Shown here: positions 1 to 37,983 of the stretch, piece by piece
Numbering within the stretch: the first letter of the stretch is position 1
How the letters are laid out: every line of letters starts with the position of its first letter
Source: a virus
DNA: 37,983 nucleotides
IMG/VR virus record: IMGVR_UViG_3300027365_000460
Span: 1 to 37,983 of that record
Reading direction: 5' to 3' (one strand)
Translations under genes and position numbers: made by a program
Notes under the pieces: model-generated
Database searches by the model: none
What the model was told of the DNA's origin: nothing
The model's input: only the letters and a program-made list of their open reading frames with translations

Positions 1-46
1 CCGCTTGACATTATCGGTGAGTTTTCGACCTTATTGATTGTCTTGG
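1..46. other. Flank outside the proposed phage right end
   Basis: These bases lie outside the proposed phage terminus at 47. I see no complete gene. They may be host DNA (integrated copy or packaged host flank). The five bases before the terminus (CTTGG) do not match the five after the other proposed terminus (CGTTG), so no target duplication supports a simple insertion here. Confidence 0.35.
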
Positions 47-93
47 TGTAGCCCGCCGCGCATTTTGCAACGCCGCGCCGAAAAAACTGAAAC
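47..93 (+). other. Probable phage right end (terminal TGTA plus end-binding site)
   Basis: Read inward on the plus strand, the sequence starts TGTA and reaches AAACTGAAAC at 84-93, 37 bases in. Read inward on the minus strand from 37955, the other end also starts TGTA and reaches the same ten bases, again 37 bases in; about 26 of the first 47 positions agree. Mu-type elements end in 5'-TG and carry transposase sites just inside. The stretch at 74-90 (CGCGCCGAAAAAACTGA) also resembles the CGAAAA core of Mu end sites. The inference is weakened by the lack of a matching 5-bp target duplication. A TG at 66 is a second possible terminus. Confidence 0.5.
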
Positions 94-115
94 AAAAGGC
101 CGCGCTATGACGGCC
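94..115 (-). terminator. Rho-independent terminator ending the late operon
   Basis: On the minus strand a 5-bp GC stem (GGCCG/CGGCC, plus positions 98-102 and 111-115) with an 8-nt loop is followed by TTTTGTTT. The last gene's TAG stop (105-107) lies in the loop. It sits at the end of the whole leftward operon, just inside the phage end, where a terminator is expected. Confidence 0.6.
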
Positions 116-446
116 AATACTCATCCTTTTTATAGTTAATATCTAGCAGGTCAGGGTTGCTTAGCAGGGCGTTACAGGCGCTTCTGTGGGCTTCAATGCA
201 CTGCCTGCATGATTCTGTCTCTTCGGGTGTGTACACGCCCAGCGCAGCGTTAATTTGCCCTACCTCGTTCCAGTGCAGTGCAATGCGGCGCGAGCACTCC
301 TGGCGGACCTTCTCTTTAACGGCTTTTAAATCGTGGTTACGCTGGTTATTAACGGCTTCTATTTGCTCTGCGTCCATGCCGATTTGCTGCATGTAGCTGA
401 TGCTGAAGTCGGTATGTGTTTGTCCTTTAAATATATAAGTGTACAT
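105..446 (-). CDS. Small phage protein of unknown function, last gene of the late operon
   Basis: A 113-residue soluble protein with no signal peptide or membrane segment. It starts at ATG 446 with GAGG eight bases upstream, and that ribosome site overlaps the end of the reverse transcriptase gene, whose stop lies four bases before, so the two are translationally coupled. The N-terminus (MYTYIFKGQTHTDFS) is followed by a helical charged centre with KAVKEKVRQE, then a Cys-containing segment (CRQCIEAH). Position after the tail tip genes suggests a tail-fibre assembly or tail-associated accessory protein, and size fits a small chaperone. No domain is recognised, so that role is inference only. 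It could also be a DGR-linked accessory gene. Confidence 0.75.
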   Translation of the reverse strand: MYTYIFKGQTHTDFSISYMQQIGMDAEQIEAVNNQRNHDLKAVKEKVRQECSRRIALHWNEVGQINAALGVYTPEETESCRQCIEAHRSACNALLSNPDLLDINYKKDEYWPS

Positions 447-449
447 GGG

Positions 450-1478
450 TTAATCCTCTCGTTTGAAAGTAACAGAGCCTAAGACTTTGTTTCTGATGCG
501 GTATGAGTCGGCGTATTGCGCGTGGCCTACCCAGCTTACAATGCGCCTCTTTATATAGTCGTGGTCGATGTCTCCGGCGGCGTAAAGACGCGCCATCTTC
601 TTCATCTTTTTATTCATTCGTTTAACGGAATCTTTGCGTATTCGCTTATGAGTTGGCCATGTTCTATAGCCGAGGAAGTCGAGCGCTCTTCCGTTATTTT
701 GGCTGACCGGAAATATCTGTGTTTTATTGTTTAATCGCAGTTTCAAAACATTATTTAAAAACTCAGTAATGGTATTTAAAACCGTTTTTAAATAGCTTTT
801 ATCGTGATGAACAATGACAAAATCATCCATATAGCGAATATACCGATGGATGCGCAATTCGTGCTTAACCATGGCGTCCAGTTCGTGTAGATAAATATTC
901 GCCCACAGCTGACTGGTGAGATTGCCAATGGGCAGTCCTTCCGGCCATGAGCTCATGATGTTTTTGCAAAGGTCTAGTGTTCGCTGGCAAGCTATTTTGC
1001 GGCTTAATATACCGGTTAGCACCTGCTGATTAATCGATGCAAAGTACTTGCTGACATCGGCTTTTAGGCAGTATGCGGTGCCATGCTGGCGCTGTACTTC
1101 GCGCAGCCACTGTTGCGCCTGGGTGCTGCCTTTGTGCATTCCTCTGCCCGGGCGGCAGGCGTAGCTATGGTGTATGAATCGCCGCTCCCAAATCGGCTCT
1201 ATCACGCTGATAAGCGCGTGCTGGGTTACGCGGTCGCGGAACGGTAATGCGGCCACCAGTCGGTGCTTGGGTTCGTGTACGTAGAATTTGCGGTATTGGC
1301 CGGTGCTGTAGGTCTCGTTTATCAGGTGCTCCTGAAGGCGGATTAGGTTGCCTTCCAGGTCTCGTTCAAAGCGCAGTACCTCTGTTCGTTCGCGTTTCCC
1401 GAGGCGCGCTTTTAAGTAGGCGTTATGTAAGTTTTCGAGCTCATAAATGCTCGGGTAAAGGTTCTTGTATGTCTTCAC
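450..1478 (-). CDS. brt: DGR reverse transcriptase (error-prone, Brt-like)
   Basis: This 342-residue reverse transcriptase copies the template repeat RNA into cDNA with mutations at adenines, and the cDNA replaces the variable repeat of the tail gene. Residues from the GTG at 1478: KADVSKYF at 139-146 with catalytic Asp141; GLPIGNLTSQ at 181-190, the IGxxxSQ form of motif 4 typical of DGR enzymes; and YMDDF at 216-220 with the catalytic Asp pair. There is no group II intron maturase domain. I chose GTG 1478 because AAAGGA precedes it at good spacing and the protein then starts like other DGR enzymes. The frame stays open upstream to GTG 1766 through the template repeat, so a longer N-terminus is formally possible. 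avd lies directly upstream, as in the Bordetella phage BPP-1 cassette. Confidence 0.95.
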   Translation of the reverse strand: MKTYKNLYPSIYELENLHNAYLKARLGKRERTEVLRFERDLEGNLIRLQEHLINETYSTGQYRKFYVHEPKHRLVAALPFRDRVTQHALISVIEPIWERRFIHHSYACRPGRGMHKGSTQAQQWLREVQRQHGTAYCLKADVSKYFASINQQVLTGILSRKIACQRTLDLCKNIMSSWPEGLPIGNLTSQLWANIYLHELDAMVKHELRIHRYIRYMDDFVIVHHDKSYLKTVLNTITEFLNNVLKLRLNNKTQIFPVSQNNGRALDFLGYRTWPTHKRIRKDSVKRMNKKMKKMARLYAAGDIDHDYIKRRIVSWVGHAQYADSYRIRNKVLGSVTFKRED

Positions 1479-1643
1479 TTCAAATCCTTTTGACTGCTTA
1501 GGGCGGCAGCCGAAAGCGCTCGGTGCGCCTACTAGCCTACGGCTGCCTGTATATTTTTCACCTTGTGGGTGAGGACTAAGCGCCCTTTTAATAGATGCAC
1601 TGTCAGCGAAGCCGTGGCCGCGCTGCTTCGGGCAATCATTAAG
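1479..1643 (-). ncRNA. DGR RNA spacer downstream of the template repeat
   Basis: The stretch between the template repeat and the reverse transcriptase start corresponds to the spacer part of the DGR RNA, which in BPP-1 folds and primes cDNA synthesis. Here it holds an inverted repeat CGAAGC (near 1607) with GCTTCG (near 1624), giving a possible 6-bp stem. It stays open in the reverse transcriptase frame. The role is inferred from position and from BPP-1, not from a recognised RNA motif. Confidence 0.5.
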
Positions 1644-1757
1644 AGCGGGGCGAAACCCGATATTGCTGTTCGTGTTCGAACGCTCGTTGTTCAAGTTGCG
1701 AGCGGCGAGGCCGGCATTGGAGCCGTTGTTCCAGTTGCCGCCACGAAACGGGAGCCG
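1644..1757 (-). repeat. DGR template repeat (TR), 114 bp
   Basis: This is the donor copy for mutagenic retrohoming. It aligns without gaps to 2188-2301 with 13 differences in 114 bases. On the coding strand 12 of the differences fall on template adenines. The template has 24 adenines, 20 of them in ten Asn codons (AAC/AAT), the usual DGR design that gives wide amino-acid choice without stop codons. The one non-adenine difference is at 1677 (plus C here, A at 2221), silent in a Ser codon. TR lies between avd and the reverse transcriptase, as in BPP-1. Confidence 0.95.
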
Positions 1758-1766
1758 TTGTAGCAC

Positions 1767-2111
1767 TTAGCCCTTTTCCTTCTTAAGCCAGCTTCCGATG
1801 AAGCGGCCAATCTCTGCCAAATGACGACTCCAGACCTCGTATTTCTTGAAGGGAAGATGCCCGAGATCTTTGGCTAGTCGTACTAATCGACGGGTTAACT
1901 CAAGCTCTGCGTCAGCGTCCTGTAGTGTTGTTTTCTTGTGGTAGCGCTTTGATACAACAATCATCAGTCGCAGTAGTCGAAACATGCTCTGCCGGATTTC
2001 AGCGCTCAACACATGTCGCTCCGATTTCGGAAAGTGAGCGAGCGCTTTATATCCGTATTTTATCATCTCTTCGATGCGTTGAATGACGATTAAATCTTGT
2101 TGTACGTGCAT
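1767..2111 (-). CDS. avd: DGR accessory variability determinant (Avd)
   Basis: A 114-residue basic, all-helical protein. Avd forms a pentameric four-helix-bundle barrel that binds the reverse transcriptase and the DGR RNA and is needed for retrohoming. Helical pattern, size, richness in Lys/Arg (for example SKRYHKK and WLKKEKG at the end) and position between the target gene and TR identify it. It starts at ATG 2111; the ribosome site is weak (AAGTGG upstream). Its TAA at 1767-1769 directly abuts the GTG at 1766 that opens the frame through TR. I rely on context and fold pattern rather than a strict sequence motif, because Avd proteins diverge strongly. Confidence 0.88.
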   Translation of the reverse strand: MHVQQDLIVIQRIEEMIKYGYKALAHFPKSERHVLSAEIRQSMFRLLRLMIVVSKRYHKKTTLQDADAELELTRRLVRLAKDLGHLPFKKYEVWSRHLAEIGRFIGSWLKKEKG

Positions 2112-2133
2112 TTTAAAACCACTTAAAAGTAAT

Positions 2134-2151
2134 GCTGCGCTATCGCGCAGC
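2134..2151 (-). repeat. DGR target-site hairpin with GATA tetraloop
   Basis: A perfect 7-bp inverted repeat (GCTGCGC, 2134-2140, with GCGCAGC, 2145-2151) closes a 4-nt loop that reads GATA on the coding strand. DGR targets such as BPP-1 mtd carry a 7-12 bp stem with a GRNA tetraloop just downstream of the variable repeat, which forms a hairpin or cruciform and raises retrohoming. This element fits both rules and lies 24 bp past the target stop, 36 bp past the repeat. It lacks the U-tract of a terminator. Confidence 0.85.
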
Positions 2152-2175
2152 TAACAGGAAACCAAGAGCAAGAAC

Positions 2176-3711
2176 TCATGCGACAAAAGCGGGGCGAAAC
2201 CCGATACTGCTGCTCGTGAGAGAACGCTCGTAGCCCAAGTAGCGAGCGGCGAGGCCGGCACGGGAGCCGTTGTACCAGCTGCCGCCACGAAACGGGAGCC
2301 GCTCGCCTCCCGTTCTGGCGTATAAGCGGCCTTGCGGGGTAATACCGGCAGGTGAGAATAGCAGGCGTTGCAGCAGCTGTGATTCGGTGTAGCCAGCTTC
2401 TTTTGATAGCGCGCCCCAGTCAGTGCTGATAGCGTCTTCACTCGATACGCCTGGGCTGTTTTTCAGCGTGAGGTTTCCGCTTTCGTTGGACAGGTAATGC
2501 CCTTGCGGTACCCAGTTGATTTCGTCCTCGTCAAAGTTGTTGTCGGTGGTGCAATAGACGCGGCCGTCAACCAGTTTAAGTTGGTCGCTCCATTCCCATG
2601 TGTTTCCTGTTAAATCGGCTATACCAAAGGGTGAGTTATCGTGGCGCCATGCTTCGGGTCCCGAGCCAGTCAGTATTCTGGCTGTGCCTGATGTGTCACC
2701 TGCAATACCGCCGTCTTGTCGGCGACCGAGTTCATGGGTCGCGTCATGGGCGCGCCCGTAGTTTGTATTGCCGCGAGGTTCAAATCCGTTAGCCATGCAC
2801 CAGAGTGCTATCGCCGCCCATTCGTGCTCTGACATTAAATGCCAGCCCTGGCCGTTCGCCTGGCACCATGATTTTGCCGTGTCGAAGTTCACGGAGGTGC
2901 GCGGGTCGAGTCCTGGTAGCGAGACGACTTGGCCGTTATGATAATGCGCCTGGAATGCGCCGATGAACACCTCTGATTTCTCCACGCCGTTCACCATAAA
3001 TGCGGTCGCAACACCGGTGCCGAATGGGTCGCCGGCAAAGCCCAAATCTTCATACCGAAATTTGTAGATAGGCACCATGATGCTAGGGTCGCCGTTGGCG
3101 TTATACAGTACTGTGTTCTTGCCTTGCGTTGACAGCTCGACCTGTTTGCGCAGCGTGTCGGGAATGAACGACAGGCCGCCGGGGATTGATACTGACTTAA
3201 TGACGTTACCCGTTGTGCCAAGCCGCTTGTTAAGCTCCGCCGTATCGGGCAAGTTGTCATTAGCGGTGCCGACATCACGAGTCGCTGCGCTTTTCAAAAA
3301 GCCTTTATTGACTGCGTCATCGTTTGCATTGGGTGTGTTTGTTTTTACACGTCCGCCGTCGTCGCGTTTTGCAATTGAATCAGCTGTCGGGTTCACTGAC
3401 TGGCTACCGAACAGCGCTTCTGATGCTTCAATCAGCTGCTTTGCCTGCTCACTCAGCGCAAGGATTGCGCCGGGGTGCAAAACGCCTTTTGCAACTTTTC
3501 CGCTGCCTGAGCCAGCGTCCCAGCTCTCGATGGTTTCAATGGTGTTGACACCCGTATCTGTTGTGTAGGTTCGCTTAACCTCCAGTAGCTGGCCTTCGAT
3601 ATACAGTGACGAGCCGGGTTTTAGTCCTGCGATGTCATCGCCTGTCTGGACTGTGATGAGCGCGCTACCGTTTGTCACGGTGACGCTGCTTGCTCTCCAT
3701 AGGATACTCAT
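2176..3711 (-). CDS. DGR-diversified tail receptor-binding protein (C-type lectin / FGE-like fold)
   Basis: A 511-residue tail protein, the likely receptor binder. Residues 1-75 look like a beta-rich tail-attachment region (SILWRASSVTVTNGSALITV), followed by a helical and linker region (80-210). The C-terminal half resembles the formylglycine-generating-enzyme type of C-type lectin fold: WHLMSEHEWAAIALW, GIADLTGNTWEWSD, and the final GFRPAF. Such folds carry the variable residues in Mtd and other DGR targets. Residues 471-508 are encoded by the variable repeat; compared with the template, nine of ten Asn codons have become Ser, Tyr, Arg, Gly or Leu. The ATG at 3711 overlaps the J-like gene stop by four bases (ATGA), so the two are co-translated parts of one tip module. 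Confidence 0.93.
   Translation of the reverse strand: MSILWRASSVTVTNGSALITVQTGDDIAGLKPGSSLYIEGQLLEVKRTYTTDTGVNTIETIESWDAGSGSGKVAKGVLHPGAILALSEQAKQLIEASEALFGSQSVNPTADSIAKRDDGGRVKTNTPNANDDAVNKGFLKSAATRDVGTANDNLPDTAELNKRLGTTGNVIKSVSIPGGLSFIPDTLRKQVELSTQGKNTVLYNANGDPSIMVPIYKFRYEDLGFAGDPFGTGVATAFMVNGVEKSEVFIGAFQAHYHNGQVVSLPGLDPRTSVNFDTAKSWCQANGQGWHLMSEHEWAAIALWCMANGFEPRGNTNYGRAHDATHELGRRQDGGIAGDTSGTARILTGSGPEAWRHDNSPFGIADLTGNTWEWSDQLKLVDGRVYCTTDNNFDEDEINWVPQGHYLSNESGNLTLKNSPGVSSEDAISTDWGALSKEAGYTESQLLQRLLFSPAGITPQGRLYARTGGERLPFRGGSWYNGSRAGLAARYLGYERSLTSSSIGFRPAFVA
2188..2301 (-). repeat. DGR variable repeat (VR), 114 bp
   Basis: The recipient copy of the template at 1644-1757. Twelve adenine positions differ, all inside Asn codons of the template, giving N to S, Y, R, Y, G, Y, L, S, S. 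The invariant GC-rich end nearest the stop (2188-2203, coding GGGTTTCGCCCCGCT) is the candidate initiation-of-mutagenic-homing (IMH) sequence. Identity ends sharply on both sides. Confidence 0.95.
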
Positions 3712-6700
3712 GCTTCCTCCGAAATGATTGATAAGCGCTGGGTGTTGTCGTATGTAGGTACTGAGTGGATAACCTCTAGCCTGTATGTTCTGTTTGCTGC
3801 CGTCTGAAGCGAATCTGTAAACGTGAACGAGCCATTAAGGTTCCATTCCTCTTTGTATTTAATGGTGCCGCCATAGGCCCTGTACGAGCCCTGAACGGTG
3901 TGAGACGAGACCAGTACTTCGCCGCCTGATGTTTCTCTGTAAAGTTTGAGCGTTGCTGTCGGGTCGCCTATACCGACCGGCTGGCCGCCATTAGGAATGT
4001 CCCTGAAAGCCGATATAGCAATCGAGTTTTTGATTTCAATGATGCCGCCGTTTGAGCCGAACGGCCCTAACACGACATCAACTGGCGAGCCGATGCTTGA
4101 GTTTTGCATTGCATTCTTAAGTGTGCCGGCAGTGATTGAGCCGCCGAAATACTGGTCACCGTCTTCACTGAAATAAGCGAGGGCGTTGGCTTTAGTGAGC
4201 CCATCAAAGTTAACTAGCTTATTCGTTTCGTCATACGTGTAGCTGTTTCGAGGGCCTTTCCACTCCAAGAGGTTGTTAGGCCCGAACGCGCTGGCGGTCT
4301 GTATGCTCATGTAGTTGCTGCCAACCAGCTCTATTCGGCCTGATTTAATGACTGGCGAGTTAAGCTCAGTTCCTGCGATAAATTTGTCACCGGCTATTGT
4401 GCCGGTCGCCACCATGCTTCCGTTGATTAACAGGGCAACCTGGTCCCAGCCGCTGTTAGTAGCATTTCGTTGGCGCGCAGACGAGTCCGAGCCGTCAGTG
4501 AGTGTCTGTACAAAGATGTCGCCCGGAATGGGGTTACGTCCCACTAGCGCCTGAAAGCGCGACCAGCCCTGGTTCCAATTGATTGTGTCATAGCGTGCGC
4601 CAAAGAAGCCTGGTCCTGTTGCCCCGTCGTTGCCGGCTGGTCCCTCTGGTCCTTGTGGGCCTTGAGCGCCATCCTCACCTCTAAAGCGTGACCATGTGTA
4701 GTCGCTTGGGTTGCTCGACTCACTTGCCGTGGTCTTGTTTGTAGCGATACCGATGTACTTCGTGTTGCTGTTCGGAACCTGGTACATGCCCGAGCCGTCA
4801 GCGTTATCTGAATACGCAATCCATGTGTACGTTGTCTGGCCGTCTTCGCCGGGCGGTCCTTGAACGCCGTCGGTGCCGTCTTCGCCGCGGAAGCGTGTCC
4901 ACGTGTAATCAGCGGGGTCGTTCGATTCCGTTGAGCTCGTCTTGTTGTAAGCAAGCCCCATATAGAGTTTGCCAGTCGGGTCGTTGCTAATGCCCTGGCC
5001 GGAAGCTCCGTCGGCATAACGTATCCAGGTGTAGTAGACCTGACCGTCCTCGCCGGGTTCTCCGGGTACGCCCTGCGGCCCTTGCGGTCCTTGTGGGCCT
5101 TCCGGTCCCTGCGGACCGTCCTGCGGGATGCGGCCAATCAGTGCGCCTAGCGTTGGCTCGTTGCCGTTGACCTCTTCAAAACGCGGGCGGGCGAACTGAG
5201 CTTTGTGATTCGGGTTGGTTACGTAGTAACGATAAACCCGCTGACGCTGGGTGTCGCCGCCGGCGTTTTTAAACTCCGTGATGCTCGTGACTTTTTCGCC
5301 GGTTTCCGGGTCGTAAATGCCGGACAAGTCAGAGCCGTTACCTGTGTAACTTCGCGGGTGAATGATTCCGATAACCAGGTACCATTTATCCAACTGCGGT
5401 AGGTTGCCGCTCCAGTGGTATGGGTTGCCGTTACTGGTGCCATCCAGGTTCTTTGTGTTTGACTGTGAGCACCCCAGGTACAAGCGCTGGCTGTTGCCGC
5501 CGGTTTGTTTCATCCAAACGGTATTGCGGTAGGTCTTATCGGGATCGATATTCACATCGATATTCCAGCCGCCGTCGCCATTGTCGTTACCGTTGGCCGT
5601 TGTCCAGATAGCCTCGACCGCACCCAGTGGGCCCGTCTGATATTCAACTGCGTTTTCATCGTCCGTACCATTTTTGGTGAACGGGCCTTGTGTGCCGCTG
5701 GTACCCGGTGTCCAGTGTGCTGACGGCCTGATGAGGTTGTTATCCGTGATGCGCTGATAATCTTCCGGCGTGCTGACGCGGGTACCGCCGATAACCATGC
5801 TGCCGCCGAACAGCCAGGTCTTGTCGTCAGTACTGTAGTACAACTGAGGATTGCCGTCCGTGTCGGCAAACTCGTAAACGTCGCCCTGGACGCTGATAGC
5901 ATTGGTTACGCCACCGATGGTGATGCCGGTAATGACAGCGCGGCCATCCTGCACCTGCTCAACGCCAACATAGGCGCGGGCTTCGTACTGCTGAAGCTGC
6001 TCGTTATATTGGCTGTTTAGGTACAGCTGTGCCTGAGCAAAGTTCTCAGACGAGCCGACCCGCGATGACAATATCTGAAGCGCCCGGGCATATCCGTTAA
6101 TGTCTGTTTCCGCCTGCGACAGGCGCGTTGACTGTGCCTCGATTTGCTCGCCGGCCTGCTGCGTGAAACTGTTCAGCTGCTCGATGCTTTTCGCCAGTGA
6201 GCCTTCGTCTGACACGTCGATTTGAAGCTGGTCCAATGCCATGGCAAAGCGCGCATCTTTGTCGAGCTCGCCAAGGCGGTACAGTCCGTAATCCAGCGTG
6301 TTTTTCAGCTCTTCAATGGTGGCATCTTCTGCCGCTTCGCGGTTGGTTGATATGCCAAACGCCTGGCTGGTGATGGTGCCGGCCTGTGCATCGAGTGTTT
6401 CTTCAACGCTGGTGAACTTCTGGTCGACTAACCCTTCGCGCTCGCTTAGCTGCTCGTTCAGGCTGCTAACAAAGGACGTGAACGTTCCCTCTGCGCCATC
6501 GAGAAACAGCGCCGCGTCATTGGCTTTCTCAACGATGCCGTTGTTTTGAATGTCCTGGTAAGTGGCTGTGATGCTGGCGTAGCTGTCGAGGCCGTTTAAT
6601 ACGCTTTCAACGTTCGAGCGGGTGACGGCGTTTTCTTGATACGTTGTCACCGTAACCCGGTCTTGAATCTGCCCTTCCAGTGCCGATATTTGAGAGCTGG

Positions 6701-9626
6701 CCTCAGTCACTTGCGCCTGAATGTTCGCCAAGTCCTGAAGTGCCGCGTCCGGCTTATCGATACTAAGAGACAACAAATCAAATTCGTCAGCCGTTGTCTG
6801 GCCAAGTGTAATGCGGAGCCCTTTGATGTTGCCGTGATAGCTCTCAAGCGCGGTGAAATCGACAATGCGAATGACGTCGGTGTCGAGTTGCTCAACCGGC
6901 TCAATGATGCCCTGGTAGCTTTGTGTTGAATCATCGGTGAATGTCACGATGATATTGCCGAGCCAGCCATCGCCCGCCGTGCGGCGTACCTTAAGTCGCA
7001 CTACGGGGTATTCAGAGCCGTTGTAGCTAAGCGTCTGGTTCTCGATGTCGCCCGTGGTCAGACTGATTTTGTTGTTGCCGGGTGTTACCGTACCGGTAAC
7101 TGCGCTCCAGCCCTGCGCGCTGTCAAAAAAGTTAAAGGCGTGTGCTGGCTCAAGTGCCGATATCGAGTCCGCCACAATGGCCGTGGCTTTTTGTTCAATC
7201 ACGCCGGGCAGTAATAGCAACTCTGCATTGAGTGTTTCGACCTGGTCTTCTGCGTAACTGATACGCTCGACTGCTGCCTCCACTTCACCGGCTACGCCAT
7301 CAATGCGCAACTGCGCCTGAACAAATCGCTCATCGGTGTAGCTAAACGCCCGGTTAGTGATTTCGCCGGTTTCGTAATTGATGTCAACGGCGGCACCAAT
7401 CAGCTCCATCGAGTAATCAACGCGACGGCGCATTTCATCGCGGGACGCAGCAGATTGTAAAATACCGGACAGAATCGCGGCGTCTGATTCTTCCCTGGCA
7501 AACAGCTCCGAGCCAAAGCGAATCTGCATTTCCTGGGCGTTTGCATTAACCAACTGCTGAAGTTCGGCGTAGTCCTCATCAACAAAGCGCTGAAAATCGG
7601 TTTCAACGTTGCTTAAGCGGCTCGTGTACTGGTCAATAATCGGATCGACCTGCGATGTGTCCTTCGTTGTTCTGATGGTTTCATGCCGCATTGCCGACTG
7701 ACCCAGTATATTAACCGTGCGGGCATAAACGTCGTGCTCTGTATCAGGTGTTAATCCCGGAATAACAATGCTCGCACCACGGCCAATGATGTTATCCGGC
7801 GTACCGTACGCAAACTCGAACATCGTGCCCAAACCAATGCCGGCCAACTGCGGGGCAAGGGTGATTTCCCAGTTGCCGGCAGTCGCGCCTAGGCTTGTCG
7901 GTGGCGACGGCTCGTTCAATGTCAGCGATATGGTTGCGGGTACCGAGGTACGGTCATAGCGATTGCGAGCGTACACTTCAATACTGTACTGCCCGGCATC
8001 GAGGCCGTTAATGTCCTGTTTTAACTGAACGCCGCTGCGAGCAATCACCGGGTATTCGACAATGTCGTCACCGTCTTTGCGTACAAGCACACGATATTCA
8101 GTCACAGCGCGTGGCGTTGGGTGCGACCAGGTGACATAACCCTGACGGTGCGTTGATACCGAGTCAACAACAAAGCTCACTGATTCAGGCGCGTCCGGGC
8201 GCGTAAAGTCCGGTAGTTCGGTGTTGGGTGTCAGGTTGCCTTCAGAGGGTATGAGGCTGTCGCTATAAAGTGCCGGTGATTCTTCTTCTAATACAAGCGA
8301 CACCTTCTTCGAGTCTGCGTCAAATCCCCAGTCGGTCACGATAAACTCTTTATCAATGCCTTCGTTTGGCAGGTCGACGTGCACCGTTTTGCCCGCCATG
8401 GCCAGCAAGCCTTTAGCCTTGCATGGGAACTGGATGCGCATCCCGGCGCGGTTGCGCTCAAGGTGATACTTCATTAAACGCTGAGCCATTGTCGCTGAGT
8501 TGGTAAAGTTGAGCTGCAACTCGTCTTCAAGCTCCATACCGTCCCGGTCAACGTAAATACTGTTCGTGACCACGGGGGCGTCCGTTGGCTGGTAACCTTT
8601 TTTCGGGTCTTGCAACGATGCGCGCACCAGGTTGCAGCGGTCTTTCAATTCGCGGTGCGGCGTAATGTTGATTTCACCGGCGGCATCGGTTTCGGTCAGC
8701 GTCAATTCAGCCATCCCGTGGTAACTTGCGGTTTGCAGATAAATTTTACCGCCACGGCGATAGGGCTTGCCGCCGCATGAGCTCATAATGCGCTCAAGCA
8801 CTTTCGGTGGTGACTGGTCAAACGTCCACGAGCCATTGCACGTAAAACGCTTTTCAGTCTGTTGCTGGCCATCGCTGTCAGTGTAGCTGACCATCTCATC
8901 ACAAATGTTCGCCTGCTCCATAATGTGAGCTAGGTCGAACTTGTTCAGGCTGAGCTTGCGAAAGCCGTGAAAGCGCTGGTAGTCAAACGCACAAAGAATG
9001 CTGTTGTCAGACCATTCCCACGTCGCTTCATCATTGGCGCGGTGTGGGCCATCGCCGCCCACCGTGGTGTCTTTACGTGGGTCGTAAACACGCTTCCCCT
9101 TAACTTTAAATGTGATGTTCTGAAGGCCTGACGGCATTTCTTCCGGGTCGATAGGGATGGTCACGACCGCATAAGCACGCCCAAAGCCGACATGATTTTC
9201 TGTCCAGCCATCGCAATACTGAAGCGCGGTCTGGTTGGCGGTCGTCTGGTCGCCGCGCATGATGGTGTAGGTGGTGCCGGAGGGTTTAGGCTTACCGTTA
9301 ACTTCGTACAGCTCCGCGGACTCAATTTGATGACCGGCCAGCGTAACGGCAACGACATGAGCCTCTTTATCGCCCATTTTCCGTTTGCCATAGCCGATTA
9401 TTGAGCCTGACACCACGCATTCACCATAGACCCCGCGATGGGGCTGCAATGGTTGCGTTGTTAGCGTCTGTGATTCATTAACCGACTCTTCCACGCCGGG
9501 CATTTCCGGTTTTAGCGAGCTTTGCAGTGCAACGGTACCAATCGCAACGGCAATACCCACGACAACTTCGCTGGCGGCAAACCCAGCCGCAACACCGGCA
9601 GCAACAGCGGCAATAGCTGGAGGCAT
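3708..9626 (-). CDS. Tail tip attachment protein, J-like, with fibronectin, coiled-coil and collagen-like modules
   Basis: At 1972 residues this is the largest protein here and the central tail tip / host-specificity protein, comparable to lambda J. A hydrophobic N-terminus (about 1-35) leads into a conserved tip region (GVYGECVVSGSIIGYG near 65). Fibronectin-like segments follow (about 480-690), then long coiled coils (about 700-1250), a galactose-binding-like beta domain (about 870-970), and from about 1497 three Gly-X-Y collagen-like stretches (1497-1525, about 1580-1590, 1652-1672) separated by two copies of a roughly 60-residue module ending in SDYTW(T/S)RFRGEDG. Its ATG overlaps the upstream peptidase stop by one base (TAATG). 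The collagen-like triplets suggest a trimeric fibre extending from the tip. J proteins recognise the outer membrane receptor; here that job is probably shared with the DGR target. Confidence 0.92.
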   Translation of the reverse strand: MPPAIAAVAAGVAAGFAASEVVVGIAVAIGTVALQSSLKPEMPGVEESVNESQTLTTQPLQPHRGVYGECVVSGSIIGYGKRKMGDKEAHVVAVTLAGHQIESAELYEVNGKPKPSGTTYTIMRGDQTTANQTALQYCDGWTENHVGFGRAYAVVTIPIDPEEMPSGLQNITFKVKGKRVYDPRKDTTVGGDGPHRANDEATWEWSDNSILCAFDYQRFHGFRKLSLNKFDLAHIMEQANICDEMVSYTDSDGQQQTEKRFTCNGSWTFDQSPPKVLERIMSSCGGKPYRRGGKIYLQTASYHGMAELTLTETDAAGEINITPHRELKDRCNLVRASLQDPKKGYQPTDAPVVTNSIYVDRDGMELEDELQLNFTNSATMAQRLMKYHLERNRAGMRIQFPCKAKGLLAMAGKTVHVDLPNEGIDKEFIVTDWGFDADSKKVSLVLEEESPALYSDSLIPSEGNLTPNTELPDFTRPDAPESVSFVVDSVSTHRQGYVTWSHPTPRAVTEYRVLVRKDGDDIVEYPVIARSGVQLKQDINGLDAGQYSIEVYARNRYDRTSVPATISLTLNEPSPPTSLGATAGNWEITLAPQLAGIGLGTMFEFAYGTPDNIIGRGASIVIPGLTPDTEHDVYARTVNILGQSAMRHETIRTTKDTSQVDPIIDQYTSRLSNVETDFQRFVDEDYAELQQLVNANAQEMQIRFGSELFAREESDAAILSGILQSAASRDEMRRRVDYSMELIGAAVDINYETGEITNRAFSYTDERFVQAQLRIDGVAGEVEAAVERISYAEDQVETLNAELLLLPGVIEQKATAIVADSISALEPAHAFNFFDSAQGWSAVTGTVTPGNNKISLTTGDIENQTLSYNGSEYPVVRLKVRRTAGDGWLGNIIVTFTDDSTQSYQGIIEPVEQLDTDVIRIVDFTALESYHGNIKGLRITLGQTTADEFDLLSLSIDKPDAALQDLANIQAQVTEASSQISALEGQIQDRVTVTTYQENAVTRSNVESVLNGLDSYASITATYQDIQNNGIVEKANDAALFLDGAEGTFTSFVSSLNEQLSEREGLVDQKFTSVEETLDAQAGTITSQAFGISTNREAAEDATIEELKNTLDYGLYRLGELDKDARFAMALDQLQIDVSDEGSLAKSIEQLNSFTQQAGEQIEAQSTRLSQAETDINGYARALQILSSRVGSSENFAQAQLYLNSQYNEQLQQYEARAYVGVEQVQDGRAVITGITIGGVTNAISVQGDVYEFADTDGNPQLYYSTDDKTWLFGGSMVIGGTRVSTPEDYQRITDNNLIRPSAHWTPGTSGTQGPFTKNGTDDENAVEYQTGPLGAVEAIWTTANGNDNGDGGWNIDVNIDPDKTYRNTVWMKQTGGNSQRLYLGCSQSNTKNLDGTSNGNPYHWSGNLPQLDKWYLVIGIIHPRSYTGNGSDLSGIYDPETGEKVTSITEFKNAGGDTQRQRVYRYYVTNPNHKAQFARPRFEEVNGNEPTLGALIGRIPQDGPQGPEGPQGPQGPQGVPGEPGEDGQVYYTWIRYADGASGQGISNDPTGKLYMGLAYNKTSSTESNDPADYTWTRFRGEDGTDGVQGPPGEDGQTTYTWIAYSDNADGSGMYQVPNSNTKYIGIATNKTTASESSNPSDYTWSRFRGEDGAQGPQGPEGPAGNDGATGPGFFGARYDTINWNQGWSRFQALVGRNPIPGDIFVQTLTDGSDSSARQRNATNSGWDQVALLINGSMVATGTIAGDKFIAGTELNSPVIKSGRIELVGSNYMSIQTASAFGPNNLLEWKGPRNSYTYDETNKLVNFDGLTKANALAYFSEDGDQYFGGSITAGTLKNAMQNSSIGSPVDVVLGPFGSNGGIIEIKNSIAISAFRDIPNGGQPVGIGDPTATLKLYRETSGGEVLVSSHTVQGSYRAYGGTIKYKEEWNLNGSFTFTDSLQTAANRTYRLEVIHSVPTYDNTQRLSIISEEA
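4610..5128 (-). repeat. Collagen-like Gly-X-Y tracts and tandem module inside the tip gene
   Basis: Three in-frame Gly-Pro-Gln/Glu type triplet runs (near 5128-5045, 4890-4855 and 4680-4610) flank two tandem copies of a module that starts DGQ..YTWI.Y and ends YTW.RFRGEDG. The copies are clearly related at protein level. Such tracts recombine easily and change fibre length. Confidence 0.8.
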
Positions 9627-10027
9627 TAGCTAAGGCTCCATGATTTGAGAACAGACTCAAGCGGCATCCCTTGCAAGCCGATCTCAGTTAATACCCAGGG
9701 CTTGTGATAAAACACACCAGCCACCTGCTGGCCATCCGATTCAACAGCAACAATCGCACCGCGCACGAGTTTGCCGTCCGGCTCGCCAAGGCGCTGGGTC
9801 AAAAGCTCAACCACGTTGGCCGCGCCTAAGCGTTTCATAATGCGACGTGCACCGATGGCTGTCGTGTAATGGCCGCGAACGTCCTCGGCCACGTCCTTGC
9901 CGCCCATCGCCAAAATAGCGTTGGCCGCAAACAAACAGCAGTCGTTTTCGCCCCATTTAAACGGCGTTTTACGGGTCTTTAAAAGGAAGTTGGCCAACTC
10001 GGTCGGCCAGTCATTCGCTCGTTTCAT
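9626..10027 (-). CDS. NlpC/P60-like tail peptidase
   Basis: A 133-residue protein of the small NlpC/P60-like type found just before the tip gene in lambda-like and gene-transfer-agent tails. It probably cuts peptidoglycan during DNA entry or processes the tail tip. WGENDCCLFAAN at 25-36 holds the candidate catalytic Cys (30 or 31), and His108 in VFYHKPW is the candidate general base; the usual third residue is not obvious. The ATG overlaps the upstream hub gene by four bases. Activity is inferred from motif and gene order. Confidence 0.75.
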   Translation of the reverse strand: MKRANDWPTELANFLLKTRKTPFKWGENDCCLFAANAILAMGGKDVAEDVRGHYTTAIGARRIMKRLGAANVVELLTQRLGEPDGKLVRGAIVAVESDGQQVAGVFYHKPWVLTEIGLQGMPLESVLKSWSLS

Positions 10028-10653
10028 CGCTCGTTTAATCTCCGAATACGTTTGGGTGAGGTGCCGCCACCAGGCGAACCGCCGCCGACTTGTTGCCCAG
10101 GAACGTCGCTGTCGATACCTTTGGCAAGCTTTTCAACCTGATCGTAAATCTGGTCACCAGGGTGAATAGCTTGCTGTGCTTCATTGGTGATGCGGGCGTT
10201 TTGTACTGGGTTGCTCCAGCGCTCGTACCAATCCGTCAGGCGCAGCGTGACAGTAAACGGCTTGCCTTTTTTAATGGACAGCCCGCCGTTGAATCCATCA
10301 AATAACAGTGCGCCGCCGGTAATACGGCGTTTGTCATCGAGGCCAACCAGGTGTAAGCGAGCGGTTAGGCCGGTCGGGTCTTCATTGACAATGTCTGAGA
10401 ACAGCGTCAAATCATCAAACAGCATCGACACCTCAAAGCCATTAGGCGACTTGCCGGCAGACTCTTTGAACTTGCCGATTTTGGCCAGCTCACCCACGCC
10501 CAAATACACCTGGCCGTTATAGGTGCGCTCACCGACGCCGGTATGCGCCCGCACCCATCCGCTGGGGAATTCGATTTCAGCGAACACCAACTGGCGTTTT
10601 GGGTCGGTGCTCAGTAGGACCTGCTCAATGCTTGGCTCTGTAAAGCGGCTCAT
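10024..10653 (-). CDS. Tail hub-like protein (DUF2163/BR0599 position)
   Basis: A 209-residue beta-rich protein between the distal tail protein and the NlpC-like peptidase, where gene-transfer agents and D3112-like phages encode their hub component. Segments such as PFTVTLRLTDWYERW and a Gly/Ser/Arg-rich C-terminus (GGGSPGGGTSPKRIRRL) are visible. Start ATG 10653 overlaps the upstream stop (ATGA). Assignment rests mainly on gene order and length; no catalytic motif is seen. Confidence 0.6.
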   Translation of the reverse strand: MSRFTEPSIEQVLLSTDPKRQLVFAEIEFPSGWVRAHTGVGERTYNGQVYLGVGELAKIGKFKESAGKSPNGFEVSMLFDDLTLFSDIVNEDPTGLTARLHLVGLDDKRRITGGALLFDGFNGGLSIKKGKPFTVTLRLTDWYERWSNPVQNARITNEAQQAIHPGDQIYDQVEKLAKGIDSDVPGQQVGGGSPGGGTSPKRIRRLNER

Positions 10654-11243
10654 CGCAACGCCTCCTGAAAGTCCACCTGGATATTACGAAAGCCGGCCTT
10701 GGTCCCAGAGAATGACGGCAGCTTATCCGGGTCTTTGAGCATGGCGCGAACGCGAGGGCGGTTGTGGATCAGAAAATCGCCATCCAGTGGTAGGGTGATA
10801 ATTTCCGGTTGGAAGTTCAGCGTGACAATGCCACTAGCGTTGCTGACCGCATCTTCGGTTAACTCGTGCAGCCGGTTGCCCAACTGAAAACGATCACCGG
10901 CTTTAGCGACCGTTTGTGACGCCGCAAAGCCCCGCGCGGTTAATTGAACGCCGTATTGGTTTGAGCCGTGCACCACCGGCGTACCGTTCCAGCTGCCTTC
11001 GTTGCTGTGTGCGGTGTCCTCGATAAAAGTCACGCCGCTATGGCCGCGCAGGGCAAGCAAGTGCGCACGTAAACGACGGCCTTCGGCCTTGGTCATAAAC
11101 GCCCAGCGCAGAGAGATATGCCACTTGTCTCCGGGCTCTTCCCAAATCTCTTCCACCCGGTTATAAGGCGAGAGCATGGGCTTGGTAGCAAAGCTTATAG
11201 TGAAGCCGCTGCGGGTCGGTTCAATGTCCGGGAATAGGTTCAT
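10650..11243 (-). CDS. Distal tail protein-like
   Basis: A 197-residue beta-rich protein directly after the tape measure. Size and position correspond to the distal tail protein (lambda gpM / GTA gp12-like), which forms the ring joining tail tube to tip. Visible features are an N-terminal beta segment (SGFTISFATKP), a Trp-rich strand pair (EEIWEEPGDKWHISLRW) and a C-terminal RNIQVDFQEAL. Four-base start/stop overlaps with both neighbours show tight coupling. Function is inferred from order. Confidence 0.6.
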   Translation of the reverse strand: MNLFPDIEPTRSGFTISFATKPMLSPYNRVEEIWEEPGDKWHISLRWAFMTKAEGRRLRAHLLALRGHSGVTFIEDTAHSNEGSWNGTPVVHGSNQYGVQLTARGFAASQTVAKAGDRFQLGNRLHELTEDAVSNASGIVTLNFQPEIITLPLDGDFLIHNRPRVRAMLKDPDKLPSFSGTKAGFRNIQVDFQEALR

Positions 11244-14218
11244 GCCGCGTTACTCCGTAGTCGCTGAGACAGAGGTCCGTTGTTGGCAAAATCGTCATAC
11301 AACTCCTGTTTCATTTGCTCCATCATCTCGTCCATCACGCCTTCTAAACGGCTTTCCACACCCTCGGCAGCACCTCGCGCATCAATGGCAATCTGTGGTT
11401 TGAACTCGACAACCTGAGCGCCACCACGACCACCGGCCATGCCGTCAACACGGTTAACCAAGTTTTCAAAGTTATCGCGCTGGCGGGGGTTAAGCACCAT
11501 CTCGTCGCGGCGCAGCATCCAGGTGCCTTCATTCGATGCAGGCACACGAGAAATACCGTCGTGCGCTTGTCCTTGATACGACGTACCTTTTATTGTTGTC
11601 AGCAATTTGCCACCTTCCGAGGCAGCCGTGGCCATCGCGGGGATGTTAGTCGGGAATGGTAGGGCGAACGCATTCGATATGGCGGTTGATAAGTTCAGCA
11701 CACCCTGAGCAATGGCAAAGCCTTTACTAACCGCAAACATCGCCTTATAGGCAGCGGATTGTTCACCGCCGAAGGCTTTAGCCAGACCCGCCATGCCGTC
11801 AAAGATTTGCTGGCCAGCATAAAGCTGAGTTTGCAACTGCTTGCGCTGGAGCTCTTCGGTTTGCTTATCAAAAAGTTGCTTGGCCTGAAGCTTAGCGCGC
11901 TCGACTTCCTGAGTTTTGGCAATCTCTAACTGGCCGTACTGGTCAATTAATTCCAGGCGCTTTTCGTATTCAGCCTGAAGGCGTTGCTCCGGCGACATCA
12001 GGTCGTTTTCCATCGACCCAGTTAATGAATCAAACTGCTGCGCGGTCTGTTTGTCGGCCTGTTTCTGCTCTTCCTTTTTGCGCGCAGCATCGGCTAAACG
12101 CGCTTCATTTAATAAGCGTTTTTCAAGTTCAGCGTTGATGCCCTGAAGCTCGCCATGCTCAATTTGGTAACGAACCCGGGCAAGCTCAGTAGTAATGTTG
12201 TGAACGTTGGCCTGCTCGCGCAAATTCGCCAGATAGTCCTCAGCGGTCGACTGGAGCTGCTGACGCTCTTTTTCGGCATCGAGCTCTTTGGCTTTTTCAA
12301 TCAGCAGTTGTTTGGTGGTGGCCTCGATTTCTTTTAGTGCCCCGTGCTCCACCTCATAACGCACCTTGGCCGCTTCGGAGACCTGCCCCTGAAGTTGCTT
12401 TTGCTTCTCAAGGCTTTCCAGCATCTTTTGCGCCTGTTCCTGCACGGATTTAAGGCGCATTTTTTCTTTTTCTTGCTCTGCCTGGTTGTTCTGGCTCTTC
12501 TTCTCGTCGATGGTGCCAGCGCGCTTTTCATTCGTCTTTGCCAGTTTGTCGCGTTTTTCCGTGACCTCTTCAATAAGTAGCTTTAATTCCTCAAGCTCCT
12601 GGCGCATTTGTCCGCTACGAAGCTCTGGCGAGGTGCCACGTGCGCCTGCGTAGATATTTTGCTCACCACTGGTTACCTTTTTCTCAAGCTCTTCTTTTTT
12701 CTTCACCAGTCCATCAAGGTGCGCATTCAGCTTATCCAGCTCGTTGCCCGCTGCTTGTTGGTCTGTTTTTAGTTGCTCAACCGTTTTTGTGATGGCGTCA
12801 GACAAGTCATAAAGTGACTCCGAGTATTCGAACGTGTCTTCAGCGGCTTTTTTGGCGCGGCCACCAAAGGTCATCAATGCCAGGCCGCCAGTAATGAGCA
12901 GGCCCGGCCAGCCACCTAGAATTCGTAAAACACCGCCACCAATACGTCCCAGCATCCCCATACGACCGGCAAGCGCTGCGGTCGCGGCTGCGTTAGCGGT
13001 TTGCGCGGCTGTGACGCGGGCGTTCGCTGCCGTTAGCGCGGTTTGTGCGGCTGTGTAGCGGTTGGTTGCCGCTGTTGCGGCCGTCAGTCCGGCGGTTGAG
13101 GTACGAAACGCTGCCGCTTTGTTCAATTCAAATTGTGCTGTACGCTGCGCCGCTACCGCCTGCTGGTATTCCGCCTGAAGCGAGCGCTGTTTGGCCACCA
13201 GTGATCGGGTTTCTTCCTGGGTGGCACGTGCACGTGCCACGATATAGGCACCGAGCATACCGGTCAGTGAGCCAACGCCCGCAATCAGAGTGCCTTGCAA
13301 TGCGGTGGCAAGGGTCTGGGCATTATTGGCCGCAAACTCCATCGCGGCAGATTGTGCGTTTAACAGCGGGGTCAACGCATCATCAATCGGATCTTCGAAG
13401 GCGTTAGCCATGGCGTAATAGCTGTTGCGGTTACGCTGAATTTTCGAATTAATATTGTCATAGGTAGACTCGGCAGCGCCTTCCCACTTCTTCAGTGCCT
13501 GTATAAGCGTTGTTTTGAAAAACTCAGAGGTCACCTGGCCGGAATTAACCATTTGCCGAAAGCCACCTTCACCGGCACCGGATGCTTTGTCCATGGCTTG
13601 CAGCAATGAGGGTAGCGACTCAACCACTTGGTTAAGCTCTTCGGCACGCACAACAGGCGAGGCGAGTGCTTGCGATAAGCCGTACATGACTTGCTGCACT
13701 TCAGCTGAAGTAGCACCTAAACCCGCCGCTGCATCATTGATGCCGATCATGATTTCGCGAGTTTCGGCACCGGTGACAATGCCGCCACTTTGAAGTGCCA
13801 GCAGACGCGCGTAGGAGTCGGTTAACACCAGAATGTCCCGGCTCTGGCGCTCAGCCGTTTCGCTGATAAAGCTTTGTGCTTCAGCAAACTCTTCGGATGA
13901 GCCGGTCAGATTACGAAGCCGAACCTCTGCATCCTGCATCTTGCCGGCGGCACTGGTCAGGTTGGTGGCCATGTTCTGAAGCTGGGTGACACCGAAGTAT
14001 GTCGTGATAGCAATGCCGGCAGTACGAAGTGCACCGCCCATGGCGCTACTTTGGCGGGTGACCTGGTCGAAGCCACGCGATGCGGTTTGAGAGCTTGCGC
14101 CGGATGCGCGCAGCTCGCCATTTAACACCCTGTTCTGGGCGCTGGCTTTACTGAGTGCATTGACCAGGTCTGAGGATTCGCCCTTAAGGCGTATCATCAA
14201 GCTTAAATCGTTACTCAC
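11240..14218 (-). CDS. Tail tape measure protein
   Basis: A 992-residue protein that sets tail length and is ejected with DNA. An N-terminal domain of the tape-measure type runs to about residue 280 (LTDSYARLLALQSGGI, LASPVVRAEELNQVVESLPSLL). Hydrophobic segments follow near 306-330 and 425-450 (LRILGGWPGLLITGGLAL), with Ala-rich helices between them. Long Glu/Lys/Gln coiled coil covers about 470-820, then a Gly-rich hydrophobic region and a C-terminal domain. At about 0.15 nm per residue the tail would be near 150 nm. It overlaps the frameshift gene upstream by ATGA. Confidence 0.95.
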   Translation of the reverse strand: MSNDLSLMIRLKGESSDLVNALSKASAQNRVLNGELRASGASSQTASRGFDQVTRQSSAMGGALRTAGIAITTYFGVTQLQNMATNLTSAAGKMQDAEVRLRNLTGSSEEFAEAQSFISETAERQSRDILVLTDSYARLLALQSGGIVTGAETREIMIGINDAAAGLGATSAEVQQVMYGLSQALASPVVRAEELNQVVESLPSLLQAMDKASGAGEGGFRQMVNSGQVTSEFFKTTLIQALKKWEGAAESTYDNINSKIQRNRNSYYAMANAFEDPIDDALTPLLNAQSAAMEFAANNAQTLATALQGTLIAGVGSLTGMLGAYIVARARATQEETRSLVAKQRSLQAEYQQAVAAQRTAQFELNKAAAFRTSTAGLTAATAATNRYTAAQTALTAANARVTAAQTANAAATAALAGRMGMLGRIGGGVLRILGGWPGLLITGGLALMTFGGRAKKAAEDTFEYSESLYDLSDAITKTVEQLKTDQQAAGNELDKLNAHLDGLVKKKEELEKKVTSGEQNIYAGARGTSPELRSGQMRQELEELKLLIEEVTEKRDKLAKTNEKRAGTIDEKKSQNNQAEQEKEKMRLKSVQEQAQKMLESLEKQKQLQGQVSEAAKVRYEVEHGALKEIEATTKQLLIEKAKELDAEKERQQLQSTAEDYLANLREQANVHNITTELARVRYQIEHGELQGINAELEKRLLNEARLADAARKKEEQKQADKQTAQQFDSLTGSMENDLMSPEQRLQAEYEKRLELIDQYGQLEIAKTQEVERAKLQAKQLFDKQTEELQRKQLQTQLYAGQQIFDGMAGLAKAFGGEQSAAYKAMFAVSKGFAIAQGVLNLSTAISNAFALPFPTNIPAMATAASEGGKLLTTIKGTSYQGQAHDGISRVPASNEGTWMLRRDEMVLNPRQRDNFENLVNRVDGMAGGRGGAQVVEFKPQIAIDARGAAEGVESRLEGVMDEMMEQMKQELYDDFANNGPLSQRLRSNAA

Positions 14219-14573
14219 GCGCTCTCCTCGTTAATCGCATCGCTGTAGTAAGCGGTCAGTGTGCGCAGGTTCTGATAATCGGTTGGGTTTATCTCGATAC
14301 CGCGCATCCGTGCATCCGCTTCTACGGCCACCACATCCAGCCCTAAACAAAAATGCTGGTTCCAGCGCAGCAGGTCGTACACCTGAAAGAACCATTCAAC
14401 CGCTGGATAACAGCTGTTTAATACCTCAATCTCATCGCTACTGGCGGCGCTCATGCGCTGTTTTTCTACCAGCTCTTTCGGAGCTCCCGCAGCTTCCATC
14501 TGCTTGATAAACGCCGCGTCTTCTTTCGGGTCGGCGGCGTTTCCTTTAGCAAGCTGATGGGCCACGGACTCTA
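14215..14573 (-). CDS. Tail assembly chaperone, -1 frameshift extension (T part of gpGT)
   Basis: This frame lies in -1 relative to the gene at 14571-14885 and overlaps its end. The only local start is a GTG at 14565 without a ribosome site, while A_AAA_AAC at 14580-14574 sits in the right phase directly before the upstream stop. The product is therefore most likely made as a fusion of about 220 residues, like lambda gpGT, which recruits tail tube protein to the tape measure. The extension is acidic and helical (SSDEIEVLNSCYPAVEWFF, LRTLTAYYSDAINEE). Independent translation from GTG 14565 is the alternative. The tape measure starts four bases into its end. Confidence 0.82.
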
Positions 14574-14885
14574 GTTTTTTGCTTCAGCCCCTATCAGCAC
14601 TTTTAGAAATGCCTGGTAAATGGCCGAGGTGTAATAGGGCACTTCGGTCACTTCACGAATTGTCTCTTCTGCGGTATCAATATCTTCTTTGGTCTCACCA
14701 ATACCGACCACCACATGCCGCATCAGCGCCTCTTCACCCAGCGCCTGAATGCGATTAAATTCAGAGCGGGTGATGTAACGGAACCGACAAAAGAAGTCGT
14801 GCTTTTCGGTTTTGCCGCCATCCTGAGGGACGTCTGCCGTCACCGGCCAGGTAATTTCATTAACGCGTTTAAACTTAAAACCCAT
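14571..14885 (-). CDS. Tail assembly chaperone, gpG-like
   Basis: A 104-residue soluble protein between tail tube and tape measure, the place of the lambda G chaperone. It holds a beta-rich N-terminus (FKFKRVNEITWPVTADV) and a helical C-terminus with two acidic runs (KEDIDTAEETIREVTEVP). It ends ...AEAKN-TAG, and the last two sense codons form the slippery site for -1 frameshifting into the extension. Normal termination gives the abundant short form, frameshifting the long form. Confidence 0.82.
   Translation of the reverse strand: MGFKFKRVNEITWPVTADVPQDGGKTEKHDFFCRFRYITRSEFNRIQALGEEALMRHVVVGIGETKEDIDTAEETIREVTEVPYYTSAIYQAFLKVLIGAEAKN
14574..14580 (-). promoter_or_regulatory. Programmed -1 frameshift slippery site A_AAA_AAC
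   Basis: On the coding strand the end of the G-like gene reads GCA AAA AAC TAG. The heptamer A AAA AAC matches the X XXY YYZ rule in the zero frame and is followed at once by the stop. After slipping back one base, translation continues CTA GAG TCC GTG into the 14215 frame. Position and phase are as in lambda G/GT. Confidence 0.85.
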
Positions 14886-14911
14886 GTCTATTTCTCCCTG
14901 TTAGCCGGCGA

Positions 14912-15835
14912 CTACGCAGTCACCAGCGTTTCATCTTGAATAACCCGGAACGGGCAGTCGAACGTCAGTACACCGTCTTTATCGCCGTAGGTGGGCTTAC
15001 CTAACTGGATGGCCGTACTGGCGATGGTGACGATGTTGCCGTCAACCGTGCCGTGCACCAAGTTAATGGGCATCGTTGCCCCGGCCACATAGACGGAGGT
15101 TGGATCAAAGTCGGCGTGCGCCGGTGCTTCAAACACAATCTTGCCGTCCGGCTTCCAGTCAGTGATATAGACCTGCTCAGACTTGGTGTTTTCGCTGTAA
15201 ATAACTTCGCTCTTACCGTCGAGCTCAAACTCGTGCATCGACAACTCTGTGCTATCCAGCGTAAATGTGGTGTGCTTCGCCCCGACCGTTGCCGGTATTT
15301 GCCAGCCGCTAAAGTCAGCTACCGGAATACTCTCGCCAGCCAAACCGCCAAATAGGCCGGTAAACTCAAATTCAATCTTGGGCACTTCGCCAATTTTGGC
15401 GACGTACTTATAGGTGCCGCGTGCACCCAGCACTTTGTGATTCACACCGTCAACATAAGCATGGAGCGTGACGTCTTTCTCGGTGTTGTTCTCGATACGA
15501 GCGTAGGTCACTTCAGTGGTGCCGATGGTCTCACTAAAGCCGCAGGCCTGAAGCAAGGTGGTGTAATTGGCCGGTGTAATCGGGTCGCTACCGCCAGTCA
15601 ATTCAACTGAGAACGTGACCTTGCAGTGCTTGCCGACGACCAGGAACTTGTTATTGCCCGGTCGACCGTTGTCAAACTCGCGGTCTACTTCGGTCGCTTC
15701 AATCGGAGTGACTTCCAAGTCCATTGTCTGCATGGCTTTGGGCGTCTCCGCATTGTCGATAATATGATCTTCGCCATAACTACCGGTATCTTGCAGCGCG
15801 GCCAGTAACAGGCGTTTTTTCGTCTTACGAGACAT
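14912..15835 (-). CDS. Major tail (tube) protein
   Basis: A 307-residue mostly beta protein with the layout of siphophage tail tube proteins. A basic N-terminus (MSRKTKKRLLLAALQ) is followed by beta strands with YKYVAKIGEVPKIEFEFTGLFGG in the middle and a terminal strand TFDCPFRVIQDE. It sits between the tail terminator gene (11-bp overlap at 15825-15835) and the chaperone pair, as expected. It would polymerise into the tube around the tape measure. Confidence 0.85.
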   Translation of the reverse strand: MSRKTKKRLLLAALQDTGSYGEDHIIDNAETPKAMQTMDLEVTPIEATEVDREFDNGRPGNNKFLVVGKHCKVTFSVELTGGSDPITPANYTTLLQACGFSETIGTTEVTYARIENNTEKDVTLHAYVDGVNHKVLGARGTYKYVAKIGEVPKIEFEFTGLFGGLAGESIPVADFSGWQIPATVGAKHTTFTLDSTELSMHEFELDGKSEVIYSENTKSEQVYITDWKPDGKIVFEAPAHADFDPTSVYVAGATMPINLVHGTVDGNIVTIASTAIQLGKPTYGDKDGVLTFDCPFRVIQDETLVTA

Positions 15836-16274
15836 GTTCTTGTCCTCTGAATGTGAAGCGGCTGCGGTATTGCTCTAACCAAAAGGCCGCTGTTTTGCTA
15901 AATGACACAATGCGGCCCTGGTCAAACAACAAGGCCTCGTAATTGTCGTTAGGCTCCCAGCCGAGCAAGTGCTGGCGAACGTGAAGTTTCAGCGACTCCA
16001 TGCGCTCAATCGCGTCACCGCCCAAACGGTCGTTAATACTGCGACAGGCAATTACCACACCGACGCCGGTGGTAATCGGCTGTTGAAACCGATAGGTGTT
16101 TAGCTGCTCTGCCGCACCCCGGTCCGTCATTGGAATAACAAACGCCGTATCTGCCGCAATTCGGTTATTTTTGATGACCGAGTCAAGGTTGGTGGCCGAC
16201 TCGATGTGCTGAAATACCGGCTCACCCTCAATGGTGAGCTTTTTCAGGCGCTGCTCAATCAACTCGCGCATCAT
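15825..16274 (-). CDS. Tail terminator / head-tail joining protein (Mu gp37-like)
   Basis: A 149-residue protein with an alpha-beta pattern: an N-terminal helix (ELIEQRLKKL), beta strands (DTAFVIPMTDRG, GVGVVIACRS) and LLGWEPNDNYEALLF with a following strand. This pattern and the place directly upstream of the tail tube gene fit tail terminator proteins, which cap the tube and join it to the head. Its start shares one base with the upstream stop (TGATG). A second ATG follows directly at 16271. Confidence 0.7.
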   Translation of the reverse strand: MMRELIEQRLKKLTIEGEPVFQHIESATNLDSVIKNNRIAADTAFVIPMTDRGAAEQLNTYRFQQPITTGVGVVIACRSINDRLGGDAIERMESLKLHVRQHLLGWEPNDNYEALLFDQGRIVSFSKTAAFWLEQYRSRFTFRGQEHVS

Positions 16275-16696
16275 CAGATAAAGCCTTTGGATTTATCGCG
16301 GTTGAACACATTGCCGCCTGACTGAATATCCGGCAGGTCGGTCGAGCTTGGTGCGCTATTGTCGGTGTTAACACCGAGCGTCACCTCGCCACGGCCTACC
16401 GATTTTAAAAAGGCAATCGCGGTGTCGTATCGCTTAGTGACGACCTCAGGCGCGTCGTTGTCGTACAGTTTATAGCGAGCTATATCTGCACACAGCGAGG
16501 TCAGCACACTGGGGACCGGGTTCAGGGGCAGGTTATAACGGCCATGCAAATAACCATCAATGAGCGCCGAGGCGTCATCGACTGCATGTTGAGCAACCAC
16601 ATCGGAGACAGAGCCTGTCCCGTCGCGGTCCGTCAGCGCCATAAGCTCTCGCTCACCAAAACGCGCCACAAGGTCAGTCACTAAGCAATAACTCAT
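16274..16696 (-). CDS. Head-tail connector, DUF1320 (Mu gp36-like)
   Basis: A 140-residue helical protein of the DUF1320 family found after the capsid genes in Mu-like phages. Typical signs are the N-terminal CLVTDLVARFGERELMAL, the ASALIDGYLHGRYNLPL segment, and ADIARYKLYDN with a following AIAFLKSV. It most likely forms a connector ring under the portal. The C-terminal 35 residues are Ser/Asn-rich and probably unstructured. Confidence 0.88.
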   Translation of the reverse strand: MSYCLVTDLVARFGERELMALTDRDGTGSVSDVVAQHAVDDASALIDGYLHGRYNLPLNPVPSVLTSLCADIARYKLYDNDAPEVVTKRYDTAIAFLKSVGRGEVTLGVNTDNSAPSSTDLPDIQSGGNVFNRDKSKGFI

Positions 16697-16699
16697 CGC

Positions 16700-17161
16700 T
16701 TAGGCTCCAATTAACGCTTTGTAGCCTTCCCAGACTGCATCGCGGTCAGTTGCGCTTGGCTTGACCGTTTTGCCGTCCACTTCCACCGCTAAGTCGCCCA
16801 CGCTCGGTTTACCGTCGGCATTAAGCTCCAGCTTGCCGGCTTTGTGTTGAGCGTGAATAGCGGCCACGTAATGCGCCAAACCTTCCGGCTCGAACTTAGA
16901 TAAGTCCAGCTCGTCCGGCGCTTCGGCATCAAAGGTCACTTTCGTCGGCTCTTTTTTATCGCCTCCGGTGCTTTGACTGGTTGATGATTTGCTTTCGGCC
17001 ACACGCTGCACGGAAATGCGCGGGTCAGCATCGAGCTGCGCAAACTGTGCTTCGGTCACTTCCAGCTTGTTTTCGCCTTTGACCAGGTCAATGCCGGCAC
17101 GGCGGTAACCGTCATGGGCGGCGACCATAGCAATGGCTGTAATTAATTTACTCTTAGACAT
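16700..17161 (-). CDS. FluMu gp35-like protein (HI1506 N-terminal domain)
   Basis: A 153-residue protein. Residues 8-52 match the FluMu N-terminal domain pattern seen after the capsid gene in Mu-like prophages (HDGYRRAGIDLVKGENKLEVT followed by QLDADPRISV). The middle (56-80) is Ser/Lys/Asp-rich and the C-terminus is helical. It lies directly downstream of the capsid terminator. Its molecular role is not known; a minor head or connector function is inferred from position. Confidence 0.8.
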   Translation of the reverse strand: MSKSKLITAIAMVAAHDGYRRAGIDLVKGENKLEVTEAQFAQLDADPRISVQRVAESKSSTSQSTGGDKKEPTKVTFDAEAPDELDLSKFEPEGLAHYVAAIHAQHKAGKLELNADGKPSVGDLAVEVDGKTVKPSATDRDAVWEGYKALIGA

Positions 17162-17177
17162 CGTCTTTCCTCGGTTG

Positions 17178-17212
17178 AAAAAAGCCGCCCGCCGTTACTG
17201 CACAGGCGGCTC
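17178..17212 (-). terminator. Rho-independent terminator after the major capsid gene
   Basis: On the minus strand AGCCGCC (17211-17205) pairs with GGCGGCT (17189-17183) across a 15-base loop, followed by a run of T. It lies between capsid and FluMu-like genes inside the late operon, so it probably acts as a partial terminator that makes capsid message more abundant than tail message. Confidence 0.75.
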
Positions 17213-17236
17213 CAGGGAGAACATCAGCTCAATCGT

Positions 17237-18115
17237 CTAGTCGAGCCAGCTAACCACTAACACTTCAACGGCTTTGTAGTTCGGGTTACTCGCGCCGCCT
17301 TCTTCGTTCATCACTTCGATCACCCGATTCGCCTTGGCGCGGTTCTTCGGGCCAACGACTAACAAGTTAGGACGGACACCCAGCGGACGACCTTCGTCTG
17401 ACTTCAAGCCCATCATGGATTCCATGGCGGTATCGAAGTTGGCACTAGTGAGGTCAGCTTTCGAGCCAAAGGCCAACTGCCACAAGCCAAAGCCTGCGTT
17501 AACCCGCGCATCGACGCCGTACTCAAACTCATCCCGCGACCAGACCGCTTCCGAGGTATCATCCTGACGCGCCTTCAAGTCATAATCGCGACGCTTCTGG
17601 AAGATGATCGGTTTTAACGGACGGTTGGTGTCGAGCAGGAACCATGGCACACCGCTGCCGGCTTGCATGTTACTGACTGAGGTATCACCGACTTTGTGAT
17701 CCGTGTCGAAGAAGTTCTGGCCGTCGTAACACAGCTCATCAAAGCCTTTGGCCAACAGACCAAACACCAGCTCATCTGGGTGTGTCAGTGCGGAATAGCC
17801 CATCTCTTCAAACAGCGGCGTGAACACGCCGTAGGTGTCGTCTTCGATGTCATCGCGCGGAATGCCCACGGTTGACTCAAACTTCTCGTTGGTGATTGAG
17901 TAGCTGTGCGCTTTTAAGTTTTTGATGACGCGGTCACCAATCCACTTTTGTAAGCGCGGGAACTGACCCAGCCACTTGTAGCTTTCTTCTTTGGTGCTCG
18001 ATGGGACTTCCGTCGCCACGCGGCTCCATAGCACTTCATTGCTTTTTAAACCCTTGTTAAACGCGGTTTTAATCGCAACGTAAAGCGTGCTCAGGTTCTG
18101 TTTATTAACAATCAT
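17237..18115 (-). CDS. T: Major capsid protein, Mu gpT-like
   Basis: A 292-residue Mu gpT family head subunit that forms the icosahedral shell. Family features: the N-terminal VNKQNLSTLYVAIKTAFNKG, the segment YKWLGQFPRLQKWIGDR near 46-62, FESTVGIPRDDIEDD near 79-93, and NLLVVGPKN with a following region near 250-270. AAGGGGCG upstream of ATG 18115 gives a strong ribosome site. It follows protease/scaffold and decoration genes, the Mu head order. Confidence 0.95.
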   Translation of the reverse strand: MIVNKQNLSTLYVAIKTAFNKGLKSNEVLWSRVATEVPSSTKEESYKWLGQFPRLQKWIGDRVIKNLKAHSYSITNEKFESTVGIPRDDIEDDTYGVFTPLFEEMGYSALTHPDELVFGLLAKGFDELCYDGQNFFDTDHKVGDTSVSNMQAGSGVPWFLLDTNRPLKPIIFQKRRDYDLKARQDDTSEAVWSRDEFEYGVDARVNAGFGLWQLAFGSKADLTSANFDTAMESMMGLKSDEGRPLGVRPNLLVVGPKNRAKANRVIEVMNEEGGASNPNYKAVEVLVVSWLD

Positions 18116-18126
18116 TACAACGCCCC

Positions 18127-18525
18127 TTAAGCGATTTCGACCCAGACACCTTTGGCGTCTACGTCAATGATTTTGCCCAAGGCCGAGCGGGTGCCGGTGC
18201 CGTCACTGTTTGCCACAGTTTCGTCATCGACTACGTATGCCTGGCCACCAATATCCGTGCGGGTCACACTGCCGTCATTTGTCAGGCAGAAAACACCCCG
18301 ACGCGAGCGGACGTTCTTTTCACCGGCACTGCCGGCAGAATTGTCCACGTGCTCCTGGCTAATACCCCGCGGCACTAAACCGGTTGCAGTTGCGCCGGGA
18401 ACGGCATTGCCGGAAGCGTCCAGCATCACAATCGAGCCGCCAAAAATGCGGGTGGATGCCGCCACCGGGTCGGTGACCAGCGTCAGGTCTGAGCGATGCG
18501 TATCGCGGTCATTCGTTAATGGCAT
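18127..18525 (-). CDS. Capsid decoration-like protein
   Basis: A 132-residue protein rich in Gly, Ala, Ser and Thr with a beta pattern (RIFGGSIVMLDASGNAVPG, GVFCLTNDGSVTRTDIGGQAYVVDD). This looks like small head-stabilising (decoration, DUF2190-like) proteins, and it lies between the scaffold and the capsid gene. Its start overlaps the upstream stop (TAATG). The exact family is not certain. Confidence 0.7.
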   Translation of the reverse strand: MPLTNDRDTHRSDLTLVTDPVAASTRIFGGSIVMLDASGNAVPGATATGLVPRGISQEHVDNSAGSAGEKNVRSRRGVFCLTNDGSVTRTDIGGQAYVVDDETVANSDGTGTRSALGKIIDVDAKGVWVEIA

Positions 18526-19097
18526 TACTGACCACCTCGCTGTTTCTTGTAGTCTTCAGGGTCGATATTGCAGGCTTTACAAATCGCCAATTCGTCCGCT
18601 GTTAACTCGGTTTCTTCTCCATCCGGCTTGGTGACGGTTTTATCGTCCTTACCAGATGCCTTGTCCTTGCTGTCACGCGTAAGCGCCGCAACCGACGGGC
18701 GTGATTCAAGGTTCGATTTGAGCGCTTCAACGCCGTGCTTTTCAGCCAGCTGTTTCGCCCAGGCTTCTTCCGAGGCCAGTAAACGACCTTCCGAGCGCGC
18801 CGTGTCAATCAAAGCAGCAATCGCTGCTTCATCACCGCCGCTTTTGAGGGCAGCGATTTGCGTGCGCAACTCGTTAGCCACTTCAATCGGAACGTACTTG
18901 GCCGGATCGGCCTGCTGTTGTTTCAGTGCTGCGACTTCTGTCGTCAGCTCATCCGAGGCCTCGGCTTTTGCCTTCAATGCAGCAATTGCCTCATCAGCCT
19001 TGTCGGCGAGCTTTTTACAGGCGGCTTTGTCTTCGAGGTCTTTATCCTCAAAGTCGATGCCTAACGTCGTCAGCAGCAGTTTCAGTGCTTCGTTCAT
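18525..19097 (-). CDS. Z: Scaffold protein from an internal start (Mu gpZ-like)
   Basis: An in-frame ATG at 19097 inside the protease gene is preceded by AGGAAG eight bases upstream. Its 190-residue product starts MNEALKLLLTTLGIDFED and is Ala/Lys/Glu-rich and coiled-coil, like phage scaffolds. In Mu the scaffold Z is the separately translated 3' part of gene I, so the same arrangement is inferred. It would guide assembly of capsid shells and then be cleaved by the I protease. Confidence 0.75.
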   Translation of the reverse strand: MNEALKLLLTTLGIDFEDKDLEDKAACKKLADKADEAIAALKAKAEASDELTTEVAALKQQQADPAKYVPIEVANELRTQIAALKSGGDEAAIAALIDTARSEGRLLASEEAWAKQLAEKHGVEALKSNLESRPSVAALTRDSKDKASGKDDKTVTKPDGEETELTADELAICKACNIDPEDYKKQRGGQ

Positions 19098-19691
19098 CGG
19101 ACTATCTTCCTGTTGTGGTTGAATGCCCGAGGACTCGGGCGTAGGGGTAAAGTGCTTCATGGCCGCCAGCGATTTCATGCCGTCTAAACCGGGGTCGTTG
19201 GTCAGCGCAGCGTGATACAGGTCGGTGACTTCGCCGGTCTCTTTGTCGTAGGCGAACACAGCCGACACATAGCGGTATTCTTCGTTATCGATGTAAGCTT
19301 TGGCTTTGGCTGTCCAGCGCGGCTCCAGCGCGAACAGTCCTTCACCAGGCACGTATTCGAGCTCACGGAACCAGCCCGCCGCCGGCGCTTCTTTGCCGTT
19401 GGCTTCGGAGTTCAGGGTCTGGTGCTCGTAGTCAAAATGCAGATCGTTAGCGCGGGCAGAAACCTTGCTAATCAAACGGTCGGCCACGTCCTGGTTCATT
19501 ACCCAGTGCGGGGCATCGAAAGGACGGCCGTCTTTAGCGCGGAACTCACCGTCAGGCAACAACTGGACGCGACGCTTGCCGGAACCGGCGAGCGTAATGA
19601 TGGTGCTCATAACGGCCATGCCAGACACATCACTGTCCGGGCGGCGGGTCGTCAGAGCGACAATTGGGTTTGGGTGCTTTTTCGTTTTCAT
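18525..19691 (-). CDS. I: Prohead protease/scaffold, Mu gpI-like
   Basis: A Mu-like I protein of 388 residues. The N-terminal half is the protease domain (VQLLPDGEFRAKDGRPFD, DLHFDYEHQT, APAAGWFRELEYVPGEGLFA, YRYVSAVFAYD), which matures the prohead. The C-terminal half is an Ala/Lys/Glu-rich scaffold helix. I favour ATG 19691 (KTKKHPNP), with GGGCGG just upstream; ATG 19700 in the same frame is equally possible, and an internal Met at 19607 cannot be excluded. The gene lies immediately after the repeated promoter-like element at 19725-19756, so it probably has its own late promoter as Mu gene I does. Confidence 0.92.
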   Translation of the reverse strand: MKTKKHPNPIVALTTRRPDSDVSGMAVMSTIITLAGSGKRRVQLLPDGEFRAKDGRPFDAPHWVMNQDVADRLISKVSARANDLHFDYEHQTLNSEANGKEAPAAGWFRELEYVPGEGLFALEPRWTAKAKAYIDNEEYRYVSAVFAYDKETGEVTDLYHAALTNDPGLDGMKSLAAMKHFTPTPESSGIQPQQEDSPMNEALKLLLTTLGIDFEDKDLEDKAACKKLADKADEAIAALKAKAEASDELTTEVAALKQQQADPAKYVPIEVANELRTQIAALKSGGDEAAIAALIDTARSEGRLLASEEAWAKQLAEKHGVEALKSNLESRPSVAALTRDSKDKASGKDDKTVTKPDGEETELTADELAICKACNIDPEDYKKQRGGQ

Positions 19692-19700
19692 GCCGCCCAT

Positions 19701-19967
19701 ATTGGCGACACTCGGGGTGAGGTTGGGATTAAAGTGTTTTGCTACTTTTTGAGAGGGTAGCTGTAGTGGTCGGGGGTTGACCAGGCGTTATTACTATCCA
19801 GAACAACGGGTCAGTTTTCAATCAAAAGTTGTGGGTTATTACGCGCAGGTGGAAAACCACACCCGCGCAAAACACCCTAACCCCGTTTAAAACCCGTTTA
19901 AATTTTCCGCCACGCCATTTTCAGGGGTTACTTTGAACCATCGTAGCGGATAAATCATTTAAGGCGC
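19701..19967. other. Central G-I intergenic region, candidate strong gyrase site
   Basis: 267 bases without a gene, the longest gap in the late region and about 0.8 kb from the middle of the proposed element. In Mu the strong gyrase site that aids pairing of the prophage ends lies in the same G-I interval at the centre. Besides the promoter-like repeat (19725-19756) it contains an imperfect GC-rich hairpin near 19841-19868 and a tandem CCCGTTTAAA (19885-19905). Gyrase binding cannot be read from sequence alone. Confidence 0.5.
19725..19756 (-). promoter_or_regulatory. Candidate late promoter PI (copy B of 32-bp repeat)
   Basis: This 32-bp sequence matches 28272-28303 at 30 positions. On the minus strand it ends in TTTAAT (19733-19728), a -10-like hexamer 28-37 bases before the candidate gene I starts. 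No -35 hexamer is visible, as for Mu late promoters, which need the C activator. The second copy lies before the lysis genes, mirroring Mu PI and Plys. Confidence 0.6.
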
Positions 19968-20405
19968 TTAAAATGCTTCTGAGAGGTGAGCCCGAAAAAT
20001 CGCGATAACGACGTTTTCATCCTCATCGGATAATCCGAGCCAGGGGCGGGCGGGTAAATTTCTTTTCTCATAACCGAAGTGGTGGGCGGCACCGTATTCC
20101 ATCGGTGTACCGAACAGCAGTTGCTCCTGGGAGGCGTTGTAATTCAGCGTACCTTTCAAAATGCCGTCTTCTATGAGTATATCGCTGGGGCGCTTTGAGC
20201 GTTTCTTGTAATCATCAGACAGCGGGGCCCAGGCATCACCGTCCGGCGACTCGGCGCGGTCAAAACGATCCTGGTGCGACTCAATCAGGTACTCGCCAAT
20301 CTCGGCATTGGGCTCGGTTAAGTCGGTGCCTTGCTTGCGCAGCGCATCAAGCGCTTGCTTAATAATGGCGGTACTGCCATCAACAACAACGCGTGTACCG
20401 GCCAT
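19968..20405 (-). CDS. G: Virion morphogenesis protein, Mu gpG-like
   Basis: A 145-residue protein of the phage virion morphogenesis (tail completion, gpG/gpS) family. The N-terminal helix (IKQALDALRKQG) is followed by the family core GEYLIESHQDRFDRAESPDG, W.PLSDDYKKRSKRP, and a C-terminal HHFGYEKRNLPARPWLGLS. It needs a neighbour relation with F, and here follows F after a 65-residue gene; its ATG shares a base with that gene's stop. It probably completes the head-tail junction. Confidence 0.9.
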   Translation of the reverse strand: MAGTRVVVDGSTAIIKQALDALRKQGTDLTEPNAEIGEYLIESHQDRFDRAESPDGDAWAPLSDDYKKRSKRPSDILIEDGILKGTLNYNASQEQLLFGTPMEYGAAHHFGYEKRNLPARPWLGLSDEDENVVIAIFRAHLSEAF

Positions 20406-20602
20406 TAGTCTATCTCCTTAAGCAGCGCGTCGCGCTGGCTGGGCTCTTCGACCTGCATCAGAAACGACTCGACCAAGTCATAAATAAAGTCTTTCTCTTC
20501 ACCTTTGGCCGCACGAATAAGCCGGTTTAACCGCCGCGCATTCTCAATGGTCGGCGATTGATTAACGATCTCTTGTGCGGTCTCTACGACACCTTTACTC
20601 AT
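20405..20602 (-). CDS. Small helical protein between F and G
   Basis: A 65-residue acidic helical protein (SKGVVETAQEIVNQSP, ENARRLNRLIRAAKGEEKD, EEPSQRDALLKEID). ATG 20602 was chosen because AAGGAAA precedes it and it overlaps the F stop by four bases. A longer frame upstream lies inside F and has no ribosome site. The conserved position between F and G suggests a head accessory role; no family is recognised. Confidence 0.75.
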   Translation of the reverse strand: MSKGVVETAQEIVNQSPTIENARRLNRLIRAAKGEEKDFIYDLVESFLMQVEEPSQRDALLKEID

Positions 20603-22029
20603 CGTTTCCAGTTTCCTTTTTGCGTTGATGTCATGGCACTGTCTATCTGCTCTTCTATCCAGTCGGCCAAATCGACCGACCATCGGCGCAGCTCGTCGCG
20701 GGCAAAAAACCACATCACAAAGTGCTCGGCAAAGAACTCTTCAGCATTGGTGCCGCCGTAACGAGTAATGACTGTGCCACGAATGCGCGGATTCCAGTTA
20801 GCCTGGCCGCCCCAAAAGTGAATTTGATGACCGAGCTCATGCAGCCAGGTAATTAACACGCCTTCATCATTATAGCCTTTCTGCCGCAAACGGCGAGACA
20901 TTGACCATTCGAGCTTGCCGTCGCGCCGCTCGTCCAAAAGCGTTTTTAACTCGGTTTGAATGCGCGTTAAATCGACGTTAGAGAAGCGCGTATCGGCTTT
21001 CACCTTAACAACAGTAAAGTCCCAGGGCACTGCCGTATAACCGGCAGCGCGGGTTGCGCGCCCATACGTCCACTGGCGGTCGCGGGCATCGAGGCCAAGA
21101 TAAGCGGCCACGTCCTCCTGGATGTTGCGCGAGGCTTTATTGTTGGTGCCAATTTCGGTCTGCTTAATAAAGAGTGTCTTGGTCGGGTGCACGGCCATAA
21201 ACCGGCTGAGCGTATCAACCGAGGGTTTCAGCTCATCCGGAGCGCGTTGCCAGATCGCGTTAAAGGTATCGTTGGTGACGCCTTTGGCGGTCGAAAATAA
21301 ATCCGGCACCACCCGCTCGGGCGGCTCATAGACTTTGGCTTTGCGCTCGGCTATTTGTGCCAATGAGCGCGTCTCAACGCCAGAGCCGGGTGCGTAGTCA
21401 AAGCCCGGGTCGATGCCGCGGGGCATCTCAAAGACTTCACCGGTGACCGTGTCGGTCCACTCATATGTACCGTCATTGGGTGCGTTGCCCGGCGTCAGGC
21501 CACGGCGCTGCATTTCGTTTTCAGAGCGGCCATAGACTTTACACTTGCAGCCATAGCCATTGGTCGGGAAGTGCTTCGCCCACCACGGATCGTCTTTTGG
21601 CAACACCAGACGGTCCCAGGATAAATGCAACGGTCGCGGCACAATGGAGTCGCCGTGGCGGTATTCCCAAAAAGGAAAGCGTTGCAGTTGAGCGTATCGG
21701 CCCGCGTTGTAACTCTGTCTGACGTTGGTTTCATAGATAACCCGGGAGCGCCAGTTCGCGTTGCCGGTATGCGACCAGCCATGGCGCGCCACAATGTTTT
21801 TGAACTCACGTTTGAACCACCCAATTGACCGCCCGTTGGCAATGGCCTCATCCACGGCCATGCGAAAGTCGTTGAGCAGGTCGTCTTTCATGGCACCGGC
21901 GACCATAAAAGCACGGTCGTGCGCTTTGGCCCAGACATCCGCCCAGCGCTCCGTTGGCACGTTGAGCTTTTGCCGAAAGTACTTTATCGCCTCTTCAAAG
22001 GGCAGAGAGCCGTACTGAGCGCTTGGCAT
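20599..22029 (-). CDS. F: Mu F-like minor head protein with a C-terminal zinc-protease-like domain
   Basis: A 476-residue protein. The N-terminal part is the Mu F head-morphogenesis domain: FRMAVDEAIANGRSIGWFKREF, then RVIYETNVRQSYNAGRYAQ, and Cys-containing NGYGCKCKVYGRSE. The C-terminal half is unlike Mu F. It carries WLHELGHQIHFWGG (about 392-405), a HExxH zinc-binding motif, followed about 30 residues later by NAEEFFAEHF, whose Glu could be the third ligand. MuF proteins often carry variable C-terminal effector or peptidase domains that travel in the particle. ATG 22029 was chosen for GGAGG upstream and its TAATG overlap with the membrane protein gene; a start at 22050 is in frame. Confidence 0.88.
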   Translation of the reverse strand: MPSAQYGSLPFEEAIKYFRQKLNVPTERWADVWAKAHDRAFMVAGAMKDDLLNDFRMAVDEAIANGRSIGWFKREFKNIVARHGWSHTGNANWRSRVIYETNVRQSYNAGRYAQLQRFPFWEYRHGDSIVPRPLHLSWDRLVLPKDDPWWAKHFPTNGYGCKCKVYGRSENEMQRRGLTPGNAPNDGTYEWTDTVTGEVFEMPRGIDPGFDYAPGSGVETRSLAQIAERKAKVYEPPERVVPDLFSTAKGVTNDTFNAIWQRAPDELKPSVDTLSRFMAVHPTKTLFIKQTEIGTNNKASRNIQEDVAAYLGLDARDRQWTYGRATRAAGYTAVPWDFTVVKVKADTRFSNVDLTRIQTELKTLLDERRDGKLEWSMSRRLRQKGYNDEGVLITWLHELGHQIHFWGGQANWNPRIRGTVITRYGGTNAEEFFAEHFVMWFFARDELRRWSVDLADWIEEQIDSAMTSTQKGNWKR

Positions 22030-22250
22030 TACTCGCCCCTCCATAGCCACTTAAAAACAAGATAAACCGGCCACAGCATGATAATGAAATGCACGGTTAA
22101 CATGACCAAAAAGAGTGTTCTAAGCGGCTCGTTATGCATTGCCGAATCAAGGCTTCCATCGCGTATAAGCGGGTCAAAATACCGCGTGTTGTGCCACGCG
22201 CCAACAGCAAGATAAGCGACTAAACTGAGCATCTCCAGCCAGACCGGCAT
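22029..22250 (-). CDS. Small two-helix membrane protein
   Basis: A 73-residue protein with two hydrophobic segments, about 4-20 (WLEMLSLVAYLAVGAW) and about 45-68 (LFLVMLTVHFIIMLWPVYLVF), joined by a polar loop. It is wedged between portal and F with single-base overlaps on both sides, so it is a real coupled gene. A membrane protein here is unusual for a head cluster. Possible roles are superinfection exclusion or an accessory lysis function; neither is supported by a motif. Confidence 0.75.
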   Translation of the reverse strand: MPVWLEMLSLVAYLAVGAWHNTRYFDPLIRDGSLDSAMHNEPLRTLFLVMLTVHFIIMLWPVYLVFKWLWRGE

Positions 22251-23827
22251 TACTCACCGTCCTCCACATCCGAGCGACCGGCCAGCTCAGCGGCCAGCAT
22301 CGATTGCGCTATCAGGTTGCCCATTTGCTCGCTGTCAATATCCAGCTCGGCCAGTGCGTCCTGAAGCTCTTCCAGGGACTCGGCCTGCTCAACGAGCTGA
22401 CGCACTTCGTCGGTCATATTCTCCAGCATGGGAGCCATGCGCTGTTGCAGCTGGCTGATAAAATCATCGGTCGCGTCATCGTCAATATCGCTCTCACGAC
22501 GCAATGACACAATGCGCCGATTCGCGGCTTTTGGCTCGGGCTCTGCCGGTGGTACCAATGATTTGCTATTGGAGACAACCAGCAAGTCGTCATCGTCTTT
22601 GGCTTCGGGAATGTTGGTTTTCTCATGCGCCCACTGCTTAGAAATACGCATCCCCATGCCCACCAGTTTCGGTACCGACTCGCTGAAGCTTTTTAAATCC
22701 TCGGCGTCTTTGGTGTCGAACTTAAAGCGCAGGCGGCGATGCTCACTGGTAAAGCTGGTGCCGTTCAGCATATAAAACGGCATGATGAGCTGTGAGGTCA
22801 GTGTGCGGCCAATTTGCTTAACATCCGAGTCACGCAGCTCCTGGCGCACTTCGTTGTGCACGTTGCCGAGCGCATTGGTCGAGGTCTTGCCGTCGGCCTG
22901 CGAGGTCAGTGTACCACCAAGGATTGCTTTGGACTGCGATTGCTCCGCCCAGGTGATCATGGTTTTGTATGGATCGGATGAGCCTTTGGCCGCGTCTTTA
23001 AATTCGATTTCCATGCCTTTGGGAATGATGCCGCCGGCATTATGGCCAATCGACATCACCGCCCGCAGCAGGGTGCTTTTTTCATCGCGGGTGGCTCCGG
23101 TCGGGTATTTGCCCAGGCGCAGCGGCAGACCGTAAATCTCAAGAAACTCGGCCAAGTCACGCACGGAGTAGTTCTTAAACAGGAACGGCCAGGCCAGTAC
23201 ACGCACCAGACCGGTACGGGCAACGTAACCGCTTTTAGCCTGGTGGCGGTGCACTATCCAGTTGAGCGGTTCGAGTGCCGCACCTTCCGGCGTGTGATCA
23301 CGCAGTCGCAGCTCATTACGATAAAGCGTATGGGTTTTAAACCACGCCGGGTCGCGCCACTCAAGCTCGGGCGTCCACAGCTTCTGCTCGTATTGCCACT
23401 TCATTTCAGTGGCGCTGAAGCCTTTGGTGATAGCATCACCCATATTCAGGATCAGGTCATCGAGGAAGTCGCCGTCTTCAAGCCATTCGGTGATCATCTC
23501 GGCGTCACGTTTTTCGGCTTTGCTGGCGTCCTTGGGTGGTTCAATGGTCCAGTCTACGCCCAGCATGGCGCGCTTACGTTTTTGCAGCTCACTGAAGATG
23601 TGGGCGTCTTTTTCTTCCATGTCTTCAGCCAATTCGCACTGGGCCACGATATTACCCAGCTCGGCGTCATTTAGTATGGCGGCCAGCTTGGTCGGGGTCA
23701 GTCCACGTGATGGGTGGTTGCTAAAGTGCTGCAATAAGTGCGCAACTTCAGAGCGCTCTGTTTGCGCCTCTTGAAGAGCGGTTAAATCAATCTTATCGCC
23801 GTTATAAACTTTTACTCTTGGTTTCAT
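22250..23827 (-). CDS. Portal protein, Mu gp29-like (DUF935)
   Basis: A 525-residue DUF935 portal that forms the dodecameric DNA entry ring. Family signs: FSELQKRKRAMLGVDWTIEPP near 78-98, the DAITKGFSATEMKW segment near 132-145, LVRVLAWPFLFKNYSVRDLAEFLEIYGLPLR near 205-235, and a C-terminal acidic coiled region (about 450-515). It lies between terminase and F as in Mu. The C-terminal 80 residues are very acidic, as common in portals. Confidence 0.94.
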   Translation of the reverse strand: MKPRVKVYNGDKIDLTALQEAQTERSEVAHLLQHFSNHPSRGLTPTKLAAILNDAELGNIVAQCELAEDMEEKDAHIFSELQKRKRAMLGVDWTIEPPKDASKAEKRDAEMITEWLEDGDFLDDLILNMGDAITKGFSATEMKWQYEQKLWTPELEWRDPAWFKTHTLYRNELRLRDHTPEGAALEPLNWIVHRHQAKSGYVARTGLVRVLAWPFLFKNYSVRDLAEFLEIYGLPLRLGKYPTGATRDEKSTLLRAVMSIGHNAGGIIPKGMEIEFKDAAKGSSDPYKTMITWAEQSQSKAILGGTLTSQADGKTSTNALGNVHNEVRQELRDSDVKQIGRTLTSQLIMPFYMLNGTSFTSEHRRLRFKFDTKDAEDLKSFSESVPKLVGMGMRISKQWAHEKTNIPEAKDDDDLLVVSNSKSLVPPAEPEPKAANRRIVSLRRESDIDDDATDDFISQLQQRMAPMLENMTDEVRQLVEQAESLEELQDALAELDIDSEQMGNLIAQSMLAAELAGRSDVEDGE

Positions 23828-23836
23828 AAGGCTCTC

Positions 23837-25468
23837 CTACCATGCACCGTCGAACGGCTCGTAAACATCGACATCATCGTCATCATCCCACTCACTGCGT
23901 TTCGCCGGCAGCGCCTCGAACTCAATCGGCGAGCCGTCCATCCAACTGGCGCGCTCGGCCATCGCCAAGGCAACCGCAAAGTCACCGTGGCGCTGAGTGC
24001 CGTCAGACTGTTTGTCGCTGCCTTTATCAATTTTGGGAACGCCGTTTTTAACCTGAACCTTGGCAAAGTCATCCAGGACGTTCTGATGACGCGGCAACTC
24101 ATACATGCCGTCTTCAAATGAGGCTTTTAGCTTCGGCATCCATTCGCGGTACCAGTTGTCGTTTAACATGACCTGGTCCACCATTTCGACGCCGTACTTA
24201 AGTGCAGCGGCCTCAGCTAAGTACCCGCCGTTACCGGTGGCATCAAACGCCATGGCGCGCAAACGGGGTAGACGCTCCAGAATATAAAACATGATCTGGC
24301 GCTGGCCGTCGTAAGTCAGCTTGGACAGCTCCACCACAAACGGGGTGCGCTTGGATAAGTCCGGCTTAATTTCCAGTGGCAAAAATACGGACATATCGCC
24401 ACGGCGGGCAAAGTCCTCACCAAACACATGCTGGTTTAGCGGGTTCAATTGCTCCAGTAGCGGCAGCAGGTGCGTTTCGCACCACATATCAATAAAGAGG
24501 TTGCGGGCTTCTTCAGTGCGCAGCTCAAAGTCTTTCGGGGCTTGTAACGTCACAATCGGGATAGAGCGGTCGCGCACCATGGCGTTTTCTATGAGCACGC
24601 GTTTAATGTAGTGACCACCGGATTGCTTCGGTACACAGCCATACTCTTCATTGGCCGAGGCTTCGTCCGGGGCGTTCTTATAGAGGTCATCACGCCACTT
24701 TTGCTGCTTCTCTAACGACCATTCCTGCCCTGTCACAAAGCAGATGCGTTTATACAGCCCTTCCTTGATGGCATCATCCAGGGTAATGGTGTGCACCGAG
24801 TAGTCTTTTTTGCCCGCCCGGGCGTCATTGATGTACTGGTTAAACAGGTTATCAACGCCGTTATGCGTCGATATGATGCGGATGCGGTTGCCCCACATGG
24901 TTAATGCCATGGCGGCTTTTAACAGCTCGTCCAGGGACTCATGGAAGGCGGCTTCATCGATGATCACATCACCCTGCAAACCCCGAAGGTTCGAGGGACG
25001 CGAGCTGAGTGCCTGAATTTTAAATCCGCTGTTAGGGAAGCGGATCATATAACTGAGGATTTCTTCCTGTTTTCCTTCGTCCCAAAAGGGCTGCTCATAC
25101 ACATCGGCCTGAGCCAGTTGGTTGTAGGCTTTGGCAAACAACGAGCAGGCGGCAATGTACTCTAGCGCCATTTCTTTTTTAGAGCCGACATAAAAGGCGT
25201 TACCGCCACCGCGTTGCTTAGGTTTGGATGCTGTTAAAACATTATCGCTGGCTTCTGCCCAGGTGATACCCGTACGGCGCGACTTTTCGGCAATCTTAAT
25301 GTTGGCGTCATCTTCCATCCAGCGCGCCTGATAAGGCAATAACACCGGCTGTTTGGCCGGTGAAAGTCGCAAGTCGCTGTCATGGGCATCCACCCCGGCC
25401 AGTTGGCACTCTTCGCGTAAATCTATCTTGCGCGGTGGTGCCGTTGGCCGCACCCTCATTTTAGCCAT
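23837..25468 (-). CDS. terL: Terminase large subunit, Mu gp28-like
   Basis: A 543-residue packaging motor with ATPase and nuclease parts. A Walker A-like EKSRRTGIT lies at 61-69, Walker B GDVIIDEA at 166-173 with catalytic Glu172. The C-terminal nuclease half shows three acidic motifs: FGEDFARRGD near 347, AFDATGNGGY near 412 and RHGDFAVALAMA near 500. Packaging in Mu-type phages starts at one phage end and runs into host DNA by headful. The gene follows the DUF3486 gene by 18 bases. Confidence 0.95.
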   Translation of the reverse strand: MAKMRVRPTAPPRKIDLREECQLAGVDAHDSDLRLSPAKQPVLLPYQARWMEDDANIKIAEKSRRTGITWAEASDNVLTASKPKQRGGGNAFYVGSKKEMALEYIAACSLFAKAYNQLAQADVYEQPFWDEGKQEEILSYMIRFPNSGFKIQALSSRPSNLRGLQGDVIIDEAAFHESLDELLKAAMALTMWGNRIRIISTHNGVDNLFNQYINDARAGKKDYSVHTITLDDAIKEGLYKRICFVTGQEWSLEKQQKWRDDLYKNAPDEASANEEYGCVPKQSGGHYIKRVLIENAMVRDRSIPIVTLQAPKDFELRTEEARNLFIDMWCETHLLPLLEQLNPLNQHVFGEDFARRGDMSVFLPLEIKPDLSKRTPFVVELSKLTYDGQRQIMFYILERLPRLRAMAFDATGNGGYLAEAAALKYGVEMVDQVMLNDNWYREWMPKLKASFEDGMYELPRHQNVLDDFAKVQVKNGVPKIDKGSDKQSDGTQRHGDFAVALAMAERASWMDGSPIEFEALPAKRSEWDDDDDVDVYEPFDGAW

Positions 25469-25486
25469 CGCTATATCCTGTCATGG

Positions 25487-26047
25487 TTATTCCCGGCCCA
25501 GTAGAATGCCGCGAATTCGGTCTTCCAGCTCTTCCGACATGCCATCAACACCGCGCAGGTCATTTTCAACGTCTTCGGCCATGCGTTTGCGCAATTCAAG
25601 CTCGCGCTTGGTCGATTCAACCGCCGCTTTTTCCAGCCGTTCAATGGCGTGTGAAAGGTCTTTTAACATCTTCGGTTCAACGGCTTCACCGCTGTCGCTC
25701 ATCTTCAACACCTGGTCAAACGCAAGCGTTCGCACCATCTCAATCAGCAGTTGTGAGACTTCGCCGGAGGGCTCGGTACCGAGCTTGGCTATCCACTGGT
25801 CAGAAACGGCGCGCGCTTCTCGAATGCGTTGACCCACGGTCTCCATCGAGGTGGCGTAGCGGTTTAAGCCCGAGCGTGACAGCTTCAGCTCATCCGGCAG
25901 ACCTGACGCATCAATGGCCTGATTGACCTGCTCAAGAATATCCGCCTGAGTCAGCCGGCCATCGCGCAACAGCTTGTCCAGGCGCTCTTTAATTTGCCCC
26001 GGTAACTGATCCACTTTGCTGGGTTTGCCGCGTGTTTTTTTAGTCAT
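25487..26047 (-). CDS. Terminase small subunit-like, DUF3486 (Mu gp27-like)
   Basis: A 186-residue helical protein with a basic N-terminus (TKKTRGKPSKVDQLP) and a DNA-binding-like start, ERLDKLLRDGRLTQADILEQVN and LSRSGLNRYATSM, which reads as a helix-turn-helix. The rest is coiled coil rich in Glu/Arg. DUF3486 proteins precede the Mu gp28 type terminase and are thought to act as the small subunit that selects phage DNA. Confidence 0.88.
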   Translation of the reverse strand: MTKKTRGKPSKVDQLPGQIKERLDKLLRDGRLTQADILEQVNQAIDASGLPDELKLSRSGLNRYATSMETVGQRIREARAVSDQWIAKLGTEPSGEVSQLLIEMVRTLAFDQVLKMSDSGEAVEPKMLKDLSHAIERLEKAAVESTKRELELRKRMAEDVENDLRGVDGMSEELEDRIRGILLGRE

Positions 26048-26048
26048 G

Positions 26049-26339
26049 TCAGGCTCTCCGGCGTTTTACGCCCGGCCATGTAATGATGCCCTCGGCCACG
26101 TCCTGCCCCTGGGTTGTCAACTTGGCAATGGTGTAGCCGGTATGAGAGTCCAACGTGACCAGCCCCTGAGTCTCCAGCCAGTGCAGGTTGCCCCGACATT
26201 CGTCGCTACTCATTGAGTTACCAAAGTGCGCACACACCGTGCGAATTTCGCTATCATTCATGCGATAACTGGGCTCATTGACCAACGCAATTAAGATCGA
26301 TAGGCGGAAGCTCTCCGCCCGAATTTGGCGCAAACTCAT
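26049..26339 (-). CDS. Mu gp26-like winged-helix protein
   Basis: A 96-residue protein with a winged-helix layout: RLSILIALVNEPSYRMND (helix 1), SEIRTVCAHFGNSMSSDECRGNLHWLETQGLV (helices 2-3) and a wing LDSHTGYTIAKLTTQG. It lies between DUF2730 and DUF3486 genes, the position of Mu gp26. A role with the terminase or in regulation is inferred. Its ATG overlaps the DUF2730 stop by four bases. Confidence 0.78.
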   Translation of the reverse strand: MSLRQIRAESFRLSILIALVNEPSYRMNDSEIRTVCAHFGNSMSSDECRGNLHWLETQGLVTLDSHTGYTIAKLTTQGQDVAEGIITWPGVKRRRA

Positions 26340-26653
26340 TTCTTGTTTAGCTCCTTTTCGAACAGCATATCGACGTGGTTGCTAAGCTGTTTTATGGATG
26401 GCTCCAACCGCTTAATATCAGAGCTGACTTGCCCGAGCTGTCGCTCAAGCTGCCTGATTTCGTTGTGACTGGGCGCGTTATCAACGGCATCCTCAACACG
26501 ACTTAACCGCACATGGACCTTTTGCAGCTCCTTCTCATTTTTCTCCTGGGCCGTTCGCGAGGCAAAGTGCTTGGACAGCACCAAGAACCCCAAAAACGCC
26601 AATATCTGAAGCGCCGCGATAATGTAAGGCGCGAAGTCCACTAGCCACTGCAT
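26336..26653 (-). CDS. DUF2730 membrane-anchored coiled coil (Mu gp25-like)
   Basis: 105 residues: one N-terminal membrane segment (about 4-28, FAPYIIAALQILAFLGFLVL) followed by a coiled coil to the end. This is the DUF2730 layout in the Mu lysis region, where it may act in lysis, for example as a spanin-like partner. ATG 26653 was chosen because GGAGGAAGGG lies upstream and the start shares a base with the previous stop; an in-frame start at 26689 would overlap that gene. Confidence 0.82.
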   Translation of the reverse strand: MQWLVDFAPYIIAALQILAFLGFLVLSKHFASRTAQEKNEKELQKVHVRLSRVEDAVDNAPSHNEIRQLERQLGQVSSDIKRLEPSIKQLSNHVDMLFEKELNKK

Positions 26654-26874
26654 CACAATCCCTTCCTCCGTTCGTAATCCTGCTGGCAACTTATACAGCG
26701 CACCGCATCGGGAATATGCTTAAGGCGCACTGGGTCAATGTCGTCAAGGCAATCAATGCAGACCTGAATACCCTCAATAAACATCGGCTGTTCGGACGGT
26801 CGTCTTTTCGCGGCATTGATAGCGCGGTCTCGGTGCATCTGCTCCAACTTTTGGGCGCGGTCAAACTGATCCAT
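26653..26874 (-). CDS. DksA/TraR-type C4 zinc-finger protein
   Basis: 73 residues from ATG 26874, with a helical N-terminus (DQFDRAQKLEQMHRDRAINA) and a four-Cys finger CIDC...CISC near the C-terminus, as in short TraR/DksA-like proteins of Mu-like phages. TraR-type proteins enter the RNA polymerase secondary channel and mimic ppGpp/DksA effects; here the N-terminal Asp-containing helix fits. A longer version from 26907 is possible but overlaps the holin-like gene more. Confidence 0.85.
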   Translation of the reverse strand: MDQFDRAQKLEQMHRDRAINAAKRRPSEQPMFIEGIQVCIDCLDDIDPVRLKHIPDAVRCISCQQDYERRKGL

Positions 26875-27400
26875 TCTTTTTACCCAAAAACTTGAATTTA
26901 TTGCCAAAGCCGTCGAGTGTGCGGAAGCCCATGTAAGCCAGTGTGGGCGCTAAAAACATGCCGGCGATTTCCCAGCTGGCCCCGTCGCCTTTATCGAACA
27001 CAGCCAGCAGTTCAAACAGCGCGATATAAGCAAAGCCGAAGTAGAACGCCCGACGGGCAATCTTAGGCCGAGTGCGGCGCACGTATTCATCTTCTGCGTT
27101 GTCACCGCTTCGAATGGTTTCCTGTTGCTGCTCGTGTTGGTGCTGCCGGTCTTTCAACTTGGCCAAAGCCGCCTGGTGCTCAAGCTCACGCAATTGCTTG
27201 CGCTCTTCGCTTTCCATTCGCTTCAGCTCAACCATGGCTTTCGGGTCGGTCTGTAGCTTCTCTAAGACCTTTTCCGGGCTGTCTTCAACACCCAGCCAAC
27301 TGGCGATTAATGATCCGGTCGCACCGCCCGCCGGTCCTCCTAACAGTGAGCCAACGACCGGAGCCGCACCACCGATAAACTCTTTTACTTTATCCCACAT
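26861..27400 (-). CDS. Holin-like protein (3-TM GTA-type holin family)
   Basis: A 179-residue protein. The N-terminus has a glycine-rich hydrophobic segment (APVVGSLLGGPAGGATGSLIASWLG), the middle is a long Gln/Glu/Lys coiled coil, and the C-terminus has two hydrophobic segments (FYFGFAYIALFELLAVF and IAGMFLAPTLAYMGF). This matches the family of three-segment holins seen in gene-transfer agents and Mu-like phages. It follows the endolysin gene by one gene. ATG 27400 was chosen for GGAG six bases upstream; 27412 and longer starts are in frame. Confidence 0.82.
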   Translation of the reverse strand: MWDKVKEFIGGAAPVVGSLLGGPAGGATGSLIASWLGVEDSPEKVLEKLQTDPKAMVELKRMESEERKQLRELEHQAALAKLKDRQHQHEQQQETIRSGDNAEDEYVRRTRPKIARRAFYFGFAYIALFELLAVFDKGDGASWEIAGMFLAPTLAYMGFRTLDGFGNKFKFLGKKNGSV

Positions 27401-27728
27401 CAGATGCTCCATAGCGTTTGCCAAACAGACGTTGGCGGGTTTGGTTAAACAGGCGACGGCCAGCATCGTCATTACTTTCCGTTCGCTCATTCATTACCAT
27501 CATCTGGTCAATATCGATATCGCTCACAGCGAACCATCCAGCTTTGTAACTCTCAGCTAAGTGGACCGGACCAAACGGGTTTTTAAAGGTGATTTCAGTG
27601 CCGTTTAAACGGTGGTTAAACTCAGCAATAAGGCGCTCGTTCCAGCCCTCCACAAAGCGTTTCTTAAAACCATGAAAGCCTATCTTAGGAATGTTTGCTG
27701 AAGGTATTTGAATTGGCGGCTTAGTCAT
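27390..27728 (-). CDS. Hypothetical protein of the lysis cluster
   Basis: A 112-residue basic soluble protein between endolysin and holin-like genes. Visible features are a Lys/Arg-rich start (GFHGFKKRFVEGWNERLI), a beta-looking centre (TEITFKNPFGPVHLAES) and a basic C-terminus (RRLFNQTRQRLFGKRYG). Its start shares a base with the endolysin stop. No family is recognised. Conserved overlap suggests a lysis accessory role. Confidence 0.7.
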   Translation of the reverse strand: MTKPPIQIPSANIPKIGFHGFKKRFVEGWNERLIAEFNHRLNGTEITFKNPFGPVHLAESYKAGWFAVSDIDIDQMMVMNERTESNDDAGRRLFNQTRQRLFGKRYGASDVG

Positions 27729-28147
27729 TACACACCAACCAATTCGAAGTGAGGGCCATCGATAAAATCATGGTCACTGGAGTCGCCATCGCGATCCCAG
27801 TCACCACCCCAGAGTAGATTTACATCAAGCTCGCTCGCCGCCTGAAGCATGGCCTCAGCAACGCGGCGAAAAGCACTAAATTCATTCCAGGGGATTTCCC
27901 CATTTACCCAAGGCCAGAGGTCGACGGCGTGGCTCATACCATCAGATTGTGCCAGGTGTTTACTTTCCATGGTCTTGGAAACACCTTTACGCACATTTTC
28001 TCGCTGCTCCTCGATGCTTCGAATACCGGCGCCAACGATAAAATCTACTTGGCTAATCTGAATAGCGCGGGCTACAACGACGCAAAGTTGTGGGTGGCAT
28101 TGTTTAAGTCGCAGTAAACTGGCGTTGCTCAGTCGAAAGTTACTCAT
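27728..28147 (-). CDS. Endolysin, M15-type peptidase
   Basis: A 139-residue enzyme of the M15 (VanY/CwlK-like) family that cuts cross-linking peptides of peptidoglycan at lysis. The zinc site is visible as SKHL at 62-65 (His64), SHAVDLWP at 72-79 (His73, Asp76) and DGPHFEL near 130 (His133). No signal peptide is present, so it needs the downstream holin. ATG 28147 was chosen because GGAGG lies five bases upstream; the GTG at 28159 would include the ribosome site. It is the first gene of the late operon. Confidence 0.92.
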   Translation of the reverse strand: MSNFRLSNASLLRLKQCHPQLCVVVARAIQISQVDFIVGAGIRSIEEQRENVRKGVSKTMESKHLAQSDGMSHAVDLWPWVNGEIPWNEFSAFRRVAEAMLQAASELDVNLLWGGDWDRDGDSSDHDFIDGPHFELVGV

Positions 28148-28275
28148 CGCAACCTCCACGCAAGCTATCTACCGTCAGGCAGTGAAGCGAGACGAGCCGT
28201 TGGTATGGTTTAAATATTTCGGAATTTAAAATGTTCATAGCCGCCATGGTGGCGGCTATTGGTCAAACGTGGGGA
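28148..28275 (-). promoter_or_regulatory. Late leader: 128-bp untranslated region before the endolysin
   Basis: The region between the activator gene and the endolysin holds a 10-bp perfect hairpin (28237-28259) close to the proposed late transcription start, then AT-rich palindromic sequence (AAATATTT, ATTTTAAAT near 28213-28231), then a ribosome site GGAGG. No gene is seen. It probably forms the 5' leader of the late transcript. Confidence 0.55.
28237..28259 (-). terminator. Strong hairpin at the middle/late boundary
   Basis: ATAGCCGCCA (28237-28246) pairs perfectly with TGGCGGCTAT (28250-28259) around a 3-base loop. It lies after the activator gene. On the minus strand it is followed by GAACATTTTAAATT, a poor U-tract, so it may weakly end the early/middle message or, since it lies just inside the proposed late transcript, protect the 5' end of late RNA. 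Confidence 0.5.
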
Positions 28276-28303
28276 TTAAAGCGTTTTGCTACTTTTTGAA
28301 AGG
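28272..28303 (-). promoter_or_regulatory. Candidate late promoter Plys (copy A of 32-bp repeat)
   Basis: Same 32-bp element as 19725-19756 (30 of 32 identical), with TTTAAT at 28280-28275. It overlaps the last seven codons of the activator gene, so the promoter for the lysis and late operon would be embedded in the end of the gene for its own activator. This mirrors Mu, where Plys follows gene C. It lacks a -35 hexamer. Confidence 0.6.
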
Positions 28304-28713
28304 TCAGGGAAAAGGTTGTGTTGACGGCGTTCGCGCTCTAACTGCCGTTGCTCACGCAAAATGGCGTATATCTGCTGGCTGGTTAAGCTGTACTCGCGTT
28401 GAAGTACATCGATGTTACGGCCATTGTAACGCTGCCAAATATCGACATCGCGCAGGGCTTTTTTCAGTCGCTCATCACGGGGCAAGTAGTACTGACGACC
28501 GCCCATGTGGTGCGCCTGACGTGCGACCAAACGCTTTGCCAGCTTCAGTGCCTTGCTTTCATCCAGCTTAGCAGAGCTTGTCATTTCGTCTTTAAAAATA
28601 CTGACCAGCTCGGCCAATGCGTGCGGCCATGCTGTTGAATCAAGCTCTATATCTTCCGCTTTGCTCAACAATTCATCAAGGTTTTTATCGTCTTCGAACA
28701 TTTCATTCTGCAT
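28276..28713 (-). CDS. mor: Mor/C-family transcription activator
   Basis: A 145-residue activator of middle/late genes. The C-terminal half is the Mor family signature: VARQAHHMGGRQYYLPRDERLKK cut across residues 75-95, then RDVDIWQRYNGRNIDVLQ and helix-turn-helix REYSLTSQQIYAILREQR. The N-terminal half is the acidic dimerisation region. Mor/C dimers bind a dyad upstream of a -10-only promoter and recruit sigma70 polymerase. Only one such gene is present, while Mu has Mor and C. ATG 28713 was chosen for AAGGAG seven bases upstream; it overlaps the GemA end by 11 bases. Confidence 0.93.
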   Translation of the reverse strand: MQNEMFEDDKNLDELLSKAEDIELDSTAWPHALAELVSIFKDEMTSSAKLDESKALKLAKRLVARQAHHMGGRQYYLPRDERLKKALRDVDIWQRYNGRNIDVLQREYSLTSQQIYAILREQRQLERERRQHNLFPDLSKSSKTL

Positions 28714-29263
28714 TTTTACGCTCCTTGTGAGCCTTACGACACGCCTCAAAGACCTCGGTCACCTGTGAGTACGGCAATGGCTCGTCCTTGTCCAAGAGCG
28801 CATAACTATACCCGAATTCGGTGTCTAACCAATTGATCATCAAACGCTTATGCCATTTTTTTAATGACTCAAGCACTTTAAAGGCGCGGTCGTAGCTCAG
28901 CCAGCCAACGTGACGAACCCCTGTCATCCGAAACACCCACTTATCGAGGGCTTCTTCCGAGCCGTCTTTTAACAAGTCATCTTTGGCCGCTTGTATCCAG
29001 ATAGCGCGAATGACCCTAATTTCAGGCCATTTAACCGGCTTTTTGGATGATGGCGACTGACGCTTTTTGCTTTTTTTAGCGCGCTTTTTAAACCCCTTGT
29101 CTTCAAAGTGATTGAGCACCTTTTGCAGCTCCACCACGGTCATGCCTTTGCACGATGTTTTTTGACAAACGCCCTGCAATGCAGCGCGATAGGTCTCGTC
29201 ATCGAGACGCAATTCACGCTTGGCTACGTGGATCAGCTGTATCAGTTTTGCCTTGCTATTCAT
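28703..29263 (-). CDS. gemA: GemA-like regulatory protein (Mu gp16, DUF1018)
   Basis: A 186-residue basic protein of the Mu GemA family, described in Mu as affecting host gene expression and DNA supercoiling. Family signs: LIQLIHVAKRELRLDDETYRAAL near 8-30, CKGMTVVELQKVLNHFEDKGF near 38-58, and a basic linker KKRAKKSKKRQ near 59-69; the C-terminal domain holds GVRHVGWLSYDRAFKVLESLKKWHK. ATG 29263 has GAGGTG upstream, and this ribosome site lies just after the hammerhead ribozyme HHR1. Confidence 0.9.
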   Translation of the reverse strand: MNSKAKLIQLIHVAKRELRLDDETYRAALQGVCQKTSCKGMTVVELQKVLNHFEDKGFKKRAKKSKKRQSPSSKKPVKWPEIRVIRAIWIQAAKDDLLKDGSEEALDKWVFRMTGVRHVGWLSYDRAFKVLESLKKWHKRLMINWLDTEFGYSYALLDKDEPLPYSQVTEVFEACRKAHKERKNAE

Positions 29264-29274
29264 TATTCACCTCG

Positions 29275-29333
29275 GCTGCTCATCAGTGACTGGCAACCAC
29301 GCCAGCCAGACGCCCCCCAGGGCGTTTCGCTTA
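29275..29333 (-). ncRNA. Hammerhead ribozyme HHR1 (type II), upstream of gemA
   Basis: On the minus strand the full hammerhead core is present: GC of stem II, GAA (29328-29326), stem III with the conserved A-U closing pair (ACGCCC 29315-29310 paired with GGGCGT 29325-29320, read on the plus strand), GUC with C17 at 29309, an 8-bp stem I (29308-29301 with 29294-29287, one G-U pair) and CUGAUGA (29286-29280). Stems I and III are closed by loops and stem II is open, so it is type II. Cleavage is predicted between 29309 and 29308. It starts one base after the stop of the 29335 gene and ends before the gemA ribosome site. Stem II is only two clear pairs. Confidence 0.85.
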
Positions 29334-29334
29334 G

Positions 29335-29862
29335 TTAGGTAAGGAATTGAATGTTATTACGAATGAAAACATAGAGCTTTTCGGCTGGTATTTTGGGTAA
29401 GTGCTCGGGTCTTAACTTAAGCATTTGCTCTATGCTACCGGCCACTTCAAAGGCTACTTCCAACTCTGCAACTATCGAAAACAAAGACTCTGCAATAGGT
29501 TGGGGAAGCGTTTCGCCGTCGCAAAACTTCTCTAAATGATAAGCAACATACGAGGCTTTATCTTTTTCCAATTTTCTTCTGAATGCTAAATATCCAGCGT
29601 CTTCGAGAGTATGCTCTTCTTCGCCATAAAGAATGAATACCTCCGAAACGCCGAGCAATGTTATCTCATCCAATACATTGGATACCTCAAATGGAATTTT
29701 TTCCGTGCCTATATCAAAAAATGCTTCCAAAAGAATGCCTTGGTAAAGCATTTCACAAAAATTCTCGTAGTATTCAGGTTTGCCCTTCAAGCCTATTGCT
29801 TCAGCGGTTTGAGCAATTCGACGATCCAAACCATTCCATACGATTCCTTCAGCGCTAATCAT
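29335..29862 (-). CDS. Unrecognised early-region gene flanked by two hammerhead ribozymes
   Basis: A 175-residue acidic soluble protein with no recognised domain: MISAEGIVWNGLDRRIAQ at the start, then helical segments (CEMLYQGILLEAFF, LEVAFEVAGSIEQML) and a hydrophobic beta segment (ITLLGVSEVFILYG). ATG 29862 follows GGAGA at good spacing. The frame runs upstream to 29988 but that part lies in the ribozyme. Its sequence is visibly richer in A+T than neighbours, and hammerhead copies lie on both sides (HHR2 upstream, HHR1 downstream), so it looks like an inserted accessory (moron-like) gene. Host-takeover or defence-related roles are possible but unsupported. Confidence 0.78.
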   Translation of the reverse strand: MISAEGIVWNGLDRRIAQTAEAIGLKGKPEYYENFCEMLYQGILLEAFFDIGTEKIPFEVSNVLDEITLLGVSEVFILYGEEEHTLEDAGYLAFRRKLEKDKASYVAYHLEKFCDGETLPQPIAESLFSIVAELEVAFEVAGSIEQMLKLRPEHLPKIPAEKLYVFIRNNIQFLT

Positions 29863-29894
29863 GTCTGTTCTCCAATTAAAAAAGTAAAGCTTTT

Positions 29895-29954
29895 GGCTGC
29901 TCATCAGTGGCTGGCAACCACGCCAGCCAGACGCCCCGAAGGGCGTTTCGCTTA
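29895..29954 (-). ncRNA. Hammerhead ribozyme HHR2 (type II), between XRE gene and 29335 gene
   Basis: This copy has a perfect core. Minus strand: TAAGC, GAA (29949-29947), stem III ACGCCC-UUCG-GGGCGU, C17 at 29930, perfect 8-bp stem I (29929-29922 with 29915-29908, loop GUGGUU) and CUGAUGA (29907-29901). The TAA of the XRE gene (29954-29952) is the first part of the element. Cleavage is predicted between 29930 and 29929, which would separate the XRE message from the downstream gene. Stem II shows two pairs next to the core plus a possible outer GUAAA/UUUAC helix. Confidence 0.88.
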
Positions 29955-30515
29955 GGTTTTTACGCTGTTTCCGAACACCCAATCCCACACGCGCTTAATG
30001 AGTGGTTGGCGAGTGCGCTCGTGGAGCTTCCGCAAGCAGTCAATGGCAATATTCATATCCCGGGCGCACTCCCAAAGGGTGTTTATTTTTTCTTTGTTTT
30101 CGATGACCTGGGCTTCCAGCAGGTTGGCTTCGGACGGCTTGCTTTCCTGATTATCTTCCGGCTGTCCTGATAACGTGCCGTACAGCTCGATTCTCAGGCT
30201 ATCCTTAACGTCTAGCGCGATACCTTTGGTGCGGGCATCGATGTACTTCAGCGCTTCTTCTGCCGCTTTCCGTAGCGCCTGGTATTTTTCAGTCGGCGTA
30301 TCCTCTAGCAACATTTCGCCTTTACCTGTAATCAACCAGTTGGCGTTAATTCCTAGTTCGATATATTTCCCCAAAACCCTGAACGAAGGCTCCGTTAAGC
30401 CGCGTTCATTTGACTGGTACCCACGCATTGTCATGCCAACGAGCCGAGCGAAATCAGTTTGGTTTAAAGCGGTCCAGGTCCTGACTTTTTTTATGCGATC
30501 GGTTAACTCAGACAT
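29952..30515 (-). CDS. XRE-family regulator related to the phage repressor
   Basis: A 187-residue protein. Residues 1-70 are an XRE helix-turn-helix domain closely like that of the plus-strand repressor: NQTDFARLVGMTMRGYQSNERG against NQTDFAEMVDMSMRGYQANERG (repressor 23-44), and NWLITGKGEMLLED against LWLLTGNGNMMLDK. The rest has no peptidase domain but a coiled coil (about 75-170). It may bind the same operators and antagonise or tune the repressor. ATG 30515 has AGGAGAG upstream. The stop is the first codon of HHR2. Confidence 0.85.
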   Translation of the reverse strand: MSELTDRIKKVRTWTALNQTDFARLVGMTMRGYQSNERGLTEPSFRVLGKYIELGINANWLITGKGEMLLEDTPTEKYQALRKAAEEALKYIDARTKGIALDVKDSLRIELYGTLSGQPEDNQESKPSEANLLEAQVIENKEKINTLWECARDMNIAIDCLRKLHERTRQPLIKRVWDWVFGNSVKT

Positions 30516-31110
30516 GACTACTCTCCTGCTTTATCGGACCATAAAACGAGGTAGTCACACGGCGGTTAACCACTTCCTTGATTTCGTTCAGGTGCTCTTT
30601 AAGCACTTGATGACGACTTAACAGCTCGTCGGTGCCAACCTTTTCCAAGTCGGCTTTGGTCGTCCAGGCGTAAAACTTCATGCTGGAATCGTTGGCCGAC
30701 TCAGCCTGCTTTTGCTCTCGCTCTTTACGCTGAACTTCCTCTGTGATGGGGTTGCTGGCCAATAATGGCTTACGCCACGGGTGCTCCGGTGCAGGTTTGG
30801 ATGATGTTGGCTCCGCTTGCACGGTTTCCGCCTGGATGTCATTGGACTCTGGCTCTTCGGACTCTTGCTGGTTTCCTAACGCCTGCTCTAAGAACTCCTC
30901 ACCATGGGCAATAGCTTCTTTGCCTGCTGGAGTAACCGTGTACTGGCCGTTGCCCAGGCGCTTAACAAAGCAAGCATCCATCAGTTGCACGGCCAGCTCT
31001 TTCCAGTCCGAATACGCCATTACCGGATAGCTTTCACCCCGTGGCTCGATGACTGCCCGTAGGCCGCAGGGTTGCACCTCCTGCAAGGTCTTTAAAAAAT
31101 CGAGTTTCAT
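30508..31110 (-). CDS. Early-region protein of unknown function with winged-helix-like start
   Basis: A 200-residue protein. The N-terminal 70 residues look like a small winged-helix domain (WKELAVQLMDACFVKRLGNG, YTVTPAGKEAIAHG). A Glu/Pro/Ser-rich, probably disordered linker follows (about 80-135), then a helical C-terminus (KADLEKVGTDELLSRHQVLKEHL). It starts after HHR3 with GAGG upstream of ATG 31110 and overlaps the XRE gene by eight bases. No family is recognised. Confidence 0.75.
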   Translation of the reverse strand: MKLDFLKTLQEVQPCGLRAVIEPRGESYPVMAYSDWKELAVQLMDACFVKRLGNGQYTVTPAGKEAIAHGEEFLEQALGNQQESEEPESNDIQAETVQAEPTSSKPAPEHPWRKPLLASNPITEEVQRKEREQKQAESANDSSMKFYAWTTKADLEKVGTDELLSRHQVLKEHLNEIKEVVNRRVTTSFYGPIKQESSHV

Positions 31111-31141
31111 TGTTCTGCCTCGTTGTTTTGGTTCAATGTTT

Positions 31142-31200
31142 GGCTGCTCATCAGTGCCTGGCCGCCACGCCTGACAGACGCCCGCGAACGGGCGTTTCGC
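31142..31200 (-). ncRNA. Hammerhead ribozyme HHR3 (type II), after the DUF3164 gene
   Basis: The most diverged copy keeps every core base. Minus strand: GC, GAA (31198-31196), stem III of seven pairs after the conserved A (A31195-U partner, ACGCCCG-UUCG-CGGGCGU), C17 at 31177, stem I (31176-31169 with 31162-31155, one mismatch and one G-U) and CUGAUGA (31154-31148). The stem III extension by a C-G/G-C pair and changed stem I bases show the structure, not only sequence, is kept. Cleavage is predicted between 31177 and 31176. The TAG of the DUF3164 gene (31202-31200) runs into the element. Confidence 0.85.
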
Positions 31201-31802
31201 TATACCTTGGTAAAATCGACGGAAATAGGCTTGTAATCACCCGCGCTGTCACGCTCGTAAAAGCGCATGTACTCTTTGCTGCCGACCACATTGATGGCAT
31301 CAGAAATGGCGTCCATGGCTTTTTGCCAGCGCTCGTCCTCAATCTCGTAGCGACGCAGTGCCAGCACTTCGCGGGTGTTGATGTTGCCCTCTTTGTCGGT
31401 CTCGAAAACGCGCTCGACCAAGGTTTTAAGCTCGGAGCGGGCATCCTGCGACCAGTCGCGGACACACTCTTTAATGAGTTTTTCCGCCACCTGCAATTCA
31501 GGCCCCAGGGTGATACGGTCCTGAACGGCGACCGATAGCTTGTAACGGCCATCAAATGAATAGATGGTCACGTTGCCTTTTTTGCCGCCAACAGAGGTCT
31601 GGTAGCGCTCGGCTATCATTTCCATGAAGGTGCCAAAGTCGTCGAATAACGCCTTTTTAAAGGCTTTTAAATCGCCGTTTTTCTCTTTGGCTTTGGTGAC
31701 CATTTCGTTCACAAAGTCGTCTTTTAAAATGTCCAACTCGTGGATCTGGTCAATCGGAATCAGACGGCCTTTGGCGTCTTTTTTATACTGCTCTTGTTGC
31801 AT
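31200..31802 (-). CDS. DUF3164 protein
   Basis: A 200-residue protein of the DUF3164 family, common in the early region of Mu-like phages. Signs: DAKGRLIPIDQIHELD near 9-24, AFKKALFDDFGTFMEMIAERYQ near 45-68, then VTIYSFDGRYKLSVAVQDR and a C-terminal MRFYERDSAGDYKPISVDF. Its biochemical role is not established; early expression suggests help to transposition or host takeover. ATG 31802 follows GGGGAAG. Confidence 0.85.
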   Translation of the reverse strand: MQQEQYKKDAKGRLIPIDQIHELDILKDDFVNEMVTKAKEKNGDLKAFKKALFDDFGTFMEMIAERYQTSVGGKKGNVTIYSFDGRYKLSVAVQDRITLGPELQVAEKLIKECVRDWSQDARSELKTLVERVFETDKEGNINTREVLALRRYEIEDERWQKAMDAISDAINVVGSKEYMRFYERDSAGDYKPISVDFTKV

Positions 31803-31812
31803 TGGTCTTCCC

Positions 31813-32079
31813 CTAGTGCACTTGGTCAATGATGCGTTCGTTCAGCCAGCGCACAGCGCAGCCTTCGAACATTCCGGTACGGATTCTGACGAGCTCACCG
31901 CCGCCCCGGCGAATTGATACTTCGGCAGGGCGCTGCGCAAAGCGCACACCCTTGGGTGGTTCAATGGTGATCACCGGCTTGCTGGCCGAGATACACACAT
32001 TGCACACGGTGATATTGAGCGCCTGAAGCTTTTCCACTGCCTGAATTGCAACGGCCCAGTTTTGTTGTTGTTTGGTCAT
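31813..32079 (-). CDS. Small early protein, unknown
   Basis: An 88-residue protein (TKQQQNWAVAIQAVEKLQAL at the start, then a beta-looking VCNVCISASKPVITIEPPKGV and basic SIRRGGGELVRIRTG). It contains two Cys in VCNVC. ATG 32079 follows AAAGGTG and overlaps the upstream stop region. No family is recognised; context is the conserved block of small early genes of Mu-like phages. Confidence 0.72.
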   Translation of the reverse strand: MTKQQQNWAVAIQAVEKLQALNITVCNVCISASKPVITIEPPKGVRFAQRPAEVSIRRGGGELVRIRTGMFEGCAVRWLNERIIDQVH

Positions 32080-32080
32080 G

Positions 32081-32599
32081 TCACTCACCTTTATTTGCTG
32101 TTTTTAGGCGTGCTGCGAGGTTGTGTACTTCGCTCTCCAGCAGCTGAATGTAAGTCAATTGCGCGTCTTTGCTGCTGTCTTCCTGGCTGGTTGCCTGGGT
32201 CTTTAGCAGGTGTAGCGTGCGGTGCGGGTTGTATTCCTGTGGCTCGTCGGTGCTGACGTAAAGCGTGGGAATAACCTCACCGCCGAACTGTTGCTTCTGC
32301 TGACTATGCGGACAGCCACTGCGACAGGCTTTGAAAAAACGCAGGTTCATCGGGTTACTGCCCGGCTTTTTGCGCTGATTGCTAAAGCATTGCTGCGCCG
32401 GTATTTCACCGGCGACCGGGCATTCCACGGTACGGTTAAAGAACACGCCTTCAACGCGCGCTTTCATCCGATCAAGGTTGCCGGGGTATTTGCCGTTCAC
32501 CAGCTGGGAGACTGCCGCACGGCTGGTCTCCATCATTTCAGCCACAGCGCCCAGGCCTTGTTTGCTAACTTCGCGCTTTAATACGTCTATCCATTGCAT
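32081..32599 (-). CDS. Cro-like helix-turn-helix protein with a four-Cys motif
   Basis: A 172-residue protein. Residues 14-45 (GLGAVAEMMETSRAAVSQLVNG) read as a Cro/XRE helix-turn-helix. The middle has four Cys in the order C60, C71, C92, C96 (ECPVAGEIPAQQC and ACRSGC), a possible zinc or Fe-S site. A helical C-terminus follows (about 150-170). It could be a redox- or metal-responsive regulator or a structural zinc protein. ATG 32599 lies 13 bases inside the upstream gene. Confidence 0.78.
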   Translation of the reverse strand: MQWIDVLKREVSKQGLGAVAEMMETSRAAVSQLVNGKYPGNLDRMKARVEGVFFNRTVECPVAGEIPAQQCFSNQRKKPGSNPMNLRFFKACRSGCPHSQQKQQFGGEVIPTLYVSTDEPQEYNPHRTLHLLKTQATSQEDSSKDAQLTYIQLLESEVHNLAARLKTANKGE

Positions 32600-33123
32600 G
32601 ATTCAGCCTCCACTTTGCGTACTTCACCGGTGTTGGGGTCAGAGCAGGTTTGCGGTGCAACGCGAGGGTAGTCAGGGCCCGTATTGCGCAGCAGGCGATA
32701 GCGGGCATAGCCGGCCACTTCGCCCGGACGACCATTGTTGACTTTGCGCACGTAACCCCAGCGAATAAGCTCGTTCACGTAGCGTGACACCAGCGCCATG
32801 CTGACATCAGCCGCGGCGCACACTTCGGGCTTGGTGAAGGCCCGGCAAATGCGCAGTGTATTCCAGATTTTCTGACGTGCCGGTAAGGCAAGGTCGATGG
32901 GCTTGCTGGTCACTTGAAAGACCTTTAAACGCTTTTTTAAACGGCCTTCAGTAAAGCCAATCTCTTCGACATAGCCCTTACGGCGAAGGCGGTTAACCAT
33001 GGTTTGCGCATGAGTGCGGGACACATCCAGCTTGCGCATGACATCGTAGCGAGTGAACTGGCCGAGCTCGCGCATAACGGCTAACTGACACTCGGCGGTT
33101 ACTGACAACTTTTTATGATCCAT
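32587..33123 (-). CDS. Tandem winged-helix DNA-binding protein
   Basis: A 178-residue basic protein with two apparent winged-helix units: MRELGQFTRYDVMRKLDVSR with HAQTMVNRLRRKGYVEE (about 17-55), and RICRAFTKPEVCAAADVS with MALVSRYVNELIRWGYVRK (about 91-127). AAGGAT precedes ATG 33123. It follows MuB. An early regulator or transposition accessory role is inferred; no named family is recognised. Confidence 0.78.
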   Translation of the reverse strand: MDHKKLSVTAECQLAVMRELGQFTRYDVMRKLDVSRTHAQTMVNRLRRKGYVEEIGFTEGRLKKRLKVFQVTSKPIDLALPARQKIWNTLRICRAFTKPEVCAAADVSMALVSRYVNELIRWGYVRKVNNGRPGEVAGYARYRLLRNTGPDYPRVAPQTCSDPNTGEVRKVEAESCNG

Positions 33124-33159
33124 TGGATTATCCTTATTATCTTTAGCGCACCGTTGCTG

Positions 33160-33870
33160 TTAACGGCGTTGCAACAGGAACAACGGCTCTTTGCCCCAGC
33201 TGCGGCGGTCTACTGCGTCGAGCTTGTTTGCCATGGCAAAACGCTCAATCTTTTCCAGGGCAACGAGTATTTGCCGCATTTCGCCACCGCTCTCGTTGCA
33301 GATGTAGCTGAGCATGTCCTCTTTGATGTCCAGCTCAATTTCGAACAACTCTTTAACCAGCATTTCCATGTCGTCCAGGTCAGCCGGTTGAAACTCGACC
33401 CACTCAGAGATGCGGTTAAACATTTGCTTGCGATGGCTGATGCGACGGGCAATTTGCTCCATGCCAATCAGTACAATTGGCTCTTCGGCGCTATCGTAAA
33501 TGTCGCGAATGGTTTCCATGATGCGGGTGTTATTGACGATATGGTCTGCCTCATCAATAAACAGCGAGCAGTGGTCCATGACCATGCGCTCAATCACCTG
33601 GCCAACCATGTTGGATAGTGGTGGACGTGGTACCTCACCCATCTCCTGCAACACGCGACCCAAGAACGAGCTGGGGGTGTCGGTGGCATAGCAGCGCACA
33701 TAAACGCTGCGGGTTTGGTTGAACATCCAGACAACGGTAGTGGTTTTACCGAAGCCAGAGGGGCCGTGAATCAATCCCAAGCCTGGAATAATTGATGACC
33801 GACTCTGTAAGTTACGTAACAGATTCATTGATTTGTTAACGTTTTTGACTGTAACCACTTTATGTTTCAT
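33160..33870 (-). CDS. B: MuB-like transposition ATPase
   Basis: A 236-residue AAA+ ATPase that binds DNA, selects target sites and stimulates MuA. Walker A GPSGFGKT is at 36-43 and Walker B LFIDEAD at 103-109; sensor-like VLIGMEQI follows near 133 and ISHRKQMFNRISEW near 145. It is shorter than Mu B (312 residues) because it lacks the N-terminal helix-turn-helix, as in D3112-like phages. It lies 39 bases after the transposase gene. Confidence 0.94.
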   Translation of the reverse strand: MKHKVVTVKNVNKSMNLLRNLQSRSSIIPGLGLIHGPSGFGKTTTVVWMFNQTRSVYVRCYATDTPSSFLGRVLQEMGEVPRPPLSNMVGQVIERMVMDHCSLFIDEADHIVNNTRIMETIRDIYDSAEEPIVLIGMEQIARRISHRKQMFNRISEWVEFQPADLDDMEMLVKELFEIELDIKEDMLSYICNESGGEMRQILVALEKIERFAMANKLDAVDRRSWGKEPLFLLQRR

Positions 33871-33909
33871 AATTTAAGTCCTCTTTTGGGGTGGTAATTT
33901 ACGGGCACG

Positions 33910-36090
33910 CTAGCCGTTTTTCGCTCGTTTAGCGTGCTCGTAGGTTGCGACTTGACGCCATGCTTTAACCTGCATTTCGCCAACGTCACTCATCATGTAA
34001 TCCTCAACTTTCATTTGTTCTTCTTCGGTTAAACCTTCCTCCAGCTCTTTGTAAATGAGCATTTGAATCAGGTCCGCCTCGGTACGGATGACTTTCTGGC
34101 GACGCTCGCGGATAGGTGCTTCCTGAGTCCTCAATTCCTCTTTCTCGCGCTGCTGCTCGGCGAGCATCTCGCTGATGCTTTTAGCCTCGACGGTGTCTTT
34201 AAATTCAGAGGTTTGCGCTGAGCGTTTAATAGCCGCTTCAATATCGCCAAATGGGTTGGTAGCCTGAACGGGCGCTCTTTCAAAGCCAGTAACGTTTTGC
34301 TTGGCTTGTTTAGCAGCCTCAAGAGGGGCTTTATGCAGGTTTTTAATATCAAACGACTTAGCCTTGGAGTTATGCTCCCTGAGCAGTCCGCGTAGCTTGC
34401 GCTGTCCCTCGGCTCGTGCTTTTTGGAATGGCGCGCGGTCAATTTCATTGCCGACCAACTCTTTGTCGTATGCAACGATGACCTGGCCGGTACCATCCGT
34501 TCCTTTAGGTGTACAAAAAACGCGACCTAAGTTCTCAGGGTCGTAATGAACATCCACTTCGAGGTAAGCAGTGGTCGGATCTTGGAATTCTTCCGCGGCA
34601 TATTCACGGTTGTTCAGCTTAATAGCGCCGCGAGTGACTGACCGCGATCCGGCGTAATTCATACAAACCACAAGCTGACGCTCGTCTACAACACGCTTCT
34701 GATAGCGAGACTCACGGTAAACCTGGTTAGGCGTTTTTTTATTCAGGCCGGAATGAGGCTTGTCGTGGTACATATCGACCCACTGATTGATGATCTCCTG
34801 AAGCTCATAAGACGTCAGGCTGCTTTCAATAATCTCTCCGCCGTTGCGTTTCTTGGCTGCCAGGCGCTGCGCAAAACTCTTAACCGCCTCAATGCGTTTT
34901 CGCTCCGCAACGTTGTGGCCACAAAATTCAGCCATCCATTCCAGGATGGAATGGTTTAACGTTCTGAAAGCCCTCTCGATGAACGATTTTTCCCAACCGG
35001 AGTAGGCATTACTGATGGTTTGCTCGACCTGGAGTCGCTTTAACGCCATTTTTACTGCGTTACTTTTGTAATCAGCACCTTGGTCTGTTTTTACGCAGCC
35101 GCCATCATTTGGCAATCCCCAGTCCATAATCATGTGTTTAAGCAGTGTTAAAATGCTTTCAGAGTTGCTCTGAGGCGCAACAATGACTTTTAATCGGCGC
35201 GTATAAACATCAATCCCCGCAACCAGGTGGAAGCGACCATCCTGCAAAATAACGTCAGCCGGGGTGCTATCTAATTGCCACAAATCGTTAGGGTAGCGAC
35301 CGGTATCATCGCGACTGAATAAGGGGCGGATATAATTGTTGTACCCATCAGGGTCTGTGCTCAGTGCAATTAAAGCGCGGTTATTCTCTACCCAGGGTTT
35401 AATATAACGGCGAATAGATGATGGGCTGGGTACATGCCAATCACGCCCTTCGGTCACCTTTTTGGACGCGATAAGCTGGCGTATTTGTATAGCCTTCGTT
35501 GTCAGGCTCGGACGCTTTAATATCAGGCCTTGAATAAACTCAGCCAGCTCTGGCTGATTGGCGATTTTGTTCTGTTTCCGCTTACGATACTGACCGGTAA
35601 GACCGACAAAACCTTTTTCCTTATAGTCCTTCTCCCAGCGATAAAGCGTGGTATAGCTTATACGGGGCTTAGTTTTTAGCGTATCGGCATTTACTTCGAC
35701 TTCACCACGATTGTATGCCTTGGCAAAGTTTTCGTGAGCCAGCCGGCCTGAGCCGTGCTCTTGCGAATACAGTGACCAGTGGAACAGAATGTCACTAGCT
35801 GCTTTACCACGTGCGATAGCAGCGTCGCTCAAGCCTTCGAAGATCGTTCGGTACTCTTCCGAACTCTTGGTTTGAAGATAATGCGCTTTTACCGTCTCAA
35901 GCGTTTCAACATCGAGAGAGTGCACTAAAATGAACCGTTTTGGTTTTCCGCTACCAACCTTTTTAGGCTCTGTTTCAGCCCAGCCTAGACGCTCTTTTAA
36001 ACGGTAAACCGTTCGCTCTTGCTTGCCGATAATATCGGCCAGTTCAGCTGCGGATATTTCATCAGGGATTAAAGATTGCTCAAGCGTCAT
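33910..36090 (-). CDS. A: MuA-like DDE transposase
   Basis: A 726-residue transposase that pairs and joins the phage ends for integration and replication. An N-terminal DNA-binding part (helix-turn-helix 13-35, further helical DNA-binding segments to about 235) precedes the DDE core: Asp274 in LWQLDSTPAD, Asp336 in CVKTDQGAD and Glu372 in SFIERAFRTLN. A beta-barrel segment (about 470-540) and a basic C-terminal region (about 545-726), which in Mu contacts MuB and ClpX, follow. GGGAGG precedes ATG 36090. All three catalytic residues are intact. Confidence 0.96.
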   Translation of the reverse strand: MTLEQSLIPDEISAAELADIIGKQERTVYRLKERLGWAETEPKKVGSGKPKRFILVHSLDVETLETVKAHYLQTKSSEEYRTIFEGLSDAAIARGKAASDILFHWSLYSQEHGSGRLAHENFAKAYNRGEVEVNADTLKTKPRISYTTLYRWEKDYKEKGFVGLTGQYRKRKQNKIANQPELAEFIQGLILKRPSLTTKAIQIRQLIASKKVTEGRDWHVPSPSSIRRYIKPWVENNRALIALSTDPDGYNNYIRPLFSRDDTGRYPNDLWQLDSTPADVILQDGRFHLVAGIDVYTRRLKVIVAPQSNSESILTLLKHMIMDWGLPNDGGCVKTDQGADYKSNAVKMALKRLQVEQTISNAYSGWEKSFIERAFRTLNHSILEWMAEFCGHNVAERKRIEAVKSFAQRLAAKKRNGGEIIESSLTSYELQEIINQWVDMYHDKPHSGLNKKTPNQVYRESRYQKRVVDERQLVVCMNYAGSRSVTRGAIKLNNREYAAEEFQDPTTAYLEVDVHYDPENLGRVFCTPKGTDGTGQVIVAYDKELVGNEIDRAPFQKARAEGQRKLRGLLREHNSKAKSFDIKNLHKAPLEAAKQAKQNVTGFERAPVQATNPFGDIEAAIKRSAQTSEFKDTVEAKSISEMLAEQQREKEELRTQEAPIRERRQKVIRTEADLIQMLIYKELEEGLTEEEQMKVEDYMMSDVGEMQVKAWRQVATYEHAKRAKNG

Positions 36091-36280
36091 ATCGACCTCC
36101 CTGAACCCATGGCTCCTGATTATTTAGCACTTTCGTTATCCAAGAAGATTCAATAGCCTGAGTTTTGGTGTTGATCAGAGTGACCACTGCGCAGCGTCCG
36201 CCATTTAACAAAACGTCCACTGGAGAGGAATCGACTGCTAACTTCTCAGCACCTTGTGCGTTAACGAATAAAAAGTTCAT
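36080..36280 (-). CDS. Small early protein between Ner and transposase
   Basis: A 66-residue protein (NFLFVNAQGAEKLAVDSSP, VDVLLNGGRCAVVTLINTK) with beta character. AAGGAGAG precedes ATG 36280; it overlaps Ner by four bases and the transposase by 11 bases, so it is a coupled gene. No family is recognised. Confidence 0.72.
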   Translation of the reverse strand: MNFLFVNAQGAEKLAVDSSPVDVLLNGGRCAVVTLINTKTQAIESSWITKVLNNQEPWVQGGRYDA

Positions 36281-36630
36281 GACGGCTCTCCTTGTCGCTT
36301 ATCAGAAGCTTTTGTACTATGCTCTGCACGATAGGTTTTGTGACTTCTTCGGCCCATTGGTAAACGAATAGGCTTGTTGTTGCTGTCATAACGACTTGGC
36401 CATATATCCCAAGGGTTCAAAGATAAGGCCTCAGCTATTGCTTTTTCAGCTTTAGGCCAACGTTGACGCAATGCCTTTGTGCAAAACGTAGCGTCCATAT
36501 TGTTGTGAATAGATAACTGGCGAAGAGTCCAGCCCGCTTTTTCCAATGCACACTTGATGTCAGCAGGGTGCATATCTTGAGCGGGACCAGCTGCCACGCT
36601 GGCTTTTTTTCGGCTTTTTTTGTTCCTCAT
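36277..36630 (-). CDS. ner: Ner-like DNA-binding regulator
   Basis: A 117-residue protein with a Ner/Nlp-type helix-turn-helix: PADIKCALEKAGWTLRQLS, then NNMDATFCTKALRQRWPKAEKAIAEAL and NPWDIWPSRYD. Mu Ner lies first in the early operon and lowers both repressor and early transcription. The start is uncertain: ATG 36630 has no clear ribosome site, and Met at 36573 (near PADIKC) would give the usual Ner length of about 75-100. The N-terminal extension is basic (RNKKSRKKAS). Confidence 0.85.
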   Translation of the reverse strand: MRNKKSRKKASVAAGPAQDMHPADIKCALEKAGWTLRQLSIHNNMDATFCTKALRQRWPKAEKAIAEALSLNPWDIWPSRYDSNNKPIRLPMGRRSHKTYRAEHSTKASDKRQGEPS

Positions 36631-36639
36631 GCAGAGCAA

Positions 36640-36729
36640 CTATGAACAAAAAAGGTTTACGTTGCAATAATATCGGTGTAAATAAATTGTTCTTAGTGCG
36701 TAAGCACCTGAAAAATAAGAGATTAAAAA
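36640..36729. promoter_or_regulatory. Divergent early/repressor control region
   Basis: 90 bases between ner (minus) and the repressor (plus). On the plus strand TTTACG (36656-36661) and TAAATA (36679-36684) are 17 apart, a fair sigma70 promoter for the repressor. On the minus strand TTTACA (36682-36677) and TAAACC (36660-36655) occupy the same bases, so opposing promoters overlap. Inverted repeats GAACAA/TTGTTC (36644, 36687) and GTGC-GTAA-GCAC (36696-36707) are candidate operators. Confidence 0.5.
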
Positions 36730-37587
36730 ATGGCGAGACAAGTAGATGATGCGGTTGGAGTGCGGTTGAAAAAGGCTCGGACGCTACTTGGGTACAACCA
36801 AACCGATTTCGCGGAAATGGTAGATATGTCGATGCGAGGCTACCAGGCAAACGAGAGGGGCATAAGCAACCCATCTTCAGTTGTGTTGAAAAAATTTGCC
36901 GACCTGGGTGTTAGTCCGCTTTGGCTGCTGACCGGTAACGGAAATATGATGCTGGATAAAACTTCAAAGCAAATTTATGAGGATGCAGATAATTCAGCGA
37001 CAGAAACGAAAGCAATAGTAGACGCTTTAAATTTAATATTTGATAACCTCATGGAGACTACTCCGCCAGAAACAAAGATTAATAATACTCATGAGATATA
37101 TGACGAAATTGGAATTAAAAACCACGTCGCATTTCATAAATTAATTAATGAGCTCAGCGAGCCATTTAAATCGTTTTATTTATTGCCGGTTATTAACCCG
37201 AAGAACGAGTCAGCCTTCCACGATTTCGGATCAGATTTAGACCTTTATAATTTTCACCCCGTACGCCGCAGCTGGGTGGCAGATAAAAAACTCGACCCCA
37301 AACACTTAAAAGCGGCTTTCCCTACCGATGAAGCAATGGCACCGACAATTGCCCAGGGAGAGATCGCAATCATTGATGACCGAGCCTCGTTATCCAGCAG
37401 CGGCATTTATGTGGTTAGCGTCCAGGGGAAGGTATTCATGCGAAGAGTGGAGCATAAAATCAACGGCCTTCATTTAATGACCGATAACGAGCATTACTCT
37501 AACGAACAACTGAACCAGGAAGACAGTAAAAAAGTTGAGGTGATTGGGAAAGTGGTTCGAATCGATAAGCACTTAGATAGATTTTAA
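36730..37587 (+). CDS. c: Phage repressor: XRE helix-turn-helix plus catalytically dead S24 (LexA-like) domain
   Basis: A 285-residue repressor, the only gene read on the plus strand. Residues 7-75 are the XRE DNA-binding domain (LGYNQTDFAEMVDMSMRGYQ and LWLLTGNGNMM). A linker (76-175) leads to a peptidase-S24-like domain (about 185-285). Where LexA has the Ser of GDSM.PT, this protein has TDEAMAPTI, Ala202 in place of Ser; where LexA has the Lys of VKRL it has MRRV, Arg238. Self-cleavage is therefore not expected, and SOS induction by RecA is unlikely. Induction probably goes through Ner, the XRE paralogue, or loss by dilution. The first base triplet is ATG with a weak AAGAGA ribosome site. 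Confidence 0.92.
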   Translation: MARQVDDAVGVRLKKARTLLGYNQTDFAEMVDMSMRGYQANERGISNPSSVVLKKFADLGVSPLWLLTGNGNMMLDKTSKQIYEDADNSATETKAIVDALNLIFDNLMETTPPETKINNTHEIYDEIGIKNHVAFHKLINELSEPFKSFYLLPVINPKNESAFHDFGSDLDLYNFHPVRRSWVADKKLDPKHLKAAFPTDEAMAPTIAQGEIAIIDDRASLSSSGIYVVSVQGKVFMRRVEHKINGLHLMTDNEHYSNEQLNQEDSKKVEVIGKVVRIDKHLDRF

Positions 37588-37603
37588 TGATGTCAAAAAG
37601 TCC

Positions 37604-37626
37604 CATTATAAATGTTATTTATAATG
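37604..37626. repeat. AT-rich perfect palindrome after the repressor gene
   Basis: CATTATAAAT (37604-37613) pairs with ATTTATAATG (37617-37626) around GTT. It lies 17 bases past the repressor stop. It has no GC core or strong T-run for a classical terminator; it could slow transcription toward the phage end or bind a protein. Confidence 0.6.
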
Positions 37627-37876
37627 CTCGTACGGTGCGGCCTGCAAGCCTATTTTCGGACGTCAACCTGGACGGCTCTGAAATCAACAATTTCCGCACC
37701 GATAAATTTACAACAAACAGCCTTTAAACCGCTTTTTAAAAGGCGTTGAGCAAATCCGGCATTTAAACGCAGCGTGTCGCTAACCTCTGGATTCTGTAAA
37801 AAAGTTTGTGACACAGCCTCAACCGAACCAAAACAGAGGGGCATCGTCGCGCACAGCGTCACGACTAGCTTTACTC

Positions 37877-37908
37877 AGATTCTCCCGCATGATTTTAGAT
37901 TCTCCCGC
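37877..37908 (-). repeat. Direct repeat AGATTCTCCCGC, candidate transposase end sites
   Basis: The 12-mer occurs at 37877-37888 and 37897-37908, 20 bases apart, about two helical turns, directly inside the AAACTGAAAC motif (37909-37918) of the proposed left end. Spaced sites of this kind at Mu ends bind MuA. Read inward the motif is GCGGGAGAATCT, with some likeness to CGGGAGGAC near the Mu left end. Confidence 0.5.
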
Positions 37909-37955
37909 GTTTCAGTTTCACTGCACTGGTGATTTAATCTAGGTGACCCGTTACA
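37909..37955 (-). other. Probable phage left end (terminal TGTA)
   Basis: Read inward on the minus strand the proposed end starts TGTAACGGGTCACC at 37955 and reaches AAACTGAAAC 37 bases in, the same arrangement as at 47-93. The element would then be 37909 bp, in the usual Mu size range. A TG at 37925 is an alternative terminus. Confidence 0.45.
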
Positions 37956-37983
37956 CGTTGTGGGAAGGCGATGACGATATCAT
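37956..37983. other. Flank outside the proposed phage left end
   Basis: 28 bases beyond the proposed terminus. Too short to assign; probably host DNA. Its first five bases (CGTTG) do not duplicate those before the other end. Confidence 0.3.

Follow-up and report, generated by a model that had tools for sequence, protein, structure and literature searches.

The DNA analysed here (the window) is an entire viral record from IMG/VR (IMGVR_UViG_3300027365_000460, 37,983 bases), and the early genes mark it as a Mu-like phage. Pfam and PHROGs recognize Ner-like (HTH_35), MuA, MuB, DUF3164, GemA and Mor proteins, and the early region also encodes a MarR-like regulator and a Kil-like protein; this bears out a first-pass annotation, made from the letters alone, that had placed the region in the early operon of a transposable phage. 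The best genome match is a prophage of Idiomarina aquatica (DUF3164 100% identical), and the host is therefore very likely Idiomarina. Within this operon, three ribozymes on one strand (HH1, HH2 and HH3) flank phage genes over 1.93 kb, and they divide the stretch from DUF3164 to gemA into orf200 with a helix-turn-helix regulator gene, a single gene that we call slot gene B, and gemA-mor. The features are:

33910..36090, minus strand: MuA-like transposase (phrog_310, E 4e-82; rve and Mu-transpos_C domains)
33160..33870, minus strand: MuB-like AAA ATPase (phrog_296, E 3.5e-47)
31200..31802, minus strand: DUF3164 gene, whose stop TAG overlaps HH1 (PF11363, E 4e-79; longer frame 31200-31829)
31138..31202, minus strand: HH1, type II hammerhead ribozyme (RF02276, 72.0 bits, E 2.7e-13)
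Between 31177 and 31176, minus strand: predicted HH1 cut, from the sequence
30508..31110, minus strand: orf200, first gene of the HH1-HH2 unit (no significant family)
29952..30515, minus strand: helix-turn-helix regulator gene, second in the HH1-HH2 unit (HTH_3; PHROG transcriptional regulators)
29891..29953, minus strand: HH2, type II hammerhead ribozyme (RF02276, 69.6 bits, E 1.2e-12)
Between 29930 and 29929, minus strand: predicted HH2 cut, from the sequence
29335..29862, minus strand: slot gene B, between HH2 and HH3 (175 aa, orphan)
29270..29332, minus strand: HH3, type II hammerhead ribozyme (RF02276, 66.6 bits, E 7.1e-12)
Between 29309 and 29308, minus strand: predicted HH3 cut, from the sequence
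28703..29263, minus strand: gemA, first gene downstream of HH3 (PF06252, E 5e-38)
28276..28749, minus strand: mor, late transcription activator (PF08765, E 1.5e-27)

The regulator gene matches HTH_3 below the Pfam cut-off (E 6e-4) and PHROG transcriptional regulators at E 5e-8 to 2e-6. Slot gene B gave no significant match in Pfam, PHROG or PADLOC, and the viral scan found no relative; its AlphaFold model, built from three sequences, was poor (pLDDT 63; 37-45 for the other models).

The window also holds a complete diversity-generating retroelement (450-3711, minus strand), in which 12 of the 14 differences between template and variable repeat fall at a template A. Its parts, all on the minus strand, are:

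450 to about 1500: reverse transcriptase (RVT_1)
1505-1645: RT-14 RNA (Rfam)
1641-1757: template repeat
1767-2111: bAvd
2185-2301: variable repeat, at the 3′ end of the target gene
2176-3711: target gene, FGE-sulfatase-type

Three type II hammerhead ribozymes

The identity of HH1, HH2 and HH3 as type II hammerheads is firmly supported. Three such ribozymes had been proposed by the first-pass annotation, and when cmscan was run against Rfam over the whole window, RF02276 (Hammerhead_II) gave exactly three matches, all on the minus strand and all well above the gathering score of 37 bits. Each copy reads, in order, GCGAAA, a stem III hairpin closed by an A-U pair, GUC, a stem I hairpin and CUGAUGA-GC; stem II is therefore the open stem, as expected for type II and as first described. 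Stems I and III are closed in all copies, and stem II consists of two invariant pairs. The invariant core (CUGANGA, GAA, A15.1-U16.1 and H17) is present in 3/3 copies as CUGAUGA, GAA-A and U-C, and the cut sites predicted from the sequence place the 5′-OH ends at 31176, 29929 and 29308, the same positions given in the first-pass annotation. Loop I and the 3′ tail form a pseudoknot that keeps four pairs in each window copy, wobbles included; in the relative L127, the tail of HH2 has lost one pseudoknot pair. Stem I of HH1 contains one A-A mismatch at a position that is A-U in near-identical relatives. In the two Idiomarina genomes searched, RF02276 matches are confined to the prophage.

Patterns of sequence change are those of maintained pairing. 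We aligned 21 ribozyme copies from the window phage and related phages, and 97.7% of the hammerhead and pseudoknot cells are standard pairs (98.7% for the pseudoknot cells). Two-sided changes number 17, compared with 5.4 in shuffles, and when the pairing partners are slid as a control, pairing drops to at most 54%. The upstream cleavage product is predicted to fold, beside the cut, into a hairpin of 6-7 bp with an energy of -10 to -13 kcal/mol; stem I would lie at or adjoining the new 5′ end of the downstream product. Minimum-energy folds of HH1 and HH3 are not hammerheads, but neither the core nor the pseudoknot can be scored by the program, and such folding was set aside as an uninformative test for these two copies. 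The three elements might instead be inactive relics, or plain hairpins that act as terminators or RNase III sites, and the mismatch in stem I of HH1 fits this idea. However, the entire core is intact in every copy, the window family covaries, and a search for intrinsic terminator-like sites at the ribozymes found none on the minus strand; we consider this explanation exceedingly improbable.

Fit between stop codon and ribosome site

All three ribozymes are packed closely against the preceding gene. HH1 overlaps the DUF3164 stop codon (TAG, 31202-31200), such that the G of the stop is also G11.2 of the ribozyme, HH2 follows the stop of the helix-turn-helix regulator gene (TAA, 29954-29952) with no gap, and HH3 begins 4 nt past the stop of slot gene B (TAA, 29337-29335, then CTAA). 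The first-pass annotation had each copy starting at or one base after a stop codon, which describes HH1 and HH2 but not HH3; it also had each copy ending just before the next ribosome site, which is true of HH3, as it continues directly into the GAGGTG of gemA, but not of HH1 and HH2, which end about 15-20 nt ahead of the Shine-Dalgarno.

To place this arrangement among other phages, we combined two independent IMG/VR pattern scans with relatives found via DUF3164, which gave at least 249 loci with at least 305 strict copies. In the stop-codon test, ORFs of at least 60 codons were considered, loci were clustered by upstream sequence, and the second set served as replication. Among the matches listed, 48 of the 90 upstream clusters of set 1 and 30 of 82 in set 2 have a stop codon within -1..+1 of GCGAAAC, compared with only 3 of 393 control GCGAAAC sequences outside ribozymes. 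On the other side, the next start codon is mostly 15-25 nt past the ribozyme core, again among the matches listed. The ribozyme therefore often fills the gap between a stop codon and the following ribosome site.

Such placement could have a regulatory meaning. A terminating ribosome covering GCGAAAC would block folding, and poorly translated transcripts would then be cut preferentially; the stop codon overlaps or abuts this core strand in HH1, in HH2 and in many relatives. However, simple compactness accounts equally well for the tight fit, and in many loci the downstream side is tight too, so that we find cleavage sensitive to translation improbable.

Exchange of genes between ribozymes and a 24-copy array

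The window family constitutes a natural experiment, in which near-identical phages have the ribozymes in common but differ in the gene that these enclose, or lack such a gene altogether; among the relatives is a prophage from the sequenced isolate Idiomarina aquatica SN-14. In L125 and L127, the DUF3164 gene, HH1, HH2, HH3 and gemA are 94-97% identical to those of the window (gemA of L126 is 84% identical), whereas slot gene identity is 51-52% for L125 and L127 (47-52% overall), compared with 48% for shuffled sequence. Homology stops right after HH2 and restarts at HH3. The slot genes of L125 and L127 are remote homologues of slot gene B (28% over 81 aa), and the slot of L126 holds an unrelated gene, phrog_5671, of a family that also lies between two ribozymes in the distant L137. 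In an Idiomarina aquatica prophage (L285), the flanks are 94% identical to the window and the slot gene is absent; a single ribozyme occupies this empty site, with an HH2-like context upstream and an HH3-like context downstream. A second clean empty site is seen when L090 is compared with L216 and L228.

Two observations concern other parts of this region. Idiomarina loihiensis and viral records (L128, L129 and L286) have two ribozymes only and lack slot gene B, and the content between their ribozymes resembles, at the protein level, orf200 and the C-terminus of the helix-turn-helix regulator. In L127 (7052-7612), the regulator has an N-terminal DNA-binding part unlike that of the window and a nearly identical C-terminus, which suggests a swap inside the gene.

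How general is this exchange? Among the matches listed, the content between two ribozymes is replaced in 16 of 33 comparable units and 71 of 614 ordinary genes within 4 kb are replaced or absent, a descriptive comparison of units that are related to one another, from loci with comparable flanks. Single ribozyme junctions are less distinctive: in the listed loci, homology breaks at 0.38 of them, compared with 0.25 at nearby and 0.10 at distant junctions (at ≥90% identity), a modest excess, and among the matches listed, both ends of the replaced segment lie away from ribozymes in 406 of 528 ordered pairs. We rejected the idea that homology breaks as a rule at ribozymes, as the enrichment is only modest, and the claim was therefore narrowed to genes bounded by two ribozymes. 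For these, comparison between phages indicates that the ribozymes are the joints at which gene units are exchanged. A defence or anti-defence role for the slots was considered and dropped: the 90 slot proteins scanned are mostly of unknown families and form no pattern, with two single matches to superinfection exclusion.

At least 184 of the at least 249 loci listed encode one or more Mu-type early proteins, and thus type II ribozymes of this consensus occur largely in Mu-like phages. They are present in 10 of 38 relative records bearing DUF3164; their absence from the other 28 means that the set is dispensable. About 28% of the viral loci listed carry two or more ribozymes, in a sample selected for ribozyme presence. 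The largest set is in IMGVR_UViG_3300017605_000570 (L281; G038:C1:8500-19500), a 57 kb record with terminase, portal, head protease and tail sheath genes, in which 24 RF02276 matches above the cut-off lie on one strand within 7.6 kb; no Mu-type transposition protein was found among the ten large proteins scanned. There is nearly one ribozyme per small gene, and the stop-codon offsets are usually -1, 0 or +1. In an alignment of 21 of these copies, 99.7% of cells are paired and there are 65 two-sided changes against 18, including changes in all eight stem I pairs, together with compensatory changes in the pseudoknot. The copies are therefore individually maintained and are not recent duplicates.

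This covariation bears on the possibility that the ribozymes do cut, but matter mainly in evolution, as hitch-hiking recombinogenic joints that spread with cassettes, with separate translation of the genes making the cutting tolerable. The slot swaps and empty sites, the lack of ribozymes in most DUF3164 relatives and a break enrichment only modestly beyond that of a generally mosaic region are all consistent with this. However, in both the array and the window family each copy has been kept pairing-competent independently, and the fit to stop codon and ribosome site is tight; we consider mere hitch-hiking unlikely.

A model for processing of the early transcript

The explanation we prefer, and think probable, is that the early mRNA is cut by its own three working hammerheads into end-protected units that are also exchangeable cassettes. 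Among possible functions, predicted cutting of this transcript into units has the best support, and separate decay rates for regulators, the purpose proposed in the first-pass annotation, are only one possible consequence. Against the explanation as a whole we count the stem I mismatch of HH1, the minimum-energy folds of HH1 and HH3, the pseudoknot pair lost in L127, the lack of the set in most DUF3164 relatives, the modest excess of homology breaks at single ribozyme junctions and the many replaced segments that end away from ribozymes. We infer that the ribozymes would cut the polycistronic mRNA during or soon after transcription into four units: the promoter-proximal genes (ner, A, B ... 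DUF3164), orf200 with the helix-turn-helix regulator gene (about 1.25 kb), slot gene B (0.62 kb), and gemA with mor. Each upstream unit would end shortly past its stop codon in the 6-7 bp hairpin, with a 2′,3′-cyclic phosphate, and each downstream unit would begin with a 5′-OH and the stem I hairpin. Because only the 2-bp stem II spans the cut and the pseudoknot lies wholly downstream, separation should be fast, and the anatomy of the ribozyme indicates that the cut should be effectively one-way. A hairpin near the 3′ end is expected to slow 3′ exonucleases and a 5′-OH beside a hairpin to slow RNase E, which senses 5′-phosphates; each unit would likely become a separate mRNA with protected ends, uncoupled from the adjacent units.

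The same ends could have another fate. HH2 and HH3 flank one gene, and RtcB joins 5′-OH to 2′,3′-cyclic phosphate ends; RtcB, or the cleavage reaction run in reverse, might thus ligate units excised by flanking ribozymes into mRNAs that are circular or spliced. We regard this as very improbable, since a 2-bp stem II favours product separation and Perreault 2011 (PMC3088659), searching for such RNAs among the products of bacterial tandem hammerheads, detected none.

In the processing model, a uniform joint between stop codon and ribosome site would make units of ribozyme plus gene exchangeable without disturbing their neighbours, and the ribozymes, at ~60 bp, may supply the homology for exchange, gain or loss of units. 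Extending this to phages in general is more tentative, and we would put it at somewhat under an even chance: type II hammerheads may be standard joints of natural plug-in cassettes in phage early operons, with self-cleavage insulating the mRNAs. Recombination within a ribozyme would swap, add or delete units, and the 24-copy phage would be the extreme case, with one-gene units and a ribozyme at nearly every junction. The exchangeable-joint reading is testable in a lysogen. The phage may benefit through stability, independent expression or only recombination modularity. If the model is true, ribozyme joints could serve to locate accessory phage genes, the majority of which have no known function.

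Several known systems resemble parts of this model. In phage T7, host RNase III cuts the early polycistronic RNA between genes and leaves stable ends; in contrast, the window RNA is predicted to cut itself, with 5′-OH and 2′,3′-cyclic phosphate ends and no need of a host enzyme. RiboJ-type hammerhead insulators, which are engineered and placed after promoters in synthetic operons, trim the context upstream of the ribosome site and leave a 5′ hairpin, whereas the window ribozymes are natural, of type II and located between genes; if the units are insulated cassettes, they would be a natural counterpart of such insulators. The boundary or linker sequences of lambdoid phages are short, conserved, lie at module borders and permit exchange, but in the window the shared joint is itself a predicted catalytic RNA.

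Type II hammerheads, their pseudoknot and their clusters flanking prophage genes or blocks were described by Perreault 2011 (PMC3088659), with the proposal that long phage RNA is processed into operon- or gene-length mRNAs. Three tandem sets were cleaved in vitro in that work, and a triple set of Agrobacterium tumefaciens (around ardA) was cut both in vitro and in E. coli (PMC3088659). The window set, of type II, with the loop I-tail pseudoknot and several copies flanking prophage genes, is therefore an instance of an already known arrangement; unlike those clusters, it lies in a Mu-like Idiomarina early operon, between DUF3164 and gemA. The first-pass suggestion that a serial intercistronic set is unusual must be abandoned in view of these clusters (PMC3088659), the share of multi-copy loci and the 24-copy phage. 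A 2017 review (PMC6155905) treats the function of bacterial hammerheads as an open question and notes that they flank small non-conserved ORFs. The terms "stop codon", "cassette" and "recombination" are absent from the main text of Perreault 2011 (PMC3088659), and a non-exhaustive literature search found nothing on ribozymes in Mu-like phages and no prior description of the stop-codon fit, the slot swaps, the empty site or the 24-copy array. What appears to be new here is the stop-codon fit, the swappable genes between ribozymes and the 24-copy array with its strong covariation.

Two further observations concern ribozymes of other phages. In two Acinetobacter prophages (L289 and L290), Hammerhead_II lies just downstream of DUF3164 and has a compensatory pseudoknot variant, in which UCG in loop I and CGA in the tail replace UGG and CCA. 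In several phages, L216, L228 and L090 among them, the tail of the ribozyme is followed by a conserved palindrome, GACCGGGCCCGGTC.
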